Below, one piece after another: positions 1 through 64,000 of a stretch of 64,000 nt of DNA; the stretch's first letter is position 1, and the number at the start of each line of letters is the position of its first letter. The position numbers and the translations under genes were made by a program. This stretch comes from Ancylobacter mangrovi (lineage in GTDB: Bacteria > Pseudomonadota > Alphaproteobacteria > Rhizobiales > Xanthobacteraceae). The stretch is taken from the NCBI RefSeq assembly GCF_024752355.1, contig NZ_JANTHZ010000012.1:62001-126000 (forward strand), read 5' to 3'. The notes below the pieces were generated by a model. The model was not told the DNA's origin. It did not search any database and was given only the letters and a program-made list of their open reading frames with translations.

Positions 1-50
1 GCGCCGGGCTTTGTCGTTCGTGGCTGGTGTTTTCGGGCCGGGCCGGTGGC

Positions 51-1160
51 TCAGCCCGCCTTGCCGAGCTCGGCGAGGATGGCATCGCCCATGCCGGTGG
101 TGCCGACCCGGGTCATGCCGTCCGAATAGATATCGGCGGTGCGGTAGCCCTGCGCCAGCACGCCGGCGATCGCCGCGTCGAGCTTGTCCGCCGCCTCGCC
201 GAGGCCGAACGAATAGCGCATCGCCATGCCGAGCGAGCCGATCATGGCGATCGGATTCGCCAGCCCCTTGCCCGCGATGTCCGGCGCCGCGCCGTGCACC
301 GGCTCGTAGAGCGCGCGGCGGCGGCCGGAAATCTCCTCGACGCTGCCGAGCGAGGCGGAGGGCAGCATGCCGAGCGAGCCGGTCAGCATCGCTGCCACGT
401 CCGAGAGGATGTCGCCGAACAGATTGTCGGTGACGATGACGTCGAACTGCTTGGGATTGCGCACGAGCTGCATGCCGCAGGAATCAGCGAGCTGGTGCTC
501 GAGCTGGACATCGGAGAACTCCGAGCCGTGCACCTCGCTCACCACCTGCTTCCACAGCACGCCGGTCTTCATGACGTTGTGCTTCTCGGTGGAGACGACC
601 CGGTTGCTGCGGGTGCGGGCGAGCTCGAAGGCGACGCGGGCGATGCGCTCGATCTCGTAGGATTCATAGACCTGGGTGTCGACCGCCCGCTTCTGGCCGT
701 CCAGCAGGTCGGTGATGGTCTTGGGCTCGCCGAAATAGACGCCGCCGGTCAGCTCGCGCACGATCAGCACGTCGAGGCCCTCGACCAGGTCGCGCTTGAG
801 GCTGGAAGCCTCGGCGAGCGCCGGGTAACACACGGCCGGGCGCAGGTTGGCGAAGAGCTGCAGGTCCTTGCGCAGCCGCAGCAGGCCGGCCTCGGGACGT
901 ACGTCGAAGCCCACCGTGTTCCACTTCGGGCCGCCCACCGCCCCGAGCAGGATCGCATCGGCGTCGAACGCCTTGGCCATGGCGTCGTCGCTGATCGGCA
1001 CGCCGTTCTCGTCATAGGCGGCGCCGCCGACGAGGTCTTCCTCGATCGAGAAGGAGGCGAAGCCGTGCGAATCGAGCCAGCCGACGACCTTCTTCACCTC
1101 GGCCATGACCTCCGGGCCGATGCCGTCGCCGGGAAGGAGGAGGAGCTTGTGGGTCGCCAT
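51..1160 (-). CDS. leuB: 3-isopropylmalate dehydrogenase
   Basis: The 369-residue product oxidises and decarboxylates (2R,3S)-3-isopropylmalate with NAD in cytoplasmic leucine synthesis. The length matches the family. Visible family motifs are [12 protein letters not shown] at residues 7-18, [11 protein letters not shown] in the middle (substrate loop), the EKHNVMKT lysine segment, [10 protein letters not shown] (metal-binding aspartates) and [12 protein letters not shown] (NAD-binding end). The ATG at 1160 gives the expected N-terminus. It is the last leu gene on the minus strand. leuD and leuC lie further upstream but three unrelated or small genes intervene, so one uninterrupted leuCDB transcript is uncertain. 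The 50 bases before the stop hold nothing I recognise. Confidence 0.97.
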
Positions 1161-1358
1161 GGGTTCTCTCGCTTGCGCCTGTTTTGAAACTCGTCGGATC
1201 AGTCGGGCGAGCGAGTGCTAATGGTTGGCGCGTGTGCTGGCAAGCGGCGCGTGGCCACCTAAGAGCAACCGAACGCCCATCGGCGCGCCCGCCGGCCGGA
1301 GCCTCGCCCCGGCATCGCGCGTTCCGCCTCCGGCCGTCCCCTGCGCCGGCGCGCGTCG

Positions 1359-1697
1359 CTACTCCGCCGCCGCGAGCGACGGCTGCGCCCCCGCCTGCGC
1401 CAGCCGGCCGGGCGCGACCGGGCCGACAGCGGCGCCCGGAATGTCGCCGCGATAGATCAGGCAGCAGCAGCGCAGCAGCGAGGCGAAGTTGCGCACCTCG
1501 CCATGGAGCTGAAGCACCTCGTCATGCAGGTGGGAAACGAACTTGCCCAGGCTCATGCCCTGATGGGCGGCGAGCTCCTCCAGCACGTTCCAGAAGGCGG
1601 CTTCGAGGCGGATGGAGGTGGTGTGTCCGCCGACCCGGACCGAGCGGGTCTGGCTCTCATAGGTATCGGGCGCTTGGCCCGCAAAAATACGGCACAT
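1359..1697 (-). CDS. Ribbon-helix-helix domain protein
   Basis: A protein of 112 residues. Residues about 17-62 (SVRVGGHTTSIRLEAAFW, then LGKFVSHLHDEV) fit the RHH_4 ribbon-helix-helix family common in Alphaproteobacteria: a short basic strand, then two helices containing conserved W and the MSLGKF turn. Such proteins are presumed dimeric DNA binders, but no target is known. The ATG at 1697 is preferred over one 42 bases upstream because GGGAGA lies just before it and the protein then opens with MCRIF. The C-terminal 40 residues are Ala/Pro/Gly-rich and likely disordered. A gap of 198 bases with nothing evident separates it from leuB. Confidence 0.8.
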   Translation of the reverse strand: MCRIFAGQAPDTYESQTRSVRVGGHTTSIRLEAAFWNVLEELAAHQGMSLGKFVSHLHDEVLQLHGEVRNFASLLRCCCLIYRGDIPGAAVGPVAPGRLAQAGAQPSLAAAE

Positions 1698-1773
1698 GGC
1701 GTTCTCCCGGTAGGCTGTTCTGCTTGGCGCGAATTCCATCCCGGGAGAGGCGGGCTGTAAAGGTCAAAAATTC

Positions 1774-2157
1774 TTACCGGCGACGGCGGGCGGTAACCTC
1801 GATCTCGATCTTCATTTCCGGCTGCAGCAGCCCGGCGACGATGAGGGTCGCAGCCGGCCGCGCGGTGGCGAAATAGCGGCCGAAGATCGGGAACACCTCA
1901 TCCGCATAGTCGCGCTGCGCCACGATGTAGCGCACCCGCACCACGTCATCGAGGCTGGCCCCGGCCTCGGCAAGCGCGGCGGCGATGTTGGCGAAGCAGG
2001 CATGCGTCTGCTCGGCGAGCCCCTCGGGCAGGGTCATGCGGGCATAGTCGTAGCCGGTGGTGCCGGAGACGAAGATGTCGTCGCCGTCGACCACCGCGCG
2101 CGAATAGCCGGCCAGCGCCTCGAAGGGCGAGCCGGAAGAGATCAGCCGACGGGTCAT
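1774..2157 (-). CDS. RidA family protein (YjgF/YER057c/UK114)
   Basis: The 127 residues are the normal length for the trimeric RidA/YjgF family, whose archetype hydrolyses reactive enamine/imine intermediates made by PLP enzymes. Family features are the glycine-rich front segment (DDIFVSGTTG), ADEVFPIFGRYF, the arginine of ARPAAT near residue 100 that corresponds to the RidA catalytic Arg, and the closing strand MKIEIEVTA. Because Arg is kept, deaminase activity is plausible, though many paralogues have other substrates. Its position between leuD and leuB invites a link to branched-chain metabolism, where RidA is known to act, but that is only inference. Confidence 0.85.
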   Translation of the reverse strand: MTRRLISSGSPFEALAGYSRAVVDGDDIFVSGTTGYDYARMTLPEGLAEQTHACFANIAAALAEAGASLDDVVRVRYIVAQRDYADEVFPIFGRYFATARPAATLIVAGLLQPEMKIEIEVTARRRR

Positions 2158-2281
2158 GCGCGCCTCGCCTCCAGGCTTCGCGAACGGACGGGCAGGCTCT
2201 CGCGTTCGGGACGGACAGCCGGGACCCGCCCGGCCGTTCGGCAGCTCTATCGGCCCGGCGCGGTGCCGGGGCCGGCCGGGA

Positions 2282-2887
2282 TCACGCCCAGGGGCGCTCC
2301 TCGGCGAGCGTCGCCTCGTAGGACTTGATCTTGTCGGCCTTGACCTGGGTGAGGCCGATATCGTCCAGCCCGTTCAGCAGGCAGTGCTTGCGGAACGGGT
2401 CGATCTCGAAGGTGATGCTGCCCCCGTCCGGGCCGGTGATGGTCTGGTTCGCCAGATCGACCGTCACCACCGCATTGGCCCCGCGCGCGGCGTCGTCGAA
2501 CAGCGCCTCGAGCTGCTCGGGCGTCACCTTGATCGGCAGGATGCCGTTCTTGAAGCAGTTATTGTAGAAGATGTCGGCGAAGGACGTGGAGATCACGCAG
2601 CGAATGCCGAAGTCGAGCAGCGCCCAGGGCGCGTGCTCGCGCGAGGAGCCGCAGCCGAAATTGTCGCCGGCGACGATGATCGACGCGCCCTTGTAGGCCG
2701 GCTTGTTCAGCACGAAGTCCGGGTTGACCGAGCCGTCATCCTTGTAGCGCAGCTCCGAGAACAGGCCCTTGCCGAGGCCCGTGCGCTTGATCGTCTTCAG
2801 ATACTGCTTGGGGATGATCATGTCGGTGTCGACATTGACCATGTGCAGCGGCGCCGCGACGCCGCTCAGGGTGGTGAACTTCTCCAC
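2282..2887 (-). CDS. leuD: 3-isopropylmalate dehydratase small subunit
   Basis: LeuD is the swivelling small subunit which, with LeuC, isomerises 2-isopropylmalate to 3-isopropylmalate. I chose a GTG start at 2887, giving 201 residues beginning [28 protein letters not shown], because GGAGG lies 8 bases upstream and LeuD proteins start just here; an ATG 63 bases upstream would add an unrelated tail. Family motifs are [25 protein letters not shown] (substrate loop) and [16 protein letters not shown]. It is 124 bases from the RidA gene and separated from leuC by cytochrome b561, a metallopeptidase and a 44-residue membrane protein. Confidence 0.96.
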
Positions 2888-2983
2888 GTCTCGTTCCTCC
2901 GATCCGCCCGGCATCGCGCCGGCACGCGGGCTTTCCCGCCTTCCTAGCAACCCGGCCGACGAATGCCCAGCGGATCGGCCGCC

Positions 2984-3544
2984 TCAATGGCCCGGCAGCA
3001 TCCGGCGCATCACGTCGTCCTTCAGGATCGTGTGATGCGCCACCGCCGCGAGCGCATGGAGCAGCGCCAGGATCACCAGCGCATTCGCCAGCACCTCGTG
3101 CAGTTCCTGCACCTGCCCCGCCAGGGTCCGGTCCGTCGCCACCGGCGAGGGGATCGTGAACAGGCTGAAGAACGTCACCTCGTTGCCGCGCAGGAAGGCG
3201 AGATAGATGCCGACAGCGGGAGTGACGAGCAGGAGCACGTAGAGCAGCACGTGAGCCAGCGTCGCGGCCAGATGGACCGGTCGCGACAGGGCCGCCGAAG
3301 GCGGCGGAACCGGCCCGATCGCGCGCAGCGCGAGCCGCGCCACCACCAGGCCGAGAACGGTGAGGCCCACGGAGATATGGGTCCACCAGATCACTTCGCG
3401 CCCCGCCGAGCCGCGCGGGAACAGAGCCTCGAGATAGGTCACCCCGTAGACGACGATGATGGCGACCACCGTCAGCCAGTGAAGTGCCCTGAGCGGCAGG
3501 CTGTAGGCCTGGACAGGGGCCGGAGCGGAGACGTCGCGAGCCAT
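2984..3544 (-). CDS. Cytochrome b561-type membrane protein
   Basis: A 186-residue integral membrane protein with four hydrophobic helices (about 22-42, 52-72, 92-118, 147-171) in the pattern of bacterial cytochrome b561/di-haem b cytochromes that move electrons between quinone and periplasmic acceptors. Candidate haem-ligand histidines are H22 (RALHWL), H56 (WWTHISVG), H98 (HVLLY), H149 (ELHEVL) and H163/H170. The segment ITxxIxLxFLxGxE-like PAVGIYLAFLRGNEVTFF is typical of the family. The protein lacks any soluble domain. Its upstream gap carries two tandem inverted repeats, so it may be separately regulated from the leu genes. Confidence 0.88.
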   Translation of the reverse strand: MARDVSAPAPVQAYSLPLRALHWLTVVAIIVVYGVTYLEALFPRGSAGREVIWWTHISVGLTVLGLVVARLALRAIGPVPPPSAALSRPVHLAATLAHVLLYVLLLVTPAVGIYLAFLRGNEVTFFSLFTIPSPVATDRTLAGQVQELHEVLANALVILALLHALAAVAHHTILKDDVMRRMLPGH

Positions 3545-3564
3545 GATGGCGAAACCCTCTACAG

Positions 3565-3598
3565 TTTAGAGAGTTTCTAAAATGACATGGATTATGTC
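3565..3598 (-). promoter_or_regulatory. Two tandem dyads in front of cytochrome b561
   Basis: The 68-base gap before the cytochrome b561 gene holds two perfect inverted repeats with identical 5-base spacers: TTTAGA-N5-TCTAAA at 3565-3581 and GACAT-N5-ATGTC at 3584-3598. Read on the minus strand, the second dyad contains CATAAT, a good -10 hexamer (3591-3596), although no strong -35 stands 17 bases upstream. A repressor bound at either dyad would cover the -10 or the transcription start. The regulator is unknown; the layout is seen, the function inferred. Confidence 0.45.
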
Positions 3599-3612
3599 GC
3601 CAATACGGCCGG

Positions 3613-4044
3613 TTACGTACCCGCCTCCTGCTCCACCCGCTCCATGTCGTCGTCCGAGAGGCCGAAATGGTGGCCGATCTCGTGCACCAGGACATGGGTG
3701 ACGATGTCGCCCAGCGTCTCCTCGTTCTCGGCCCAGTAGTCGAGGATGGGCCGGCGGTAGAGGAAGATCATGTTGGGCAGCGCCCCGGAGGCCAGCTCGT
3801 AGCCCTGCGCCAGGCCGATGCCCTGGAACAGGCCGAGAAGGTCGAACGGGCTCTCCGTCTCCATCTCGTCCTGCACCTCGTCGGTGGGGAAATCCTCGAC
3901 ATTGATGACGAGGTTCCCGCACATGGCGCGGAAGCCGTCCGGCAGGCGGGCATAGGCGTCCGCGGCCATCGCCTCCATGTCGGGCAGCGAGGGCGCGCTG
4001 CGCGCCGACCAGGCCAGTGCTTCGCTCATCTCGGCGTCGCTCAT
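3613..4044 (-). CDS. Zincin-type metallopeptidase family protein (DUF1025/Zincin_1)
   Basis: A 143-residue protein with the zinc-protease signature HEIGHH at residues 121-126 inside VTHVLVHEIGHHFGLSDDDME near the C-terminus, which is where the small bacterial Zincin_1 (DUF1025) family has it. Upstream are the family blocks NLVINVEDFP and NMIFLYRRPILDYW. Biological substrate is unknown for the family. The ATG at 4044 is chosen because it lies 5 bases after the stop of an upstream mini-gene and homology begins there; a longer frame running to 4134 would overlap that gene. Translation coupling to the upstream gene is likely. Confidence 0.88.
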   Translation of the reverse strand: MSDAEMSEALAWSARSAPSLPDMEAMAADAYARLPDGFRAMCGNLVINVEDFPTDEVQDEMETESPFDLLGLFQGIGLAQGYELASGALPNMIFLYRRPILDYWAENEETLGDIVTHVLVHEIGHHFGLSDDDMERVEQEAGT

Positions 4045-4049
4045 CACCG

Positions 4050-4184
4050 TCACCGCAGATAGGTGGCGAGGAGATAATAGGCGAGCGCCAGTCCCACCAC
4101 GATCGCCAGCCCGCGCCCGATCCGCCGGCCCCACACCTCGATGGGGTCATCCTCCGGCGGATCGGTGTAGGGCGGGCGGTCCAC
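4050..4184 (-). CDS. Small single-pass membrane protein, 44 residues
   Basis: A GTG-started frame of 44 codons: an acidic/proline N-terminal tail (DRPPYTDPPEDDPIEVWG), an RR turn, then a hydrophobic stretch LAIVVGLALAYYLLATYL ending LR, i.e. one transmembrane helix with the tail presumably cytoplasmic. GGGGAGAG precedes the GTG by 6-7 bases, a fitting ribosome site. It lies 22 bases after leuC and ends 5 bases before the metallopeptidase start, so the two are probably co-translated. I do not recognise the family. Codon use is as GC-rich as the neighbours. Evidence is the frame, the ribosome site, the clean helix and the tight spacing. Confidence 0.65.
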   Translation of the reverse strand: MDRPPYTDPPEDDPIEVWGRRIGRGLAIVVGLALAYYLLATYLR

Positions 4185-4206
4185 CGGACGCTCTCCCCGC
4201 GCCGCC

Positions 4207-5628
4207 TCAGGCCGCGTGCGGCCAGCGGCGCACGTCGACGAAGCGGCCCGCGATCGCCGCCGCCGCCGCCATGGCGGGGGAGACGAGATGGGTGCGGCCC
4301 TTATGGCCCTGCCGGCCCTCGAAATTGCGGTTCGAGGTGGAGGCGCAGCGCTCCTCCGGGCCGAGCTTGTCGGCGTTCATGGCGAGGCACATGGAGCAGC
4401 CCGGCTCGCGCCAGTCGAAGCCCGCCGCCTTGAAGATCGCGTCGAGCCCCTCGGCCTCCGCCTGCAGCTTCACCAGACCGGAGCCCGGCACGATCATGCC
4501 GCTCACGCCCTCGCGCACCTTGTGGCCGGCGACGATCTTCGCGGCGACGCGCAGATCCTCGATCCGGGCATTGGTGCAGGAGCCGATGAACACCTTGTCG
4601 ATGGCGATGTCGGTGATCCTGGTGCCGGCGGTGAGGCCCATATAGGCGAGCGCGCGGCGCTTGGCCTCGCGCTTGCCCTCGTCCTCGATCAGGTCCGGAT
4701 CGGGCACCGCGCCTTCGACCGAGATCACGTCCTCCGGGCTGGTGCCCCAGGAGACGATCGGCGGCAGCGCCGCGCCGTCGAGGCGGATCTCCTTGTCGAA
4801 GAACGCGCCCTCGTCCGAGCGCAGCGTCTCCCAGTAGCGCAGCGCCGCGTCCCAGGCGGCGCCCTTCGGCGCGCGCGGGCGGTCCTTCACATAGGCGAAG
4901 GTGGTCGCGTCCGGCGCCACCATGCCCGCGCGGGCCCCGCCCTCGATGGACATGTTGCAGACCGTCATGCGGCCTTCCATCGTCAGGTTGCGGAACACTT
5001 CGCCCGCATATTCGATGACGAAACCGGTGCCGCCGGCGGTGCCGGTGGCGCCGATGATGGCGAGCGTCACGTCCTTGGCGGTCACGCCTTCGGGGAGCTT
5101 CCCGTCGACGGTGACGCGCATGTTCTTGCTCTTCTTCTGGATCAGCGTCTGGGTGGCGAGCACGTGCTCGACCTCCGAGGTGCCGATGCCGTGCGCGAGC
5201 GCCCCGAACGCGCCATGCGTCGAGGTGTGGCTGTCGCCGCACACGATGGTCGTGCCCGGCAGGGTGAAGCCCTGCTCCGGCCCGATGACGTGGACGATGC
5301 CCTGGCGCTTGTCGAGCTCGTTGAAGTACTCGATGCCGAAGTCGCGCGCATTCTCGGCCAGCGTCTCAACCTGGGTACGGCTCTCCGGGTCGTCGATGCC
5401 GAAGCGGCGGTCGGTGGTCGGCACGTTGTGGTCGACCACGGCCAGCGTCTTGGAGGGCGCATGCACCTTGCGGCCGGCGACGCGCAGCCCCTCGAAGGCC
5501 TGCGGGCTCGTCACCTCATGCACGAGGTGGCGGTCGATATAGAGCAGGCAGGTACCATCCTCCTGCCGGTCGACCACATGGTCGTCAAAGATCTTGTCGT
5601 ACAGGGTACGGGGAGCAGACGTGCTCAT
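4207..5628 (-). CDS. leuC: 3-isopropylmalate dehydratase large subunit
   Basis: The 473-residue aconitase-family large subunit carries the [4Fe-4S] cluster that isomerises isopropylmalate in leucine synthesis and pairs with LeuD. Cluster cysteines are visible as IGSCTNAR (about residue 350) and GCSMCLAMN (about 410). Other family blocks are [14 protein letters not shown] near the N-terminus, [17 protein letters not shown] and [16 protein letters not shown]. The ATG at 5628 gives the standard start [14 protein letters not shown]. It is the first leu gene on the strand; a 525-base gene-poor region lies upstream and should hold its promoter. Confidence 0.97.
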
Positions 5629-5674
5629 CTCGGCGTCTCACTTGTCTGTAACGGGGGAAAATCGGGCTTGAAGC

Positions 5675-5709
5675 AGCGCAGCCGGGAGCACGGGACTCCG
5701 GGCGGCGCT
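5675..5709 (-). promoter_or_regulatory. Hairpin in the probable leuC leader
   Basis: On the minus strand AGCGC (5705-5709) pairs with GCGCT (5675-5679), with CC/GG and GGAG/CTCC inside and two mismatches, looping on about 7 bases. About 10 bases further downstream is ATTTTCCCC, then leuC 50-odd bases later. Terminator-like shape in a leader can mean attenuation of leuC, but I see no leucine-rich leader peptide and the U tract is short, so this is a weak call. Confidence 0.25.
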
Positions 5710-5900
5710 CAGCTAAGCCCCGCCACCGCGCAGGCGGTGAAACGGCCGAAGAAGCGATTGGGCATGCGCACATGGTCGGGCACCGCCGCGAAGCCGATCG
5801 TGGTCGGCAGCCGCCGGCGCGCCTCCGGACGTGCGCAGTCCTGGGCCGCGCCATCCCGCGCGCCCCGGCACACATCCGCTATGCAGCCAATCGTCATCAT
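5709..5900 (-). CDS. Hypothetical small protein upstream of leuC (doubtful)
   Basis: A 63-residue frame starting MMTIGCIADVCRGA and ending GRFTACAVAGLS, with four cysteines and no recognisable domain. AGAAGGG lies 7 bases before the ATG, a reasonable ribosome site, and the stop abuts the leader hairpin before leuC. It has only two leucines, both in the C-terminal half, so it does not look like a classical Leu attenuator peptide. In GC-rich DNA such frames arise by chance; there is no homology I recognise. It could be a leader peptide, a small protein or nothing. Confidence 0.25.
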   Translation of the reverse strand: MMTIGCIADVCRGARDGAAQDCARPEARRRLPTTIGFAAVPDHVRMPNRFFGRFTACAVAGLS

Positions 5901-6153
5901 CGTGGAACCCTTCTAGCAAGTCTTGGCGCCGCGAACAATGCGCAGCTCCACGCCGACGACGTCGGGACGTCCACGCCATCATGCGCGGGCCGCAATCGCC
6001 CCACTGGAATAATGTATTAAGAATGGAATATCCGTATTATTAAGTATTACGAAGGAGAATGACTCCATATATCCAGTCATTCCGCAGCGTCATTATCTAT
6101 AGCGCAACAAAAAACCTTGCGTTAGGTTCATCCGGTGAAGGCTGGAGTTCTTG
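5901..6153. other. Gene-poor, locally AT-rich intergenic stretch
   Basis: Divergent gap between the leuC side and the plus-strand gene at 6154. The part from about 6005 to 6120 is far richer in A and T than anything else in the window (runs such as AATGTATTAAG, TATTATTAAG, CCATATATCC, CAACAAAAAA). It presumably holds promoters in both directions: CTATAG at about 6097-6102 is a possible -10 for the plus strand. A 31-codon frame from 6059 ends in TGA overlapping the ATG at 6154 but its ribosome site is only one base away, so I do not call it. Confidence 0.5.
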
Positions 6154-6402
6154 ATGCGCGTCACCGACATCGCACTCATCATCGCCGCCATTGGCGCACT
6201 CGTCGCGGCCGTCGAGGCGAAGAACCGCATCGACATCGGCCCGGCGGTGGAGAAGGAGCTGCCGCGGCAGAGCCAGTTCATCACCTGCCCGCTGCGCAAG
6301 CCGGACTTCGCCACGGTGATGCAGGCCGCCTTCGTCGGCGACGGCACACTGATCGTCGAGCAGCAGACGCAGACCAAGGTGCGCCACATCAAGGATTGCT
6401 GA
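6154..6402 (+). CDS. Hypothetical protein with N-terminal signal/anchor helix
   Basis: An 82-residue protein of unknown function. Residues 4-20 (TDIALIIAAIGALVAAV) form one hydrophobic helix which would act as an uncleaved anchor or signal; the remainder (ending TQTKVRHIKDC) is polar with two cysteines (CPLR and the last residue) that could form a disulfide if exported. GGAG lies 6 bases before the ATG; a TTG immediately upstream in frame is not needed. It stands alone between divergent leuC and convergent rplS, and a strong hairpin terminator follows about 60 bases after the stop. Family not recognised. Confidence 0.6.
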   Translation: MRVTDIALIIAAIGALVAAVEAKNRIDIGPAVEKELPRQSQFITCPLRKPDFATVMQAAFVGDGTLIVEQQTQTKVRHIKDC

Positions 6403-6462
6403 GGCCCGTGCGCCTCACTCCGCCCCGCCGGACGGCGGCCAGCACCGCGCCCTTCGGAACGC

Positions 6463-6494
6463 AAAAAAGCCGGGGCGAGCCCCGGCTTTCAAAA
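6463..6494. terminator. Bidirectional intrinsic terminator
   Basis: Perfect 10-bp stem AAAGCCGGGG / CCCCGGCTTT (6466-6475 and 6480-6489) with loop CGAG, flanked by an A run on the left and by TTTC AAAA on the right. It sits between the convergent gene ending at 6402 and rplS ending at 6541 and can serve both strands; the A6 run on the left gives the better U tract for the minus-strand (rplS) transcript. Confidence 0.85.
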
Positions 6495-6540
6495 TCGTCG
6501 GCGATTCGTCCCGCGCGCCATCGGCACGCGGGCGGCCGGA

Positions 6541-6948
6541 TCACTCGGCGGCGGCGACCGGCGCGGCCTTCTTCTTCCCGGCGTTCTTGTCCTGACGCTC
6601 GGCGATACGCGCCGACTTGCCGCGGCGATCGCGCAGGTAATAGAGCTTGGCGCGGCGCACCTTGCCGCGGCGCACAACCTTGAGGCTGTCGATATTCGGC
6701 GAGTAGAGCGGGAACACTCGCTCGACGCCCTCGCCGTAGGAAATCTTGCGGACGGTGAAGCTCTCGTTGATGCCGCCGCCGGTGCGGGCGATCACGACGC
6801 CCTCATAGGCCTGCACGCGGGAGCGCTCGCCTTCCTTCACCTTCACGTTCACGATGACCGTGTCACCGGGCTGGAAGTCGGGAATCTCGCGCTGGGCGGC
6901 GAGCTTGGCGGCCTGCTCGGTCTCGAGCTCTTTAATGATATCGACCAT
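6541..6948 (-). CDS. rplS: 50S ribosomal protein L19
   Basis: A 135-residue L19, which sits at the 30S-50S interface. The core ([85 protein letters not shown]) is canonical and about 115 residues long; the remaining 20 residues ([15 protein letters not shown]) are a basic/Ala tail common in Alphaproteobacteria. AGAGGTGA precedes the ATG at 6948. It ends the rpsP-rimM-trmD-rplS block and also appears to have its own promoter. Confidence 0.98.
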
Positions 6949-7018
6949 AACATCACCTCTGGCGGACCGGCCTTCGCCGCCCGCATCTTGCTGTTGTCAG
7001 TTCATAGTGACGGCGCGC

Positions 7019-7047
7019 CCTATACGCGAAGTCGCCGCGCTTGTCAT
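7019..7047 (-). promoter_or_regulatory. Predicted sigma-70 promoter for rplS
   Basis: On the minus strand ATGACA (7042-7047) and TATAGG (7019-7024) are exactly 17 bases apart, five and four matches to the consensus hexamers. It overlaps the last codon of trmD and would give a leader of about 65 bases before rplS, allowing L19 to be made in excess of the low-abundance TrmD and RimM encoded upstream in the same operon. Confidence 0.5.
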
Positions 7048-7763
7048 TCCTTATTCGTCGCAGAACCGTCATGCGCCTGCGCGTAAGCCGCCCACAGGTC
7101 CGGCCGGCGCGCGCGGGTCGTCGCCTCGGCCTGCTCGTGGCGCCAGCGCGCCACCCTGGCGTGGTCGCCGCTGGTCAGCACGGCGGGAATCTCGCGCCCC
7201 TCGAAGCTCTGCGGCCGGGTGAATTGCGGATATTCCAGCAGCCCGGCGGAGAAGCTCTCCTCGGTGCCGGAATCGGGATGGCCCATCACGCCGTCGAGCA
7301 GCCGCACGCAGGCGTCGAGCAGCACCAGCGCGCCGATCTCCCCGCCCGAAAGCACCACGTCGGCGACCGAGACCTCCTCGAGCCCGCGCGCTGCCACGAG
7401 TCGCTCGTCCACGCCCTCGAAGCGCCCGCAGACGACCACGACGCCCTCCCCCGCCACGAGCTCGCGCACGCGCTGCTGGGTCAGCGGCCGCCCGCGCGGC
7501 GTCATCAGCAGGCGCGGGCGCGCATCGCCTTGCGGCGCGGCCGCGTCGATGGCGCGGGCGAGCACGTCGACCCGCATCACCATGCCCGGCCCGCCGCCGG
7601 CCGGCGTGTCGTCGACCGAGCGGTGGCGGTCCGTGGCGTGGTCGCGCGGATCGACCGTGTCGAGCGCCCACGCGCCCTGCGCCAGCGCGCGCCCCGCCAG
7701 CGAGAGGCCGAGCGGGCCGGGAAACATGTCGGGGAAGATGGTGACGACCGAGGCGCGCCACAT
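7044..7763 (-). CDS. trmD: tRNA (guanine-N1)-methyltransferase
   Basis: The 239-residue SPOUT-fold enzyme methylates G37 of tRNAs reading CNN/CGG codons, preventing +1 frameshifts. Signatures are [11 protein letters not shown] at the start, [16 protein letters not shown], the knot segment [11 protein letters not shown], and [25 protein letters not shown], with the C-terminal [22 protein letters not shown]. The ATG at 7763 (MWRASVV) is the family start; an upstream ATG would overlap rimM. Only 11 bases separate it from the rimM stop, so the two are co-transcribed. Confidence 0.97.
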
Positions 7764-7774
7764 GAGCCGCGCTC

Positions 7775-8317
7775 CTAGCCTCTGTCCGCCTCGGCGGGCG
7801 GGGCTTCCTCGCGCGCCCACTCGCCGGGATCGACGACGAGGCGGCCGGCGCGGATGTCGACCGTCGGCACGACGGCGCGGGTGAAGGGCAGCATCAGCGT
7901 CTTGCCGCCCTGTTCCGGCGCGATCTCGAGAATGTCGCCGGCCCCGAAATCATGCACGGCCACCACCTTGCCGAAGGGCGCGCCCTCCGTCGTGACGGCG
8001 GCGAGCCCGATCAGGTCGGCCTGGTAGAAGTCGTCCTCTTCCTCGGTCGCGGGCAGCAGGTCGCGCGCCACGAACAGGCCCTCATTGGTGAGCGCCTGCG
8101 CCGCCTCGCGGCTGTCGACGCCCTTGAGGCGGGCGACGAAATGGTCCTTCGCCGGGCGCAGCGCCGCGAACTCGAAACGCCGCCGGCCGGCCTCGTCGGT
8201 CAGCGGGCGGTAGTCGAGCAGCGCGGCCGGATCCTGCGCGAACACGAAAAGGCGCACCTCGCCCCTCACCCCGTGCGGGGCGCCGATGCGGGCGATGAGG
8301 ATGCGCTCGTTCGGCAT
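7775..8317 (-). CDS. rimM: Ribosome maturation factor RimM
   Basis: A 180-residue 16S processing factor that binds S19 and helps assemble the 30S head. It has the N-terminal RimM barrel ([21 protein letters not shown], residues 5-25) and the C-terminal PRC-barrel ([38 protein letters not shown]...[15 protein letters not shown] split by a linker). Operon position between rpsP and trmD is standard in Alphaproteobacteria. The C-terminal 20 residues are acidic/polar and probably flexible. Confidence 0.96.
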
Positions 8318-8339
8318 GGCGGGCTGTCACGCTCTGGGC

Positions 8340-8410
8340 CTCTCCCTCGGGAGAGACCGGGTCGGGAATCGGAGGCGATGGCCGCGACCCTCGCCCCACG
8401 CGGGGCGAGG
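8340..8410. repeat. Pair of intergenic palindromes between rpsP and rimM
   Basis: The 150-base gap contains CTCTCCC-TC-GGGAGAG (8340-8355) and CCTCGCCCC-ACGC-GGGGCGAGG (8389-8410). Similar palindromes (same CTCTCCC/GGGAGAG theme) occur in the cobS-cobT gap at 34759-34792 and 34870-34889, so they look like members of a dispersed REP-like family. As RNA hairpins inside an operon they could also stabilise or separate the rpsP and rimM messages. Confidence 0.5.
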
Positions 8411-8467
8411 AACCCGGCCGGGCCGGGCGCCTCGCCGACGCGAAGGAAAGACGTCGAAGCCCGGGCC

Positions 8468-8833
8468 TCACTCGGCCGGAGCAGCTTCCTCGCCAGCAGC
8501 GGCGGCGGCAGCGGCGGCAGCGGCACGCTCCTGCGCTTTCTTGCCCGGCTCGGCCTTCTTCGGGTTGTTGCGCGCCTCGCGCTTGCGCAGCTCGAGCGCG
8601 TCGAGGAAGCGGGCGACCCGGTCGGTCGGCTGGGCGCCCTTGGCGAGCCAGGCCTTGGCCTTCTCGACGTCGAGCACGAAGCGATCCTCGGCGTCCTTCG
8701 CCTTCAGCGGATCGAAGGTGCCGATCTTCTCGATGAAGCGGCCATCGCGCGGGGAGCGCGAATCGGCGACGACGATGCGGTAATAGGGACGCTTCTTGGC
8801 GCCACCACGGGCGAGACGGATCTTCAGGGACAT
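8468..8833 (-). CDS. rpsP: 30S ribosomal protein S16
   Basis: S16 is an assembly protein of the 30S body. Residues 1-85 hold the canonical fold ([40 protein letters not shown] split as usual, then [12 protein letters not shown]). The product is 121 residues instead of about 80-90 because of a C-terminal tail that includes a run of ten alanines followed by GEEAAPAE; the corresponding DNA is a GCC/GCG-type trinucleotide run (about 8500-8530). Ala-rich S16 tails are common in Rhizobiales. It is the first gene after ffh on the strand. Confidence 0.97.
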
Positions 8834-8969
8834 TGGTCTTTCCTTTCAGCTAGTCGATGTCAGTCGTGTCGTGCGTCGCTTGCGGGCCGGTTCCGGAGCC
8901 CCGCGCCGGCCGCTTTCGGGCGGCGGGTGGAGAGCCGGAAGGCGAAGCTCGCGACGGTGTGTCGGATCG

Positions 8970-10511
8970 TCACTTCTTCTTGCCGAAGCCCGGCAGGCCC
9001 GGAAGCCCGCCCGGCTTGCCCAGTCCCGGCATGCCGCCGAGGCCGGGCATGTTGCCGGGGAAGTTCGGCGGCAGGTTCGGCAGGCCGCCGGCCGCGCCCT
9101 TGCCCCCGCCGGGCATCTTCTCCGCCATCTGTTTGAGCTGCTCGGGGCTCGGCATGCCGCCCCCCAGACCGAACATGTTGGCGAGACCCGCCATCGGGCC
9201 GCGCTTGGCATTGGGGCCGCCCATCGCCTTCATCATGTCCGCCATCTGGCGGTGCATCTTCATCAGGCGGTTGATTTCCTCGACCTTGGTGCCGGAGCCG
9301 GCGGCGATGCGCTTGCGGCGCGAGCCGTCGAGCAGCTTGGGATTGCGCCGCTCCTTGCGGGTCATCGAATCGATGATCGCCTTCTGGCGCTTGATCACGC
9401 CGTCATTCATGCCCGAAGCGGCGAGCTGGTTCTTCATCTTGCCGACGCCCGGCAGCATGCCCATCAGCCCGCCGAGCCCGCCCAGCTTCTCCATCTGGTC
9501 AAGCTGCATGCGCAGGTCTTCGAGGTCGAACTGCCCCTTGCGCATGCGCTCGGCGGCGGCCATCGCCTTCTCGGCGTCGATGTTCTCGACAGCCTTCTCG
9601 ACCAGCGACACCACGTCGCCCATGCCGAGGATGCGCCCGGCGACGCGGCGGGGATCGAAATCCTCCAGCGCGTCCATCTTCTCGCCGGTGCCGATCAGCT
9701 TGATCGGCTTGCCGGTGACCGCCCGCATGGAAAGGGCGGCACCGCCGCGCCCGTCGCCATCGGCGCGGGTCAGCACGATGCCGGTGAGGCCGACGCGCTC
9801 GTCGAACGCCTTGGCGGTGTTCACCGCGTCCTGGCCGGTGAGACTGTCAGCGACCAGCAGCACCTCGTGCGGCCTGGTCGCGGCCTTCACCTCGGCCACT
9901 TCCGCCATCAGCGCCTCGTCGAGCGTGACACGGCCGGCGGTGTCGAGCATCACGACGTCGTAGCCGCCGAGCCGGCCCGCCTCCATGGCGCGGCGGGCGA
10001 TCTGCACCGCACTCTGGCCGGCGACGATCGGCAGCGTGGCGACGTTCACCTGCGTGCCGAGCGTGGCGAGTTGCTCCATCGCCGCCGGGCGGCGGGTATC
10101 GAGCGAGGCCATCAGCACCTTGCGGCTGCCGCGCTCGGTCAGGCGTTTGGCGATCTTGGCGGTGGAGGTGGTCTTGCCCGAGCCCTGCAGGCCGACCATC
10201 AGCACCGGCACCGGAGGCGCGGCCTCGAGGTCGATCGGCTTGGCGTCCGAGCCCAGCATGCCGATGAGCTCGTCATGGACGATCTTCACCACCATCTGGC
10301 CGGGCGTGACCGACTTGATGACCTCCGCGCCGACCGCGCGGGCGCGCACCCGGTCGGTGAAGGAGCGCACCACGTCGAGCGCGACGTCGGCCTCGATCAG
10401 GGCCCGGCGCACCTCGCGCATGGCCTCGTTGACGTCGGCCTCGGTGAGGGCGCCGCGCTTCTTAAGCCGGTCGAGTATGCCGCCGAGGCGGTCGCTCAGT
10501 GAATCGAACAT
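8970..10511 (-). CDS. ffh: Signal recognition particle GTPase Ffh
   Basis: Ffh with 4.5S RNA targets nascent inner-membrane proteins to FtsY. The 513-residue protein has the N domain (1-90), the GTPase domain with P-loop GLQGSGKTT at 107-115, DTRRPAAMEQL, DTAGR and TRADGDGRGGAALS, then the M domain with the RNA-binding SRRKRIAAGSGTKVEEINRLMK block and the methionine-rich groove. A Gly/Pro/Met-rich tail (PGLGGMPGLGKPGGLPGLPGF) ends in KKK. The ATG at 10511 gives MFDSLSDRLGGI. rpsP follows 136 bases downstream. Confidence 0.98.
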   Translation of the reverse strand: MFDSLSDRLGGILDRLKKRGALTEADVNEAMREVRRALIEADVALDVVRSFTDRVRARAVGAEVIKSVTPGQMVVKIVHDELIGMLGSDAKPIDLEAAPPVPVLMVGLQGSGKTTSTAKIAKRLTERGSRKVLMASLDTRRPAAMEQLATLGTQVNVATLPIVAGQSAVQIARRAMEAGRLGGYDVVMLDTAGRVTLDEALMAEVAEVKAATRPHEVLLVADSLTGQDAVNTAKAFDERVGLTGIVLTRADGDGRGGAALSMRAVTGKPIKLIGTGEKMDALEDFDPRRVAGRILGMGDVVSLVEKAVENIDAEKAMAAAERMRKGQFDLEDLRMQLDQMEKLGGLGGLMGMLPGVGKMKNQLAASGMNDGVIKRQKAIIDSMTRKERRNPKLLDGSRRKRIAAGSGTKVEEINRLMKMHRQMADMMKAMGGPNAKRGPMAGLANMFGLGGGMPSPEQLKQMAEKMPGGGKGAAGGLPNLPPNFPGNMPGLGGMPGLGKPGGLPGLPGFGKKK

Positions 10512-10845
10512 GCGTTCGCCGCTCCATTCCCGCCGGTGTATCCCGCAAAGCCGAATGGCCCCCGAGGGCGCGTCGCGCTGTCGGAGGTTGACCTCCGGGC
10601 TCACGGGCCCGGGCGGTGGTTCGGCTCGCGAGATGTGCGAGGATCGGCAGGGCTGTACTTTGGGAAGGTGGCGAAGTCAAGGAAACCGGCCCGTCGCCCG
10701 CTTCCCCGGCACCTTCCCGGCCCGCTTTCCGCGCCGGCCGGATCGCCCCGCGACCCGGCCGCCCGCCATGTTCGCGCAACCTTCCGCGCGCCGCAACGCC
10801 CGGCATGACGTGCTATCATCGCACGGGAATCGTGGAAGACGGGCC
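10512..10845. promoter_or_regulatory. Divergent gap with predicted ffh promoter
   Basis: This 334-base gap lies between ffh (minus) and the small gene at 10846 (plus). On the minus strand TTGACT (10675-10680) and TACAGC (10652-10657) are separated by 17 bases: a strong -35 with a moderate -10, giving a leader of about 135 bases before ffh. I see no convincing hexamer pair for the plus strand and no other gene; the rest is GC-rich without clear repeats. Confidence 0.4.
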
Positions 10846-11061
10846 ATGGATCTGGAAGCTCACATTCTCTCCATCGTCAGCCGCAGCCGCGGCGGCCTCA
10901 CCGCCGAAAGCGTGGCCATCGCCTATGCGAAGGACATGGAGGGCGAGATCAGGTCGATCCTCGACAAGCTCGCGCGCGACGGCCTCGTCAACAAGAACCG
11001 CGGCGCCGACCAGGCGACCTACCACAAGCTGGTCGCCACCCGCAGGGTCGAGACCCGCTAG
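10846..11061 (+). CDS. Small winged-helix-like protein, function unknown
   Basis: A 71-residue protein (MDLEAHILSIVSRSRGG...YHKLVATRRVETR). The pattern of three short helices followed by a basic hairpin (EIRSILDKLARDGLVNKNRGADQATYHKL) resembles a minimal winged-helix DNA-binding fold, with LVNKNRGADQATYHKL as the wing. Target and role are unknown. The ATG at 10846 follows a modest GGAAGAC-type ribosome site. It precedes the pyruvate kinase homologue by about 100 bases on the same strand but nothing else connects them. It could be a regulator or a fold look-alike. Confidence 0.6.
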   Translation: MDLEAHILSIVSRSRGGLTAESVAIAYAKDMEGEIRSILDKLARDGLVNKNRGADQATYHKLVATRRVETR

Positions 11062-11162
11062 ACTTCCCCTACGACATAACGGTTTCCACGCACGGCCGGC
11101 CGGTCACAACCGCGCAATATCGCCCTCCTAGCCTGATCCCGTTTCATGCAGGAGCTCTGGTG

Positions 11163-12680
11163 ATGAACGTCCGCGAGAAGGCTGCCTCCCTCTCCGCCAC
11201 GGCCGACGACCTCGACGACGGCGCGCTGTTCGAGGCCGTGCTGGCGTTGCGCGGCGTGGTCGCGCAGGACGGCGCGCCGCTTGCGGCCCGCTTCGCGCAA
11301 GCGGCCGGCCGCGAGGAGCCCGCCCTCGACAACCTCGCCCATTACCTCGCCCTGCGCCATCACGACCTGCGCGGTCTGCAGCGCGAGCTGATGCGGCGCG
11401 GCCTGTCCTCGCTCGGCCGGCTGGAGAGCCGGGTGCTGCCGACCCTCGACGCGGTGCTGGCGGTGCTCGCCGCGCTCACCGGCCGCCCCGCCCCGTTCCC
11501 GGCGCCGGATGCGGCGGCCTTCTTCGCCGGCGAAGCCCGGCTCGACGCGGCGAGCGCGGCAAGCCTCGGCACGGAGCCGCCCGGGCGCTACACGAGGATC
11601 ATGGTCACGCTGCCGAGCGAGGCGGCGACCGACGCGGCCTTCGTCGCCGCCCTCGTCGAGCACGGCATGGACGTCGCGCGCATCAACTGCGCCCATGACG
11701 ATGCCGAGGCGTGGCGTGCGATGGCCCACCACGTACGCGCGGCCGGCGAGGCACAGGGCCGGCGCATCGCCGTGCTGATGGACATTGCCGGGCCGAAGAT
11801 CCGCACCGAGGCGGTGCTGCCGATGAAGAAGGGCAAGCCTTCCGGCCGGCTGATGACGGGCGACGCGCTGCGCCTCGTCGCCCAGGGCGCCCCGCGCCCG
11901 GACGAGGAGGTCTCCTTCTCCGCCGCCGTCTCGCTGCCGGAGATCGTCACCCGCCTCGCGGTCGGCGACCGCGTGCTCTATGACGACGGCAAGGTCGAGG
12001 GCGTGGTGGAGAGCCTTGCCGAGGGCGAGGCGGTGATCCGCATCCGCCATGCCCGCGAGAAGGGCACCAAGCTCAAGCCGGAGAAGGGCATCAACCTGCC
12101 CGACACCGCGCTCGGCCTCTCCCCCCTCACCGCGAAGGACGACGCCGACCTCGCCACCGTGATCGAGTGCGCGGACATGATCGGCTATTCCTTCGTCAGC
12201 CGGCCCGAGGACATCGACCTGATCGAGGCAGCGATCGCCCGCCACGGGCGCGACCCCGGCCGCCCGCTCGGGCTGATGGCGAAGATCGAGCGTCCCGACG
12301 CGGTGAAGAACCTGCCAGACCTGATCGCCCGCGCCGCCGGGCGCGGCCCGTTCAGCGTCATGATCGCGCGCGGCGACCTCGCCGCCGAGATCGGCTTCGA
12401 GCGCCTCGCCGAGATGCAGGAAGAGCTGCTGTGGATCTGCGAGGCCGCCGCCGTGCCGGCGATCTGGGCGACCCAGGTGCTGGAGGACCTGGTGCGCGAC
12501 GGCATCCCCTCGCGCGGCGAGATGACGGACGCCGCCATGGCCGCGCGCGCCGAATGCGTCATGCTGAACAAGGGGCCGGCGGTGATCGAGGCGGTCGACC
12601 TGCTCGGGCGCCTGCTCGGCCGCATGGCCGGCCATCTCGACAAGAAGACCCCGACGCTGCGCGCGCTCCGCAGCTGGTAG
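11163..12680 (+). CDS. Diverged pyruvate kinase homologue
   Basis: A 505-residue protein. Residues about 140-485 match the pyruvate kinase barrel plus B domain: DVARINCAHDD, LMDIAGPKIRTEA, RVLYDDGKVEG, KGINLPDTALGLSPLTAKDDADL, YSFVSRPEDIDL, MAKIERPDAVKNL, FSVMIARGDLAAEIGFERLAEMQEEL and AIWATQVLEDLV. Differences from true enzymes: a 140-residue helical N-terminal extension, NCAH for the usual NFSH, CVMLNKG where VMLSGET is expected, and no C-terminal allosteric domain. The key ARGDL and AKIE residues remain, so catalysis on some phospho-enol substrate is possible. AGGAG lies 8 bases before the ATG (a GTG 3 bases earlier is also possible). It may be a pyruvate kinase or a relative with changed specificity. 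Confidence 0.8.
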   Translation: MNVREKAASLSATADDLDDGALFEAVLALRGVVAQDGAPLAARFAQAAGREEPALDNLAHYLALRHHDLRGLQRELMRRGLSSLGRLESRVLPTLDAVLAVLAALTGRPAPFPAPDAAAFFAGEARLDAASAASLGTEPPGRYTRIMVTLPSEAATDAAFVAALVEHGMDVARINCAHDDAEAWRAMAHHVRAAGEAQGRRIAVLMDIAGPKIRTEAVLPMKKGKPSGRLMTGDALRLVAQGAPRPDEEVSFSAAVSLPEIVTRLAVGDRVLYDDGKVEGVVESLAEGEAVIRIRHAREKGTKLKPEKGINLPDTALGLSPLTAKDDADLATVIECADMIGYSFVSRPEDIDLIEAAIARHGRDPGRPLGLMAKIERPDAVKNLPDLIARAAGRGPFSVMIARGDLAAEIGFERLAEMQEELLWICEAAAVPAIWATQVLEDLVRDGIPSRGEMTDAAMAARAECVMLNKGPAVIEAVDLLGRLLGRMAGHLDKKTPTLRALRSW

Positions 12681-12692
12681 TCCCGGCGCGCC

Positions 12693-13103
12693 CTAGGGCG
12701 CGACAAGATAGTGGTGCGACCACTCCGAATCCGGGATCGCCGAGCCCAGCTTGTAGCTGAACGTCTTCACGTCCATGCCGTCATGCTCGGTGAGACAGTC
12801 ATAGGAGAGGTGGTACCAGGTCCGGCCGCTGCGGATCGCCGCACCCGGGGCCTTGATCCTCGGCCCTTTCAGATGCGTGTCGGAATAGGCATAGGCCACG
12901 AGTTCGTCCGGCTTCATGCCCTTGTGATCACGTCCGACCTCGCCCATCGCCTTGGTGTTGCAGCGCTGCTCTATCCGCTCGGAAGGATCGAGCATCTTCA
13001 TCTCGGCGTCGCGCGAGCGGGCCTCGGCCGTCGTTGCAACGGCGATCAGGATGAGACCGCCAAACGCGAGACACATGATGGTTGCGGTAGTCGAAGAAGA
13101 CAT
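12693..13103 (-). CDS. DUF930 domain exported protein
   Basis: A 136-residue protein with a Sec-type signal (TIMCLAFGGLILIAVATTAEA, residues about 8-28, cleavage near AEA). The mature part matches the DUF930 family of Rhizobiales: LDPSERIEQRCNTKAMGEV, PDELVAYAYSDTHLKGPRIKAPGAAIRSGRTWYHLSYDCLTE and KTFSYKLGSAIPDSEWSHHYL (quoted in parts). Two conserved cysteines (ERIEQRC and YDC) could make a periplasmic disulfide. Function of the family is unknown. It is convergent with the pyruvate kinase homologue, 12 bases between stops, and divergent from ccmC. The ATG at 13103 is chosen because it starts the signal peptide. Confidence 0.8.
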   Translation of the reverse strand: MSSSTTATIMCLAFGGLILIAVATTAEARSRDAEMKMLDPSERIEQRCNTKAMGEVGRDHKGMKPDELVAYAYSDTHLKGPRIKAPGAAIRSGRTWYHLSYDCLTEHDGMDVKTFSYKLGSAIPDSEWSHHYLVAP

Positions 13104-13236
13104 GAGCACCCGAATCCCTTTCGTATTGGCTGGTACCTTCAACCGGCCGCATGTGTCCATCCTGTGTCTTCACATCCGCGTTCTGCCGCAGGTCCACCGT
13201 GTTGCCGCCACCCGCGCGGCAGATTAGAACCGCGCC

Positions 13237-13971
13237 ATGGCGTTGATGGATCTCGCAAACCCAACCCGCTTTCTCGCCCTTTCCGGGCGCGTCCTGCCAT
13301 GGCTATCCGGTACCGCCATTGTGATCGTGGCCGTCGGGCTTGTCTTAGCATTTCGCGCCCCGGCGGATTACCAGCAGGGCGAGACGGTGCGGATCATGTA
13401 CATCCACGTGCCGTTCGCCTGGCTCGCCATGCTCGGCTACACGCTGCTGGCGCTGTCCTCGCTCGGCATCCTGGTCTGGCGCCATCCGCTGGCCGACGTC
13501 GCGCACAAGACGATGGCGCCGATCGGCGCGTGCTTCGCCTTCCTGTGCCTCGTCACCGGCTCGCTCTGGGGCCGGCCGATGTGGGGCACCTACTGGGTGT
13601 GGGACGCGCGGCTGACCTCGATGCTGGTGCTGCTGCTGCTCTATCTCGGCCTGCTGGCGCTGCGCTCGGCGATCGAGGACCCGAACCAGGCCGGCCGCGC
13701 CGCCGCGGTGCTCTCGCTGGTCGGCTTCATCAACGTGCCGATCGTCAAGTTTTCGGTCGACTGGTGGAACACGCTGCACCAGCCGGCCTCGGTGTTCCGC
13801 ATGGGCGGCTCGACGATCGACCCGAGCATGCTCTGGCCGCTGATGATCTGCGCCATCGGCTTCACGCTGGTGATGTTCGCCCTGCACATGGCGGCGATGC
13901 GCACCGAGATCCTGCGCCGGCGCCTGCGCGTGCTCGAAGCCCGCGCCGCCGCCGAAGCGGCCTATGCGTGA
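13237..13971 (+). CDS. ccmC: Haem exporter/handling protein CcmC
   Basis: CcmC binds haem at the periplasmic face and loads it onto CcmE in System I cytochrome c maturation. The 244-residue protein has six hydrophobic helices and the tryptophan-rich motif WGRPMWGTYWVWDARLTS (residues about 105-122) flanked by two histidines: H61/H65-type in VPFAW-adjacent loop (IMYIHVPFAW) and WWNTLHQPAS. The ATG at 13237 gives a typical cytoplasmic start. ccmD and ccmG follow with overlapping starts. ccmA and ccmB, usually just upstream, are not here: a DUF930 gene on the other strand precedes it. Confidence 0.95.
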   Translation: MALMDLANPTRFLALSGRVLPWLSGTAIVIVAVGLVLAFRAPADYQQGETVRIMYIHVPFAWLAMLGYTLLALSSLGILVWRHPLADVAHKTMAPIGACFAFLCLVTGSLWGRPMWGTYWVWDARLTSMLVLLLLYLGLLALRSAIEDPNQAGRAAAVLSLVGFINVPIVKFSVDWWNTLHQPASVFRMGGSTIDPSMLWPLMICAIGFTLVMFALHMAAMRTEILRRRLRVLEARAAAEAAYA

Positions 13972-13979
13972 GCCGCGCC

Positions 13980-14150
13980 ATGCTGGGTGAGCACGCCGTC
14001 TTCATCATCGCCGCCTTCGCGGCCAGCGTCGTCGTGCTCGGCCTGCTGACGCTGTGGACCGTGCTCGACGGGCGCGCCGTGCGCCGCCGGCTGGCGGAGC
14101 TGGAAGCGCGCGGCATAAGGCGTCGTTCGGCGGGCGGTGACGCCTCGTGA
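13980..14150 (+). CDS. ccmD: Haem exporter protein CcmD
   Basis: A 56-residue single-pass membrane protein that holds CcmABC and CcmE together during haem release. MLGEHAVFIIAAFAASVVVLGLLTLW is the typical CcmD N-terminus and helix, followed by a basic tail (DGRAVRRRLAELEARGIRRRS). A GTG at 13968, overlapping the ccmC stop, is in frame and would add four residues; I prefer the ATG because homologues start MLG or similar. Its stop overlaps the ccmG start (GTGA), showing coupled translation. Confidence 0.88.
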   Translation: MLGEHAVFIIAAFAASVVVLGLLTLWTVLDGRAVRRRLAELEARGIRRRSAGGDAS

Positions 14151-14773
14151 ACGCCGCCCCCCCTCCCCCCGAAGCCTCCCGCGCCGCGCCCGAGAAGCCG
14201 GCCGGGCGCACCGGCCGCCGGCTGCTGGTGCTGCTGCCGCTGATCGCCTTCGCGGCGCTGGCCGCGCTGTTCTACGGCAGGCTGTTCTCGGGCGATCCCT
14301 CGCGCCTGCCCTCGGCGCTGATCGGCCACCCCGTGCCGAACTTCGCCCTCGACCCGCTCGAGGGGCTGACGCGCGACGGCGCGCCGGTGCCGGGCATCTC
14401 CTCGGCCGGGATGAGCGGCGGCGTGACGGTGCTGAACGTCTTCGCCTCCTGGTGCGCGCCCTGCCGCGACGAGCACCCCTATCTGGTCGAACTGTCGAAG
14501 ATGCCGGGCTTCCGGCTGGTCGGGCTGAACTACAAGGACGACGGGGAGAATGCGCGCCGCTTCCTCGGCCGCTTCGGCAACCCCTATGCGGCGGTCGGCG
14601 TCGACCCCAACGGGCGCGCCGCCATCGACTGGGGCGTCTACGGCGTGCCGGAGACCTTCGTCATCGGCAAGGACGGGCGCATCGCCTACAAGTTCGTCGG
14701 CCCGATCGACGAGCAGGGGCTGCGCGAGCGGCTGGTGCCGGCGATCGAGAAGGCGATGGCCGCCGGCTCCTGA
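14147..14773 (+). CDS. ccmG: Thiol:disulfide interchange protein CcmG/DsbE
   Basis: A membrane-anchored periplasmic thioredoxin of 208 residues that reduces apocytochrome c (or CcmH) before haem attachment. It has one N-terminal helix (residues 26-43, LLVLLPLIAFAALAALF), the active site WCAPC in VFASWCAPCRDEHP, the CcmG-specific GVYGVPETFVIGKDGRI segment with the cis-proline, and a C-terminal helix. Start is GTG at 14147, overlapping the ccmD stop by 4 bases. The gene order ccmC-ccmD-ccmG is standard for Rhizobiales. Confidence 0.95.
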   Translation: MNAAPPPPEASRAAPEKPAGRTGRRLLVLLPLIAFAALAALFYGRLFSGDPSRLPSALIGHPVPNFALDPLEGLTRDGAPVPGISSAGMSGGVTVLNVFASWCAPCRDEHPYLVELSKMPGFRLVGLNYKDDGENARRFLGRFGNPYAAVGVDPNGRAAIDWGVYGVPETFVIGKDGRIAYKFVGPIDEQGLRERLVPAIEKAMAAGS

Positions 14774-14779
14774 CGGCCC

Positions 14780-15256
14780 TCAGTTCCGCTCGTCCGGCAG
14801 CGCCGGCAGCGGCATCACCTCGATCTCGTCCTCGAGCAGCGCGCGCACTTCCTCATGGCTCGCCTCGCCATGGATCAGGCGCTTCTCCTCCGCGCCCTCA
14901 TGCATGCGCCGGGCGGTCTCGGCGAACTCCTCGCCGACATAGTCGGAATGGGTGAGCACATGCTCGCGCACCGCCTTCAGCATGGCGCGAAGCTGCTGCT
15001 CCTTCTCCGACATCAGCGCGACCGGCTGCGGCGCACCGGGCGGGGCCTCGCGCGCCGGCTCCGGCTCGCTTGCCGCCTCGTCCTTGCCGGTGCCGCGCCC
15101 GAGCGAGGGCGCCATGATGGCCTTATCGACCTCGGCCGAACCGCAGGCCGGGCAGGAGACGAGCCCCCGCGCACGCTGCTCGTCATAGGCGGCCGAGTCG
15201 CGGAACCAGCTCTCGAAGCGATGGTCGTGCGCGCAGCGCAGCGAATAGAGGATCAT
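14780..15256 (-). CDS. DUF1178 family protein
   Basis: A 158-residue protein starting [27 protein letters not shown], the unmistakable DUF1178 N-terminus, with C8 and CPAC (GLVSCPACGS, about residues 33-42) forming a probable zinc ribbon. The C-terminal half (MLKAVREHVLTHSDYVGEEFAETARRMHEG) is helical. Function unknown. It overlaps the stop of the nitrilase-family gene by 4 bases (ATGA), so the two are translated together, and both follow grxC and comF in one run. Convergent with ccmG, 6 bases between stops. Confidence 0.9.
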   Translation of the reverse strand: MILYSLRCAHDHRFESWFRDSAAYDEQRARGLVSCPACGSAEVDKAIMAPSLGRGTGKDEAASEPEPAREAPPGAPQPVALMSEKEQQLRAMLKAVREHVLTHSDYVGEEFAETARRMHEGAEEKRLIHGEASHEEVRALLEDEIEVMPLPALPDERN

Positions 15257-16164
15257 GCCGCGTCACCGGAGGCGGCGAGGTGGAGCCGGCCCGTATCCGC
15301 CGGCCCGACCAGCTCGAAGCGCCGGCCGTGCTCGAGCGAGGGGATGCGGGTGCGCACCGAGGCGACCTTCGCCGGGTCGATCTCGGCGCTGATGACGCCG
15401 GGCTCGGTGCCGCCCTCGGCGAGGATCGTGCCCCACGGGTCGATGATCAGGCTGTGGCCGAAGGTCTTGCGCCCGTTCTCATGCACCCCGCCCTGCGCGG
15501 CGGCGAGCACATAGGCTCCGTTCTCGATCGCCCGCGCCCGCAGCAGCACGTGCCAGTGCGCCTCGCCGGTCGACTGGGTGAAGGCGGCGGGCACCGCGAG
15601 CATGCCGGCCCCGCCCTCGGCGAGCGCGCGGTACAGCGCGGGAAAGCGCAGGTCGTAGCAGATGGTCATGCCGAGCCCGATGCCGGGCAGCTCGGCCACC
15701 ACGGCGAGCTCGCCCGGCCGGTAGGCCGCGGATTCGCGGTAGACGTCGCCATTGGGCAGGTCGACGTCGAACATGTGGATCTTGTCGTAGCGCGCCAGGA
15801 TCGCCCCGTCCGGGCCGAGCAGGAAGGAGCGGTTGGCGGCCCGGTGCTCGCTCGCCTTCACCGCCAGCGAGCCGATGTGCAGGTGCACGCCGAGCTCGGC
15901 CGCGAGCGCGCGAAAGGCCCTGAGCGCGGGATCGCTCTCCTCCTCGTGCAGCACGGCGAACAGCGCCTGGCGGTTCTCCTCCATGGTGCCGGTCATCTCC
16001 GGCGTCTGGATGTAGCTCGCTCCGCCGGCCGCCGCCTCGCGGATCAGCTCCGACGCCGCCGCGACATTCGCCTCGACGCTCTTGGCGGTGCGCATCTGGA
16101 CCAGCGCGGCGCGGAACGGAGCGCCCCGTTCGGGCGCGTTCGCGGCTGTGGAAGCATCGGTCAT
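15253..16164 (-). CDS. Carbon-nitrogen hydrolase (Nit2/omega-amidase-like)
   Basis: A 303-residue nitrilase-superfamily hydrolase. The Glu-Lys-Cys triad is visible: E in IQTPEMTG (about residue 60), K in [14 protein letters not shown] (about 130) and C in [15 protein letters not shown] (about 165). The motif [18 protein letters not shown] and the C-terminal block [17 protein letters not shown] are typical of the Nit1/Nit2 branch, whose members hydrolyse alpha-ketoglutaramate or deaminated glutathione. The neighbour grxC makes a glutathione-repair role appealing, but the substrate is not determined by sequence. ATG at 16164; grxC lies 27 bases upstream. Confidence 0.92.
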
Positions 16165-16191
16165 GGCGTGTCTCTGTCGGCTGAAGGTCGG

Positions 16192-16449
16192 TCAGGTGGC
16201 GAGCAGCGTGTCGAGCTCGCCCGCCTCGTCCAGCGCGTAGATGTCGTCGCAGCCCCCGACATGGCGGCCGTCGATGAAGATCTGCGGCACGCTGGTCCGC
16301 CCATTGGCCCGTTTCGACATCGTCGAGCGCGCGACCGGGTCGCCGGTGACGTTGATCTCGGAGAATTCCACCCCCTTGCGCTTCAGCAGCTCCTTGGCGG
16401 CGATGCAGTAGGGGCAGGTATAGGTGGTGTAGATCTCGACCTGGGACAT
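16192..16449 (-). CDS. grxC: Glutaredoxin 3
   Basis: An 85-residue dithiol glutaredoxin that reduces disulfides and glutathione mixed disulfides in the cytoplasm. The active site CPYC is at residues 12-15 (TTYTCPYCIAAKELL), and the glutathione-binding TSVPQIFIDGRHVGGCDDIYALD follows at about 52-74. Length is typical of bacterial GrxC. The ATG at 16449 is the family start. It lies 40 bases after comF and 27 before the nitrilase gene, an arrangement that recurs across Rhizobiales (family knowledge, not searched here). Confidence 0.95.
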   Translation of the reverse strand: MSQVEIYTTYTCPYCIAAKELLKRKGVEFSEINVTGDPVARSTMSKRANGRTSVPQIFIDGRHVGGCDDIYALDEAGELDTLLAT

Positions 16450-16489
16450 GGGATCGGCCTCGTCAGCCCCGGCACGAGCCGGCGGCTTC

Positions 16490-17344
16490 CTATGATATGG
16501 GCGATGAGGGCCCGTCAACAACCCGCGCGAACACCAGAACGTCCACCCTCCCCGCGCCCGCCCGGCTCAGCGCCTTGGCGCAGGCGTCGAGCGTCGCGCC
16601 GGTGGTGAGCACGTCGTCGACCAGCACCACGCGCCTTCCCTTCAGCTCGGCGCGCGCCTCGTCGGGCACCTCGAAGGCGCCGGCGACATTGGCCGCGCGG
16701 GCGGCGCGGTCGAGCCCGACCTGGGGCGGCGTGGCGCGGCGGCGCGCCAGCCAGGAGGTGCGCGCCGGCACGCCGCTGATGCGCTGCAGCGCCAGCGCGA
16801 GAGCGGCGGACTGGTTGAAGCGCCGCCGCCACAGCCGCATCGCGTGCAGCGGCACCGGCACCAGGGCCTCCGCATCCGCCAGCACGTCCGCCCCGGCCCG
16901 GGCCATCATGCGCGCCATCGGCGCGGCGACGTCGAGCCGGTCGGCATATTTGAGCGCGTGCACGAGGTCGCGCGCCACCTCGCCGAACAGCGCGGCGGCA
17001 CGGGCGCGCTGATAGGCGGGCGGCGCCTCCAGCGCGGCGGCGGAGAGGCGCGGGCCCCCGCCGCCGGGATCGGAATCATAGGGCAGCGGGATGCCGAGTC
17101 GGTCGCAATAGGGCCGCTCGATGAGGCTGAGCCTTGCCCAGCAGGACGGGCACAGGCAGCCCGGCTCGCTCACCGCCGCCCGGCAGGCCATGCAGCTCGG
17201 CGGCAAAGCGAGGTCGACCGCGCCGCGGGCAGCCGCGCGCATGCCCCGGCCGACGCGCATCGCCGTGCGGGCCAGCAGCCCCGCCTCGGGTGCTGCCTCG
17301 TAGCCGCTTCCCGCGGCGATTTCCGGCCCCTGCCCATTGTCCAT
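16490..17344 (-). CDS. ComF family phosphoribosyltransferase-like protein
   Basis: A 284-residue protein with the ComF layout: an N-terminal double zinc ribbon (PPSCMACRAAVSEPGCLCPSCWARL, cut here as two pairs CMAC and CLCPSC) followed by a PRTase domain with ALKYADRLDVA, VPVPLHAMRLWRRRFNQSA and the PRPP loop RRVVLVDDVLTTGATLDAC. In competent bacteria ComF aids DNA uptake; in most Proteobacteria the role is unclear. Start is uncertain: ATGs at 17344 and 17356 are both in frame and neither has a clear ribosome site. It heads the comF-grxC-nitrilase-DUF1178 run and is divergent from the methyltransferase gene. Confidence 0.88.
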   Translation of the reverse strand: MDNGQGPEIAAGSGYEAAPEAGLLARTAMRVGRGMRAAARGAVDLALPPSCMACRAAVSEPGCLCPSCWARLSLIERPYCDRLGIPLPYDSDPGGGGPRLSAAALEAPPAYQRARAAALFGEVARDLVHALKYADRLDVAAPMARMMARAGADVLADAEALVPVPLHAMRLWRRRFNQSAALALALQRISGVPARTSWLARRRATPPQVGLDRAARAANVAGAFEVPDEARAELKGRRVVLVDDVLTTGATLDACAKALSRAGAGRVDVLVFARVVDGPSSPIS

Positions 17345-17469
17345 GGCGACCAGCATACCATCTGCGCAGGAGCCGTCACCGATCCGTGCACCGGCCGCCG
17401 GCCACCGGGCTTTGACCCGGCCGCGCGAGCGTCCTATGGCTCCGGCGACCCAACCTCCGAGGAGTGCCG

Positions 17470-18351
17470 ATGTCCGGACCCGTCGCGATATTCGACCCCG
17501 AGGCGCTTGCGGCGCGGCGGCGGCGCGCGCTGGCGCTGGGCGCCGAGACCTTCCTGCTCGACAGGGTGGCCGAGGACCTCGCCGACCGGCTCGGCGCGGT
17601 GAAGCGCCGCTTCGAGAGCGCGGTCGACCTCGGCACGCCCGCATCCGCCGTCAGCGCGGCGCTCGCCCGCTCCGAGATGGTCGGGCGGCTCTTCGCCTGC
17701 GGGCCGGCCGAGCGCGTCGACGTCGATGCGGTGATCGATCCCGAGGCCCTGCCCTTCGGCGCCCAGACGCTCGACCTCGTCGTCTCCGCGCTGGCGCTCC
17801 AGACCATCAACGACCTGCCGGGCGTGCTGGCGCAGATCCGCCGCGCGCTGAAGCCGGACGGGCTGCTGCTCGCCGCCCTGTTCGGCGCCGGCACGCTTTC
17901 CGAGCTGCGCGAGGCGTTCGCGGTCGCCGAGAGCGAGACCGTGGGCGGCATCTCGCCGCGCGTTGCGCCGTTCGCGGACCTGCGCGACCTCGGCGCCCTG
18001 CTGCAGCGCGCCGGTCTCGCCCTGCCGGTCACCGATGTCGACCGCATCACCGTGCGCTACGCCCACCCGCTGGCGCTGATGCAGGACCTGCGCCGCATGG
18101 GCGCGGCCAACCCGCTCGCCGACCGGCGCCGCGCGCCGCTGCGCCGCGACACGCTGGCTCGGCTGTTCGAGGTCTATGCGGAGCGCTTCTCCGATCCGGA
18201 CGGGCGCCTGCGCGCCACCTTCGAGGTGGTGTGGATCTCCGGCTGGGCGCCGCATGAGAGCCAGCAGAAGCCCCTGCGCCCCGGCTCGGCGAAGATGCGC
18301 CTCGCCGACGCGCTCAAGGTGCCCGAGGGGCGGCTGCCCGGCGAAAACTAG
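17470..18351 (+). CDS. SAM-dependent methyltransferase-like protein, NDUFAF5/BioC-like
   Basis: A 293-residue class I methyltransferase-fold protein. FDPEALAARRRRALALGAETFLLDRVAEDLADRL at the N-terminus and the segment LPFGAQTLDLVVSALALQTINDLPGVLAQIRRALKPDG are typical of the alphaproteobacterial relatives of mitochondrial NDUFAF5, an assembly factor acting on complex I (a hydroxylase of an NDUFS7 arginine). The classic GxGxG SAM motif is replaced by VDLGTPASAVS, as in that subfamily. AGGAG sits 5 bases before the ATG at 17470. It is divergent from comF and converges with the mutT gene 6 bases away. Whether it methylates or hydroxylates cannot be told. Confidence 0.82.
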   Translation: MSGPVAIFDPEALAARRRRALALGAETFLLDRVAEDLADRLGAVKRRFESAVDLGTPASAVSAALARSEMVGRLFACGPAERVDVDAVIDPEALPFGAQTLDLVVSALALQTINDLPGVLAQIRRALKPDGLLLAALFGAGTLSELREAFAVAESETVGGISPRVAPFADLRDLGALLQRAGLALPVTDVDRITVRYAHPLALMQDLRRMGAANPLADRRRAPLRRDTLARLFEVYAERFSDPDGRLRATFEVVWISGWAPHESQQKPLRPGSAKMRLADALKVPEGRLPGEN

Positions 18352-18357
18352 AACGCG

Positions 18358-18768
18358 CTACCGCCCCGGCCCGAGCAGATCGAGCAGCACCGGGATCAGC
18401 GGCTCGTCGGCCGGCGGCATCGGGTAGTCGCGCAGGCGGCCGGGCTTCACCCAGGCGAGGCGCTGGCCCTCGCGGCCGTGCGGCGTGCCTTCCCAGCGCC
18501 GGCAGATCCATAGCGGCATCAGCAGCTGGAACGTCTCATAGGTGTGGCTGGCGAAGGTGAGCGGGGCGAGGCACGGCTCCGCCACCGTGATGCCGAGCTC
18601 CTCGGCGAGCTCGCGGATCAGGCACTCCTCCGGCCGCTCGCCCGGCTCCACCTTGCCGCCGGGAAACTCCCAAAGCCCCGCGAGCTGCTTGCCCTCGGGG
18701 CGCTCGGTGAGCAGCACGCGCCCGTCGGCATCGACGAGCGCGCAGGCGGCGACGAGGACGAGCTTCAT
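18358..18768 (-). CDS. mutT: MutT/Nudix pyrophosphohydrolase
   Basis: A 136-residue Nudix protein with the box GKVEPGERPEECLIRELAEELGI (residues about 35-57; G, E..RE..EE.. all present), preceded by LLTERPEGKQLAGLWEFPGG as in MutT proper, which clears 8-oxo-dGTP. The C-terminal LAWVKPGRLRDYPMPPADEPLI is the MutT family ending. The ATG at 18768 lies 10 bases after argJ, with GAGGG nearby, so it is probably translated from the argJ message; an in-frame ATG further up lies inside argJ. Confidence 0.92.
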   Translation of the reverse strand: MKLVLVAACALVDADGRVLLTERPEGKQLAGLWEFPGGKVEPGERPEECLIRELAEELGITVAEPCLAPLTFASHTYETFQLLMPLWICRRWEGTPHGREGQRLAWVKPGRLRDYPMPPADEPLIPVLLDLLGPGR

Positions 18769-18778
18769 CGGCGCGCCC

Positions 18779-20017
18779 TCAGGAACGGTAGTCGCCATTG
18801 ATGGCGATATATTCCTTGGTGAGATCGCAGGTCATCACCCGGTCGGAGCCGCGCCCGAGCCCGATGTCGACAGTGATGTCGATCACCTCGTTCTTCATGT
18901 AGGCGGAGGTCTCGGCCTCGTCGTAGTCGGGATCGCGCGCGCCCTTGTGGGCGACCCGGATGTCGCCGAAGGAGATCGTCAGCAGGTCGCGCTCGGCCGG
19001 CTCGCCCGCCTTGCCGACCGCCATGACGATGCGGCCCCAGTTCGCGTCCTCGCCCGCCACCGCGGTCTTCACCAGCGGCGAATTGGCGATCGACATGGCG
19101 ATACGCCGCGCCGAGCGCTTGGAGACCGCGCCGGTGACGTGGATCTTCACCAGCTTGCGCGCGCCCTCCCCGTCCCGCGCCACTTGCTCGGCGAGATCGG
19201 CGAGGACGCCCTTCAGCGCGCGGCGAAAGCCCGCCAGCCGGGCATCCTTCGGGTCCGCGACCATCGGCGCGCCGGCGGCGCCGGTGGCGAACATCATCAG
19301 CGTGTCGGAGGTCGAGGTGTCGCCGTCCACCGTCACGGCGTTGAAGCTGTCGACCACGCCCCTCGAGAGCAGCGCCTGAAGCGCGGGGGCGGCGATCGCC
19401 GCGTCGGTGAAGACGAAGGAGAGCATGGTCGCCATGTCGGGGGCGATCATGCCCGCGCCCTTGGCGATGCCGGCGATGCGCACCTTCACCCCGTCGATGG
19501 TCGCGCTCGCGGTGGCGAGCTTGGGAAAGGTGTCGGTGGTCATGATCGCCCGCGCCGGGTCGATCCAGGGCAGCGGCGCGAGACGGGTCGCCGTCTCCTC
19601 CAGCACGCCGTCATATTTGGTGGCGTCGAGCGGCTCGCCGATCACGCCGGTGGAGGCGAGGAAGATCTCGCCCTCCGCGCAGCCCAGCGCCCGGGCCGCG
19701 ATCTTCGCCGTCAGCGCGGTCGCCTCGCGGCCCTTCTGGCCGGTGAAGGCGTTGGCATTGCCGGAATTCACCACCAGCGCCCGCGCCCTGCCGCCGGCGA
19801 GGTTGTCGCGGCACCACTCGACCGGGGCCGACGGGCATTTCGAGCGGGTGAACACGCCCGCCACGCTCGTCCCCTCGTCCATCTCCACCAGCAGCACGTC
19901 GGTGCGGCCCTTGTAGCGGATGCCGGCCTCGGCGGTGGCGAAGCGCACGCCGGCCACCGGGCCGACATCGGGCGTCGTCTTCGGCGCGAGGGGAGAGACC
20001 GGGGAAGCGTGGGACAT
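18779..20017 (-). CDS. argJ: Bifunctional ornithine acetyltransferase / N-acetylglutamate synthase
   Basis: ArgJ recycles the acetyl group from N-acetylornithine to glutamate in cyclic arginine synthesis. The 412-residue precursor is self-cleaved before the threonine of the MATML motif ([18 protein letters not shown], about residue 195), which becomes the nucleophile of the beta subunit. Other family blocks: [37 protein letters not shown] and the C-terminal [11 protein letters not shown]. The ATG at 20017 ([12 protein letters not shown]) fits; longer upstream frames are unsupported. mutT follows, and an intrinsic terminator of the upstream ppiC gene lies before it. Confidence 0.97.
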
Positions 20018-20130
20018 GGGACGTCTCGGCTGGATGGGCGGGGAAGGGCCGCACGGGTGTGCCCGAGAAGCGAGACATCCGCAAGACGGCGTGGACAAGA
20101 CGGCATGCACGGGCGCGGCGGACGGACCAA

Positions 20131-20167
20131 ATAAGGAAAAGGCCCCGGATGCGCGATCCGGGGCCTT
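20131..20167 (-). terminator. Intrinsic terminator after the parvulin gene
   Basis: A perfect 12-bp stem AAGGCCCCGGAT / ATCCGGGGCCTT (20139-20150 and 20156-20167) with a 5-base loop. On the minus strand it is followed by TTCCTTATTTGG, giving a U-rich tail. It lies 37 bases after the ppiC stop and about 115 before argJ, so argJ must have its own promoter in the 20018-20130 gap. Confidence 0.85.
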
Positions 20168-20203
20168 CGTTCCGTCAGTCGATCGGGACCCGAAGGGCCG
20201 CGA

Positions 20204-21241
20204 TCACTGCGCCGGCTTCGCCGGGTCGGCGGGCTGGGCCGGGGCATCCGTGGCGGGCGCGTCCGCCGCGGGCGCGTCCGGCTTCGGCGCGGCGTCGGTC
20301 TTCACCACCTTCGCCTGCTCGCGCAGCTTCTGCACCGCCTCGGCCTGCGCCTTCTGGGCGAGGAACTGCTGAATCTGCGGCTTCACTTCCTCGAAGGTCG
20401 GCACCGGCTTCTCGCGGGTCTCCTCGACCTTGATGATGTGCCAGCCGAACGGGCTCTTCACCGGCTCGGAGATCTGGCCCGGCTTCAGCTTGAAGGCGGC
20501 GTCGGCGAAGGCCGGCACCATCTGCTCCTTGGTGAAGAAGCCGAGATCGCCGCCATCCTCCTTGCCCGAGGGGTCCTCGGTCAGCTCCTTGGCGACGGTG
20601 GCGAAGTCCTCGCCCTTCTTCAGCCGCGCCTCGACGGCATCGGCCTTCTTCTTGGCGGCCTCGGAGGACTTGGGATCGTTGGCGTCGACCCGGAACAGGA
20701 TGTGGCGCGCATGCACCTCCTCCTCCGGCTTCTGGTTCGCCACGGCGTCCTGATAGGTCTTCTGCATGGCCTCGTCGGTCATCGCGTCCTTGACCGCCTT
20801 GTCGAGCGCGGCCTGCATCAGCAGACGCTGGCGGATGAAGTCCATCTGGCGCTTGAACTCGGCGGTCTGGTCGAGCTTCTCGGCCTCGGCGGCCTGGGCC
20901 ACAGCGGTCAGGTCGATGAGGAAGCCGAGCACGTATTCGTCGCGGGCCGGCCCCTTGAGCTGCGGCGGCAGGTTCTGGCCCAGCTCCTCGGTGGCTGCGG
21001 CGACGTCGCTGCGGCGGATCTCGGTGCCGTTCACGGTGGCGAGCACGGGATCGGAATCCGTCGCCGCCGGGGCGGCGGTGTCGGACGGCGCGGCGGCGGG
21101 CGCAGCGGTGGACGACTGGGCCAGCGCCGGCAGGGTCGGCAGCACGGCAACGCCGAGCAGCGCGGCCAGGGCGGCGGCGCGCAGCAGCCCGGCAGGGCGG
21201 AGGCGCGACGTGTGCGCGGCATGCAGGCGATGGGGGGTCAT
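20204..21241 (-). CDS. Parvulin-type peptidyl-prolyl isomerase, periplasmic
   Basis: A 345-residue exported foldase of the SurA/PrsA/PpiD kind. It has a signal peptide (residues about 20-42, LRAAALAALLGVAVLPTLPALAQ), an N-terminal chaperone helix region (SDVAAATEELGQ..., DEYVLGFLIDLTAVAQAAEA), a parvulin domain (residues about 175-275: VHARHILFR, AVEARLKKGEDFATVAKELTEDPSGKEDGGDLGFF and GWHIIKVEETREKP) and an Ala/Asp/Pro-rich tail. It probably helps fold outer-membrane proteins delivered by Sec. secA is divergently transcribed 459 bases away. ATG at 21241 chosen because it opens the signal peptide. Confidence 0.92.
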   Translation of the reverse strand: MTPHRLHAAHTSRLRPAGLLRAAALAALLGVAVLPTLPALAQSSTAAPAAAPSDTAAPAATDSDPVLATVNGTEIRRSDVAAATEELGQNLPPQLKGPARDEYVLGFLIDLTAVAQAAEAEKLDQTAEFKRQMDFIRQRLLMQAALDKAVKDAMTDEAMQKTYQDAVANQKPEEEVHARHILFRVDANDPKSSEAAKKKADAVEARLKKGEDFATVAKELTEDPSGKEDGGDLGFFTKEQMVPAFADAAFKLKPGQISEPVKSPFGWHIIKVEETREKPVPTFEEVKPQIQQFLAQKAQAEAVQKLREQAKVVKTDAAPKPDAPAADAPATDAPAQPADPAKPAQ

Positions 21242-21700
21242 GAAATCTGTCCTTGGGTTGCGGTTGTCCGCGGTTGAGGCGGCGAAAGCTGGCCCAGTCG
21301 GGCGTTTGTTGCAAGGGTAACGGTACGGACAATGAACATCGGCCCGGCACGGGGCGGCCGCGCCGTCGTGACGATCGGGCAGCCCCGTCCGGCCGGACGG
21401 CGGTCCGGGAAAACTCCACGCGCCGACGTCCGACCCGCGATTGACAACCCCCAAACCCGTTCATAAGTGTGGCACGCGGTGCGCGGCCTCGGTCGCGCTC
21501 GCGTTTATGTGACGCAAGAACCCGCAAGCCGTTCGCGGCGGCGCGGCCCGACAGACCCATTTCGGCCGTAAATGGCGTCTCGATGAGGTGAGCCTCGCGC
21601 GCGCCTGCCGCTTGCGAACCAAGGGCTTGCAAACCAAGGGCCCGGCGGCCCGTCTCGCCGCGCCCCGGACCTACTCTGGCGGGAACGGATTGGAAGCCTC
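21242..21700. promoter_or_regulatory. Divergent ppiC-secA gap with predicted secA promoter
   Basis: A 459-base gap without a gene. TTGACA at 21441-21446, a perfect -35, is followed 17 bases later by TAAGTG (21464-21469), a partial -10, pointing toward secA with a leader of about 225 bases. That long leader is the kind of place where translational control of secA could occur, but I see no SecM-like peptide or clear hairpin. No convincing promoter pair was found for ppiC in the other direction. Confidence 0.4.
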
Positions 21701-24493
21701 ATGCTCGGCGCCATCGCGCGAAAGATTTTCGGATCGGCCAATGACCGCCGCGTGCGCGGCTACCAGCCGAAAGTCGCGGCCATCAACGCGCTCGAACCGG
21801 AGCTCTTGAAGCTCTCCGACGAGGAGCTGCGCGCGCGCACCGTGGCGTTCCGCGAGCAGCTTGCCAACGGCGCCAGCCTCGACGACCTGCTGGTGCCCGC
21901 CTTCGCCACCGTGCGCGAGGCGGCGCGGCGCGCGCTCGGCCAGCGCCACTTCGACGTCCAGCTCATCGGCGGCATGGTGCTGCACGAGCGCGGCATCGCC
22001 GAGATGCGCACCGGTGAAGGCAAGACGCTGGTGGCCACCGCCCCGGTCTATCTCAACGCCCTCACCGGCAAGGGCGTGCACGTCGTCACCGTGAACGACT
22101 ACCTCGCCAAGCGCGACGCCGAATGGATGGGCCGCGTCTACCGCTTCCTCGGCCTCACCACCGGCATCATCGTCCACGGCATGGACGACACCGAGCGCCG
22201 CGAGGCCTATGCCTGCGACGTCACCTACGCCACCAACAACGAGCTCGGCTTCGACTATCTGCGCGACAATATGAAGTACGAGCTGTCGCAGATGGTGCAG
22301 CGCCCACACCATTACGCGGTGGTGGACGAGGTCGATTCGATCCTGGTCGACGAGGCGCGCACGCCGCTCATCATCTCCGGCCCGCTCGACGACCGCTCCG
22401 ACTTCTACAACACCATCGACACCTTCATCCCGCGCATGGCGAAGGAGGACTACGAGGTCGACGAGAAGCAGCGCACCGTCACCATGACCGAGGCCGGCAT
22501 GGAGAAGATGGAGCAGATGCTGCGCGACGCCGGGCAGCTCAAGGGCGAGACGCTCTACGACATCGAGAACGTCACCGTCGTCCACCATGTGAACCAGGCG
22601 CTGCGCGCCCACACGCTGTTCCAGCGCGACAAGGACTACATCGTGCGCAACGGCGAGGTCGTCATCATCGACGAGTTCACCGGCCGCATGATGCCGGGCC
22701 GGCGCTATTCGGAAGGCCTGCACCAGGCGCTGGAGGCCAAGGAGCGGGTCCAGGTCCAGCCCGAGAACCAGACCTTCGCCTCCATCACCTTCCAGAACTA
22801 CTTCCGCATGTACGAGAAGCTGGCCGGCATGACCGGCACGGCGGCGACCGAGGCAGAAGAGTTCCAGGACATCTACAATCTCGAGGTGATCGAGATCCCG
22901 ACCAACCTGCCGGTGCAGCGCATCGACGACGACGACGAGGTCTACCGTTCGGCGGGCGAGAAATACAACGCCATCATCGACCTGATCGACGACTGCAAGA
23001 CCCGCGGCCAGCCGGTGCTGGTCGGCACCACCTCGATCGAGAAGTCCGAGCTGCTCGCCGAGCTCCTGAAGAAGCGCGGCTTCCGCCAGAAGGACTTCGC
23101 CGACCCCGACGCCTTCCGCCCGCTCTATGACGGCGACCAGGGCAAGGCCGACGACAGGGTGTTCGCGGTGCTGAACGCCCGCCACCACGAGCAGGAATCC
23201 TACATCGTCGCGCAGGCCGGCGTTCCCGGCGCCATCACCATCGCCACCAACATGGCCGGCCGCGGCACCGACATCCAGCTCGGCGGCAATGCCGAGATGC
23301 GGATCTCGCACGAGCTGACGCATCTGCCCGAAGGCGAGGAGCGCGCCGCAGCCGAGGCCCGCCTGCGCGCGGACATCGCCGTCCTCAAGGAGAAGGCGCT
23401 CGCCGCTGGCGGTCTTTACGTGATCGGCACCGAGCGCCACGAGAGCCGGCGCATCGACAACCAGCTGCGCGGCCGTTCCGGCCGTCAGGGCGACCCTGGC
23501 CACTCCCGGTTCTTCCTGTCGCTGGAAGACGACCTGATGCGCATCTTCGGGTCGGACCGGCTCGACGGCATGCTGCAGAAGCTCGGCCTGAAGGAAGGCG
23601 AGGCCATCATCCATCCCTGGATCAACAAGGCGTTGGAGAAGGCGCAGCAGAAGGTCGAGGCGCGCAACTACGACATCCGCAAGAACCTGCTCAAATACGA
23701 CGACGTGATGAACGACCAGCGCAAGGTCGTGTTCGAGCAGCGCGTCGAGCTGATGCACGACGAGGACGTCGCCGAGACCGTGGCCGAGATGCGCCACGGC
23801 GTGATCGAGGACCTCGTGACCCGCTTCGTGCCGCCCAACGCCTATCCCGAGCAGTGGGACACGGACGGGCTCGGCGAGGCGCTGCGCCACGTGCTCGGCC
23901 TCGAGCTGCCGGTCAAGGAATGGGCCGCCGAGGAAGGCATCGCCGACGAGGAGATGCGCGAGCGCATTCAGACCCGCGCCGACGAGGCCATGGCGGCCAA
24001 GGTGGCCCAGTATGGCCCCGAGATCATGCGCTATGTCGAGAAGTCGATCCTGCTGCAGACGCTCGACCATCTCTGGCGCGAGCACCTCGTCACGCTCGAC
24101 CATCTGCGCCAGGTCATCGGCCTGCGCGGCTACGCCCAGCGCGACCCGCTGAACGAGTACAAGTCGGAGGCCTTCCAGCTCTTCGAGGCGATGCTCTCGA
24201 ACCTGCGCGAGGCGGTGACCGCCCAGCTCATGCGGGTCGAGGTGATGGCCGCGCCGCAGACCGAGCCGGAGCCGGCGATGACCGCGCACCACATCGACGC
24301 CGTCACCGGCGAGGACGAGTTCGCGCTGGCCGATGCCGAGTTCGCGAGCGCCGCGACGCTGGCGCCGGAGGCCGAGGCCGCGCCGCGCCGCGATCCCAAC
24401 AATCCTGCGAGCTGGGGCCGGGTCGGGCGCAACGAGCCCTGCCCGTGCGGCTCGGGCCTCAAATACAAGCACTGCCACGGCAAGTTCGCGTAA
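21701..24493 (+). CDS. secA: Preprotein translocase ATPase SecA
   Basis: SecA drives post-translational export through SecYEG. The 930-residue protein has all the expected parts: [22 protein letters not shown]-terminus, Walker A in [20 protein letters not shown] (about 100-119), [20 protein letters not shown], the preprotein cross-linking domain, [35 protein letters not shown] with the helical scaffold, and the C-terminal zinc-binding SEC-C motif [14 protein letters not shown] that contacts SecB. ATG at 21701. A small NTF2-like gene follows 34 bases downstream. Confidence 0.99.
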
Positions 24494-24527
24494 GCGGCAG
24501 GGCCGGCTGGATGAGCGGGATGTCCTC

Positions 24528-24929
24528 ATGAGCGCGTCGGAAGCCGGCCCGCCATCGGAGGACATCCTCGCCGAGATCGAGGCGGCCGAGCAGCGCCTGC
24601 GCCACGCCGCGCTGCACGGCAATGTCGCAGCGCTCGACCGGATCCTCGCCGACGACCTGATCTATGTCGACCAGAACGGGCAGTTCCTCTCCAAGCAGGA
24701 CGACATCGACCTCCACCGCACCGGCGCGCTGAAGCTCACGCGGCTGGTCTTCTCGGACATCCGGCTGCGCGCGATCAGCGAGGACGCCGGGCTCGCGGTG
24801 GTGCGGGTGGATGTGCGCGGCCACGCGGCCGGCGTCGCCTTCTCGGCGACGATGCGCTACTCGCGCGTGTGGCGGCGCATCGCCGGCGACTGGCGCGTCG
24901 TCTCGACCCAGTCGACCTTCATCGCCTGA
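24528..24929 (+). CDS. SnoaL/DUF4440-like (NTF2-fold) protein
   Basis: A 133-residue protein with the NTF2-like cone fold of the DUF4440 family: helix EDILAEIEAAEQRLRHAALHGNVAALDRILADDLIYVDQNG (in parts), then LSKQDDIDLHRTGALKLTRLVFSDIRLR and alternate strands ending YSRVWRRIAGDWRVVSTQSTFIA. Members bind small hydrophobic ligands or have no known activity. GCGGGA precedes the ATG at 24528. It is 34 bases after secA and probably read through from it; there is no terminator between. No functional link to export is implied. Confidence 0.85.
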   Translation: MSASEAGPPSEDILAEIEAAEQRLRHAALHGNVAALDRILADDLIYVDQNGQFLSKQDDIDLHRTGALKLTRLVFSDIRLRAISEDAGLAVVRVDVRGHAAGVAFSATMRYSRVWRRIAGDWRVVSTQSTFIA

Positions 24930-25057
24930 GCGGCGGGCAGGCTTCCGCGACGCGCCGCATGGGGCGCGCCTTCCCCGGACGGATCGTCCCGGGGCAACTC
25001 ATATCCACCTGAATCTGAAAACCGGCGCGGCCGCGCAAGGCTGCCTGCCGGCCGCCG

Positions 25058-26971
25058 TCACTGCACCGAGGAGGAGAAGCCGCCGGGCGACAGGATACTG
25101 GCGCCGGGCAGGCCCGATTCCGTGCGGGCGGGCGTGGTGCCATAAAGCGCTTCCTGCCCGTTCGCGGCGACCGAGGGCCGCAGCGCCGGCCCAGCGGCGG
25201 AGCCGGACGCGGGAGCGGTCGCCGTCGCCGGCGAACCCGAAAGCGTCTCGTAATAGGCCTGTGCCGCCGCCTGGCCGGGGCTCGGCACCACCGGCATGCG
25301 CCTGGGCTGCTGCGGCGTCGCCGGGGCGGCGGAGGACGTCGTGGTCGTGGCCGCCGGGCGCTGGCCCGGTGCGGCAGGTGCCGGACGCGGCGCCTGGGTC
25401 GGGACCGCGGCGGTCCGGGCCGGCGCGGCCGGGCGCGCCGAGCTTTGCGCGGGCACGGCCGGACGTTCCGGCGGCACCGGCGCGTCGACGGGCATCGCGG
25501 CGCTCGGCGCCGGCTCGGAGGAGCCGCCGCCGAACAGGCGGCCGAACGAGAAGCCGCTCGACGTCTCGCCGGTAGGCGCCTCGGTGACCGGCGCCGCGGC
25601 TGTGGCCGAGGCATCCGGGTTCTCGCCGCTCCGGCTGAACAGGCTGCGCACGCTGTCGAGGAAGCCGCCGCCGGATTCGAGCGAGGCGACCTGCGCCGAT
25701 GCGGGCGCCGCGTTGCCGGCCGCCGGCGCGTCCTGTGGCACGGCGGAGGACGCGGCCTCGCGGGCGGTCGAGCTCGGGATCAACCGGCTGAGGAAGGAGG
25801 GCTGCTCGGCGGAGGACGCCACCTGCGTGCCTGCCCCCGGCGCATCGTCCGGGCGGGGCGTGGGCAGCGGCACGTCGGCGCTCACCGGCACCATATCGGC
25901 CTTGGCGAGCGCGATCGTGTCCTCCGGCGCCGGCTCGTTGGTGGCGACGCCATAGTCGCTCCCCGGCGGCTTCACCACCGCCGGCAGCGAGCCGGGCGCG
26001 GAAAGCTCGGGATTGGCCAGCTTGGCGAGGAACACCTTGTTCATGCCGCCGTCCTTGCCGGTCGTGACCGGGGCGACGGGCGCGAGCGGGCCGGCGCTGG
26101 CGATCTGGGTGTCGACCTGCCGGGCGCGCGCGGCCAGCGTCTCGGCGAGACCCTCGGGCTGGGTGTATTCCGGGCAGGGCAAGGAAGCGTCGAAGCGCCG
26201 GCCCGGATCGACCGGCGTCGCGTCGAACACGTAGCGCTTGCTGCAATAGTCGACCTTCGGCGGCTGCTTGGTCAGCTCGAACGTGTCGCTGCCGCGCTTC
26301 AGCATCTTCCAGAAGGCGAGGTTCGGGTTGTTGCGGTGGCGGACCAGATTGTCCGCCGTCATGCGGAACGGATAGGCCTGCACCTGGAAGGCGCGCTGCC
26401 CGCCCCGGAAGCTCTCGCGGCCGAGCGCGAAGATCTCCTGAACCTGCTCGTCGGTCATCGCGTAGCAGCCGCGCGAGGAGCAGTCGCCATGCACCATCAG
26501 GTTCGAGCCGGTGCGGCCCCAGGCACGGTCATAGGCGTTGGGAAAGCCGAGATCGAACGACAGGTAGTAGCTGGAGTTCGGGTTCATCTGGCCGGGGGTG
26601 ATGGTGTAGAAGCCCTCCGGCGCCTGCCGGTCGCCTTCCTTCACCTTGGGGCCGAGTTCGCCGGACCAGCGGCAGATCGGATAGGTCTTGAGCAGCGCGT
26701 AGTCGCCGCTCGTGGTCTGCTTCCAGACCTCAAGCTCCGATTCTTCCTTGTAGATGCGCACGACGATCGGGCTGTCCTTGGACATGCCCTTGTCGCTGAT
26801 CAGCGCCAGCGTCTGCGGCGAGAGCGCCTTCATCGCCTTGGCGTTGATGGAAGGGGATTCGTCGCCGGTGCAGGCGGCAAGGGCGAGTGCGGCGCAGCCG
26901 CCGAGCAGGGCCATGCGCCAGCGCGCACCCGCTCCTGCGCCGAAGAGCCGAGACAACACCGGAAGGCTCAC
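25058..26971 (-). CDS. L,D-transpeptidase (YkuD) lipoprotein with long Pro/Ala tail
   Basis: A 637-residue murein L,D-transpeptidase homologue. The N-terminus has a lipoprotein signal ending LALAAC (Cys34 lipidation). The YkuD domain spans about residues 55-300; its active site HGDCSSRGCYAM at 161-172 supplies the catalytic H161 and C169. Beyond about residue 300 the sequence is a 330-residue low-complexity region rich in Ala, Pro, Ser and Gly with no fold I recognise, possibly a spacer across the periplasm. GTG at 26971 is chosen because GGGGAG lies 8 bases upstream; a frame upstream from an ATG at 27001 lacks a site. Likely cross-links peptidoglycan (3-3) or attaches outer-membrane proteins to it. 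Confidence 0.85.
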   Translation of the reverse strand: MSLPVLSRLFGAGAGARWRMALLGGCAALALAACTGDESPSINAKAMKALSPQTLALISDKGMSKDSPIVVRIYKEESELEVWKQTTSGDYALLKTYPICRWSGELGPKVKEGDRQAPEGFYTITPGQMNPNSSYYLSFDLGFPNAYDRAWGRTGSNLMVHGDCSSRGCYAMTDEQVQEIFALGRESFRGGQRAFQVQAYPFRMTADNLVRHRNNPNLAFWKMLKRGSDTFELTKQPPKVDYCSKRYVFDATPVDPGRRFDASLPCPEYTQPEGLAETLAARARQVDTQIASAGPLAPVAPVTTGKDGGMNKVFLAKLANPELSAPGSLPAVVKPPGSDYGVATNEPAPEDTIALAKADMVPVSADVPLPTPRPDDAPGAGTQVASSAEQPSFLSRLIPSSTAREAASSAVPQDAPAAGNAAPASAQVASLESGGGFLDSVRSLFSRSGENPDASATAAAPVTEAPTGETSSGFSFGRLFGGGSSEPAPSAAMPVDAPVPPERPAVPAQSSARPAAPARTAAVPTQAPRPAPAAPGQRPAATTTTSSAAPATPQQPRRMPVVPSPGQAAAQAYYETLSGSPATATAPASGSAAGPALRPSVAANGQEALYGTTPARTESGLPGASILSPGGFSSSVQ

Positions 26972-27065
26972 CTTCACCACTCCCCGCTCGTCCTCGAACA
27001 AGACGAACCCGATTCGAAAGCGTTACCCTCGGTCGTACCCTACCGCAACCCGGCCGGGATACCCC

Positions 27066-28019
27066 TCAGAGATTGCGCCCTATGGCGAGGAACTTCTCGC
27101 GCCTCGCCTTGCGCAGGCCCCGCGGGTCCAGGCCCTCGAGCTCGCGCAACGCCGCTTCGATGGCGTCTCCGGTCGCGACCATCGCCGCCTCGGGATCGCG
27201 ATGCGCCCCGCCCACCGGCTCGGCGATGACCGAGTCGACGATGTGAAGGCGCGCCAGATCCTGCGCGGTGATCTTCATGTTCATCGCCGCTTCCTGCGCC
27301 TTCGCGGTGTCGCGCCACAGGATCGAGGCCGCCCCCTCGGGCGAGATCACGCTGTAGATCGCGTGTTCCAGCATCAGGACCCGGTTCGCCGTGGCGATCG
27401 CGATCGCTCCGCCCGAACCACCCTCGCCGATGATCACGGCGACATTGGGGACGCCGAGCGCGAGGCACGCATCGGTCGAGCGGGCGATCGCCTCGGCCTG
27501 CCCGCGCTCCTCGGCGTCGAGGCCGGGGAAGGCGCCGGCCGTGTCGACCAGCGACACCACGGGCAGCTCGAAGCGGTCGGCGAGCTCCATCAGGCGCACC
27601 GCCTTGCGGTAGCCCTCGGGGCGCGCCATGCCGAAATTGTGCTTGATCCGGGTCTCGGTGGTGGAGCCCTTCTCATGGCCGATCAGGCACACCGCCTGCC
27701 CGCGGAAGCGCGCCAGCCCGCCGACGATCGCCGCGTCGTCGCCGAACTTGCGGTCGCCGGCCAGCGGGGTGAACTCCTCGAACAGCGCGCTCGCATAGTC
27801 GGAGAAGTGCGGGCGCATCGGATGGCGCGCCACCTGCGTCTTCTGCCACGGCGTGAGGCTGGCATAGAGCTGGGTCAGCGCGTCCTGCGCCTTGCCCTCG
27901 AGACGGACGATGTCGTCCCCGATGGCGACCGCGTCGCCCTGCGCCGCCATGGCGCGCAGTTCTTCCAGCTTGGCCTCGAGCTCGGCCACGGGCTTTTCAA
28001 AATCGAGGTAGCTTCGCAT
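27066..28019 (-). CDS. accA: Acetyl-CoA carboxylase carboxyltransferase subunit alpha
   Basis: With AccD it forms the carboxyltransferase that makes malonyl-CoA for fatty acid synthesis. The 317-residue protein is of normal length with family blocks [92 protein letters not shown] and [23 protein letters not shown] at 28019. It lies 116 bases downstream of the xerD-type gene on the same strand; whether they share a transcript is unclear. Confidence 0.98.
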
Positions 28020-28135
28020 TGATTGTCGATGGAACCGGGGGAAAGGAGAGTGGGGCGCCCGGACGAGCAGCCGGCGGAAACGGGCGGAAGCTGCCCGGAT
28101 AGGTGGGCGACGTCAAGGCAGGCCCGGCATTTGGG

Positions 28136-29134
28136 TTACTCGCTTTCCTCCGAGCCGAGCGGATGAAGGTCGCGCACGAGGCTTTTCAGCCGCTCGTCTA
28201 GTACGTGGGTATAGATTTGCGTGGTCGAGATGTCGCTGTGCCCGAGCAGCGTCTGCACGATGCGCAATTCCGCCCCGTGCGCCAGCAGGTGGCTGGCGAA
28301 GGCGTGGCGCAGCACGTGGGGCGAGATACGCGCCGGGTCGATGCCGGCGGCGAGCGCGAGATCCTTGAGGTCGAGCGCCACCTGCTGGCGGGTGACGTGC
28401 CCGCTCGCCGCGCCGGAAGGAAACAGCCAGCGCGCCCCCGGCCCGCCCGCCTTCGCGGCCTGGGCGCCCGCCGCCCGGCCCTCGCGGGTCTTCTCGCCGG
28501 ACGTCCTCGCCTCGGCGGCTTTCGCCATCGCCTCGCCATAGGCGCGCATGGCGGCCTTTGCCGCGTCCCCGAGCGGCACCAGCCGCTCCTTGTTTCCCTT
28601 GCCGCGCACGATGATCGCCTCGCCCTTCAGCCCGGCGGCGGAAGCGGGCAGCGCCGCGAGCTCGGACACGCGCAGCCCGGTCGCGTAGAGCAGCTCGATG
28701 AAGCAGGCGACGCGCGCGCGTCGCGCCGCCTCGCCCGGCGTCGGCGCCTCGGCCCGGGCGCGCTCATGCGCGATCTCGATCAGCCGTGTCACCTCCGCCT
28801 CGGCCAGCACCTTTGGCAGCGGGCGCACCCGGCGCGGGCCTTCCAGCACGGCCGCCGGATCGTCGCCGCGATGGCCCTCGACATAGAGGAAGCGGTGGAA
28901 CTGGCGGATCGCGGAGAGCTTGCGCGCGACGCTGGCGCCCGCGAGCCCGCGCCGGTCGAGCTCGGCGAGGAAGGCACGGATGTCCTCGGTGGTCGCCGCG
29001 CCCGCCTCCAGCCCCCGGTCGAGCAGGAAGGCCTCGTAGTCATCGAGGTCCCGGCCATAGGCGGAGAGCGTGTTGGCGCCCGCCCCGCGCTCGGCGGCGA
29101 GCATGTCGAGGAACGCCCGCGCGCTTCCCGTCAT
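28136..29134 (-). CDS. xerD: Tyrosine recombinase XerD-like
   Basis: A 332-residue tyrosine recombinase of the Xer type, which with XerC resolves chromosome dimers at dif during division. N-terminal SAM-like core-binding domain (FLDMLAAERGAGANTLSAYGRDLDDYEAFL) and catalytic domain with Arg in YATGLRVSEL, Lys in RGKGNKERLVPL, HVLRHAFASHLL (HxxR), GHSDIS and the nucleophile Tyr in TTQIYTHV. An insertion of about 30 residues rich in Ala/Lys/Gly (EARTSGEKTREGRAAGAQA) lies between the Lys strand and LFPSG, absent from typical XerD. XerD rather than XerC is assigned from the context next to accA and aroKB, the usual Rhizobiales xerD locus. Confidence 0.9.
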   Translation of the reverse strand: MTGSARAFLDMLAAERGAGANTLSAYGRDLDDYEAFLLDRGLEAGAATTEDIRAFLAELDRRGLAGASVARKLSAIRQFHRFLYVEGHRGDDPAAVLEGPRRVRPLPKVLAEAEVTRLIEIAHERARAEAPTPGEAARRARVACFIELLYATGLRVSELAALPASAAGLKGEAIIVRGKGNKERLVPLGDAAKAAMRAYGEAMAKAAEARTSGEKTREGRAAGAQAAKAGGPGARWLFPSGAASGHVTRQQVALDLKDLALAAGIDPARISPHVLRHAFASHLLAHGAELRIVQTLLGHSDISTTQIYTHVLDERLKSLVRDLHPLGSEESE

Positions 29135-29164
29135 GGCGCCGATCCCCTCATGGCGCGCGCGGGC

Positions 29165-29308
29165 TCATTTGGCGAAGCGGTCCTGCGGCACCGTCAGGTT
29201 CATCTCCCGCGGCTGCGGATGGACGAGATTGGCGAAGGCCCACAGCGTGCCGTAGCCGATGCCCCCGAGCAGGGCGAGAATGACGAGGAGACGGATAAGG
29301 CTCGGCAT
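29165..29308 (-). CDS. Small inner-membrane protein, 47 residues
   Basis: A 47-residue protein with one transmembrane helix (PSLIRLLVILALLGGIGYGTLWAF, quoted across residues 2-25 in part) followed by a short tail NLVHPQPREMNLTVPQDRFAK. This type of mini-protein is regularly found between xerD and aroK in Rhizobiales and is often mislabelled a histidine kinase; no function is established. The ATG at 29308 is chosen because the hydrophobic helix starts there; an upstream frame to 29443 has no support. It ends 30 bases before xerD and is probably co-transcribed with it. Confidence 0.72.
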   Translation of the reverse strand: MPSLIRLLVILALLGGIGYGTLWAFANLVHPQPREMNLTVPQDRFAK

Positions 29309-29448
29309 GGGCGATGCACGACCGTTCGAATCGATGAGTCCGGAATGGCCCATGCTAGAGCGTTTCGGCCGGCATAAGGAAGCAGCAGCGCCACATTGCG
29401 TCCCCGGATCGCCAATGATAGGTCGCCAGCGAGCAACGGACACGGGCG

Positions 29449-30039
29449 ATGACGACCGATTTCGACGACGCCAGGGCGGCGAGGCTGCGCGAGCTGCTGG
29501 GCACGCGCTCCATAGTGCTGGTCGGCATGATGGGGGCGGGCAAGTCGTCGGTGGGCAAGCGCCTCGCCCGCCGGCTCGCCCTGCCCTTCGCCGATGCCGA
29601 CACCGAGATCGAGCAGGCCGCGGGCATGTCGATCCCGGAAATCTTCGCCCATCACGGCGAGACGGCGTTCCGCGACGGCGAGAAGAAGGTGATCGCCCGC
29701 CTTCTGGAAGGCGGCCCGGGGGTGCTCGCGACCGGCGGCGGTGCCTATATGAACGCGCAGACGCGCGCCGCCATCGCCGACGCCGCCGTCTCGGTGTGGC
29801 TGAAGGCCGACCTCGACCTGCTGCTGCGCCGGGTGCGCCGGCGCGACGACCGGCCGCTGCTGCGCACCGAGGACCCCGCCGGCACGCTGGCGCGGCTGAT
29901 CGATGAGCGCTATCCGGTCTATGCCGGGGCGGCCGTCACCGTCACCTCGCGCGACGTGCCGCAGGAAGTGATGGTGGACGAGGTTATCGAGGCGCTCGAC
30001 CGCCATCTCGGCGGCAGCGGGACGGGAGCAGACGCGTGA
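29449..30039 (+). CDS. aroK: Shikimate kinase
   Basis: Phosphorylates shikimate at the 3-position in chorismate synthesis. The 196-residue P-loop kinase has Walker A GMMGAGKSSVGKRLA (about residues 27-41), the shikimate-binding ADADTEIEQAAGMSIPEIF and GETAFRDGEKKVI, the GVLATGGGAYM glycine motif and the lid RRRDDRPLLRTEDP. It overlaps aroB by 4 bases (GTGA), indicating coupled translation of the two chorismate-pathway enzymes. Divergent from the 47-residue membrane-protein gene across a 140-base gap. Confidence 0.97.
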   Translation: MTTDFDDARAARLRELLGTRSIVLVGMMGAGKSSVGKRLARRLALPFADADTEIEQAAGMSIPEIFAHHGETAFRDGEKKVIARLLEGGPGVLATGGGAYMNAQTRAAIADAAVSVWLKADLDLLLRRVRRRDDRPLLRTEDPAGTLARLIDERYPVYAGAAVTVTSRDVPQEVMVDEVIEALDRHLGGSGTGADA

Positions 30040-31172
30040 GTGAAGCCGCCATTCTTTCCAACGATGTCACTACGCTGCCGGTACAGCTCGGCGAGCGCTC
30101 CTACGACATCGTCATCGGCCCGCGCCTGCTCGCCGAGGCCGGCGCGCGCATCGCCGCGCTGCGGCCGGGCGCGCGGGTGGGCATCGTCACGGACCGCAAC
30201 GTCGCCGAACGCCATCTCGCCACGCTCGAGGACTCGCTGCGCTCCGCCGGCCTCACCCCCTCGGCGGTCGTGGTCGAGCCGGGCGAGAAGTCGAAGAGCT
30301 ACGGCGTGTTCGAGCAGGTGGTCGACGCGCTGCTGGAAAGCCGCATCGAGCGGCGCGACCTGGTGCTGGCGCTGGGCGGCGGCGTCGTGGGCGACCTCGC
30401 CGGCTTCGCGGCAGCCTCGCTTCGGCGCGGGGTCGATTTCGTGCAGGTGCCGACCAGCCTGCTGGCGCAGGTGGATTCCTCGGTCGGCGGCAAGACCGGC
30501 ATCAATTCGCGCCACGGCAAGAACCTCGTCGGCGCCTTCCACCAGCCGATCCTGGTGCTGGCCGACACCGACGTGCTCGGCACACTGCCCCTGCGCGAGT
30601 TCCGCGCCGGCTATGCCGAGGTGGCCAAATGCGCGTTGATCGACAACGCGCCCTTCTTCGCCTGGCTGGAGCGCCGGTGGCAGGACGTGTTCGGCGGCGG
30701 CCCGGCGCGGATCGAGGCGATCGCCAGCAGCTGCGCCGCCAAGGCGGCCGTGGTCGCCCGCGACGAGAAGGAGACCGGCGACCGCGCCCTGCTCAATCTC
30801 GGCCACACCTTCGGCCACGCGCTGGAGGCGGGCGCGGGCTTCTCCTCGCGCCTTCTCCACGGCGAGGCGGTGGCGATCGGCACCGCGCAGGCGTTCCGCT
30901 TCTCCGCCAGCCAAGGCCTGTGCAGCGCCGAGGACGCCGAGCGGGTGGCGCGCCATCTCAAGTCGGTCGGCCTGCCGACCCGCATCGCCGACATTCCCGG
31001 CGCGCTGCCGGACACGGACGGGCTGATGGACCTGATCGCGCAGGACAAGAAGGTCTCGCGCGGCTCGCTGACCTTCATCCTCACCCACGGCATCGGCCGG
31101 TGCTTCATCGCCCGCGACGTCGACCCGGCCGCCGTGCGCGCCTTCCTCGACCGTGAGCGCGCCGCCGGCTGA
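30036..31172 (+). CDS. aroB: 3-dehydroquinate synthase
   Basis: Converts DAHP to 3-dehydroquinate with NAD and a divalent metal. The 378-residue protein shows EPGEKSKSYGVFEQVVDALL, LGGGVVGDLAGFAAASLRRG, the NAD/substrate stretch PTSLLAQVDSSVGGKTGIN, HQPILVLADTDVL, EFRAGYAEVAKCALI and the metal-binding NLGHTFGHALE and LLHGEAVAIG. GTG start at 30036 overlaps the aroK stop. The C-terminus ends about 125 bases before the CorC-type gene, which may share the transcript. Confidence 0.97.
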   Translation: MSEAAILSNDVTTLPVQLGERSYDIVIGPRLLAEAGARIAALRPGARVGIVTDRNVAERHLATLEDSLRSAGLTPSAVVVEPGEKSKSYGVFEQVVDALLESRIERRDLVLALGGGVVGDLAGFAAASLRRGVDFVQVPTSLLAQVDSSVGGKTGINSRHGKNLVGAFHQPILVLADTDVLGTLPLREFRAGYAEVAKCALIDNAPFFAWLERRWQDVFGGGPARIEAIASSCAAKAAVVARDEKETGDRALLNLGHTFGHALEAGAGFSSRLLHGEAVAIGTAQAFRFSASQGLCSAEDAERVARHLKSVGLPTRIADIPGALPDTDGLMDLIAQDKKVSRGSLTFILTHGIGRCFIARDVDPAAVRAFLDRERAAG

Positions 31173-31296
31173 GACGCGCAGGCTAGAAACGGGCGGGCGG
31201 ACCCTCGGGCCGCGCGCGCACATCGTCGCTGCCGCCCCGCCGGTCCGGGCAGGGAGCGGCACCAGAGCTGGGGAAGCCGAATCCCGGGAGGGCCCA

Positions 31297-32571
31297 TTGA
31301 CGACCTATGACTGGCTGGCTCTCGGTGCTGTCGCCGTCTGTCTGCTGCTGTCCTTCTTCTTCTCGGGCAGCGAGACCGCCCTCACCGCCTCCTCCAAGGC
31401 GCGCATGCACGCGCTGGAGAAGAACGGCGACAAGCGGGCCACCCTCGTCAACCGCATGATGGAGCGCCGGGAGCGGCTGATCGGCGGCATCCTGCTCGGC
31501 AACAACCTCGTCAACATCGCCGCCTCCTCGCTCGCCACCGGCCTGCTGCTGGCCTGGTTCGGCTCGGCCGGCATCGCCTATGCGACGCTCGGCATGACGA
31601 TCATCGTCGTCATCTTCTCCGAGGTGCTGCCCAAGACCATCGCCCTCAACCATCCCGACAGCGTGTCGCTGATGGTGGCGCGGCCGATCCGCGCCATCGT
31701 CAGCCTGTTCGGGCCGCTCACCCTCGCCATCGAGGCGCTGGTGCGCGCGCTGCTGGGCGCCGTCGGGGTGCCGGTCGGCAAGACCAAGAGCGTGCTCACC
31801 GCCGCCGAGGAGCTGCGCGGCGCGGTCGACCTGCTGCACCGTGAGGGCAGCGTGGTGAAGGACGAGCGCGACATGCTCGGTGGCCTGCTCGACCTCGGCG
31901 AGCTGGAGGTCTCCGACATCATGGTCCACCGCACCAAGATGGCGAGCCTCAACGCCGACGAGCCGCCCGAGAAGCTGGTGAACGAGGTGCTGGCCTCCCC
32001 CTTCACCCGCCTGCCGCTGTGGCGCGAGCGCCCCGACAACATCGTCGGCGTGCTGCACGCCAAGGACCTGCTGCGCGAGCTGCGCACCATCGGCAACGAC
32101 ATCGCCGGGCTGGACATCGAGAAGATCGCCCTGCCCGCCTGGTTCGTGCCGGACGTCACCTCGCTCGCCGACCAGCTCAAGGCGTTCCGCCGCCGCAAGC
32201 AGCACTTCGCCCTCGTCGTCGACGAGTATGGCGAGGTGATGGGGCTCGTGACGCTGGAGGACATCCTGGAGGAGATCGTCGGCGACATCTCCGACGAGCA
32301 CGACAAGGCCTTCGCCGGCGCGCGCCGCAACCCGGACGGCTCGGTGAGCGTGGAAGGCTCGATGGCGATCCGCGACCTCAACCGCGCCATGGGCTGGGAG
32401 CTGCCGGACGAGGAGGCCACCACCATCGCCGGCCTCGTCATCCACGAGGCGCGCATCATTCCCGAGCCGGGCCAGGCCTTCATCTTCCACGGCTTCCGCT
32501 TCCAGGTGATGCGCAAGCAGCGCAACCGCATCACCCTGCTGCGGGTGAGCCCGCTGCCGCGCCCGGCCTGA
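31297..32571 (+). CDS. CNNM/CorC family membrane protein (HlyC/CorC type)
   Basis: A 424-residue protein with three or four helices in an N-terminal DUF21/CNNM domain (residues 1-190: LALGAVAVCLLLSFFFSGSETALTA, LLGNNLVNIAASSLATGLLLAWFG, IIVVIFSEVLPKTIAL), two CBS domains (about 205-330, including FRRRKQHFALVVDEYGEVMGLVTLEDILEEIVGDI) and a CorC/HlyC C-terminal domain ending ITLLRVSPL. The family is implicated in Mg2+/Co2+ homeostasis. TTG at 31297 is chosen because GGGAGGG stands 4 bases upstream and the conserved region starts right after; a GTG/ATG start further up would add 48 residues without homology. Confidence 0.85.
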   Translation: MTTYDWLALGAVAVCLLLSFFFSGSETALTASSKARMHALEKNGDKRATLVNRMMERRERLIGGILLGNNLVNIAASSLATGLLLAWFGSAGIAYATLGMTIIVVIFSEVLPKTIALNHPDSVSLMVARPIRAIVSLFGPLTLAIEALVRALLGAVGVPVGKTKSVLTAAEELRGAVDLLHREGSVVKDERDMLGGLLDLGELEVSDIMVHRTKMASLNADEPPEKLVNEVLASPFTRLPLWRERPDNIVGVLHAKDLLRELRTIGNDIAGLDIEKIALPAWFVPDVTSLADQLKAFRRRKQHFALVVDEYGEVMGLVTLEDILEEIVGDISDEHDKAFAGARRNPDGSVSVEGSMAIRDLNRAMGWELPDEEATTIAGLVIHEARIIPEPGQAFIFHGFRFQVMRKQRNRITLLRVSPLPRPA

Positions 32572-32681
32572 GGCGCGGGACGGGGAACCTATCGCTCGCG
32601 ATACGCTGGAATTGGCGCGTGCACGCCCCATATAGGCTGGGCCAGTCTCCCGGCATCGAACGCAGGCGCGCCGCGCCGGGC

Positions 32682-32978
32682 CTATTCGCCCGGAGCCGAG
32701 GCCTCGATCGCGAGGGCGTGCAGGCCGCGGGCGATCTCGTCCGCCAGCAGGCCGTTCACGATGCGATGCCGGGCGAGACGGTTCTGACCGCGGAACGCCT
32801 CCGCCACGATCCGCACACGAAGATGAGTGAGATGTCCCGCACGGTGCCCGCCATGGCCTTCATGCCGATGACTCTCGTCCTCGAGCTCGAGCACCTGGGG
32901 CGAGAGTTCGGCCAGCGCCGCCCGCACGCGGGCCAGCGCTTCGGCAACGGCATCGGTACGATCAGGGGTGGCGCTCAT
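32682..32978 (-). CDS. BolA family protein
   Basis: A 98-residue BolA-fold protein. Features are the N-terminal helix region, LELEDESHRHEGHGGHRAGHLTHLRVRIV (histidine-rich loop, quoted in parts) and the helix-turn-helix-like FRGQNRLARHRIVNGLLADEI with conserved invariant histidine. BolA proteins partner monothiol glutaredoxins through a shared [2Fe-2S] cluster and act in iron-sulfur handling. ATG at 32978. It is divergent from the DnaJ-like gene (110 bases). The grxC in this window is dithiol and not the expected partner. Confidence 0.93.
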   Translation of the reverse strand: MSATPDRTDAVAEALARVRAALAELSPQVLELEDESHRHEGHGGHRAGHLTHLRVRIVAEAFRGQNRLARHRIVNGLLADEIARGLHALAIEASAPGE

Positions 32979-33088
32979 GGTCGCTGCGGTATCCGTCCAA
33001 CGGCCCGGCGTCAATATCGTCCGAACGGACGGTGACGGCGCCGCGGTTTCTTGTATACCTGGCCCGGCAGAAGCATAATCGATCCGTC

Positions 33089-33709
33089 ATGAAGTTCGAC
33101 TCCCCCATATTCGACCGCATCCGCGTGAAGCCGGACCGCGATCGTCGCCTTAAGGCGGAAGGCCCCGTCTGCGAATGGCAGGGGTGCTGCAATCCGGCGA
33201 CCCATCGCGCGCCGAAGGGCCGCGACCGCGAGGGCCAGTTCTGGCGCTACTGTTTCGATCACGTGCGCGAGTACAACCAGTCCTACAACTACTTCTCCGG
33301 CATGCCGGACGAAGACGTCATGGCCTATCAGAAGGATGCCATGACCGGCCATCGGCCGACCTGGAAGATGGGATCGCGCGGCGGCGATTCGGAACGCCGG
33401 GCCTATGCCCGCCACCACCAGCCGGAAGGCTTTGTCGACCCGTTCGGCATGTTCGGCGAGGTCGGCGGCAGCGAACGACCCGAGCCGGAGGCCCCGCGCG
33501 AGAACCGGATGATCCGCAATGCCGAGCGCCGGGCCTTTGAATCGCTCGGCGTCGAGATCTCGGCCACGCCGCAGGAGATCAAGGCGCGGTTCAAGCTTCT
33601 GGTGAAGAAATACCATCCGGACGCCAATGGCGGCGACATTTCGACCGAGGACCGCCTGCGCGACGTCATCCAGGCCTATAATCATCTCAAGAGCGCGGGC
33701 TACTGCTAG
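33089..33709 (+). CDS. DnaJ-like J-domain protein with N-terminal Cys/His region
   Basis: A 206-residue protein. The C-terminal 65 residues are a J domain with the Hsp70-activating HPD motif ([13 protein letters not shown]) between [11 protein letters not shown] and [17 protein letters not shown]. Unlike classical DnaJ the J domain is last; the N-terminal part has conserved cysteines and histidines ([25 protein letters not shown]) that may bind zinc. The family is conserved in Alphaproteobacteria next to cobS. A cochaperone role is secure from HPD; the client is unknown. ATG at 33089 ([15 protein letters not shown]). 52 bases before cobS. Confidence 0.88.
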
Positions 33710-33761
33710 CAACGCCGTCCGCCAGACCAGCCCGCGGCAGAAGCCCGGTAACGGAGGAAGA

Positions 33762-34745
33762 ATGACTGCCTCGCACACGCAACCCGCGCTGCCGGACATG
33801 AAGGTTTCGGTCCGGCAGGTGTTCGGCATCGACGTGGATCTCGACGTGCCGGCCTATGCCGAGCCGGACGAGTACGTGCCGGAGGTCGACCCCGACTACC
33901 TGTTCGACCGCCCGACCACCCTCGCCATCCTGGCAGGCTTCGCCCACAACCGGCGCGTCATGGTCACCGGCTATCACGGCACCGGCAAGTCGAGCCATAT
34001 CGAGCAGGTCGCGGCCCGCCTCAACTGGCCCTGCGTGCGCGTCAACCTCGACAGCCACATCAGCCGCATCGACCTGATCGGCAAGGACGCGATCGTGGTG
34101 AAGGATGGCCTGCAGGTCACCGAGTTCCGCGACGGCATCCTGCCCTGGGCCTACCAGAACAACGTCGCGCTGGTGTTCGACGAGTACGACGCGGGCCGCC
34201 CGGACGTGATGTTCGTGATCCAGCGCGTGCTGGAGAGCTCGGGCCGGCTGACGCTGCTCGACCAGAACCGCGTCATCCGCCCGCACGGCGCGTTCCGCCT
34301 GTTCGCCACCGCCAACACGATCGGCCTCGGCGACACGACGGGCCTCTATCACGGCACGCAGCAGATCAACCAGGCGCAGATGGACCGCTGGTCCATCGTC
34401 ACCTCGCTGAACTACCTGGCGCACGACAAGGAGGTCGACATCGTCGTCTCCAAGGCCAAGCAGATGCAGACGCCGGAAGGCCGCGACACGGTCTCGCGCA
34501 TGGTGCGCCTCGCCGACCTCACCCGCCAGGCCTTCGTCAATGGCGACCTGTCGACGGTGATGAGCCCGCGCACCGTGATCACCTGGGCGGAGAACGCCGA
34601 GATCTTCCAGGACCTCGCTTTCTCCTTCCGCGTGACCTTCCTCAACAAGTGCGACGAGCTGGAGCGCCCGCTGGTGGCGGAGTTCTACCAGCGCTGCTTC
34701 GGCAAGGAACTGGCCGAATCCGCCGTCAACGTCGTGCTGTCCTGA
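33762..34745 (+). CDS. cobS: Cobaltochelatase subunit CobS
   Basis: CobS is the AAA+ ATPase of the aerobic cobaltochelatase CobNST, which inserts cobalt into hydrogenobyrinate a,c-diamide. The 327-residue protein begins [29 protein letters not shown], then shows Walker [10 protein letters not shown] (about residue 71), Walker [16 protein letters not shown], and [29 protein letters not shown], the family signature. GGAGGAAG lies just before the ATG at 33762. cobT follows after 169 bases that contain two palindromes. cobN is not in this window. Confidence 0.96.
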
Positions 34746-34758
34746 CCCGGCGCCCGCG

Positions 34759-34889
34759 CCCTCTCCCGGCCCGTGAACGGCCGGGGAGAGGGACGGGGCG
34801 GCGCGGCGCGCGTGCCGGCCTCCGGCGCGGCGGGCCGCCCTGCCCCGCCGGAACGGAAATTCGAGACGCCCTCCCCCGCCCGGGGGAGG
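34759..34889. repeat. Two palindromes in the cobS-cobT gap
   Basis: CCCTCTCCCGGCC (34759-34771) pairs with GGCCGGGGAGAGGG (34779-34792) with a single bulged base, and CCTCCCCC (34870-34877) pairs with GGGGGAGG (34882-34889). They resemble the pair between rpsP and rimM and so are probably dispersed REP-like elements. There is no T run, so termination between cobS and cobT is not suggested; an RNA-stability role would fit. Confidence 0.5.
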
Positions 34890-34914
34890 TGACGCCACAG
34901 ACAAGGCGACTGCC

Positions 34915-36903
34915 ATGACCACCTCGAACCGCCCGACGCGTACACCGCCCAAGGAGGCCCCGACCGAGCCGCTCAAGCGCGCCGTCACCGGCTGCCTGCG
35001 CGCCATCGCCGGCGACCGCGAGATCGAGGTCACCTACGGCTCCGAGCGTCCCGGCTTCGCGGACGGGCGCGCCCGCCTGCCCGAGCCGGGCCGGCGCATG
35101 TCCAAGCAGGACGCGGCGGTGATGCGCGGCCACGCCGATTCGATGGCGCTGCGCCTCGCCTGCCACGACCCCAAGGTGCACCGCCGGCTGGTGCCGCAGG
35201 GCCAGACCGCCCGCGCCGCCTTCGAGGCCGCCGAGCAGACCCGCTGCGAGGCGCTCGGCGCGCTGCGCATGGACGGGGTCGCGCTCAACCTCTCGGCCAT
35301 GCTGGAGGACCGCTACCAGAAGGCCAATTTCGCCAATCTCGCCGACCGCTCCGACGCGCCGATCGAGCACGCGCTCTCGCTCATGCTGCGCGAGCGCATG
35401 ACCGGCATGGCCCCGCCTGCGGCCGCGCGCGAGCTGGTGAACCTCTGGCGCGGCTTCGTCGAGGAGCGCGGCGGCGCGGCGCTGGACGAGCTCGCCGGCT
35501 CGGCCGACGACCAGTCCCGCTTCGCCGAGGCGATGCGCGACCTGCTCTCCTCGCTCGGCATGGGCGAGGACATCGCCCCGTTCGACGAGAACAACGACCC
35601 CTCCACCGACGCCGACGACCGCCAGGACGAGGATTCCGGGCAGGGCAGCGAGGCGGACCAGGAGGACAGCTCGGAAGGCACCACCGAGGTCGACACCGAC
35701 CTTTCCTCCGACCAGACGCCGGAGGAGAGCGAGGAGCAGCAGGAGCAGCCCAGCTCCGAGCTGGCGGACGACACCGAGCTCGGCGAATCCGACGAATCCT
35801 CCGAGCCCTGGCGCCCGCAGAACGCGGTGCCCAGCGAGCCGCGCCCACCCGAATACCATCCCTTCACCCCGCGCTTCGACGAGACGGTGAACGCGGACGA
35901 GCTGTGCGACCCGGAGGAGCTGGCGCGGCTGCGCGCCTATCTCGACAAGCAGCTCGTCCATCTGCAGGGCATCGTGGCACGCCTCGCCAACCGGCTGCAG
36001 CGCCGGCTGATGGCGCAGCAGAGCCGCGGCTGGGAGTTCGACCTCGAGGAAGGCATGCTCGACCCGGCGCGCCTGCACCGCGTCATCCTCGACCCGATGC
36101 AGCCGCTCTCCTTCAAGCGCGAGCGCGACACCGACTTCCGCGACACGGTGGTGACGCTCCTGCTCGACAATTCCGGCTCGATGCGCGGGCGCCCGATCAC
36201 GGTCGCCGCCGCCTGCGCGGACATACTGGCGCGCACGCTCGAGCGCTGCGGGGTGAAGGTCGAGATCCTCGGCTTCACCACCAAGGCGTGGAAGGGCGGG
36301 CAGGCGCGCGAAGCGTGGCTCTCCTCCGGCAAGCCGGGCTCGCCCGGCCGCCTGAACGACCTGCGCCACATCATCTACAAGGCCGCCGACGCCCCCTGGC
36401 GCCGGGCGCGGCGCAATCTCGGCCTGATGATGCGCGAGGGCCTGCTGAAGGAGAACATCGACGGCGAGGCGCTCGACTGGGCGCATAACCGCCTGCTGGC
36501 GCGCAATGAATCGCGCCGCATCCTGATGATGATCTCCGACGGCGCGCCGGTGGACGATTCCACCCTCTCGGTGAACCCGGGCAACTATCTCGAGCGCCAC
36601 CTGCGCTGGGTGATCCAGCAGATCGAGGACAAGTCCCCGGTCGAGCTGATCGCCATCGGCATCGGCCATGACGTGACGCGCTACTACAAGCGCGCGGTCA
36701 CCATCGTCGACGCCGAGGAGCTGGGCGGTGCCATGACCGAGAAGCTGGCCGAGCTGTTCGACGAGCGCTCCCGCGGCGACAAGGGCGGCAAGGAGATGGC
36801 CGGACGGCCCTCGCGCCCGAGCCCCGGCATCCGCCTCGCGGGCTCCGGCGCAGGCGCTTCGGGTGCCGGCGCGACGCCGATCCCCACGCGCCGCGTGCAC
36901 TGA
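34915..36903 (+). CDS. cobT: Cobaltochelatase subunit CobT
   Basis: CobT is the von Willebrand A-type partner of CobS in CobNST. The 662-residue protein has an N-terminal domain (1-215), a strongly acidic disordered stretch (about 218-300, rich in Glu/Asp/Ser/Gln), and a C-terminal VWA domain whose metal site DNSGSM lies in [28 protein letters not shown], with [21 protein letters not shown] and [18 protein letters not shown] following. ATG at 34915. An intrinsic terminator follows at 36970. Confidence 0.96.
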
Positions 36904-36911
36904 GCGGGGCG

Positions 36912-36995
36912 AGCCGGCCTGAAGAGAGGCCGGCTTAAGCTCCGGGCGAGAGGTGGCGTCCGGGAAAACGCAGGCGATGCGCTCGCCTGCCTTTT
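36912..36995 (+). terminator. Two hairpins ending the cobT transcript
   Basis: AGCCGGCCT (36912-36920) pairs with AGGCCGGCT (36927-36935) but lacks a T run. The second hairpin, GCAGGCGA (36970-36977) with TCGCCTGC (36983-36990), loop of 5, is followed by CTTTT and is the better intrinsic terminator for cobS-cobT. Confidence 0.7.
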
Positions 36996-37100
36996 CGGGA
37001 TCGCCGCTTTTCGATGGACATCCGCGCGGGTGACGGTCGCCGGCGCCTAGGCCTTCTCAGACCGGCGAAAACATGCCCGCCGCAATCGCCCGTCGCCCCC

Positions 37101-37130
37101 TTGAACGGCGGGCATGCACCCCCATATAGG
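37101..37130 (+). promoter_or_regulatory. Predicted promoter of the intergenic small RNA
   Basis: TTGAAC (37101-37106) and ATATAG (37124-37129) are 17 bases apart on the plus strand, close to the alphaproteobacterial sigma-70 pattern. Transcription would start near 37136, right where the first long complementary stem begins. There is no open frame with a ribosome site downstream in this orientation before the strong terminator. Confidence 0.5.
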
Positions 37131-37135
37131 CTTCA

Positions 37136-37320
37136 ACCCGCCAGAAAGGGCTTTCGGCATGTTGGCGCCTCGTCAGCGCCTCGCCGATCGGACCGGGGTC
37201 AGGACGGATGTACTCCGGCCACGGTCTTTCCCTCCGGTCGCCTGACGAGCGGCCGGCATCTGGCGGTGCTCTTTCTTTGGAACGAGCCGGGGCGTACCGA
37301 AAGGTGCGCCCTTTTTCTTT
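37136..37320 (+). ncRNA. Candidate structured small RNA with intrinsic terminator
   Basis: About 180 nt between cobT and the convergent hemY. Nested perfect stems: CCGCCAG (37138-37144) with CTGGCGG (37260-37266); CTCGTCAG (37169-37176) with CTGACGAG (37242-37249); GACCGG (37191-37196) with CCGGTC (37234-37239). The bubble between the first two stems has 24 bases on the left and 10 on the right. A separate hairpin GGGCGTACC-GAAA-GGTGCGCCC (37290-37311) with one wobble pair is followed by TTTTTCTTT. The rod with a central bubble and a length near 180 nt recalls 6S RNA, but I cannot confirm the family. No coding signal is seen. Structure is read directly; that it is expressed is inference. Confidence 0.6.
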
Positions 37321-37394
37321 GCCTGTCCCACAGCAGCCGAGGCCCATTGCCGCGCGAGCGGGAGGCGCCGCCCGCCGGGACGGGCGGCCCCCGA

Positions 37395-39011
37395 TCACAC
37401 GCCGAAGGTCGCGCGCTTCTCGCTGGTCTCGTCCTCGGGAAACGGGCCCGGGCCGGGATCGTCCGGCAGGTGCGGCGCGGCGACCACCGGCTGGGCCAGC
37501 GGCACCGAACGGTGCGCGGCGGCCGGGGACGGCACCGGCGCGGGGGTGTCGATCGGCTTGGGCACCGGATCGGCCGCCGGCGGGGTCTTCAGCGGCGCGG
37601 GGTCGAAGGCGGCGGCATCGGCGGCCGCGCTCTCCACCTCGTTCTTGATCTCCTTGGCCGCACGGCTCTCCAGCGCGGCGGCGATCGCCGCCTTCACCCG
37701 GTCGGCCTCGTTCTCCAGCAGCGGCGTCGCCGCCACGCCCGGCGGCAGCCGCCACTCGAAGGCGTCGAGCTTGCCGGTCACCGGCGACACCGGGCCCCAG
37801 TTCTCCGCTACCACGCCGTCGGCGACCCAGGCCGGGTCGCGCGGCGCGCGCACCGCACGCGCGGTCCATTCGCGCGCCTTGCCGACATCACCATTCTCCG
37901 CCGCCTCCAGCTCCGCCATCAGCAGGCAGGTGCGCTGCGACGGCTCGCCCAGCAGCGGGCCGAGCGAGGTTCGCGCGACGTCGAACTCCTGCGCGTCGAG
38001 CGCGGCGCGGGCGAGCGCCAACGCGCTCTCGGCATGGGCCGGCATGCGCGCGGTCAGGGTGCGCATGCGCTTCAGCCGCTCGCGCGAGGAGTCGCCGGGC
38101 CGCAAATGCAGATAGGCGTCGGCGAGATCGGGGTGCGGCGTCGCCGCATAGGCGGTCTCCAGCACCTTGGCGGCCTTGCGCGTGTCGCCATTGGCGCCGA
38201 GCAGGCGGCCGGCGGCCTCGGCCGCGGGCACAAGGGTCGGCGCGAGGCGGGTCGCCTCCACCGCCTTCTCGCGCGCCACCGCCGGATCGGCCAGCTCGAG
38301 CGCCTGCGCCTGCGCCGCCAGCAGCACGGCACGGCGGCGGCGATGCGCGGCGCGGTCGAGCCCGCCATGGGCGGCCTCGCGCTCCAGCACCGCCAGCGCG
38401 CCGGCGAAGTCGCCGGCATGGCAGCGCGCCTCGATCACCGCATCCGCCGCCCAGGCGAGACCGGGCTCGTAGCGGGCGGCTTCCTCCGCCGCCATCAGCG
38501 CCGCATTGGCGTCGCCGCGACGGCGCGCCTCGACATGCAGGCCGCGCAGGCCGAGCATCCGGGTCGAGGTGGTCTCGGTCATGGCGCGGAAGGTCGCCTC
38601 GGCGCCAGCCGCGTCGCCCGAGAGCTGCGCTGCCTGCGCGGTGAGCAGGTGCGTCAGCGGCTCCTGTCCGAGCAGGCGCTGGGCGTCGTTGGCCGCGCGC
38701 TTGGCGCCGAGCGTGTCGCCCGAGCCGACCGCGACCAGCCCGCGCGAGATCGCCGCCCAGCCTCGGTTGCGGCGGCGCTGGCGGTAGGAGCCGGCGATCA
38801 TGTCGGGCGAGCGCACGATCAGCCGCAGCAGCGACCACAGCAGGATCACCGCCGCGACCAGCACCAGAAGGCCGCTCGCGGCCACCAGCACGCTGGTCTC
38901 GATGTGCCAGCCCTGCCAGTCCATGGCGATGGTGCCCGGACGGTCGGCGAGCCAGGCGACGCCGAAGGCGATCCCGGCGAGGATCAGCAGATAGACGACG
39001 AGCCGGATCAT
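37395..39011 (-). CDS. hemY: HemY-type membrane TPR protein
   Basis: A 538-residue protein of the HemY_N/COG3898 family found at the end of proteobacterial hemCD operons. Two N-terminal helices (residues 2-20 and 40-64: VVYLLILAGIAFGVAWL and SVLVAASGLLVLVAAVILLW) precede a cytoplasmic-side run of TPR-like repeats (SRGLVAVGSGDTLGAKRAANDAQRLLG and following). The C-terminal 80 residues are Pro/Ala-rich. It is not protoporphyrinogen oxidase, which shares the name in other bacteria; its biochemical role is unknown, with a link to haem synthesis by context. Its ATG overlaps the stop of the upstream gene by 4 bases. Confidence 0.9.
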   Translation of the reverse strand: MIRLVVYLLILAGIAFGVAWLADRPGTIAMDWQGWHIETSVLVAASGLLVLVAAVILLWSLLRLIVRSPDMIAGSYRQRRRNRGWAAISRGLVAVGSGDTLGAKRAANDAQRLLGQEPLTHLLTAQAAQLSGDAAGAEATFRAMTETTSTRMLGLRGLHVEARRRGDANAALMAAEEAARYEPGLAWAADAVIEARCHAGDFAGALAVLEREAAHGGLDRAAHRRRRAVLLAAQAQALELADPAVAREKAVEATRLAPTLVPAAEAAGRLLGANGDTRKAAKVLETAYAATPHPDLADAYLHLRPGDSSRERLKRMRTLTARMPAHAESALALARAALDAQEFDVARTSLGPLLGEPSQRTCLLMAELEAAENGDVGKAREWTARAVRAPRDPAWVADGVVAENWGPVSPVTGKLDAFEWRLPPGVAATPLLENEADRVKAAIAAALESRAAKEIKNEVESAAADAAAFDPAPLKTPPAADPVPKPIDTPAPVPSPAAAHRSVPLAQPVVAAPHLPDDPGPGPFPEDETSEKRATFGV

Positions 39012-40432
39012 TGCGCACCTCCCGCCAGCGAACCGAGAATTCGGTGGTTGAGCGCGGCGATTTTGCCGAGCGCCTCCTGCCGTGCCTCAACCGTCGCGAT
39101 CACCTTGCCTGCGGCGGCGCGGGTGTCCTCCGGCAGCGCGTGGAGGGCGGTCAGCGCCGCCTCGTAGTCGCCGCGCATCAGAGCCGCCTCGGCGGTGGCG
39201 AGCGCGGGCGGCGCGGCATCGGTGTGGCGCACCGCGACGAGGCCCTGCGCGCTTTTCATCAGCCGGTCGATCACCCCGTCATCGGGCGAGGCCGCCGGTG
39301 CCGTGCCCTCGGCGGGTGCGGGGGCGGTCGCCTGCTTCAGCTCGGCGGCGAGCGCACGGCCGCCGGGAAAGCCGTTCGCCGCCATGGGCTTGAGCGGGTC
39401 GAGCGCGCTCGCCTCCTCGCCGAGCAGCGACTGCGCGACGCTCAGCTCGCTGGCGAAGGGATGGTTGGCGACGAGCGCGTCCTGCAGCGCGTCGAGCGCG
39501 AGAAGCTGGGCCGGGCCGCGCTCCCCGGCCGCCTGGGCGGTGGAAAGGGCGGAAAGACGCTGCTCCAGCGTGTCGACGCGGGCATTGGCCGCGGCGAGGT
39601 CGTCGGGCGAGGCGGCCGGCGCAGGGGCGGGCATCGCCTCGACGCGCTTCTGGAGCGAGGCCAGCCGGTCGCTCAGCTCCGACAGGCCGGCCGGCGGGGC
39701 GGGCGGCGCGTCGACCTTCTTGCCGAGCGTGTCGAGCCCGGCCTCGAGCTTGTCGAGCCGCGAGGCGAACTCGGCCGGCACGGCGCCGCCGTCGCCGGTC
39801 GGGGCCGCGTTTTCCTTGGCCTCGATCGCCTCGACCCGCTGGCGCAGGTCGAGCGCGCGCGCCTCGAGCTCGGTGATGGCGTCGACGTTCTGGCTGGCGC
39901 CGTAGAAGGTGGACGCCACCGCGAAGGCGAAGGCGCCGCCGATCAGACCGGCGACCAGCGCCGCGATCGACACGCCGACGAGGCCGAGCTGGCGGCGCGG
40001 CGGCGGGGCGACGGGAGGCGTCGCGGGTTCGGCGGCATCGTCCCCGGAGCCGCCGTCGCCCGGCGCGGAAGCCGTGTCCGGCGCATCCGGTGCCGGCGTC
40101 TCGGGCGTGGCGGCGACCACCGTCTCGTCCTTCGGGTCGGCCTTGGCGGGCGTCTCGTCGAGGTCGAGGACCGGCACCTTGCCGGAAGCGCCGTGCGGCG
40201 CCGTCCCCTCGGGGGCGGTCTCGCCGGACGCCGTCTGCGGCGACGCGGATTCTCCGGAGATGGGCGCACCTGCGGGCGGAACCTCGTCCTCCGGTGCCTT
40301 GGGACCGGCCGACTTCACCTCAGTGGCGGCGAGGTCGAGCGTCGGCGGCGGGCGGCGGCGCGATTTGCCCGCGCCTTTCTTTCCGCCATCGTTCTTCGGC
40401 TCGAATGTCGGATCGTCAGTCGCCACGGGCAT
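39008..40432 (-). CDS. Mitofilin-like (COG4223) inner-membrane protein
   Basis: A 474-residue protein: a long disordered Pro/Ala/Glu-rich N-terminal part (1-155), one transmembrane helix (GLVGVSIAALVAGLIGGAFAFAVASTFYG, about residues 160-188), then coiled coil (TELEARALDLRQRVEAIEAKENA, SELSDRLASLQKRVEAM, DTLEQRLSALSTAQA) and a C-terminal mitofilin-like helical domain (residues about 330-474). Alphaproteobacterial homologues of mitochondrial Mic60/mitofilin occupy this place in the hem operon (in other Proteobacteria HemX does) and shape intracytoplasmic membranes in some species. ATG at 40432 follows AGAGGT. Confidence 0.85.
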   Translation of the reverse strand: MPVATDDPTFEPKNDGGKKGAGKSRRRPPPTLDLAATEVKSAGPKAPEDEVPPAGAPISGESASPQTASGETAPEGTAPHGASGKVPVLDLDETPAKADPKDETVVAATPETPAPDAPDTASAPGDGGSGDDAAEPATPPVAPPPRRQLGLVGVSIAALVAGLIGGAFAFAVASTFYGASQNVDAITELEARALDLRQRVEAIEAKENAAPTGDGGAVPAEFASRLDKLEAGLDTLGKKVDAPPAPPAGLSELSDRLASLQKRVEAMPAPAPAASPDDLAAANARVDTLEQRLSALSTAQAAGERGPAQLLALDALQDALVANHPFASELSVAQSLLGEEASALDPLKPMAANGFPGGRALAAELKQATAPAPAEGTAPAASPDDGVIDRLMKSAQGLVAVRHTDAAPPALATAEAALMRGDYEAALTALHALPEDTRAAAGKVIATVEARQEALGKIAALNHRILGSLAGGAQ

Positions 40433-40519
40433 ACCTCTGGAACATAAAGCGCGGGCCGGGTCGTGGTTCCCGGGATAGACCGGGGGGCAGCCGGCCGCAA
40501 CCTCGGAGGACCCCATGCT

Positions 40520-41236
40520 TCATCGCTTCAGCAGCGCGAACAACCCCTCTTCGCTCGGTGTCGCTGCGATACGGGTACGCCATCCGGCGGTGCGGAGCGG
40601 TGCGGCGACCCCTGCCGAGAAGCATAGATGCTCCACTTCGGCCAGCCGCGCGGCCACCCCCGCCTCATGCGCGCGCTCCGCCAGCGTCGCCGCCGTACGT
40701 GGGGAAAAGTGGAACGCCGCCCCCACCTGCCCGCCCTCGATCGCGGCGATGGTGGCCGGCGCCAGCACCCTCGCCGGCACCGCGCGATAGATCACGAACA
40801 GACCGACATCGATCCCCGCCTCCGCGAGCTCGGCGCCGAGATCGACCGCCCGGTCCTCGCCCGCCACATGCAGCAGCCGGGTGCCGGACGGCAGCTCCGC
40901 CCGCAGCAGCTCGGCCAGCGTCGCCCCGCTGCCGCCCGCCACGCGGGTCGCCGCAAAGCCCGCCGGCGCGGCCACCGCCGTGCGTCGTCCGACCGCGTAG
41001 AGCGGCAGCGCGCGCAGCCCGGCGAGCTCGGCCCGGCCGGCCAGCAGGCGCGCCCCGTTCACGCTGGTCAGCGCCACCGCGTCGAAACGTCCCTCCGGCA
41101 GGCTCGCGCCGGGCAACGGCTCGACCACCAGCATCGGGTCGACCACGGCCGCGAACCCGGCCGCCCGCAGCCGGCCGGCCGTCGCCTCGGCGTCGGGCGC
41201 CGGGCGGGTGACCAGCACGCGGGCCGCGGCCGCCAT
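40520..41236 (-). CDS. hemD: Uroporphyrinogen-III synthase
   Basis: Closes and inverts ring D of hydroxymethylbilane to uroporphyrinogen III, the last common precursor of haem and cobalamin. The 238-residue protein has the two-lobe HemD pattern: VLVTRPAPDAEATAGRLRAAGFAAVVDPML at the start, FDAVALTSVNGARLLAGR, PLYAVGRRTAVAA, LLHVAGEDRAVDLGAELAEAGIDVGLFVIYRAVPA and the C-terminal FFSPRTA-like AAFHFSPRTAATLAERA. HemD sequences are poorly conserved; position directly after hemC (5 bases between) makes the call firm. Confidence 0.93.
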   Translation of the reverse strand: MAAAARVLVTRPAPDAEATAGRLRAAGFAAVVDPMLVVEPLPGASLPEGRFDAVALTSVNGARLLAGRAELAGLRALPLYAVGRRTAVAAPAGFAATRVAGGSGATLAELLRAELPSGTRLLHVAGEDRAVDLGAELAEAGIDVGLFVIYRAVPARVLAPATIAAIEGGQVGAAFHFSPRTAATLAERAHEAGVAARLAEVEHLCFSAGVAAPLRTAGWRTRIAATPSEEGLFALLKR

Positions 41237-41241
41237 GGCGC

Positions 41242-42204
41242 TCAGCCGCCGATCAGACCGGGCGGCACCATGGCGCGCAGCTCGCGCCCCGCGGCGATGC
41301 CCAGCTCCAGCGCCCGGTTCACCGGCCCGTGGCGGACGATCTCGTAATACTGCTCGCCATCGGGCGAGAGCACGACGCCGCGGAAATGGATCTCCTCGCC
41401 GTCGACCTCGGCGAGGCCGGCGATCGGCGTGCGGCAGGAGCCGTCCATCTCGCCGAGGAAGGCGCGCTCGACGCGCAGCGCCAGCCCCGTCACCGGGCAG
41501 ACCGCCTTCACCAGCAGCGCGTCGACCTCGATGTCGCCGAAGCGCGATTCGATGGCGATCGCCCCCTGCCCGACCGCGGGCAGGAAGTCGTCTGTGCCGA
41601 GAATCGCGCTCGCCTTGTCGGCGATGCCGAGCCGCTCCAGCCCGGTGAGCGCGAGCAGCGTCGCGTCGAACTCGCCGCGCTCGAGCTTGCCGAGGCGCGT
41701 CTGCACGTTGCCGCGCATCAGCCCTATCTCGAGGTCCGGCCGCAGCCGGCGGAGCTGGGCCGCGCGGCGCAGCGAGGCGGTGCCCACCTTCGCTCCCTGG
41801 GGCAGGTCGTCGAGCCCGCCGCCGTCGCGGCTCACCAGGCAGTCGCGCACCTCGCCGCGCGGCAGGTAGCCGACGATGTGCAGCCCGTCCGGCAGCCGCG
41901 TCTCCATGTCCTTGGCCGAGTGCACGGCGAGGTCGATGCGCCGGTCGAGCAGCGCTTCCTCGATCTCCTTGATGAACAGCCCCTTGCCGCCCGCCTCGGA
42001 GAGGGCGCGGTCGGTGAGGGCGTCGCCCGTGGTGCGGATGGTGACGATCTCGATCGCCTCAGGCTCCCAGCCATGCGCCTTGAGCAGCGCGTCGCGCACC
42101 GCTTCGGCCTGCCAGAGGGCGAGAATGCTGCCGCGCGTGCCGAGGCGGAGCTTCGGCGAGGCGGAAGGATCGGAAGGCGCGGAGGAAGGGGACGATTGCG
42201 TCAT
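41242..42204 (-). CDS. hemC: Hydroxymethylbilane synthase (porphobilinogen deaminase)
   Basis: Condenses four porphobilinogens. The 320-residue protein shows [18 protein letters not shown] at residues 18-35, [40 protein letters not shown] (in parts), [60 protein letters not shown] and the cofactor-binding region [20 protein letters not shown] with the dipyrromethane cysteine. ATG at 42204 (MTQSSPSS) is chosen; a longer frame overlaps tsaD. hemD, mitofilin-like and hemY follow. tsaD is divergent, 61 bases away. Confidence 0.97.
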
Positions 42205-42265
42205 TGGGCCCTGCGATGCTAGCGGTTCACGGGGCAAAAAAACGCCGTCCGGCATCCGGAAGTCA

Positions 42266-43327
42266 ATGCGCGATCTTCTTCTTCTCGGCATCGAGACCAC
42301 CTGCGACGAAACCGCCGCCGCGATCGTGCGCCGCCGCGCCGATGGCAGCGGCACGATTCTGTCCAATATCGTGCTGTCGCAGACCGACGATCACGCGGCC
42401 TATGGCGGCGTGGTGCCGGAGATCGCCGCGCGCGCCCATGTCGAGGTTCTCGACCATGTGATCGAGCGCGCGCTGCGCTCCTCCGGCGTCAAGCTGGTCG
42501 AGCTCGACGCCATCGCCGCCGCCGCCGGCCCGGGCCTCATCGGCGGCGTCATCGTCGGACTGACCACCGCCAAGGCGATGGCGCTCGCCGCGCGCAAGCC
42601 GCTGGTCGCGGTGAACCACCTCGAGGCGCACGCGCTGACGGCCCGGCTCACCGACGCCGTGCCCTTCCCGTTCCTGCTGCTGCTGGTCTCGGGCGGGCAT
42701 ACCCAGCTCGTCGCCGTCACCGGGGTGGGCGAATACCACAAGCTCGGCGGCACCATCGACGACGCCATCGGCGAGGCCTTCGACAAGACCGCCAAGATGC
42801 TCGGCCTGCCCTATCCGGGCGGCCCGGCGGTGGAGCGCGCCGCGCTGCGGGGCGACGCCTCGCGCTTCCACCTGCCGCGCCCGCTGATGGGCAAGCCGAC
42901 GCCGGACTTCTCGCTCTCCGGGCTGAAGACCGCGGTGCGGCTGGAGGCGCTCGCCATCGCGCCGCTGCACGACCAGGACGTCAACGATTTGTGCGCTTCC
43001 TTCCAGGCGGCGGTGGTCGACGTGCTGGCCGACCGGGTGCGCTGCGCGCTGCGCAAGATGCGCGAGCACGGCATCAAGCCGAACGCGCTCGTCCTCGCCG
43101 GCGGCGTCGGCGCGAATCAGGTGGTGCGTCGCACGCTGCACAAGGTGGCGGCCGATGGCGGCACCCGGCTCGCCGTGCCCCCGCCGGAGCTGTGCACCGA
43201 CAATGGCGCGATGATCGCCTGGGCGGGCGCCGAGCGCCTCGCCCTCGGCCTGACCGACGAGCTCTCCTTCGCTCCGCGTGCGCGCTGGCCGCTCGACGAG
43301 GTCGAAGGCGCCGCGAGCCTCGACTGA
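42266..43327 (+). CDS. tsaD: tRNA N6-threonylcarbamoyladenosine transferase TsaD
   Basis: Transfers the threonylcarbamoyl group onto A37 of ANN-reading tRNAs, with TsaB/E. The 353-residue ASKHA-fold protein has [17 protein letters not shown] at the start, [14 protein letters not shown], the metal-binding NHLEAHAL (two histidines), [70 protein letters not shown] and [15 protein letters not shown] at 42266 after CCGGAAG. Its stop overlaps the gpsA start (TGATG). Confidence 0.98.
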
Positions 43328-44316
43328 TGCCTCCTCCGCTCCAGCGCATCGGCGTGGCCGGGGCCGGCGCCTGGGGCACCGCGCTCGCCAATGCCGCCGC
43401 CCGCGCCGGGCGCGAGGTGGTTCTGTGGGGGCGCGACGACCGCGCCATCGCCGCCATGCGCGCCACGCGCGAGAACCGGCCCTACCTGCCCGGCGTCGCC
43501 CTCGCCGACGGCGTCGAGCCCACCGCCGACGCCGAAGCGCTCGCCGCCTGCGACGCGGTGCTACTGGTGGTGCCGGCGCAGGCGAGCCGCGCCGCCGCCG
43601 CCGAGCTGTGCCCGCACCTCGCGCCCGGTACCCCGCTCGTCACCTGCGCCAAGGGGATCGAGCGCGGCACCTCGCTGTTCATGACGCAGGTTCTGGCCGA
43701 GGCCTGCCCGCAGGCGCGCCCCGCCATCCTCTCCGGGCCGAGCTTCGCCGTCGACGTCGCCGCCGGCCTGCCGACCGCGGTCACGCTGGCAGCGCGCGAG
43801 CCCGGCCTTGCCGAGGCGCTCGCCGCCGCGCTCGGCTCGTCCTCGTTCCGGCTCTATCACAGCGACGACGTGCGAGGCGTCGAGATCGGCGGCGCGGCCA
43901 AGAACGTGCTCGCCATCGCCGCCGGCATCGTCGGCGGGCGCGCGCTCGGCGCCAGCGCGGCGGCGGCCCTCATCGCCCGCGGCTTCGCCGAGCTCGCCCG
44001 CTTCGGCCGTGCCTTCGGCGCCCGACCGGAGACGCTGGCCGGCCTATCGGGCCTCGGCGACCTCATCCTCACCTGCTCGACCGCGCAGTCGCGCAACTAC
44101 GCCCTCGGCCTCTCGCTCGGGCGCGAGGGCGGGCTCCATCCCGCCGGCAAGCTCGCCGAGGGCGCGCTGACCGCCCGCGTGCTGGTGGCGATGGCGCAGG
44201 CTCAGGGCGTGGAAATGCCGATCGCGGCGGCTGTCGAGGCGGTGCTCGCGGGGCACTGGAACGTGGATCAGGCGATCGGGTCGCTGCTGGCCCGGCCGCA
44301 AAAGGCGGAACTTTGA
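43327..44316 (+). CDS. gpsA: Glycerol-3-phosphate dehydrogenase [NAD(P)+]
   Basis: Makes sn-glycerol 3-phosphate from DHAP for phospholipid synthesis. The 329-residue enzyme has the Rossmann start [30 protein letters not shown] (in parts), the family blocks [55 protein letters not shown], and the catalytic [25 protein letters not shown] at 43327 overlaps the tsaD stop, so the pair is co-translated. The EVE-domain gene follows 2 bases after the stop. Confidence 0.97.
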
Positions 44317-44318
44317 GA

Positions 44319-44750
44319 ATGGCGCACTGGCTCTACAAGTCCGAACCCTTCAAATGGTCCTGGGCGCAGCAGATCGCCGCCGGCACCAGGGGCACGCACT
44401 GGGACGGGGTGCGCAACCACCTCGCCAAGCAGCAGCTTCAGGCGATGAAGACCGGCGACCACGGCTTCTTCTACCACTCCAACGAGGGCAAGGAGATTGT
44501 CGGCATCGTCGAGGTGATCAGGCAGGCCTATCCCGACCCCTCCGACGCCTCGGGCAAGTTCGTGATGGTCGACCTCAAGGCGGTCGCGCCGCTGGTCAAG
44601 CCGGTCTCGCTCGCCGCCATCAAGGGCGAGCCGCGCCTCTCCGAGATGGCGCTGATGAAATATTCCCGCCTCTCGGTGCAGCCGGTCACCGACGAGGAAT
44701 GGGCGATCGTGCTCGAAATGGCCGGCGGCATCTCCGGCCTCGCTCCATGA
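44319..44750 (+). CDS. EVE domain protein
   Basis: A 143-residue single-domain EVE protein (PUA-like fold). Typical opening AHWLYKSEPFKWSWAQQIA, then WDGVRNHLAKQQLQAMKTGDHGFFYHSNEGKEIVGIVEVI and LSEMALMKYSRLSVQPVTDEEWAIVLEMAG (parts). EVE domains bind modified bases in DNA or RNA; stand-alone copies in Alphaproteobacteria are usually next to tsaD/gpsA and are thought to act on modified RNA. ATG at 44319, 2 bases after gpsA. It overlaps the next gene by 4 bases (ATGA). Confidence 0.93.
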   Translation: MAHWLYKSEPFKWSWAQQIAAGTRGTHWDGVRNHLAKQQLQAMKTGDHGFFYHSNEGKEIVGIVEVIRQAYPDPSDASGKFVMVDLKAVAPLVKPVSLAAIKGEPRLSEMALMKYSRLSVQPVTDEEWAIVLEMAGGISGLAP

Positions 44751-45415
44751 CGCGGCGCGCGGCCGCCGACCCGGCCGCCTTCATCCGCGCCGAGACGCGC
44801 CCGCTTGCCGTGCCGCTGGTGCCGGAGATCACCCTCCAGCTCGCGGTCGAATCGCTGCCGATCTGGCAGCGCACCGAGGAGGAGCTGGGCGAGATCGGCC
44901 TGCCGCCGCCCTTCTGGGCCTTCGCCTGGGCCGGCGGGCAGGCGCTCGCCCGCCACGTCCTCGACCATCCCGACATCGTGCGCGGCCGGCGCGTGCTGGA
45001 CTTCGCCGCCGGCTCCGGCCTCGTCGCCATCGCCGCCCGCCTCGCCGGGGCGCGCGCGGTCGAGGCCGCCGACATCGACCCGTTCGCGCAGGCGGCGATC
45101 GTCCTCAACGCGGCGCTGAACGGGGTCGAGGCGCCGCAGGTGCTGGCGCAGGACATCGTCGGCACCGACGCCGGCTGGGAGGTCGTCCTCGCCGGCGACA
45201 TCGCCTATGAGCGCGATACGGCGCTGCGCGTCTTCGCCTGGCTGGAAAGCCTCGCCGCGCGCGGCGCGCAGGTGTGGATCGGCGACCCCGCCCGCACCTA
45301 TCTCCCGCGCGAGCGGCTGGAGAAGGTCGCCGATTACGGCGTGCCGGTCACCCGCGAGCTGGAGGATGCGGAGATCAAGCGCACCGCCGTCTGGCGCCCG
45401 CGCGCCCTTCCCTAG
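44747..45415 (+). CDS. Class I methyltransferase, ETF-beta lysine methyltransferase-like
   Basis: A 222-residue SAM methyltransferase. N-terminal FIRAETRPLAVPLVPEITLQLA leads to PPPFWAFAWAGGQALARHVLDHP and motif I VLDFAAGSGLVAIAARLAGA, then AADIDPFAQAAIVLNAALNG and VVLAGDIAYERDTALRVFAWL. The GDxxYE-type motif (GDIAYE) and the PFWAFAWAGG block match the bacterial relatives of human METTL20/ETFBKMT, which methylate lysines of electron transfer flavoprotein beta. Other PrmA-like substrates remain possible. It overlaps the EVE gene and ends 137 bases before acs. Confidence 0.87.
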   Translation: MTRRAAADPAAFIRAETRPLAVPLVPEITLQLAVESLPIWQRTEEELGEIGLPPPFWAFAWAGGQALARHVLDHPDIVRGRRVLDFAAGSGLVAIAARLAGARAVEAADIDPFAQAAIVLNAALNGVEAPQVLAQDIVGTDAGWEVVLAGDIAYERDTALRVFAWLESLAARGAQVWIGDPARTYLPRERLEKVADYGVPVTRELEDAEIKRTAVWRPRALP

Positions 45416-45455
45416 GGGCTACTACATACCGACCAAAGTCGCGCGCGCCCGATCC

Positions 45456-45484
45456 TTGTCGGGGCTAAGGTGCGTGCCCATAAT
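45456..45484 (+). promoter_or_regulatory. Predicted acs promoter
   Basis: TTGTCG (45456-45461) and CATAAT (45479-45484) are exactly 17 bases apart; the -10 has five of six consensus bases. It would give an acs leader of about 60 bases. Just upstream is CTACTACATACCGAC, an AT-richer element that could be a regulator site; I do not know which. Confidence 0.55.
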
Positions 45485-45552
45485 CCCGCCGACACGCGCG
45501 AACGCCTCACGCATTCCGCAACGTCAATAAAAGCCTCGAGGGATGAAACGCC

Positions 45553-47511
<1,959 letters not shown>

Positions 47512-47616
47512 TCCCGGGCGTGCGGGCGTGATCTTTTTCGCGCCGGCCCGGCCTACCGTCCGGCCTTTGGGAACCGGGACCGCGTTCGCGTGGCCCCGGC
47601 CCTTGGGGACCTTGAA

Positions 47617-47645
47617 GGCGATGGAGCGGCTCGCTCTCCATCGCC
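47617..47645. repeat. Perfect hairpin in the acs-gdh gap
   Basis: GGCGATGGAG (47617-47626) and CTCCATCGCC (47636-47645) form a perfect 10-bp stem with a 9-base loop in the 270-base gap between convergent acs and the glutamate dehydrogenase gene. There is no T run on either side, so it is either a Rho-type 3-prime end stabiliser or a weak terminator. The rest of the gap shows no gene. Confidence 0.45.
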
Positions 47646-47781
47646 GCTATTGGGGACGATAGACGGCCTCACCTCCAAATCGGCTGGTATGGGAGCCGGG
47701 CCATGCCCGGCCGCCCATCATGTCGATTGAGAACCGCGCCGCGCGCGGCGGCGGGGCGAGTATGGGCCCGCCCCTTTCCCG

Positions 47782-50700
47782 TCAGCTCCGCACCAGGTCG
47801 CCCAGCAGGCTGGCCGCGACCGACAGCTTCGACACGGACAGCCCCGAGCCGGCGATCTCGTGCACGCCGTTGCGCGCCCGCTCCACCGCCTCGCCGCGCG
47901 CCGCCGCCCAGGCGGCGACGCTCTCCGCGCCGGTGCCGTGCTCGGCGATCACCTCCGCCGTCAGCCGGCGCACCGCGATCTCGAAGGCGGCGAGCGCGCG
48001 CTCCAGCGCCAGCCGGTCGTAATAGTCGCTGACCGACAGGTTCTGCGCCGCGCCGAGGATCCGGTCGAGCCGGAAATGCAGCGCCAGCGCGAAGAAGGTC
48101 GCCGCCACCTCGGCTACCGGCGCCCGCGTGCGGTCGGCGATGATCACGATGTCGGTCGCGCTCGCCACCGCCGGCAGGCGGGCGATGCCGCGCGCCAGCG
48201 CCTCGGGCACGCCGGCATCGGTCCAGCGGGCGACGCGCGCGTCGCGCTCGGCCCGGGCCTCCTCCGGCAGCAGCTCGCGCACCACGCCGCTGAGCGCCTG
48301 CTCCACCGGCTCGATGCCGGCGGCGTAATGCGCCACCAGCGCGTCGAGCCCTTCGCGCAGGTCCACATTGCGCAGGAACCACACGGTGCGGTCGAGCAGC
48401 ACGTCCTGCACCGTGGCGTAGAGGTCGAGCTGCACGCCGCCGGGCACCGTGCCGTCCAGCGCGTCGATCGCGGCGTTCAGCGCGTCGAGGTCGAAGCTCT
48501 CGCGCGTCGCCGCGAACGCCTTGGCGATGGAGCCGACATCGGCCCCGGTCTCGTCGTTCAGCCGCGCGAGGAAGGCCGGCCCGCCATGGTTGAGCATGGC
48601 GTTGGACAGGCGCGTGGCGATGATGTCGCGCCGCAGCCGATGCCCCTCGATCCCCTGCGGGAACCGGCTCGCCAGCTCGGGTGGGAAATAGGCGGTGAGC
48701 TCACGGGCGAGATAGGGATCGTCCGGCACGGCGGTGTCGAGAAGGTCCGAATGGGCGGTCAGCTTGGCATAGGCGAGCAGCACCGCGAGCTCGGGCCGCG
48801 TCAGCCCCTCCCCGCGCCCGCGCCGCTCGTTCAGCTCGGCGTCGCTCGGCAGCGCCTCGACCACGCGGTCGAGCAGGCCGCGCCCCTCCAGCCGCTGCAT
48901 CAGCCGCTGGTGGAAGCCGAGCTCGTCGAGCGCGCGCCGCTCCGCCAGCGAAAGGGCCAGCGTCTGCAGGTAGTTGTTGCGCAGCACCAGCGCGGCGACC
49001 TCGTCGGTCATGGAAGCGAGGAAGGCCTTGCGGCTCTCCGCGTCCAGCCGCCCCTCGCGCACCGCCGGCACCAGCGCGATCTTTATGTTCACCTCGACGT
49101 CGGAGGTGTTCACGCCGGCCGAATTGTCGATGGCGTCGGTATTGAGGCGCACCCCGCGCCGCGCCGCCTCGATGCGCCCGCGCTGGGTGACGCCGAGATT
49201 GGCGCCCTCGCCGATCACCTTGGCGCGCACCTCGGTGCCGGCGATGCGGATCGGGTCGTTGGCGCGGTCGCCGGCCTGCGCGTCGGTCTCGGACGAGGCG
49301 CGGATATAGGTGCCGATGCCGCCGAACCACAGCAGGTCGGCGGGCGCGCGCAGGATCGCGCTCATCACCTCGGCGGGCGAGGCCGAGCTCCTGTCGAAGC
49401 CGAGCGCCTCGCGCACCGCCGGGCTCAGCGCGATGCTCTTGGCCGAGCGCGGGAACACCCCGCCGCCGGCCGAGATCAGCGACTTGTCGTAGTCCTGCCA
49501 GGAGGAGCGCGGCAGCGCGAACAGGCGCTGGCGCTCCTTCAGCGAGGCCACCGGATCGGGGTTCGGATCGAGGAAGATGTCGCGATGGTCGAAGGCGGCG
49601 ACCAGCTTGATGGTGTTCTCCAGCATCATACCGTTGCCGAACACGTCACCCGACATGTCGCCAACGCCCACCACGGTGAACGGAGCGACGCGGATGTCGA
49701 CGTCCATCTCGCGGAAGTGCCGGCGCACCGCCTCCCACGCACCGCGCGCGGTGATGCCCATCGCCTTGTGGTCGTAGCCCACCGACCCGCCCGAGGCGAA
49801 AGCGTCGCCGAGCCAGAAGCCGCGCTGCTGGGCGATGGCGTTGGCGGTGTCGGAGAAGGTCGCGGTGCCCTTGTCGGCGGCGACGACGAGATAGGGGTCG
49901 TCCTCGTCGTGACGCTCGGTCTTGAGCGGATGCACGATCTCCGCGCCCTCGATATTGTCGGTCACGTCGAGCAGGCTGGAGATGAAGAGCTTGTAGGCCT
50001 CGGTGCCCTCGGCCTGGATCGCCTCGCGCGGCCCGGCCGGCAGCTGCTGGGGCACGAAGCCACCCTTGGCCCCGACCGGCACGATGACCGCGTTCTTCAC
50101 CTGCTGCGCCTTGACGAGGCCGAGCACCTCGGTGCGGAAGTCCTGCGGCCGGTCGGACCAGCGCAGCCCGCCGCGCGCCACCCGGCCGAAGCGCAGATGG
50201 ATGCCCTCCACCCGCGGCGAATGCACGAAGATCTCGAACAGCGGCTGCGGCAGCGGCATGCCCTCCACCTTGTGCGAGACGAACTTGATCGCGATCGCGG
50301 GCTTGGGCCCGGCATCCTCGCCGGTCTGGTGGAAATTGGTGCGCACCGCCGCCTCGATGAGGTTGGCGAAGCGGCGCAGGATGCGGTCCTCGTCGAGGCT
50401 CTGCACGTCGGCGAGCGCGGTCTCGATCTCCTCGCGGATCGCCGCCTCGCGCGCCGCGCGCTGCTCCTCGCCGCCGCCGAGGTCGAAGCGGGCGTGGAAC
50501 AGCGACACCAGCCGGTCGACGATGGCCGGGTGCGCGTTCAGCGTCGACCACAGATAGTCCTGGCTGAAGGGGATGCCGATCTGGCGCAGATAGCGCCCCA
50601 GCGTGCGCAGCATCGCGATGTCGCGCCAGCCGAGCCGGGCATTGAGCGCCAGCGCGTTGAAGCCGTCGCTCTCCGCCGTGCCGCGCAGCACCGCCATCAG

Positions 50701-52638
50701 CGTGGCGTGCAGGCGCGATTCCAGCGCCTCGAGCTCGATCTCGCCGCCGCCACGGCGCGCCAGCACCATGTCGTGGACATAGACCGGGCTGCGGTCGCGG
50801 GCCGCGACGGTGAAGGTGCGCTCGTCGATGACGACGAAGCCCATCGCCTCCAGCATCGGCACCCGCTCGGAGAGCAGGCGCGGCACGCCGTAGCTCAGCA
50901 CCTTCAGCGCCGCGCGCTCGCGCCCGGCCAGCGAATCCGGGCGGTGGAAGTCGGCCGCCACCGGGTTCTGCTCGCCCAGCCGCTCGATCAGGCGCAGATC
51001 CGCGACCGCCTCCTCGGCGGCGTAGCTGCTCTGGTAGCCGGGCGGGAACGCCTCGCCATAGCGCAGGCCGAGCGCGCTCGCCTGTTCGGCCGGGAAGACG
51101 AAGCGCAGCGCCTCGTTGAAGGCGTCGGTCCAGGTGTGGATGACCGCGGCCACCCCCTCCTCGAGCTGGGCGCGGCTCACCTCGGGCTCGCGCCCGCCGG
51201 TGCGCTCGATGATGAAATGCACCCGCGTCAGCGGCCCGTCCATGAACAGCGGGCGGAACATCGCCACCTGCCCGCCGAAGCTCTTCTCCAGCAGCGCACC
51301 GATGCGCTCGCGCACCTCCGAGCCGTAGCGGTCGCGGGGCACGAAAACGAGCACCGAGACGAAGCGGTCGAAGCGGTCGCGCCAGGCGAGCACGCGCACG
51401 CGCGGATGCTCGTCGAGCTGCAGGATGGCGAGCGCGTAGTGATAGAGCGGCTCCGGCTCGATCTGGAACAGGTCGTCGCGCGGGAAGCTCTCCAGCACCT
51501 TGACCAGTGCCCGGCCGGAATGGCTCTCCGGGGCGAAGCCGGCGCGCGCCAGCACCGCCGCCACCTTGCGCCCGAGCAGCGGGATGGTGCTGACCGAGCG
51601 CGTATAGGCGGTCGCGGTGAACAGCCCGGCGAGGCACAGCCCGCCGGTGATGTTGCCCGCGTCATCGTAGCGCTTGATCACCACCACGTCGATCCAGGTG
51701 CGCCGGTGCACCACGGAGAAGGTGCGCGACTTGGTGACGATGAGCGGGCTCGGCTGTGCCAGCACGTCGGAGAGGTCGGCGCTGACCGCGCGCGGGTCGC
51801 TCGGCCGGCGGAACAGGCGGAACTCCTCGTCGGCGAGCAGGCCGAGCGCGTCGGTCATGCGGCGGTCGAAGCGGGTCGGCGGCTGGCCGGCCGACGCCGC
51901 GCCGGCGGTGTCGTAGCTGCGGCAGCCGAGGAAGGTGAAATTGCCGGCGAGCAGCCATTCGAGGAAGGAGATCGCCTCCTCCACCTCCTCGCGCGGCACC
52001 GCGGCCGGCGCGTGGCCGAGATCGGCGACGGCGGCGCGCACCTGCGCCATCATCGGCTGCCAAGCGTCGACCGCCGCGCGCACCTGGGTCAGGGTGGCGG
52101 AAAGCTCGGCCACCAGCGCCTCGCGCTGGGCCTCGTCCTCGATGCGCGGCACATGGATGTGGATCAGGCTCTCGCGCCGCATGCGCCCGGCGCCGGCGTC
52201 GCCCACGCCGTGCAGTTCGCCCGCCGCGTCGCGGTCGACGCCGAGGATCGGGTGGACCACCAGCGAGGCGGTCAGGCCCTGCGCGTTCAGCGCCGCCATC
52301 ACTGAATCGAGCAGGAACGGCATGTCGTCGTTGACGATCTCGATCACGCTGACCTTGGCGAGCCGCTCCCCGTCCTTGACCGGCGCGGGCGGCTCGACGC
52401 GGATGTCGAACGCGCCGGGCCGGCGGCTCTTCAGATGGGCATAGGCGCGGCCGGCGAGGCTCGCCAGCTCGTGCGCCGTGTAGAGCCGCACATCTTCCGC
52501 AACGGCGCGGCCGAACAGCCGGCCGGCGAAGCGCGGCGGCACCTCGCCATCGGTCGCCTGGAGAATCAGGTCCGCCTGCTCGACGAGCTGGCGCGCGGCA
52601 CGCTCGTCCTCGGTGGCGAGGAATCCTTCGACGCCCAT
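47782..52638 (-). CDS. NAD-specific glutamate dehydrogenase, 180-kDa class
   Basis: Deaminates glutamate to 2-oxoglutarate, a catabolic enzyme. The 1618-residue product matches the large (about 1600-residue) GDH class rather than the 450-residue kind. An N-terminal half of ACT-like regulatory segments (VSVIEIVNDDMPFLLDSVMAALNAQGL) precedes the catalytic part (about residues 700-1200): LRFGRVARGGLRWSDRPQDFRTEVLGLVKAQQVKNAVIVPVGAKGGFV (in parts), GDMSGDVFGNGMML and GGGVFPRSAKSIALS, and a helical C-terminal domain. GGGAGGACA precedes the ATG at 52638. Alternatives are excluded by length and motifs. It stands alone. Confidence 0.96.
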   Translation of the reverse strand: MGVEGFLATEDERAARQLVEQADLILQATDGEVPPRFAGRLFGRAVAEDVRLYTAHELASLAGRAYAHLKSRRPGAFDIRVEPPAPVKDGERLAKVSVIEIVNDDMPFLLDSVMAALNAQGLTASLVVHPILGVDRDAAGELHGVGDAGAGRMRRESLIHIHVPRIEDEAQREALVAELSATLTQVRAAVDAWQPMMAQVRAAVADLGHAPAAVPREEVEEAISFLEWLLAGNFTFLGCRSYDTAGAASAGQPPTRFDRRMTDALGLLADEEFRLFRRPSDPRAVSADLSDVLAQPSPLIVTKSRTFSVVHRRTWIDVVVIKRYDDAGNITGGLCLAGLFTATAYTRSVSTIPLLGRKVAAVLARAGFAPESHSGRALVKVLESFPRDDLFQIEPEPLYHYALAILQLDEHPRVRVLAWRDRFDRFVSVLVFVPRDRYGSEVRERIGALLEKSFGGQVAMFRPLFMDGPLTRVHFIIERTGGREPEVSRAQLEEGVAAVIHTWTDAFNEALRFVFPAEQASALGLRYGEAFPPGYQSSYAAEEAVADLRLIERLGEQNPVAADFHRPDSLAGRERAALKVLSYGVPRLLSERVPMLEAMGFVVIDERTFTVAARDRSPVYVHDMVLARRGGGEIELEALESRLHATLMAVLRGTAESDGFNALALNARLGWRDIAMLRTLGRYLRQIGIPFSQDYLWSTLNAHPAIVDRLVSLFHARFDLGGGEEQRAAREAAIREEIETALADVQSLDEDRILRRFANLIEAAVRTNFHQTGEDAGPKPAIAIKFVSHKVEGMPLPQPLFEIFVHSPRVEGIHLRFGRVARGGLRWSDRPQDFRTEVLGLVKAQQVKNAVIVPVGAKGGFVPQQLPAGPREAIQAEGTEAYKLFISSLLDVTDNIEGAEIVHPLKTERHDEDDPYLVVAADKGTATFSDTANAIAQQRGFWLGDAFASGGSVGYDHKAMGITARGAWEAVRRHFREMDVDIRVAPFTVVGVGDMSGDVFGNGMMLENTIKLVAAFDHRDIFLDPNPDPVASLKERQRLFALPRSSWQDYDKSLISAGGGVFPRSAKSIALSPAVREALGFDRSSASPAEVMSAILRAPADLLWFGGIGTYIRASSETDAQAGDRANDPIRIAGTEVRAKVIGEGANLGVTQRGRIEAARRGVRLNTDAIDNSAGVNTSDVEVNIKIALVPAVREGRLDAESRKAFLASMTDEVAALVLRNNYLQTLALSLAERRALDELGFHQRLMQRLEGRGLLDRVVEALPSDAELNERRGRGEGLTRPELAVLLAYAKLTAHSDLLDTAVPDDPYLARELTAYFPPELASRFPQGIEGHRLRRDIIATRLSNAMLNHGGPAFLARLNDETGADVGSIAKAFAATRESFDLDALNAAIDALDGTVPGGVQLDLYATVQDVLLDRTVWFLRNVDLREGLDALVAHYAAGIEPVEQALSGVVRELLPEEARAERDARVARWTDAGVPEALARGIARLPAVASATDIVIIADRTRAPVAEVAATFFALALHFRLDRILGAAQNLSVSDYYDRLALERALAAFEIAVRRLTAEVIAEHGTGAESVAAWAAARGEAVERARNGVHEIAGSGLSVSKLSVAASLLGDLVRS

Positions 52639-52841
52639 GATTGTCCTCCCTTGCCGGTTCTCGGCATCCGTGCCGCCCATGGCAGCGGCCGGACTTATGG
52701 ATGCATCCTATCCTGTCCACGCGATGACGGCATATCGCGCGTGTGCGACAGGGTCGCGGCGGCGCTGCACGGACACGATTCCTGCGCACACGACAGGTCT
52801 GTTGCCGTGCGGTCACATGAACCGCGCGGCGCATGCGCCTT

Positions 52842-52855
52842 TTGACATCGATCAA
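52842..52855 (+). promoter_or_regulatory. FNR/FixK-type site upstream of ompW
   Basis: TTGACATCGATCAA fits the FNR/FixK-family pattern TTGA-N6-TCAA exactly, and differs from the full TTGAT-N4-ATCAA palindrome at one base. It lies 85 bases before the ompW ATG in the 301-base gap between the glutamate dehydrogenase gene and ompW. An FNR-family activator at -41.5 would place the start near 52890, giving a leader of about 50 bases. The rest of the gap shows no gene. Confidence 0.55.
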
Positions 52856-52939
52856 CCCCGCCCGTCCCGCCCGGTCGCAGGAATGTGTTCATGGCCGCTG
52901 TGGGGACGGGGGCCGCCTCAAAAGGTTCAGGGGACCACA

Positions 52940-53644
52940 ATGTCGATCCGTCGTTTCACCCTTTCCGCCACCTGCGCGGCGCTCGTCGCGCTGCCGATGG
53001 CCCTCACCGGCGCCGTCACTAGCGCTATGGCCGCGGACGTCGCCGCGCCGGCGCCGGCCTACAAGGCGCCCGCGCCGGTGGCCCAGCCGAGCCCGTGGCA
53101 GATCCGCGTGCGCGCGCTGGTGGTCATCCCGGAGGACAAGGGATCGGTGGACGGCATTTCCGGCTCGGATCTCGAATATTCGACCTCGGTCGTGCCCGAG
53201 CTCGACATCACCTACTTCTTCACCGAGAACTGGGCCGCCGAGCTGATCCTCGGCGTCACGCCGCACGACATCAACGGCGCCGGCTCGCTGTCCGGGCTCG
53301 GCAAGATCGGCGAGGTCTGGCTGCTGCCGCCGACCCTCACCCTGCAGTATCACTTCACCGATTTCGGCGCCTTCAAGCCCTATGTCGGCGCGGGCGTGAA
53401 CTACACCATCTTCTTCGACCAGAAGGCCGACAGCGCCGATTCGCTCGACGTGCACGACACCTGGGGCTTCGCCCTGCAGGCCGGCTTCGACTACATGCTG
53501 GACGAGCACTGGGGCGTCAACGTCGACGTCAAGAAGCTCTTCCTGCAGCCCGATTTCGACGTCACCGTCGCCGGCACCGCGCTGACCGGCAAGGCCGATC
53601 TCGATCCGTGGATCGTCGGTCTGGGCGTCACCTACCGCTTCTGA
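52940..53644 (+). CDS. ompW: OmpW family outer-membrane protein
   Basis: A 234-residue outer-membrane beta-barrel. It has a signal peptide (residues 1-32, [22 protein letters not shown]), a Pro/Ala-rich linker, and alternating strands of the 8-stranded OmpW barrel: [75 protein letters not shown] and [13 protein letters not shown] (parts) ending in Phe as BAM requires. OmpW forms small hydrophobic-molecule channels and is often induced by low oxygen, matching the upstream FNR/FixK-type site. ATG at 52940 after AGGGGAC. An intrinsic terminator follows. Confidence 0.94.
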
Positions 53645-53672
53645 GCGTCGGGGGATCGACTCGGAAGCCGAA

Positions 53673-53699
53673 GGGGGCCGGCGCGAGCCGGCCCCTTTT
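53673..53699 (+). terminator. Intrinsic terminator of ompW
   Basis: A perfect GGGGCCGGC-GCGA-GCCGGCCCC stem-loop (53674-53682, 53683-53686, 53687-53695) followed by TTTT. It lies 29 bases after the ompW stop and just before the end of the convergent purH gene. Confidence 0.85.
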
Positions 53700-53711
53700 C
53701 GCGTCCGCCGC

Positions 53712-55301
53712 TCAGTGGCGGAAGTGGCGCACCCCGGTGAACACCATGGCGACGCCGGCCTCGTCGGCGGCGGCGATCACGTCCTTGTCGCGGATCGAGC
53801 CGCCGGGCTGGATCACCGCGCTCGCGCCCGCCTCGATGGCGGTGAGCAGGCCGTCGGCGAAGGGGAAGAAGGCGTCGGAGGCGACCACGCAGCCCTTGGT
53901 CAGCGGCTCGGCGAGGCCCGCCGCCTGCGCGGCGTCGCGAGCCTTGGAGGCGGCGATGCGCGCCGAATCGACCCGGCTCATCTGCCCCGCGCCGATGCCG
54001 ACCGTGGCGAGGTCCTTCGCATAGACGATGGCGTTGGACTTGACGTGCTTGCAGACGCGGAAGGCGAAGGCGAGGTCGGCGAGCTCGGCATTGGTCGGGG
54101 CGCGCTTCGTCACCACCTGCAATTCCATGTCGTCGACCACCGCATTGTCGCGCGACTGCACCAGGAGGCCGCCGGCGAGCGACTTCACCAGCGTGCCGGA
54201 GGCGCGCGGATCGGGCAGCGCGCCGGTCACCAGCAGGCGCAGGTTCTTCTTCGCGCCGACGATGGCGATCGCCTCCTCGCTCGCATCGGGGGCGACGATC
54301 ACCTCGGTGAAGATCTCGACGATCGCCCGCGCCGCGTCGGCGTCGAGCGTGCGGTTCAGCGCCACGATGCCGCCGAAGGCCGAGGTCGGGTCGCACGCCA
54401 GCGCCTTGCGGTAGGCCGCCTCCAGCGTCGCGCCCTCCGCGACGCCGCAGGGATTGGCGTGCTTGACGATCACCACCGCCGGGCCGCGCGCGGGATCGAA
54501 CTCGGCCACCGCCTCGAAGGCGGCGTCGGTGTCGTTGAGGTTGTTGTAGGACAGCGCCTTGCCCTGGAGCTGGCGCGCGGTCGCGACGCCGGGGCGCGCC
54601 GCCCCGCCGGTGTAGAAGGCCGCGCTCTGGTGCGGGTTCTCGCCATAGCGCAGCGCCTCGGCCAGCGTGCCGTCGAAGATGCGGGTGTTCGGCGTGGTGT
54701 CGTTCTCGACCTGCGCGAACCAGCGGGTGATGGCGGCGTCGTAGGTGGCGGTGCGGGCATAGGCGAGCTGGGCCAGCTTGCGCCGCGTCGCCAGCGTGGT
54801 GCCGCCCTTCTCCTCGAGCTCGGCGAGCACCCTCTCGTAACTCGAGGCGTCGACCACCACCGCGACATCGGCATGGTTCTTCGCCGCCGCGCGGATCATC
54901 GCCGGGCCGCCGATGTCGATGTTCTCGACGCACTCGTCATAGGAGGCACCGCGCGCCACCGTCGCCTCGAACGGGTAGAGATTGACCACCACCAGGTCGA
55001 TCGGGGCGATCGCGTGCTCCTTCATCGAGGCCTGGTGGGCGGCATCGTCGCGCACCGCGAGGATGCCGCCATGCACCGCCGGGTGCAGCGTCTTCACCCG
55101 CCCGTCCATCATCTCGGGAAAGCCGGTGAGGTCGGCGACGTCGAGCACCTTAAGCCCGGCCTCGGCGAGCGCCTTGCGGGTGCCGCCGGTCGAGACCAGC
55201 TCGACGCCGTGCGCGGCGAGCCTGCCGGCGAAGGCGACGAGCCCGCTCTTGTCGGAGACGGAGATCAGGGCGCGGGCGATGGGGCGGACATCGGTGGACA
55301 T
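53712..55301 (-). CDS. purH: Bifunctional AICAR transformylase / IMP cyclohydrolase
   Basis: Catalyses the last two steps of IMP synthesis. The 529-residue protein has the N-terminal IMPCH/MGS-like domain ([36 protein letters not shown], in parts; [25 protein letters not shown]) and the C-terminal AICARFT domain with [35 protein letters not shown] and the end block [26 protein letters not shown] at 55301 gives a family-typical start. It is convergent with ompW. The 138-base gap upstream holds a short tandem repeat next to the heparinase gene. Confidence 0.98.
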
Positions 55302-55408
55302 TGGACGGGCCGTTTCGTGAGCGGGATCAGGGCGCCGCCCTATCACGTCCGCGCCCCGACGGAAACCGGCGCGCGCGATGCCGGCCCCGCGCCGGCCCCA
55401 GGGCTCAG

Positions 55409-55459
55409 GCCCTTCACCGCCTTCAGCCCTTCACCGCCCTCAGCCCTTTACCGACTTGG
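55409..55459. repeat. 17-bp tandem repeat at the heparinase-gene 3-prime end
   Basis: Two adjacent 17-bp units (55409-55425, 55426-55442) differ at one base; a third, more degenerate copy (55443-55459) carries the last codons of the heparinase-like gene. The stop codon (55440-55442) lies at the junction of units two and three, so the end of the gene has been duplicated downstream by slippage. Confidence 0.7.
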
Positions 55460-57158
55460 CACGCACGAAGGTCCACGCCACCCGCGGCACCTCCCGGGCC
55501 TGGCCGGTGATGACGAGCTGGGCGGTACGGCGCGGCCCGCTGCCGGCGGCGAGCATGATGCTCTCCTCGATCGTCACCGCGCTGTCGGGCGCCGCGAAGG
55601 CCCAGCGGTCGCCGTCCGGCAGCTTCAGGATCACGCTGTGCCCGTCGCTGGCACGCGAGGGCTGGACGGCGGGATGCAGATGGAAGCGGATGGCGTAGCC
55701 GCTGGGCTGGTCGGCGGAGAATTCCTCGCCCTGCGCTACCCGGAACAGGTCCTCGCCATCGACCCGCGCCCCGTCCGGCGACAGCCGCCAGGAACGCTGG
55801 TGGATGATGCCGAAGCGGCGCGCATAGCCGTCGTGGCTGGCGCGCAGCACGTCCGCGCCGCCGCGCTCGGAGCGGTCGACATGGAGTTCCGCCGGTCCCT
55901 CGAGGATCGGCGTGCCGCACAGGCGCATCAGCGCGCCGCCGGTCACGAAGCGGCAGGAGGAGGTCTCCTCCACCGTCGCCGTGGAATGGGCGGCGGTCTG
56001 GCGCGCCACCGCGCGCCATTCCTCGCGCGCGGTCGCCGGCATGCCGCAATTGACCACGATCCGGTTGCGCCCCGCCGACATCTCGAAGGACAGGCACCCC
56101 GCATGGGCCTCGTGGCTGAGCGGCATGGGCGGGGGCGCGCCGGTGTCGGCGATCAGCACCGTGCCGGCCGCTTCCATGCGCTGATAGCCCGAATAGGGCG
56201 CGTTGGAGAGCGGGCGCCCGCGCGCGTCGTCATAGGCCAGCACGGTGGCCAGCCAGTCCGCCGGGGTCGGGCCCATGCCATTGAAATGGGCGAAGGCGCC
56301 GTCGACATGGCGGAAGAAGCGCAGCATCGGCATCATCCGGTCGATGGCGTTGAGCAGCGCGGGCGGCGGGGGCATGTGGCGGGCGCCGAAGCACTGGCGC
56401 AGCGGCAGCAGGTCCAGCAGCACCTCCACCAGCATGCCGGGATTGCGGCTGGCATGGCCGCCATCGGCGAGGATCTGCCGGTCGAGCTCGTCCACCAGGC
56501 GCTTCTGCGCCAGCTTCATCAGCCGGGTCTGGTCGGCCATGCACAGGCTGGCGAAGGCGAGCGCCAGCGCACAGGCGAGGCGCGGGCGTCCGTCGCGCGC
56601 ATCCGCGCCGATATTGGCCAGCATGCGCACCTGGCTGGTGAGGCTGCGGATGAAGCGGCGGTGGAAGCTCGGATCGGCGTCCTGCAGCACCAGCGGCGAC
56701 TGGGTGAGCCAGCTTATCACCCGCCGCGCCATCACCTCCGGCGAGGAGGCGATCGGCATGCGGTGGCCGCGCATGCCGATCCAGTCGCCCACCAGCGCGC
56801 GGGCATTGGCGCGGGCGATCGGGGTGCCGGCCGCCTGCATGTGGCGCAGCCAGGCGAAGGACATCAGCTCCTCGGCCCATTCGCGCGAGGGTGGCTCGAC
56901 CTCGAACGGGGAAACGCCGTCGGTCAGCACCACCTTGCCGGCGAAGGCGAAGCGCCCGGCATAGAACTCGCTGGCCCGCGTGGGGTCGCCGGTGCGCAGA
57001 TCGTGCGGGGCGAAGAGCAGGCGCGAGGGCACCGGCACGGAGGTGCTGCGCCAGGGAAACAGCGGGTGCGCCATCAGGCGCGTGCGCAGCCGGTGCCAGC
57101 CGAACTGCGTCACGAACAGCGCCAGCCGGGCACGGTCCGCGTGGAGATCGCGGGCCAT
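55440..57158 (-). CDS. Heparinase II/III-like protein
   Basis: A 572-residue protein of the heparinase II/III superfamily. The N-terminal 330 residues are helical (toroid-like: WAEELMSFAWLRHMQAAGTPIARANARALVGDWI, SLTSQVRMLANIGADARDGRPRLA, in parts) and the remainder is a beta-sandwich with PYSGYQRMEAAGTVLIADTG, HAGCLSFEMSAGRNRIVVNCG and HQRSWRLSPDGARVDGEDLF. No signal peptide is seen, as usual for the alphaproteobacterial group between rsmB and purH. Activity on uronic polysaccharides is unproven for that group. It starts 112 bases after rsmB on the same strand. Confidence 0.87.
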   Translation of the reverse strand: MARDLHADRARLALFVTQFGWHRLRTRLMAHPLFPWRSTSVPVPSRLLFAPHDLRTGDPTRASEFYAGRFAFAGKVVLTDGVSPFEVEPPSREWAEELMSFAWLRHMQAAGTPIARANARALVGDWIGMRGHRMPIASSPEVMARRVISWLTQSPLVLQDADPSFHRRFIRSLTSQVRMLANIGADARDGRPRLACALALAFASLCMADQTRLMKLAQKRLVDELDRQILADGGHASRNPGMLVEVLLDLLPLRQCFGARHMPPPPALLNAIDRMMPMLRFFRHVDGAFAHFNGMGPTPADWLATVLAYDDARGRPLSNAPYSGYQRMEAAGTVLIADTGAPPPMPLSHEAHAGCLSFEMSAGRNRIVVNCGMPATAREEWRAVARQTAAHSTATVEETSSCRFVTGGALMRLCGTPILEGPAELHVDRSERGGADVLRASHDGYARRFGIIHQRSWRLSPDGARVDGEDLFRVAQGEEFSADQPSGYAIRFHLHPAVQPSRASDGHSVILKLPDGDRWAFAAPDSAVTIEESIMLAAGSGPRRTAQLVITGQAREVPRVAWTFVRAKSVKG

Positions 57159-57270
57159 CAGCGGCCTACCTTTTGTCGTTGCGTGCGGGCAAACCTGGGC
57201 CCTCCCCCGGATGACAGCTTATCGAAGCCCTCTTCCGCCTCCAACAGCCTCGAACGGCGCCGTCCCCGGC

Positions 57271-58644
57271 TCATGCGCGCCGCAGCCGCGCGGCGAAGAA
57301 GCCGTCGAGGCCGGCCTGGCGCGGGTCGGCGTCCGGCAGGTGGGTCGGCAGGGTGCGCAGCTCTCCCGCGGCGTTGATCCACTCCGCCGGGATGCCGCAT
57401 TCGCCCGGCCCGATCGGCTCGCGGCGGAAGTCGGGCCGCGCGGCGAGCAGCGCCTCGACCTGCCGCTCTCCCTCCTCCGGCTCCAGCGAGCAGGTGGAAT
57501 AGACCAGCACGCCGCCGGGCCGCACCAGCTCGGCGCCGCGCGCGAGGATGCGCGCCTGCAGGCCGGCGAGCGCGGCGACGTCCTCCGGGCGCTTGCTCCA
57601 GGCGACGTCGGGATGACGGCGTATGGTGCCGGTGGCCGAGCACGGCGCGTCGATCAGCACGGCGTCGAACGGCCCGCCGGCGAAGCTCGCCGCATCCGCC
57701 TCGACGATGGCGGCCGAGAGCCCGAGCCGGTCGAGATTCTGCTTCAGCCGCTTCAGCCGCTGGCCGGAGCGGTCGACCGCCGTGACCTCGCCGCCCGCCG
57801 CCGCGAGCTGGGCGGTCTTGCCGCCCGGCGCGGCGCACAGATCCGCGATCGTCATTCCCGGGGCGGGATGGAGCAAGCGCGCGGGCAGCGCGGCGGCCGC
57901 GTCCTGCACCCACCAGGCGCCCTCCGCGAAGCCCGGGAGCGCGGTGACATTGCCGGCATCGACGAGGCGGATCGTGCCGGTGGGCAGAAGCCGCCCGCCC
58001 AGCGTCTGTGCCCAGCCGGCGGCATCCGCGCGCGCCGTCAGGTCGAGCCCCGCCTCGTGCGCCAGCGCCTTCGAGATCGCCGCGCCTTCCTGCGGGCCAT
58101 AGGCCTCGCGCCAGCCCTCGACCATCCATCCCGGCTGGTCGGGACCCTCGGGGAGCGTGTCCTTTCCCTCGCGGGCGACCCGCCGCAACACCGCGTTGAC
58201 GAGGCCCTTGAAGCCGGCGCTCGCCGGGTCCTCGCCGGCCAGGGCGACACTGGTCGCCACCGCCGCATGGTCCGGCACCTCGGTGAGCAGGATCTGCGCG
58301 GCGCCGACGACGAGAAGCGTCTCCACCCGGCGCGCCTTCTCCGGCAGGCCGCGCTCGACCATGCCGCGCAACAGGGCGCGCAGGCTGCCGAGGCGGCGCA
58401 GGCTGGTGGCGGCGATCATGCGGGCGAGCGAGCGGTCGCGCTCGTCGAGGTCGCGGGTCAGGCGGTCGAGCGCCTCCTCGAGCGGGCGGCCCTTGTCGAG
58501 CACGGCGTCGATCGCATCGACCGCCGCACGGCGCACGGCGAGTCCGGGCGTCTGCGCCGGGCGCGAACCGCCGGCCTTCCTCGGAGCCTTGCCGTCGGGA
58601 CGGCCCGGACGGCGGCGATTCGGAGCGCGAGGGGTGTCGTTCAT
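57271..58644 (-). CDS. rsmB: 16S rRNA (cytosine-C5)-methyltransferase RsmB-like
   Basis: A 457-residue RNA m5C methyltransferase of the RsmB/NOP2/Sun family. An NusB-like N-terminal domain (residues 45-165: VRRAAVDAIDAVLDKGRPLEEALDR, FKGLVNAVLRRVAREG) precedes the catalytic domain with motif I LCAAPGGKTAQLAAAGG, IDAPCSATGTIRRHPDVAW (PC cysteine) and YSTCSLEPEEGE (TC cysteine, both needed in the mechanism). The first 40 residues are basic and Arg/Pro-rich. ATG at 58644 chosen. RsmB modifies C967; other targets of paralogues are possible. Confidence 0.93.
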   Translation of the reverse strand: MNDTPRAPNRRRPGRPDGKAPRKAGGSRPAQTPGLAVRRAAVDAIDAVLDKGRPLEEALDRLTRDLDERDRSLARMIAATSLRRLGSLRALLRGMVERGLPEKARRVETLLVVGAAQILLTEVPDHAAVATSVALAGEDPASAGFKGLVNAVLRRVAREGKDTLPEGPDQPGWMVEGWREAYGPQEGAAISKALAHEAGLDLTARADAAGWAQTLGGRLLPTGTIRLVDAGNVTALPGFAEGAWWVQDAAAALPARLLHPAPGMTIADLCAAPGGKTAQLAAAGGEVTAVDRSGQRLKRLKQNLDRLGLSAAIVEADAASFAGGPFDAVLIDAPCSATGTIRRHPDVAWSKRPEDVAALAGLQARILARGAELVRPGGVLVYSTCSLEPEEGERQVEALLAARPDFRREPIGPGECGIPAEWINAAGELRTLPTHLPDADPRQAGLDGFFAARLRRA

Positions 58645-58863
58645 CGCCAACGCACTAGGCCCGTGCCGGCGCGAACGCAACCATACCCTGAGGTGGTGTG
58701 GAGGGCCGAAGAAGCCACTCGCCGCAAAGAGTTGGCCCCGCGCCCTTGTGGAAGCGCGCGAGATTGGCTCCTATCTGTGTCCCGGAGCGGGCCACCGCGT
58801 CCGGTCCCGGCGCCGCCGGGCCGGCCGCATGTCGCGACCAGCGTAGGATCAGCGTTAGCTTTC

Positions 58864-59844
58864 ATGCCGAATCTCGTCCTGATCGCCGATATCGGCGGAA
58901 CCTCCTCCCGCCTCGCCAAGGTCGGCGCCGACGGCGTGCCCACCGACGTGCAGATCCACCGCAACGATTCGTTCGCCGGCTTCGAGGCGATGATCGAGGC
59001 GGACCTGTCGATGCGCGACGCGGCGAGCGTCTCGGCGATCGGCGGGGCGGTGCTGGCGGTCGCGGCCCCGGCCGACACCGAGACCATCAAGCTCACCAAC
59101 CGCGACTGGTCCTTCACCAAGACCGGGCTGCGCAAGCATTTCGGCTGGCAGAAGCTGTCCATCGTCAACGATTTCGAGGCGCTCGCCCAGGGCGTGCCCG
59201 CCCTCACGGCGGAGGACCTCGTCCCGGTCGGCCACGCCCATGCCGACACCTCCGCGCCGATGGTGGTCTGCGGCCCCGGCACCGGCTTCGGCACGGCGGG
59301 CCTGCTGCGTATCGGGCGCACCTATCACACCGTCACCGGAGAAGGCGGACGCTGCCGGCTCGGCGCCGCCAATGCCGAGGAGGCGCGCCTGCTCGCCCAT
59401 CTGCTCAGCGAGCTCGGCCCCGTGGTGGTGGAGCATGCAGTGTCCGGCTCGGGGCTCGGGCGCATCCACCGCATCTTCGCCGGCAAGGACCTCTCCCCCG
59501 AACAGGTGATCGCCGCCGCCCATCGCGGCGACGACGCGGCGCGGGCGAGCATCGACATCTTCCTGCGGCTGTTCGGACGCATCGCCGGCGACCTCGCGCT
59601 CATCTTCAACGCGCGCGGCGGCGTCTTCCTCGCCGGCGGCGTGTCGACCGCGCTGGCACCCTTCTTCGAGGGCTCGCCGTTCCGCAAGGCGTTCGAGGAG
59701 CATCCCCCGCACGAGGCAAGGCTCGTCGCCACGCCGGTGAACATCATCAATCACCCGACGCCCGGTCTCGTGGGCTGCGGCCAGCTCGGCGCCCGGCTGG
59801 CGCGCGGCCTCAAGGACGCGAAGCCGAACCTTCACCTCGTGTGA
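58864..59844 (+). CDS. glk: Glucokinase
   Basis: ATP-dependent glucokinase of the Pfam Glucokinase family (not ROK). The 326 residues include LVLIADIGGTSSRLAKVGADG (phosphate 1), SAIGGAVLAVAAPAD, SIVNDFEALAQGVPAL with the catalytic Asp, VVCGPGTGFGTAGLL, the glucose-binding TVTGEGGRCRLGA with E and H/R, AVSGSGLGRIHRI, and NARGGVFLAGGVS. The ribosome site is weak. It is divergent from rsmB (219 bases) and its last 35 bases overlap the end of the convergent RluA-family gene. Confidence 0.95.
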   Translation: MPNLVLIADIGGTSSRLAKVGADGVPTDVQIHRNDSFAGFEAMIEADLSMRDAASVSAIGGAVLAVAAPADTETIKLTNRDWSFTKTGLRKHFGWQKLSIVNDFEALAQGVPALTAEDLVPVGHAHADTSAPMVVCGPGTGFGTAGLLRIGRTYHTVTGEGGRCRLGAANAEEARLLAHLLSELGPVVVEHAVSGSGLGRIHRIFAGKDLSPEQVIAAAHRGDDAARASIDIFLRLFGRIAGDLALIFNARGGVFLAGGVSTALAPFFEGSPFRKAFEEHPPHEARLVATPVNIINHPTPGLVGCGQLGARLARGLKDAKPNLHLV

Positions 59845-60583
59845 AGGACGCGGCGTCGGCCGCCGCCTCCAGCGCCGCGACCTCGAACCCGGCCCGCTCC
59901 AGCGTTGCGCGCATATGGGCGGGCAGCGGCGCGCTGACGTCGACCGGCGCGCGCCCCTTCTTCTGCGGCACCACCACCCGGCGCGAATGCAGGTGCAGCA
60001 CCGGCCCGCCCGGCAGGCGCGAGGCGCCGCCATAGATGCTGTCGCCGAGGATGGGGTGGCCGATGGCGTCGAGATGGACGCGAAGCTGGTGCGTGCGCCC
60101 GGTCAGCGGCGACAGCGCCAGCACGGCGAGCCCCTCCCCCGCCGCCAGCAGCCGCCACTCGGTGATCGCCTCCTGCCCGCGCGGGTCGACCTGCATCCAC
60201 CAGCCGCGCGTGGGCGAGCGCTTGGCGAGCTTCAGCTCGATCCGCCCCGCCTCCTGCGCCGGCACGCCGCGCACCACCGCCACATAGGTCTTGCCGACGC
60301 TGCCGTCGGCGAAGGCCCGGCCGAGCTCGGCCAAGGCCTTGCGATGGCGGCCCAGCACCAGGCAGCCGGAGGTGTCCTTGTCGAGCCGGTGGGCGAGTTC
60401 GGGCGCCGCGGGCAGGCCGAAGCGCAAAGCGTCGAGATGATCGGCCAGCGTCTCGCCGCCCTTCGGCCCCTTGTGGACCGCGAGTCCGGCCGGCTTGTCG
60501 ATGACGAGCATCATCCCGTCCCGGTGCAGCAGGCGGGAGGCGATGTCGAGCGGGGCGGGAGCGTCGGGCGCGATCTGGCTCAT
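59810..60583 (-). CDS. RluA-family RNA pseudouridine synthase
   Basis: A 257-residue pseudouridine synthase without an S4 domain. The catalytic motif HRLDKDTSGCLVLGRH (about residues 64-79) supplies the essential Asp; VIDKPAGLAVHKGPKG, GKTYVAVVRG, SPLTGRTHQLRVHLDAIGHPILGDSIYG and the RluA ending HLHSRRVVVP complete the family. RluA/C/D or TruC types cannot be separated from the sequence alone. ATG at 60583 (MSQIAPDAP) is used; an in-frame ATG at 60625 would add 14 residues. Its 3-prime end overlaps glk by 35 bases on the opposite strand. Confidence 0.9.
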   Translation of the reverse strand: MSQIAPDAPAPLDIASRLLHRDGMMLVIDKPAGLAVHKGPKGGETLADHLDALRFGLPAAPELAHRLDKDTSGCLVLGRHRKALAELGRAFADGSVGKTYVAVVRGVPAQEAGRIELKLAKRSPTRGWWMQVDPRGQEAITEWRLLAAGEGLAVLALSPLTGRTHQLRVHLDAIGHPILGDSIYGGASRLPGGPVLHLHSRRVVVPQKKGRAPVDVSAPLPAHMRATLERAGFEVAALEAAADAASFTRGEGSASRP

Positions 60584-60934
60584 CGCGCCGTCACAGCACA
60601 GAGCAGGCGGCGCGTCGAGAGGCATGGTGGGATGCCGGCCGTCGGCGCCGGCCTCCCGATCGGCACGCAGCAGCGACCACATGACGACGGTGCGCGGCGT
60701 GCCGCAGACTTTGTAGCCGATCGCGCGGCGGGCCCTCCCGCCGCAACCCGGCCTCCGGCGAGCCGTTCCGGGGGTGTCGTTGTCCGGCTCGACGCGATGT
60801 GTCTCCAAGACGCCGAAACAATGCGCGAGCAGAGCCCTCATCGCCTCGACCATCGGCCTCTGCCCGCGCGCCTCGAGAACCAGGATACCCCTTTCGCCAG
60901 CCTGCGATTCCAGGGCCGCGGGTATATGAGTCGA
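60584..60934. other. Gene-free stretch upstream of the RluA gene
   Basis: About 350 bases with no frame I can support. Open frames on either strand lack ribosome sites or recognisable domains. It probably holds the promoter of the RluA-family gene and the eroded downstream part of the acetyltransferase remnant, of which I see no clear trace beyond 60935. Confidence 0.4.
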
Positions 60935-61164
60935 TCACGCCCGACAAATCCGCGCCGCCGCGGCGCGCATGGCCCAAGCGGCGTTCCCGTTCGGGTCGCC
61001 TGCCGTCGAGGAACGGATCCGCCGAAAGGCCGTCGCCTCGTCGACGCTAGGCGGCAGATCCCTCAAGCGCATGGCCTCGGCATCGCCATAGGCGCGATGC
61101 AGGCCGGCGACGTCGCCCGGCGTCAGCGGGCGAGCCGCAGCCGGCCCGTCTCCAGTTCCGGCAC
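60935..61164 (-). pseudogene. GNAT acetyltransferase remnant, frameshifted and truncated
   Basis: On the minus strand a GTG at 61164 begins VPELETGRLRLAR then stops; one base must be restored to pass into RPLTPGDVAGLHRAYGDAEAMRLRDLPPS, with WAMRAAAARICRA ending at 60935. LETGRLRLRPLTPGD, then YGDAEAM and NAAWAM, is the N-terminal third of RimJ/RimL-type GNAT proteins; the acetyl-CoA-binding two-thirds are missing. One missing base near 61128 plus the lost C-terminus mark it as broken. It lies just downstream (25 bases) of the patatin gene. A sequencing error could explain the frameshift but not the truncation. Confidence 0.6.
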
Positions 61165-61188
61165 CAGGACGGCCTGCCGCTGGCGTCC

Positions 61189-63033
61189 TCAGCTCTTGCG
61201 CAGTTCCTCGCCGACATCGAGCGTGGAGCGCACGCCGATGTCGTTGAAATGCTGCTCCAAGAAGCTCTCCGCCGCCTCGCGGCCGATGGCGTGGAGATAG
61301 AGCAGGAACTCCCACTCCGCGTTCATCTTGGTCGAGGCGTCGAGCGCCACCAGCTTCTCGGCCCCGTCGATGCGGTGGATGCGCAGGTCGCGGTAGCCGT
61401 CGATGCCGTCGCCCTTCTTCTTCAGGTTGCCGTGCTTCAGCAGCCGGCCGACGAACTCCGCCGCGCGAAGCTGCGCCAGCAGCGAGGCGTTGAAGGTGAT
61501 CTCGTTCATCCGGTCCTGGATGTCGCGCGCCGTCTTCGGCGTATCGCGGCGGATGATCGGGTTGATCTGGACCAGCAGGATGTCGTCGGTCTTGACCGCG
61601 CTGTAGAACGGGAACAGCGCCGGATTGCCCATATAGCCGCCGTCCCAGTAGGGCACGCCGTCGATCTCGACCGCCTGGAACATGAACGGCAGGCAGGCCG
61701 AGGCCATGATGGCCTGCGCGGTCAGTTCGTGCTTGGCGAACACCCGCACCTTGCCGGTATGCACGTTGGTGGCGGACACGAACACGTGCACGTGGCGGCA
61801 CGACTGCACCGCTTCGAAATCCACGTGCTGCTCGATCAGGTCCATCAGCGGGTTGATGTTGAGCGGATTGAGGTCGTAGGGCGAGAAGAACCGGCTCATC
61901 ACGTCGAAGGCGATGTAGCTGGGGTTCGAATTGAGCGACCAGTTGCCCATCAGCCGGTCGAGCAGCGTGCGCTGGAGCGGGCTGGTGCGCCCGTCCTTGG
62001 AGACCGCGCGCCAGTAGCGGCGCAGCGCCTCGCGCCCGCCCTCATTGCCGCCGCGCGCGAGGCCGGTCGCCAGCACGGCGGCGTTCATCGCCCCGGCGCT
62101 GGTGCCGGAAATCCCCTCGACCGAGATGCGCCCGTCCTCCAGCAGCCGGTCGAGCACGCCCCAGGTGAAGGCGCCATGCGCGCCGCCGCCCTGCAGCGCG
62201 AGGTTGATCGGCTTGAGCGTCGGGCTCGAGGGCTTGCCGGGCTGGCGCTTGACCTTGACCTCGCCGGTCGGCGTGGCGAGCGCACCGGCCACGGCCTCGG
62301 CCTTGGCGCTCTCTGCCTTTGCGCCCGTCTTCTCGGCGGAGGCGTCCTTGGCCGGAGCTTCGGCCCTCGCGGCGGAAGCCTTCGGCGCCGCCTTGGCCGC
62401 CGCGCCGCGCCGGACCGGCTTGGCAGCGGGCTTCGCGTCGGTCGCCTTCGTCTCTGCAGGCTTGGTCTCCGCCGGCTTGGTCTCTGCGGGTGTCGCCACG
62501 GGTGCCTCTGCGACGGCCATCTTGGAGGTGACCGTCTCGCTCTTGGCCGAAGCAGGCTTCGGCGCCGTCTTGCGGGCACCCGGTTTGGCCGCGCCGGACT
62601 TGGCAACAGCGGGCTTGGCCGTATCCGCCTTGGCCGTCCCCGGCTTCGTGCGACCCGGCGTCGCCGTCGACGCGGCGGCGCTTCCGGCCGCCTCGCCGCC
62701 GGCGAGCTTGCCGACCGCCGCTTCTCCGGCGCCCTTCCGGCTCGCCCCCGACTTCGCAGCCCCGGTCTTCGCCGCTCCCGTCTTCGCAGCCCCGGTCACG
62801 CCACCGCCGGCCGCCACCGACGTCGCCGGCTCGACGATGTCGGGCGCCGGGCTGGCGGGTGCCGTCGCCTCGGGCGTGGGCGTCGACACCGTGCGGCGCG
62901 ACGGCCCGGTCGCGGCAGCCGTGCGGCTGCCAGCGGGCGCCTTAGGCGACGCCTTCGCAGACGGCTTGTTGGCAGACCGCTTGGCTTGTGCTTTCGCGGG
63001 GGTGGCGCGGGTGCGCCTGGGCGTATCGGCCAC
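61189..63033 (-). CDS. Patatin-like phospholipase with long Lys/Ala/Pro-rich N-terminal tail
   Basis: A 614-residue protein. Residues about 275-614 are a patatin hydrolase: oxyanion loop LALQGGGAHGAFTWG (GGGAHG 282-287), nucleophile elbow GTSAG with S312, and DGG with D464, followed by FYSAVKTDDILLVQINPI and MNEITFNASLLAQLRAAEF. Residues 1-270 are low-complexity, built from Lys-, Ala-, Pro- and Thr-rich repeats such as four KTGAA-like and three AETKP-like units. GTG at 63033 is chosen because AGGAGG lies 6 bases upstream; the preceding bdhA stop is 20 bases away. Paired with bdhA, as in many Rhizobiales, which suggests a role in 3-hydroxybutyrate or polyhydroxybutyrate metabolism. Confidence 0.85.
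   Translation of the reverse strand: MADTPRRTRATPAKAQAKRSANKPSAKASPKAPAGSRTAAATGPSRRTVSTPTPEATAPASPAPDIVEPATSVAAGGGVTGAAKTGAAKTGAAKSGASRKGAGEAAVGKLAGGEAAGSAAASTATPGRTKPGTAKADTAKPAVAKSGAAKPGARKTAPKPASAKSETVTSKMAVAEAPVATPAETKPAETKPAETKATDAKPAAKPVRRGAAAKAAPKASAARAEAPAKDASAEKTGAKAESAKAEAVAGALATPTGEVKVKRQPGKPSSPTLKPINLALQGGGAHGAFTWGVLDRLLEDGRISVEGISGTSAGAMNAAVLATGLARGGNEGGREALRRYWRAVSKDGRTSPLQRTLLDRLMGNWSLNSNPSYIAFDVMSRFFSPYDLNPLNINPLMDLIEQHVDFEAVQSCRHVHVFVSATNVHTGKVRVFAKHELTAQAIMASACLPFMFQAVEIDGVPYWDGGYMGNPALFPFYSAVKTDDILLVQINPIIRRDTPKTARDIQDRMNEITFNASLLAQLRAAEFVGRLLKHGNLKKKGDGIDGYRDLRIHRIDGAEKLVALDASTKMNAEWEFLLYLHAIGREAAESFLEQHFNDIGVRSTLDVGEELRKS
62451..62800 (-). repeat. 15-bp coding tandem repeats in the patatin tail
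   Basis: Two short clusters of 15-base in-frame units lie inside the patatin gene: about 62451-62495 (encoding AETKP-like units) and about 62751-62798 (encoding KTGAA-like units). Unit differences are mostly silent third-base changes, so the protein repeat is older or selected while the DNA has drifted. Confidence 0.65.
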
Positions 63034-63053
63034 GCGGCTCCTCCTCGACTTCG

Positions 63054-63833
63054 TTACTCGGCGACCCAGCCGCCGTCGATCTGCTGCAGCGCGCCGGTGA
63101 TCGACTTGGCGTTGTCGCCGCACAGGAACACGGCGAGGGCGGCCACCTGCTCGACCGTCACGAATTCCTTGGTCGGCTGCTCGGCCAGCAGGAACTCCTT
63201 CACCTGCTGCTCGGTGATGCCGCGGGCCTTGGCGGTGTCGGGAATCTGCTTCTCGACCAGCGGCGTCCACACATAACCCGGGCAGATCGCATTGCAGGTA
63301 ATGCCGAAGGTAGCGGTTTCCAGGGCCACCGTCTTGGTCAGGCCGGCGATGCCGTGCTTGGCCGAGACATAGGCCGACTTGAAGGGCGAGGCGACCAGCG
63401 CATGGGCGGAGGCGGTGTTGATGATGCGCCCCCATTTGCGCGCCTTCATGCCCGGCACCGCCGCCTTGATGGCGTGGAAGGCGGCCGACAGGTTCAGCGC
63501 GATGATGAGGTCCCACTTGTCGTCCGGGAAGTCCTCGATCGGCTCGACATGCTGCACGCCGGCATTGTTGATGAGGATGTCGACCGAGCCCAGCTCGCCC
63601 TCGGCGAACTTCACGAGGCCGGCGCATTCCGAGCCCTTGGTGAGGTCCGCGCCCGAATAGATCGCCTTGACGCCGAACTCGCTTTCGATGCCCGAGCGCT
63701 CCTTCTCGATCGCCGCCGGATCGCCGAAGCCGTTCAGCGTCACGTTCACGCCCTCGGCCGCAAGCGCGCGCGCATAGGCGAGGCCGATGCCGCTGGTTGA
63801 GCCGGTGACGACGGCGTTCTTCCCCTTAAGCAT
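63054..63833 (-). CDS. bdhA: 3-hydroxybutyrate dehydrogenase
   Basis: A 259-residue short-chain dehydrogenase oxidising (R)-3-hydroxybutyrate to acetoacetate with NAD. Motifs: cofactor TGSTSGIGLAYA (TGxxxGIG, about 10-21), NNAGVQHVEPIEDFP, the catalytic S in NTASAHALVASPFKSAY, YxxxK as YVSAKHGI, and NAICPGYVWTPLVEKQI, the BdhA-specific C-terminal region with GALQQIDGGW. CAGGAGC precedes the ATG at 63833. It is followed 20 bases later by the patatin gene. The remaining 167 bases to the window end hold no gene I can see. Confidence 0.96.
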   Translation of the reverse strand: MLKGKNAVVTGSTSGIGLAYARALAAEGVNVTLNGFGDPAAIEKERSGIESEFGVKAIYSGADLTKGSECAGLVKFAEGELGSVDILINNAGVQHVEPIEDFPDDKWDLIIALNLSAAFHAIKAAVPGMKARKWGRIINTASAHALVASPFKSAYVSAKHGIAGLTKTVALETATFGITCNAICPGYVWTPLVEKQIPDTAKARGITEQQVKEFLLAEQPTKEFVTVEQVAALAVFLCGDNAKSITGALQQIDGGWVAE

Positions 63834-64000
63834 TCAAGAGCTCCTGAGCTGGAGGGCGACGGGTCGAGGCCTAGCGGCTCGCATCCTGCCGTCCGAATTC
63901 CCATATGATCTACGCTAGCACGGCATACCGCACTGCAAACACCCTTATCGCACAGCGGCTTCCAACCTTCCCGCGATCCTGCCGGCATGGTTTTCGGTTT

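Follow-up and report, generated by a model that had tools for sequence, protein, structure and literature searches.

A predicted small RNA gene between cobT and hemY

The window, i.e., the entire 64,000-nt stretch of Ancylobacter mangrovi DNA that was analyzed, contains a gap between two convergent genes, which were confirmed by profile matches as cobT (TIGR01651, 946.9 bits) and the gene of a HemY-N TPR protein (PF07219, 96.1 bits), in agreement with a preliminary description of this DNA. The gap harbors a candidate small RNA (sRNA) gene on the plus strand (Table 1), whose 5' end was inferred 7 nt past the -10 element and whose 3' end was placed within the T run. The letters previously reported for the promoter-like pair, the closing stem, the GAAA terminator, and a perfect complement between CTCGTCAG (37169-37176) and CTGACGAG (37242-37249) are all correct in the sequence of the window.

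Table 1. Predicted features of the cobT-hemY gap (positions in the window; 37101-37320 under study)
Feature	Position	Strand	Remark
Promoter-like pair	37101..37129	+	TTGAAC 37101-37106, 17-base spacer, ATATAG 37124-37129
Predicted sRNA gene	37136..37319	+	Transcript of ~180 nt; conserved in 30/30 genus genomes; fold z -3.98
P1, 5' strand CCGCCAGA	37138..37145	+	8-bp perfect closing stem with 37259-37266
P1, 3' strand TCTGGCGG	37259..37266	+	Partner of 37138-37145
PJ, 5' strand AGGG	37147..37150	+	Partner CCCU 37230-37233
P2 hairpin	37154..37187	+	Apical loop CTCGTCA 37169-37175
P3 hairpin	37190..37227	+	Invariant GGACGGATGTACTCC at 37202-37216
P4 hairpin	37234..37256	+	Apical loop CTGACGA 37242-37248, complementary to P2 loop
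Small linker hairpin before terminator	37268..37287	+	From folding; differs among species
Intrinsic terminator, GAAA loop, TTTTTCTTT tail	37289..37319	+	Stem 37289-37312; from terminator scan

The earlier estimate that these parts do not coincide by chance is borne out by the fold of the plus-strand RNA (-93.5 kcal/mol; z = -3.98), the stability of which was reached in 0 of 200 shuffles, and by a scan for terminator-like sites that found three compared with 0.4 expected; the minus strand of the same region folds with z = -2.47. Because a strict sigma-70 scan returned 0 promoter hits, the promoter call rests on the position kept in relatives. In 28 of the 30 Ancylobacter genomes, the scanned stretch has a CTTG box at offset 86-89, the other two having insertions in P2, and the spacing equals that of the window in 24 of 30 relatives; the script demanded CTTG, so that only position and spacing are informative. 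A script detected a perfect stem followed by T4 in 21 of the 30 Ancylobacter relatives and none in the other nine.

A DNA search of 61 genomes detected the element in all 30 Ancylobacter genomes, its own included, and cobT and hemY flank it in 30/30 loci. Outside the genus, the same search gave a single match of 29 bases (G053; E = 9.5e-4), which looks like chance. Short secondary matches of 32 to 57 bases were seen in three genomes of this set (G008, G023, and G028). Two tandem copies, 256 to 285 bases apart, are present in four of the 30 Ancylobacter loci (L017, L027, L028, and L029); the stretch between them carries CCCGACAGGGTGA ... TCACCCTGTCGGG-like inverted repeats, and both copies may belong to a single longer RNA. 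The model R1, whose training set includes the window element, matches positions 37135-37273 with 145.4 bits, and a family-wide R1 search, which is insensitive with 16 candidates scored per genome, identified 12 of 198 genomes, all of the own genus. The cobT loci of 24 genomes, which represent as many other genera of the family, yielded no hemY with tblastn and nothing above chance with R1 (best score, 15.2 bits). An ancestral site next to cobT was rejected, since both hemY and the element are absent from these loci.

Long mechanical ORFs span the gap, and frame 0 is free of stops in 24 of 29 copies at this G+C content; a protein-coding function was rejected, because neither the start codon nor the frame is retained in relatives and single-base indels occur among the rows. 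No Rfam 15 family was found at gathering score at this site of the window. In 12 relatives, hits at gathering score were limited to a tRNA and a group II intron, and a search by E-value of nine further loci and one Microvirga element gave none at its cut-off. The suhB/mmgR family (RF00519) of alphaproteobacterial sRNAs matches the terminator half alone (37261-37326), and weakly, its score of 16.1 bits staying below the gathering score of 41. A literature search (mostly open literature, main texts) retrieved no description of such an RNA for Ancylobacter, Microvirga, Kaistia, cobT-hemY, or the motif letters, and the main texts of a 50-genome and a 26-genome RNA survey gave 0 hits for the genus and order names.

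Fold and covariation in Ancylobacter

An alignment of the cobT-hemY gap of related genomes had been proposed as a check on the stems, and its pairs do covary. In the MAFFT alignment of 29 Ancylobacter copies, which leaves out five with insertions, 96.0% of the cloverleaf cells are paired, compared with 91.1% in shuffles, 15 pairs show double changes (8.5 in shuffles), and the covariation score amounts to 0.210 (0.122 in shuffles). The observed covariation was reached by 0 of 500 shuffles on four of five measures and by 1 of 500 on the fifth, and sliding the pairing partners cut the paired cells to 33 to 46%. With 76 G-U cells versus 20 A-C cells in the alignment, the plus strand is favored.

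The individual helices contribute unequally to this signal. The closing helix P1 has 92.2% of its cells paired, and its column pair 7-134 changes from C-G to U-A in 8 of 29 rows. The inner stem of P2 is 100% paired with double changes in three of five pairs, and its outer stem is 96.0% paired; the outer pairs of P3 covary in the 29 rows and also according to RNAalifold, and P4 is 99.6% paired. For PJ, 91.4% of the cells are paired, and a double change is seen in two of four pairs, in one row each. Without a supplied structure, RNAalifold draws P1, P2, P3, and P4, with PJ absent, and the lowest-energy folds of the 29 single sequences include P1 in 27, PJ in 18, the inner P2 stem in 22, P3 in 29, and P4 in 27 cases. 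PJ is the weakest and least certain helix and is put forward less firmly than the others.

The preliminary description had paired the bases of the window into a nested rod. The bases that it named for the stems were correct, but the rod itself is probably not the conserved fold: in a forced choice, the cloverleaf is lower in energy in 27 of 29 rows, by 5.6 kcal/mol on average, and the stems of P2 and P4 covary. In the window itself the cloverleaf is ahead by 0.6 kcal/mol only, and the centroid is rod-like; the RNA may switch between rod and cloverleaf. Judging from the aligned sequences, we have good confidence in an architecture in which the closing helix P1 and an inner PJ carry the hairpins P2, P3, and P4, with loop-loop pairing of P2 and P4. 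The claim of an undescribed structured RNA on the plus strand has stood up, the element being conserved, covarying, and without an Rfam match at cut-off. It very probably represents a new family of expressed RNAs and is regarded here as a new family rather than a new kind of molecule.

Relatives beyond the genus and the P2/P4 loops

The core GGACGGAUGUACUCC of P3 (window 37202-37216) is identical in 29/29 rows, and the same 15 bases occur in every other accepted member; the scans mostly required the P3 letters, and P3 is thus invariant only among members that such scans can find. A partial check is provided by two members (L192 and L195) that were found via the 3' domain alone, yet carry GGACGGATGTACTCC. 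Among 84,980 species genomes, the P3 20-mer YAGGACGGATGTACTCCGRC is present in 58 stretches, 56 of which were assigned to the RNA from their surroundings; the other two (L051 and L094) are located inside polyphosphate kinase genes. The 56 stretches comprise 21 of Ancylobacter type (17 so named), 24 from Microvirga, 9 of Kaistia type (six so named), and one each from Prosthecomicrobium and Chthonobacter. Six Microvirga genomes contain two or three 20-mer stretches each, and copies on plasmids were found in Microvirga sp. VF16 and M. lotononidis. No match of the 20-mer was found in virus contigs and none of the window element in a search against plasmids.

With one mismatch allowed, a 17-mer was recovered from 22 of 397 genomes of the order, including the families f23, f35, and f45; two of the hits (L107 and L123) look like chance. 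The exact 15-mer is present in 3 of 347 genomes of the class, one of them being the genome under study and the other two falling outside the Hyphomicrobiales. Members outside the order were rejected, since one of these hits (L235) lies in a polyphosphate kinase gene and the other (L237) on the opposite strand of a Clp protease gene. The polyphosphate kinase look-alikes L051, L094, and L235, which stem from other alphaproteobacteria, score 26 to 27 bits with R1, so that R1 scores of this size prove nothing. Eight distant members (L048, L050, L072, L109, L120, L121, L124, and L125) with R1 scores of 18 to 30 bits, hardly if at all above those of the look-alikes, were accepted by eye based on a promoter-like box, hairpins, and a terminator.

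The relatives are spread over several replicons with dissimilar gene contexts, usually as free-standing copies, most of them with a terminator-like end. Standalone copies of Kaistia type lie just upstream of rnd, encoding RNase D (3'-5' exonuclease, HRDC), as identified by Pfam for L058 and L109 and by eye for the others. The other loci have no neighbor in common in a scan of 20 ORFs, of which 10 matched no Pfam family and are possibly spurious high-GC frames, and common neighbor genes were rejected as a functional clue beyond the rnd of the Kaistia copies. In four genomes of the Kaistia family (L128 to L131), the motif is found in cspA leaders, 189 to 190 bases before a CspA-like start; these modules score 33 to 38 bits with R1, no terminator was seen by eye before the gene, and all four genomes also have a standalone copy elsewhere. 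A further copy (L106:1445-1582, minus strand; 60.8 bits) immediately precedes a gene whose product is RadA-like, with matches to KaiC ATPase, Zn ribbon, and ChlI, and no obvious terminator separates the two. In 53 other CspA loci, fetched from 26 relatives and 41 genomes of the order (overlapping sets), R1 detected no element, and the motif was not found within three mismatches except for one three-mismatch site; a general cspA leader element was rejected on account of its absence from these loci. The cspA thermoregulator (RF01766) shares with the element the position in front of cspA in the four Kaistia-family genomes, but its matches are weak, with 33.4 and 25.4 bits at a cut-off of 78, and they extend from close to the element's 3' end into the coding sequence.

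The 3' part differs among the lineages. In Microvirga, conservation continues through a second 3' domain, GCCCAGGC...GCCUGGGC-UUUU, which ends at the T run; a similar domain is present in Kaistia, Prosthecomicrobium, and f35, and none was seen in Ancylobacter. At L054:4100-4185 and equivalent sites, this 3' domain (GCCCAGGCCCGUAG...CCGGAGCCUGGGC-UUUU) is more than a plain terminator. In one Microvirga copy, a group II intron match (L076:5875-5951, minus strand) occupies the expected end of the 3' domain.

The complement of CTCGTCAG and CTGACGAG most likely reflects a loop-loop (kissing) contact of P2 and P4, because it coincides with their apical loops and because the stems of both hairpins covary. 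The loops of the window, CUCGUCA and CUGACGA, allow 6 pairs. The kissing pairs are 97.1% paired in Ancylobacter, with no double change. The 22 Microvirga/Chthonobacter rows contain 15 double-change pairs compared with 5.5 in shuffles, and their kissing helix is 99.1% paired with one double change. Compensation is seen between Chthonobacter (GCAUCA/UGAUGC) and Microvirga (CGUCA/UGACG), and among the cspA leaders of the Kaistia family, two genomes have UUGUC/GACAA and two have UCGUC/GACGA. In a swap test across nine lineages, the own loops reached 127 versus a mean of 108.6 for swapped loops (P = 0.001), and shuffled loops had a mean of 63.8 and a maximum of 92. The kissing is weak in L125, L023, and L026, each with four complementary bases, and in L019/L020 with one mismatch. 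P2/P4 complementarity is not shared by the Kaistia standalone copies and family f35; of 16 rows from these, 10 have a GNRA tetraloop as the P2 loop according to a script.

Possible modes of action

The explanation that best covers the observations, to which we assign a probability of about 50%, is a new family of free-standing sRNAs that act in trans as a scaffold presenting P3. The free-standing gene would give rise to a structured sRNA in which the P2/P4 loop contact, intra- or intermolecular, would lock the junction and hold out P3, and the sequence GGA-CGGAUGUAC-UCC of P3 would be read by a protein partner. With the same module in some cspA leaders of Kaistia, the partner would also act on mRNAs, and the free copies, which are arranged in tandem in four Ancylobacter genomes and number several per Microvirga genome, would titrate this partner or compete for it. 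A P3-reading protein is suggested by an unchanging hairpin on a covarying scaffold, by multiple or tandem free copies, and by the copy before a stress gene; as a mode of action, the protein-presenting scaffold or decoy is put forward tentatively. More speculative, and doubtful as a whole, is a module that would self-associate via P2-P4 kissing in some genera and via a palindromic P4 in others and would show P3 to a regulator also acting on the cspA leader; such a portable scaffold would serve both as a regulator in free form and as part of mRNA leaders on chromosomes and plasmids across the Hyphomicrobiales.

The element adds a covariation-supported RNA family without a match in Rfam 15. A 15-base hairpin that stays the same in several bacterial families implies that its partner is conserved too and can be captured. 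The change from complementary loops to palindromic ones represents a natural test of whether the loops kiss within one molecule or between two, and the cspA-leader copy in some Kaistia may serve as a readable reporter. One candidate partner could be dismissed. CsrA is a reader of ACGGA loops with AnGGA motifs as its sites, and the A-C-GGA shown by the P3 loop (ACGGAUGU) resembles decoys of the CsrB/RsmY type, but the hosts of the element lack CsrA: csrA (PF02599) was detected in 0 of 42 genomes and in 0 of 12 further genomes with relatives, eight of them Microvirga, with 3 of 14 controls positive, which excludes a CsrA decoy.

Several alternatives have to be weighed against a scaffold that presents P3 to a protein. 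The P4 loops, and the P2 loops with them, could pair between molecules and form a dimer or multimer made of RNA only, an oligomeric scaffold comparable to the large ornate RNAs. OLE, ROOL, and GOLLD are much larger than the element with its core of ~140 nt. A study on these RNAs describes kissing loops, some of them backed by covariation, that bridge chains, and a GOLLD loop contact first detected by covariation that turned out to be intermolecular (PMC12286853); the likeness lies in the kissing loops reported there, self-association of the element being only possible. The idea is favored by the two tandem copies in four Ancylobacter genomes and by the P4 loops of the copies with noncomplementary P2 and P4, i.e., the Kaistia standalone copies and f35, where 11 of 12 distinct loops have a palindrome of at least 6 bases, which none of the 12 loops of the kissing group has, but these loops were cut by eye and are mutually related, several palindromes extend into a self-complementary stem, the chance of a 6-base palindrome is 0.08 to 0.26 per shuffled loop, and the P4 loop of L120 has no such palindrome. 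Self-complementary P4 loops may thus hint at RNA dimers, which is suggestive only. An RNA-only oligomer is rather unlikely in our estimation; self-association as such is compatible with a protein reading P3. We consider it slightly less likely still that the element is an antisense sRNA whose P3 loop (GGAUGUA) or C-rich stretch before P4 would pair with mRNAs, the rest serving as a stabilizer. Most base-pairing sRNAs are standalone and have their own promoter and terminator, and the promoter-like box, the terminator, and the exposed invariant loop of 9 nt would fit this pattern, but the conserved bases include the paired stem (GGA/UCC) and extend beyond a seed. A perfect 12-base complement of P3 was found only at the RNA gene itself in three of six genus genomes, and a conserved long antisense target of P3 was rejected on these grounds.

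A cis-acting leader or attenuator, i.e., an RNA sensor of the downstream gene, would match the four cspA leaders of the Kaistia family and the one upstream region of radA, for which no terminator was seen by eye, but in the window hemY is convergent and no gene on the same strand follows directly, and elsewhere the contexts are unlike and terminator-like ends intervene, which makes a general cis function improbable. The least probable reading, and a very unlikely one, is a 6S-like RNA that would bind RNA polymerase. The preliminary description had noted a resemblance to 6S RNA, and the similar length, the closing stem, the own promoter-like box, and a bubbled rod nearly as stable in the own genome would agree with it. 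The element is, however, branched with loop-loop pairing instead of a rod with a central bubble, and the P2 and P4 stems, which the rod breaks, are those that covary. The comparison with the RF00013 model that had been recommended gave no match in the 64 kb at gathering score and none in 36900-37420 at E values up to 10, and the identity with 6S RNA was rejected, as the genome has a separate true 6S RNA on another contig (G000:C4:111180-111336, 88 bits). Elsewhere in the window, an ffh sRNA (RF01793, 61.6 bits) is located at 10551-10602 on the minus strand.
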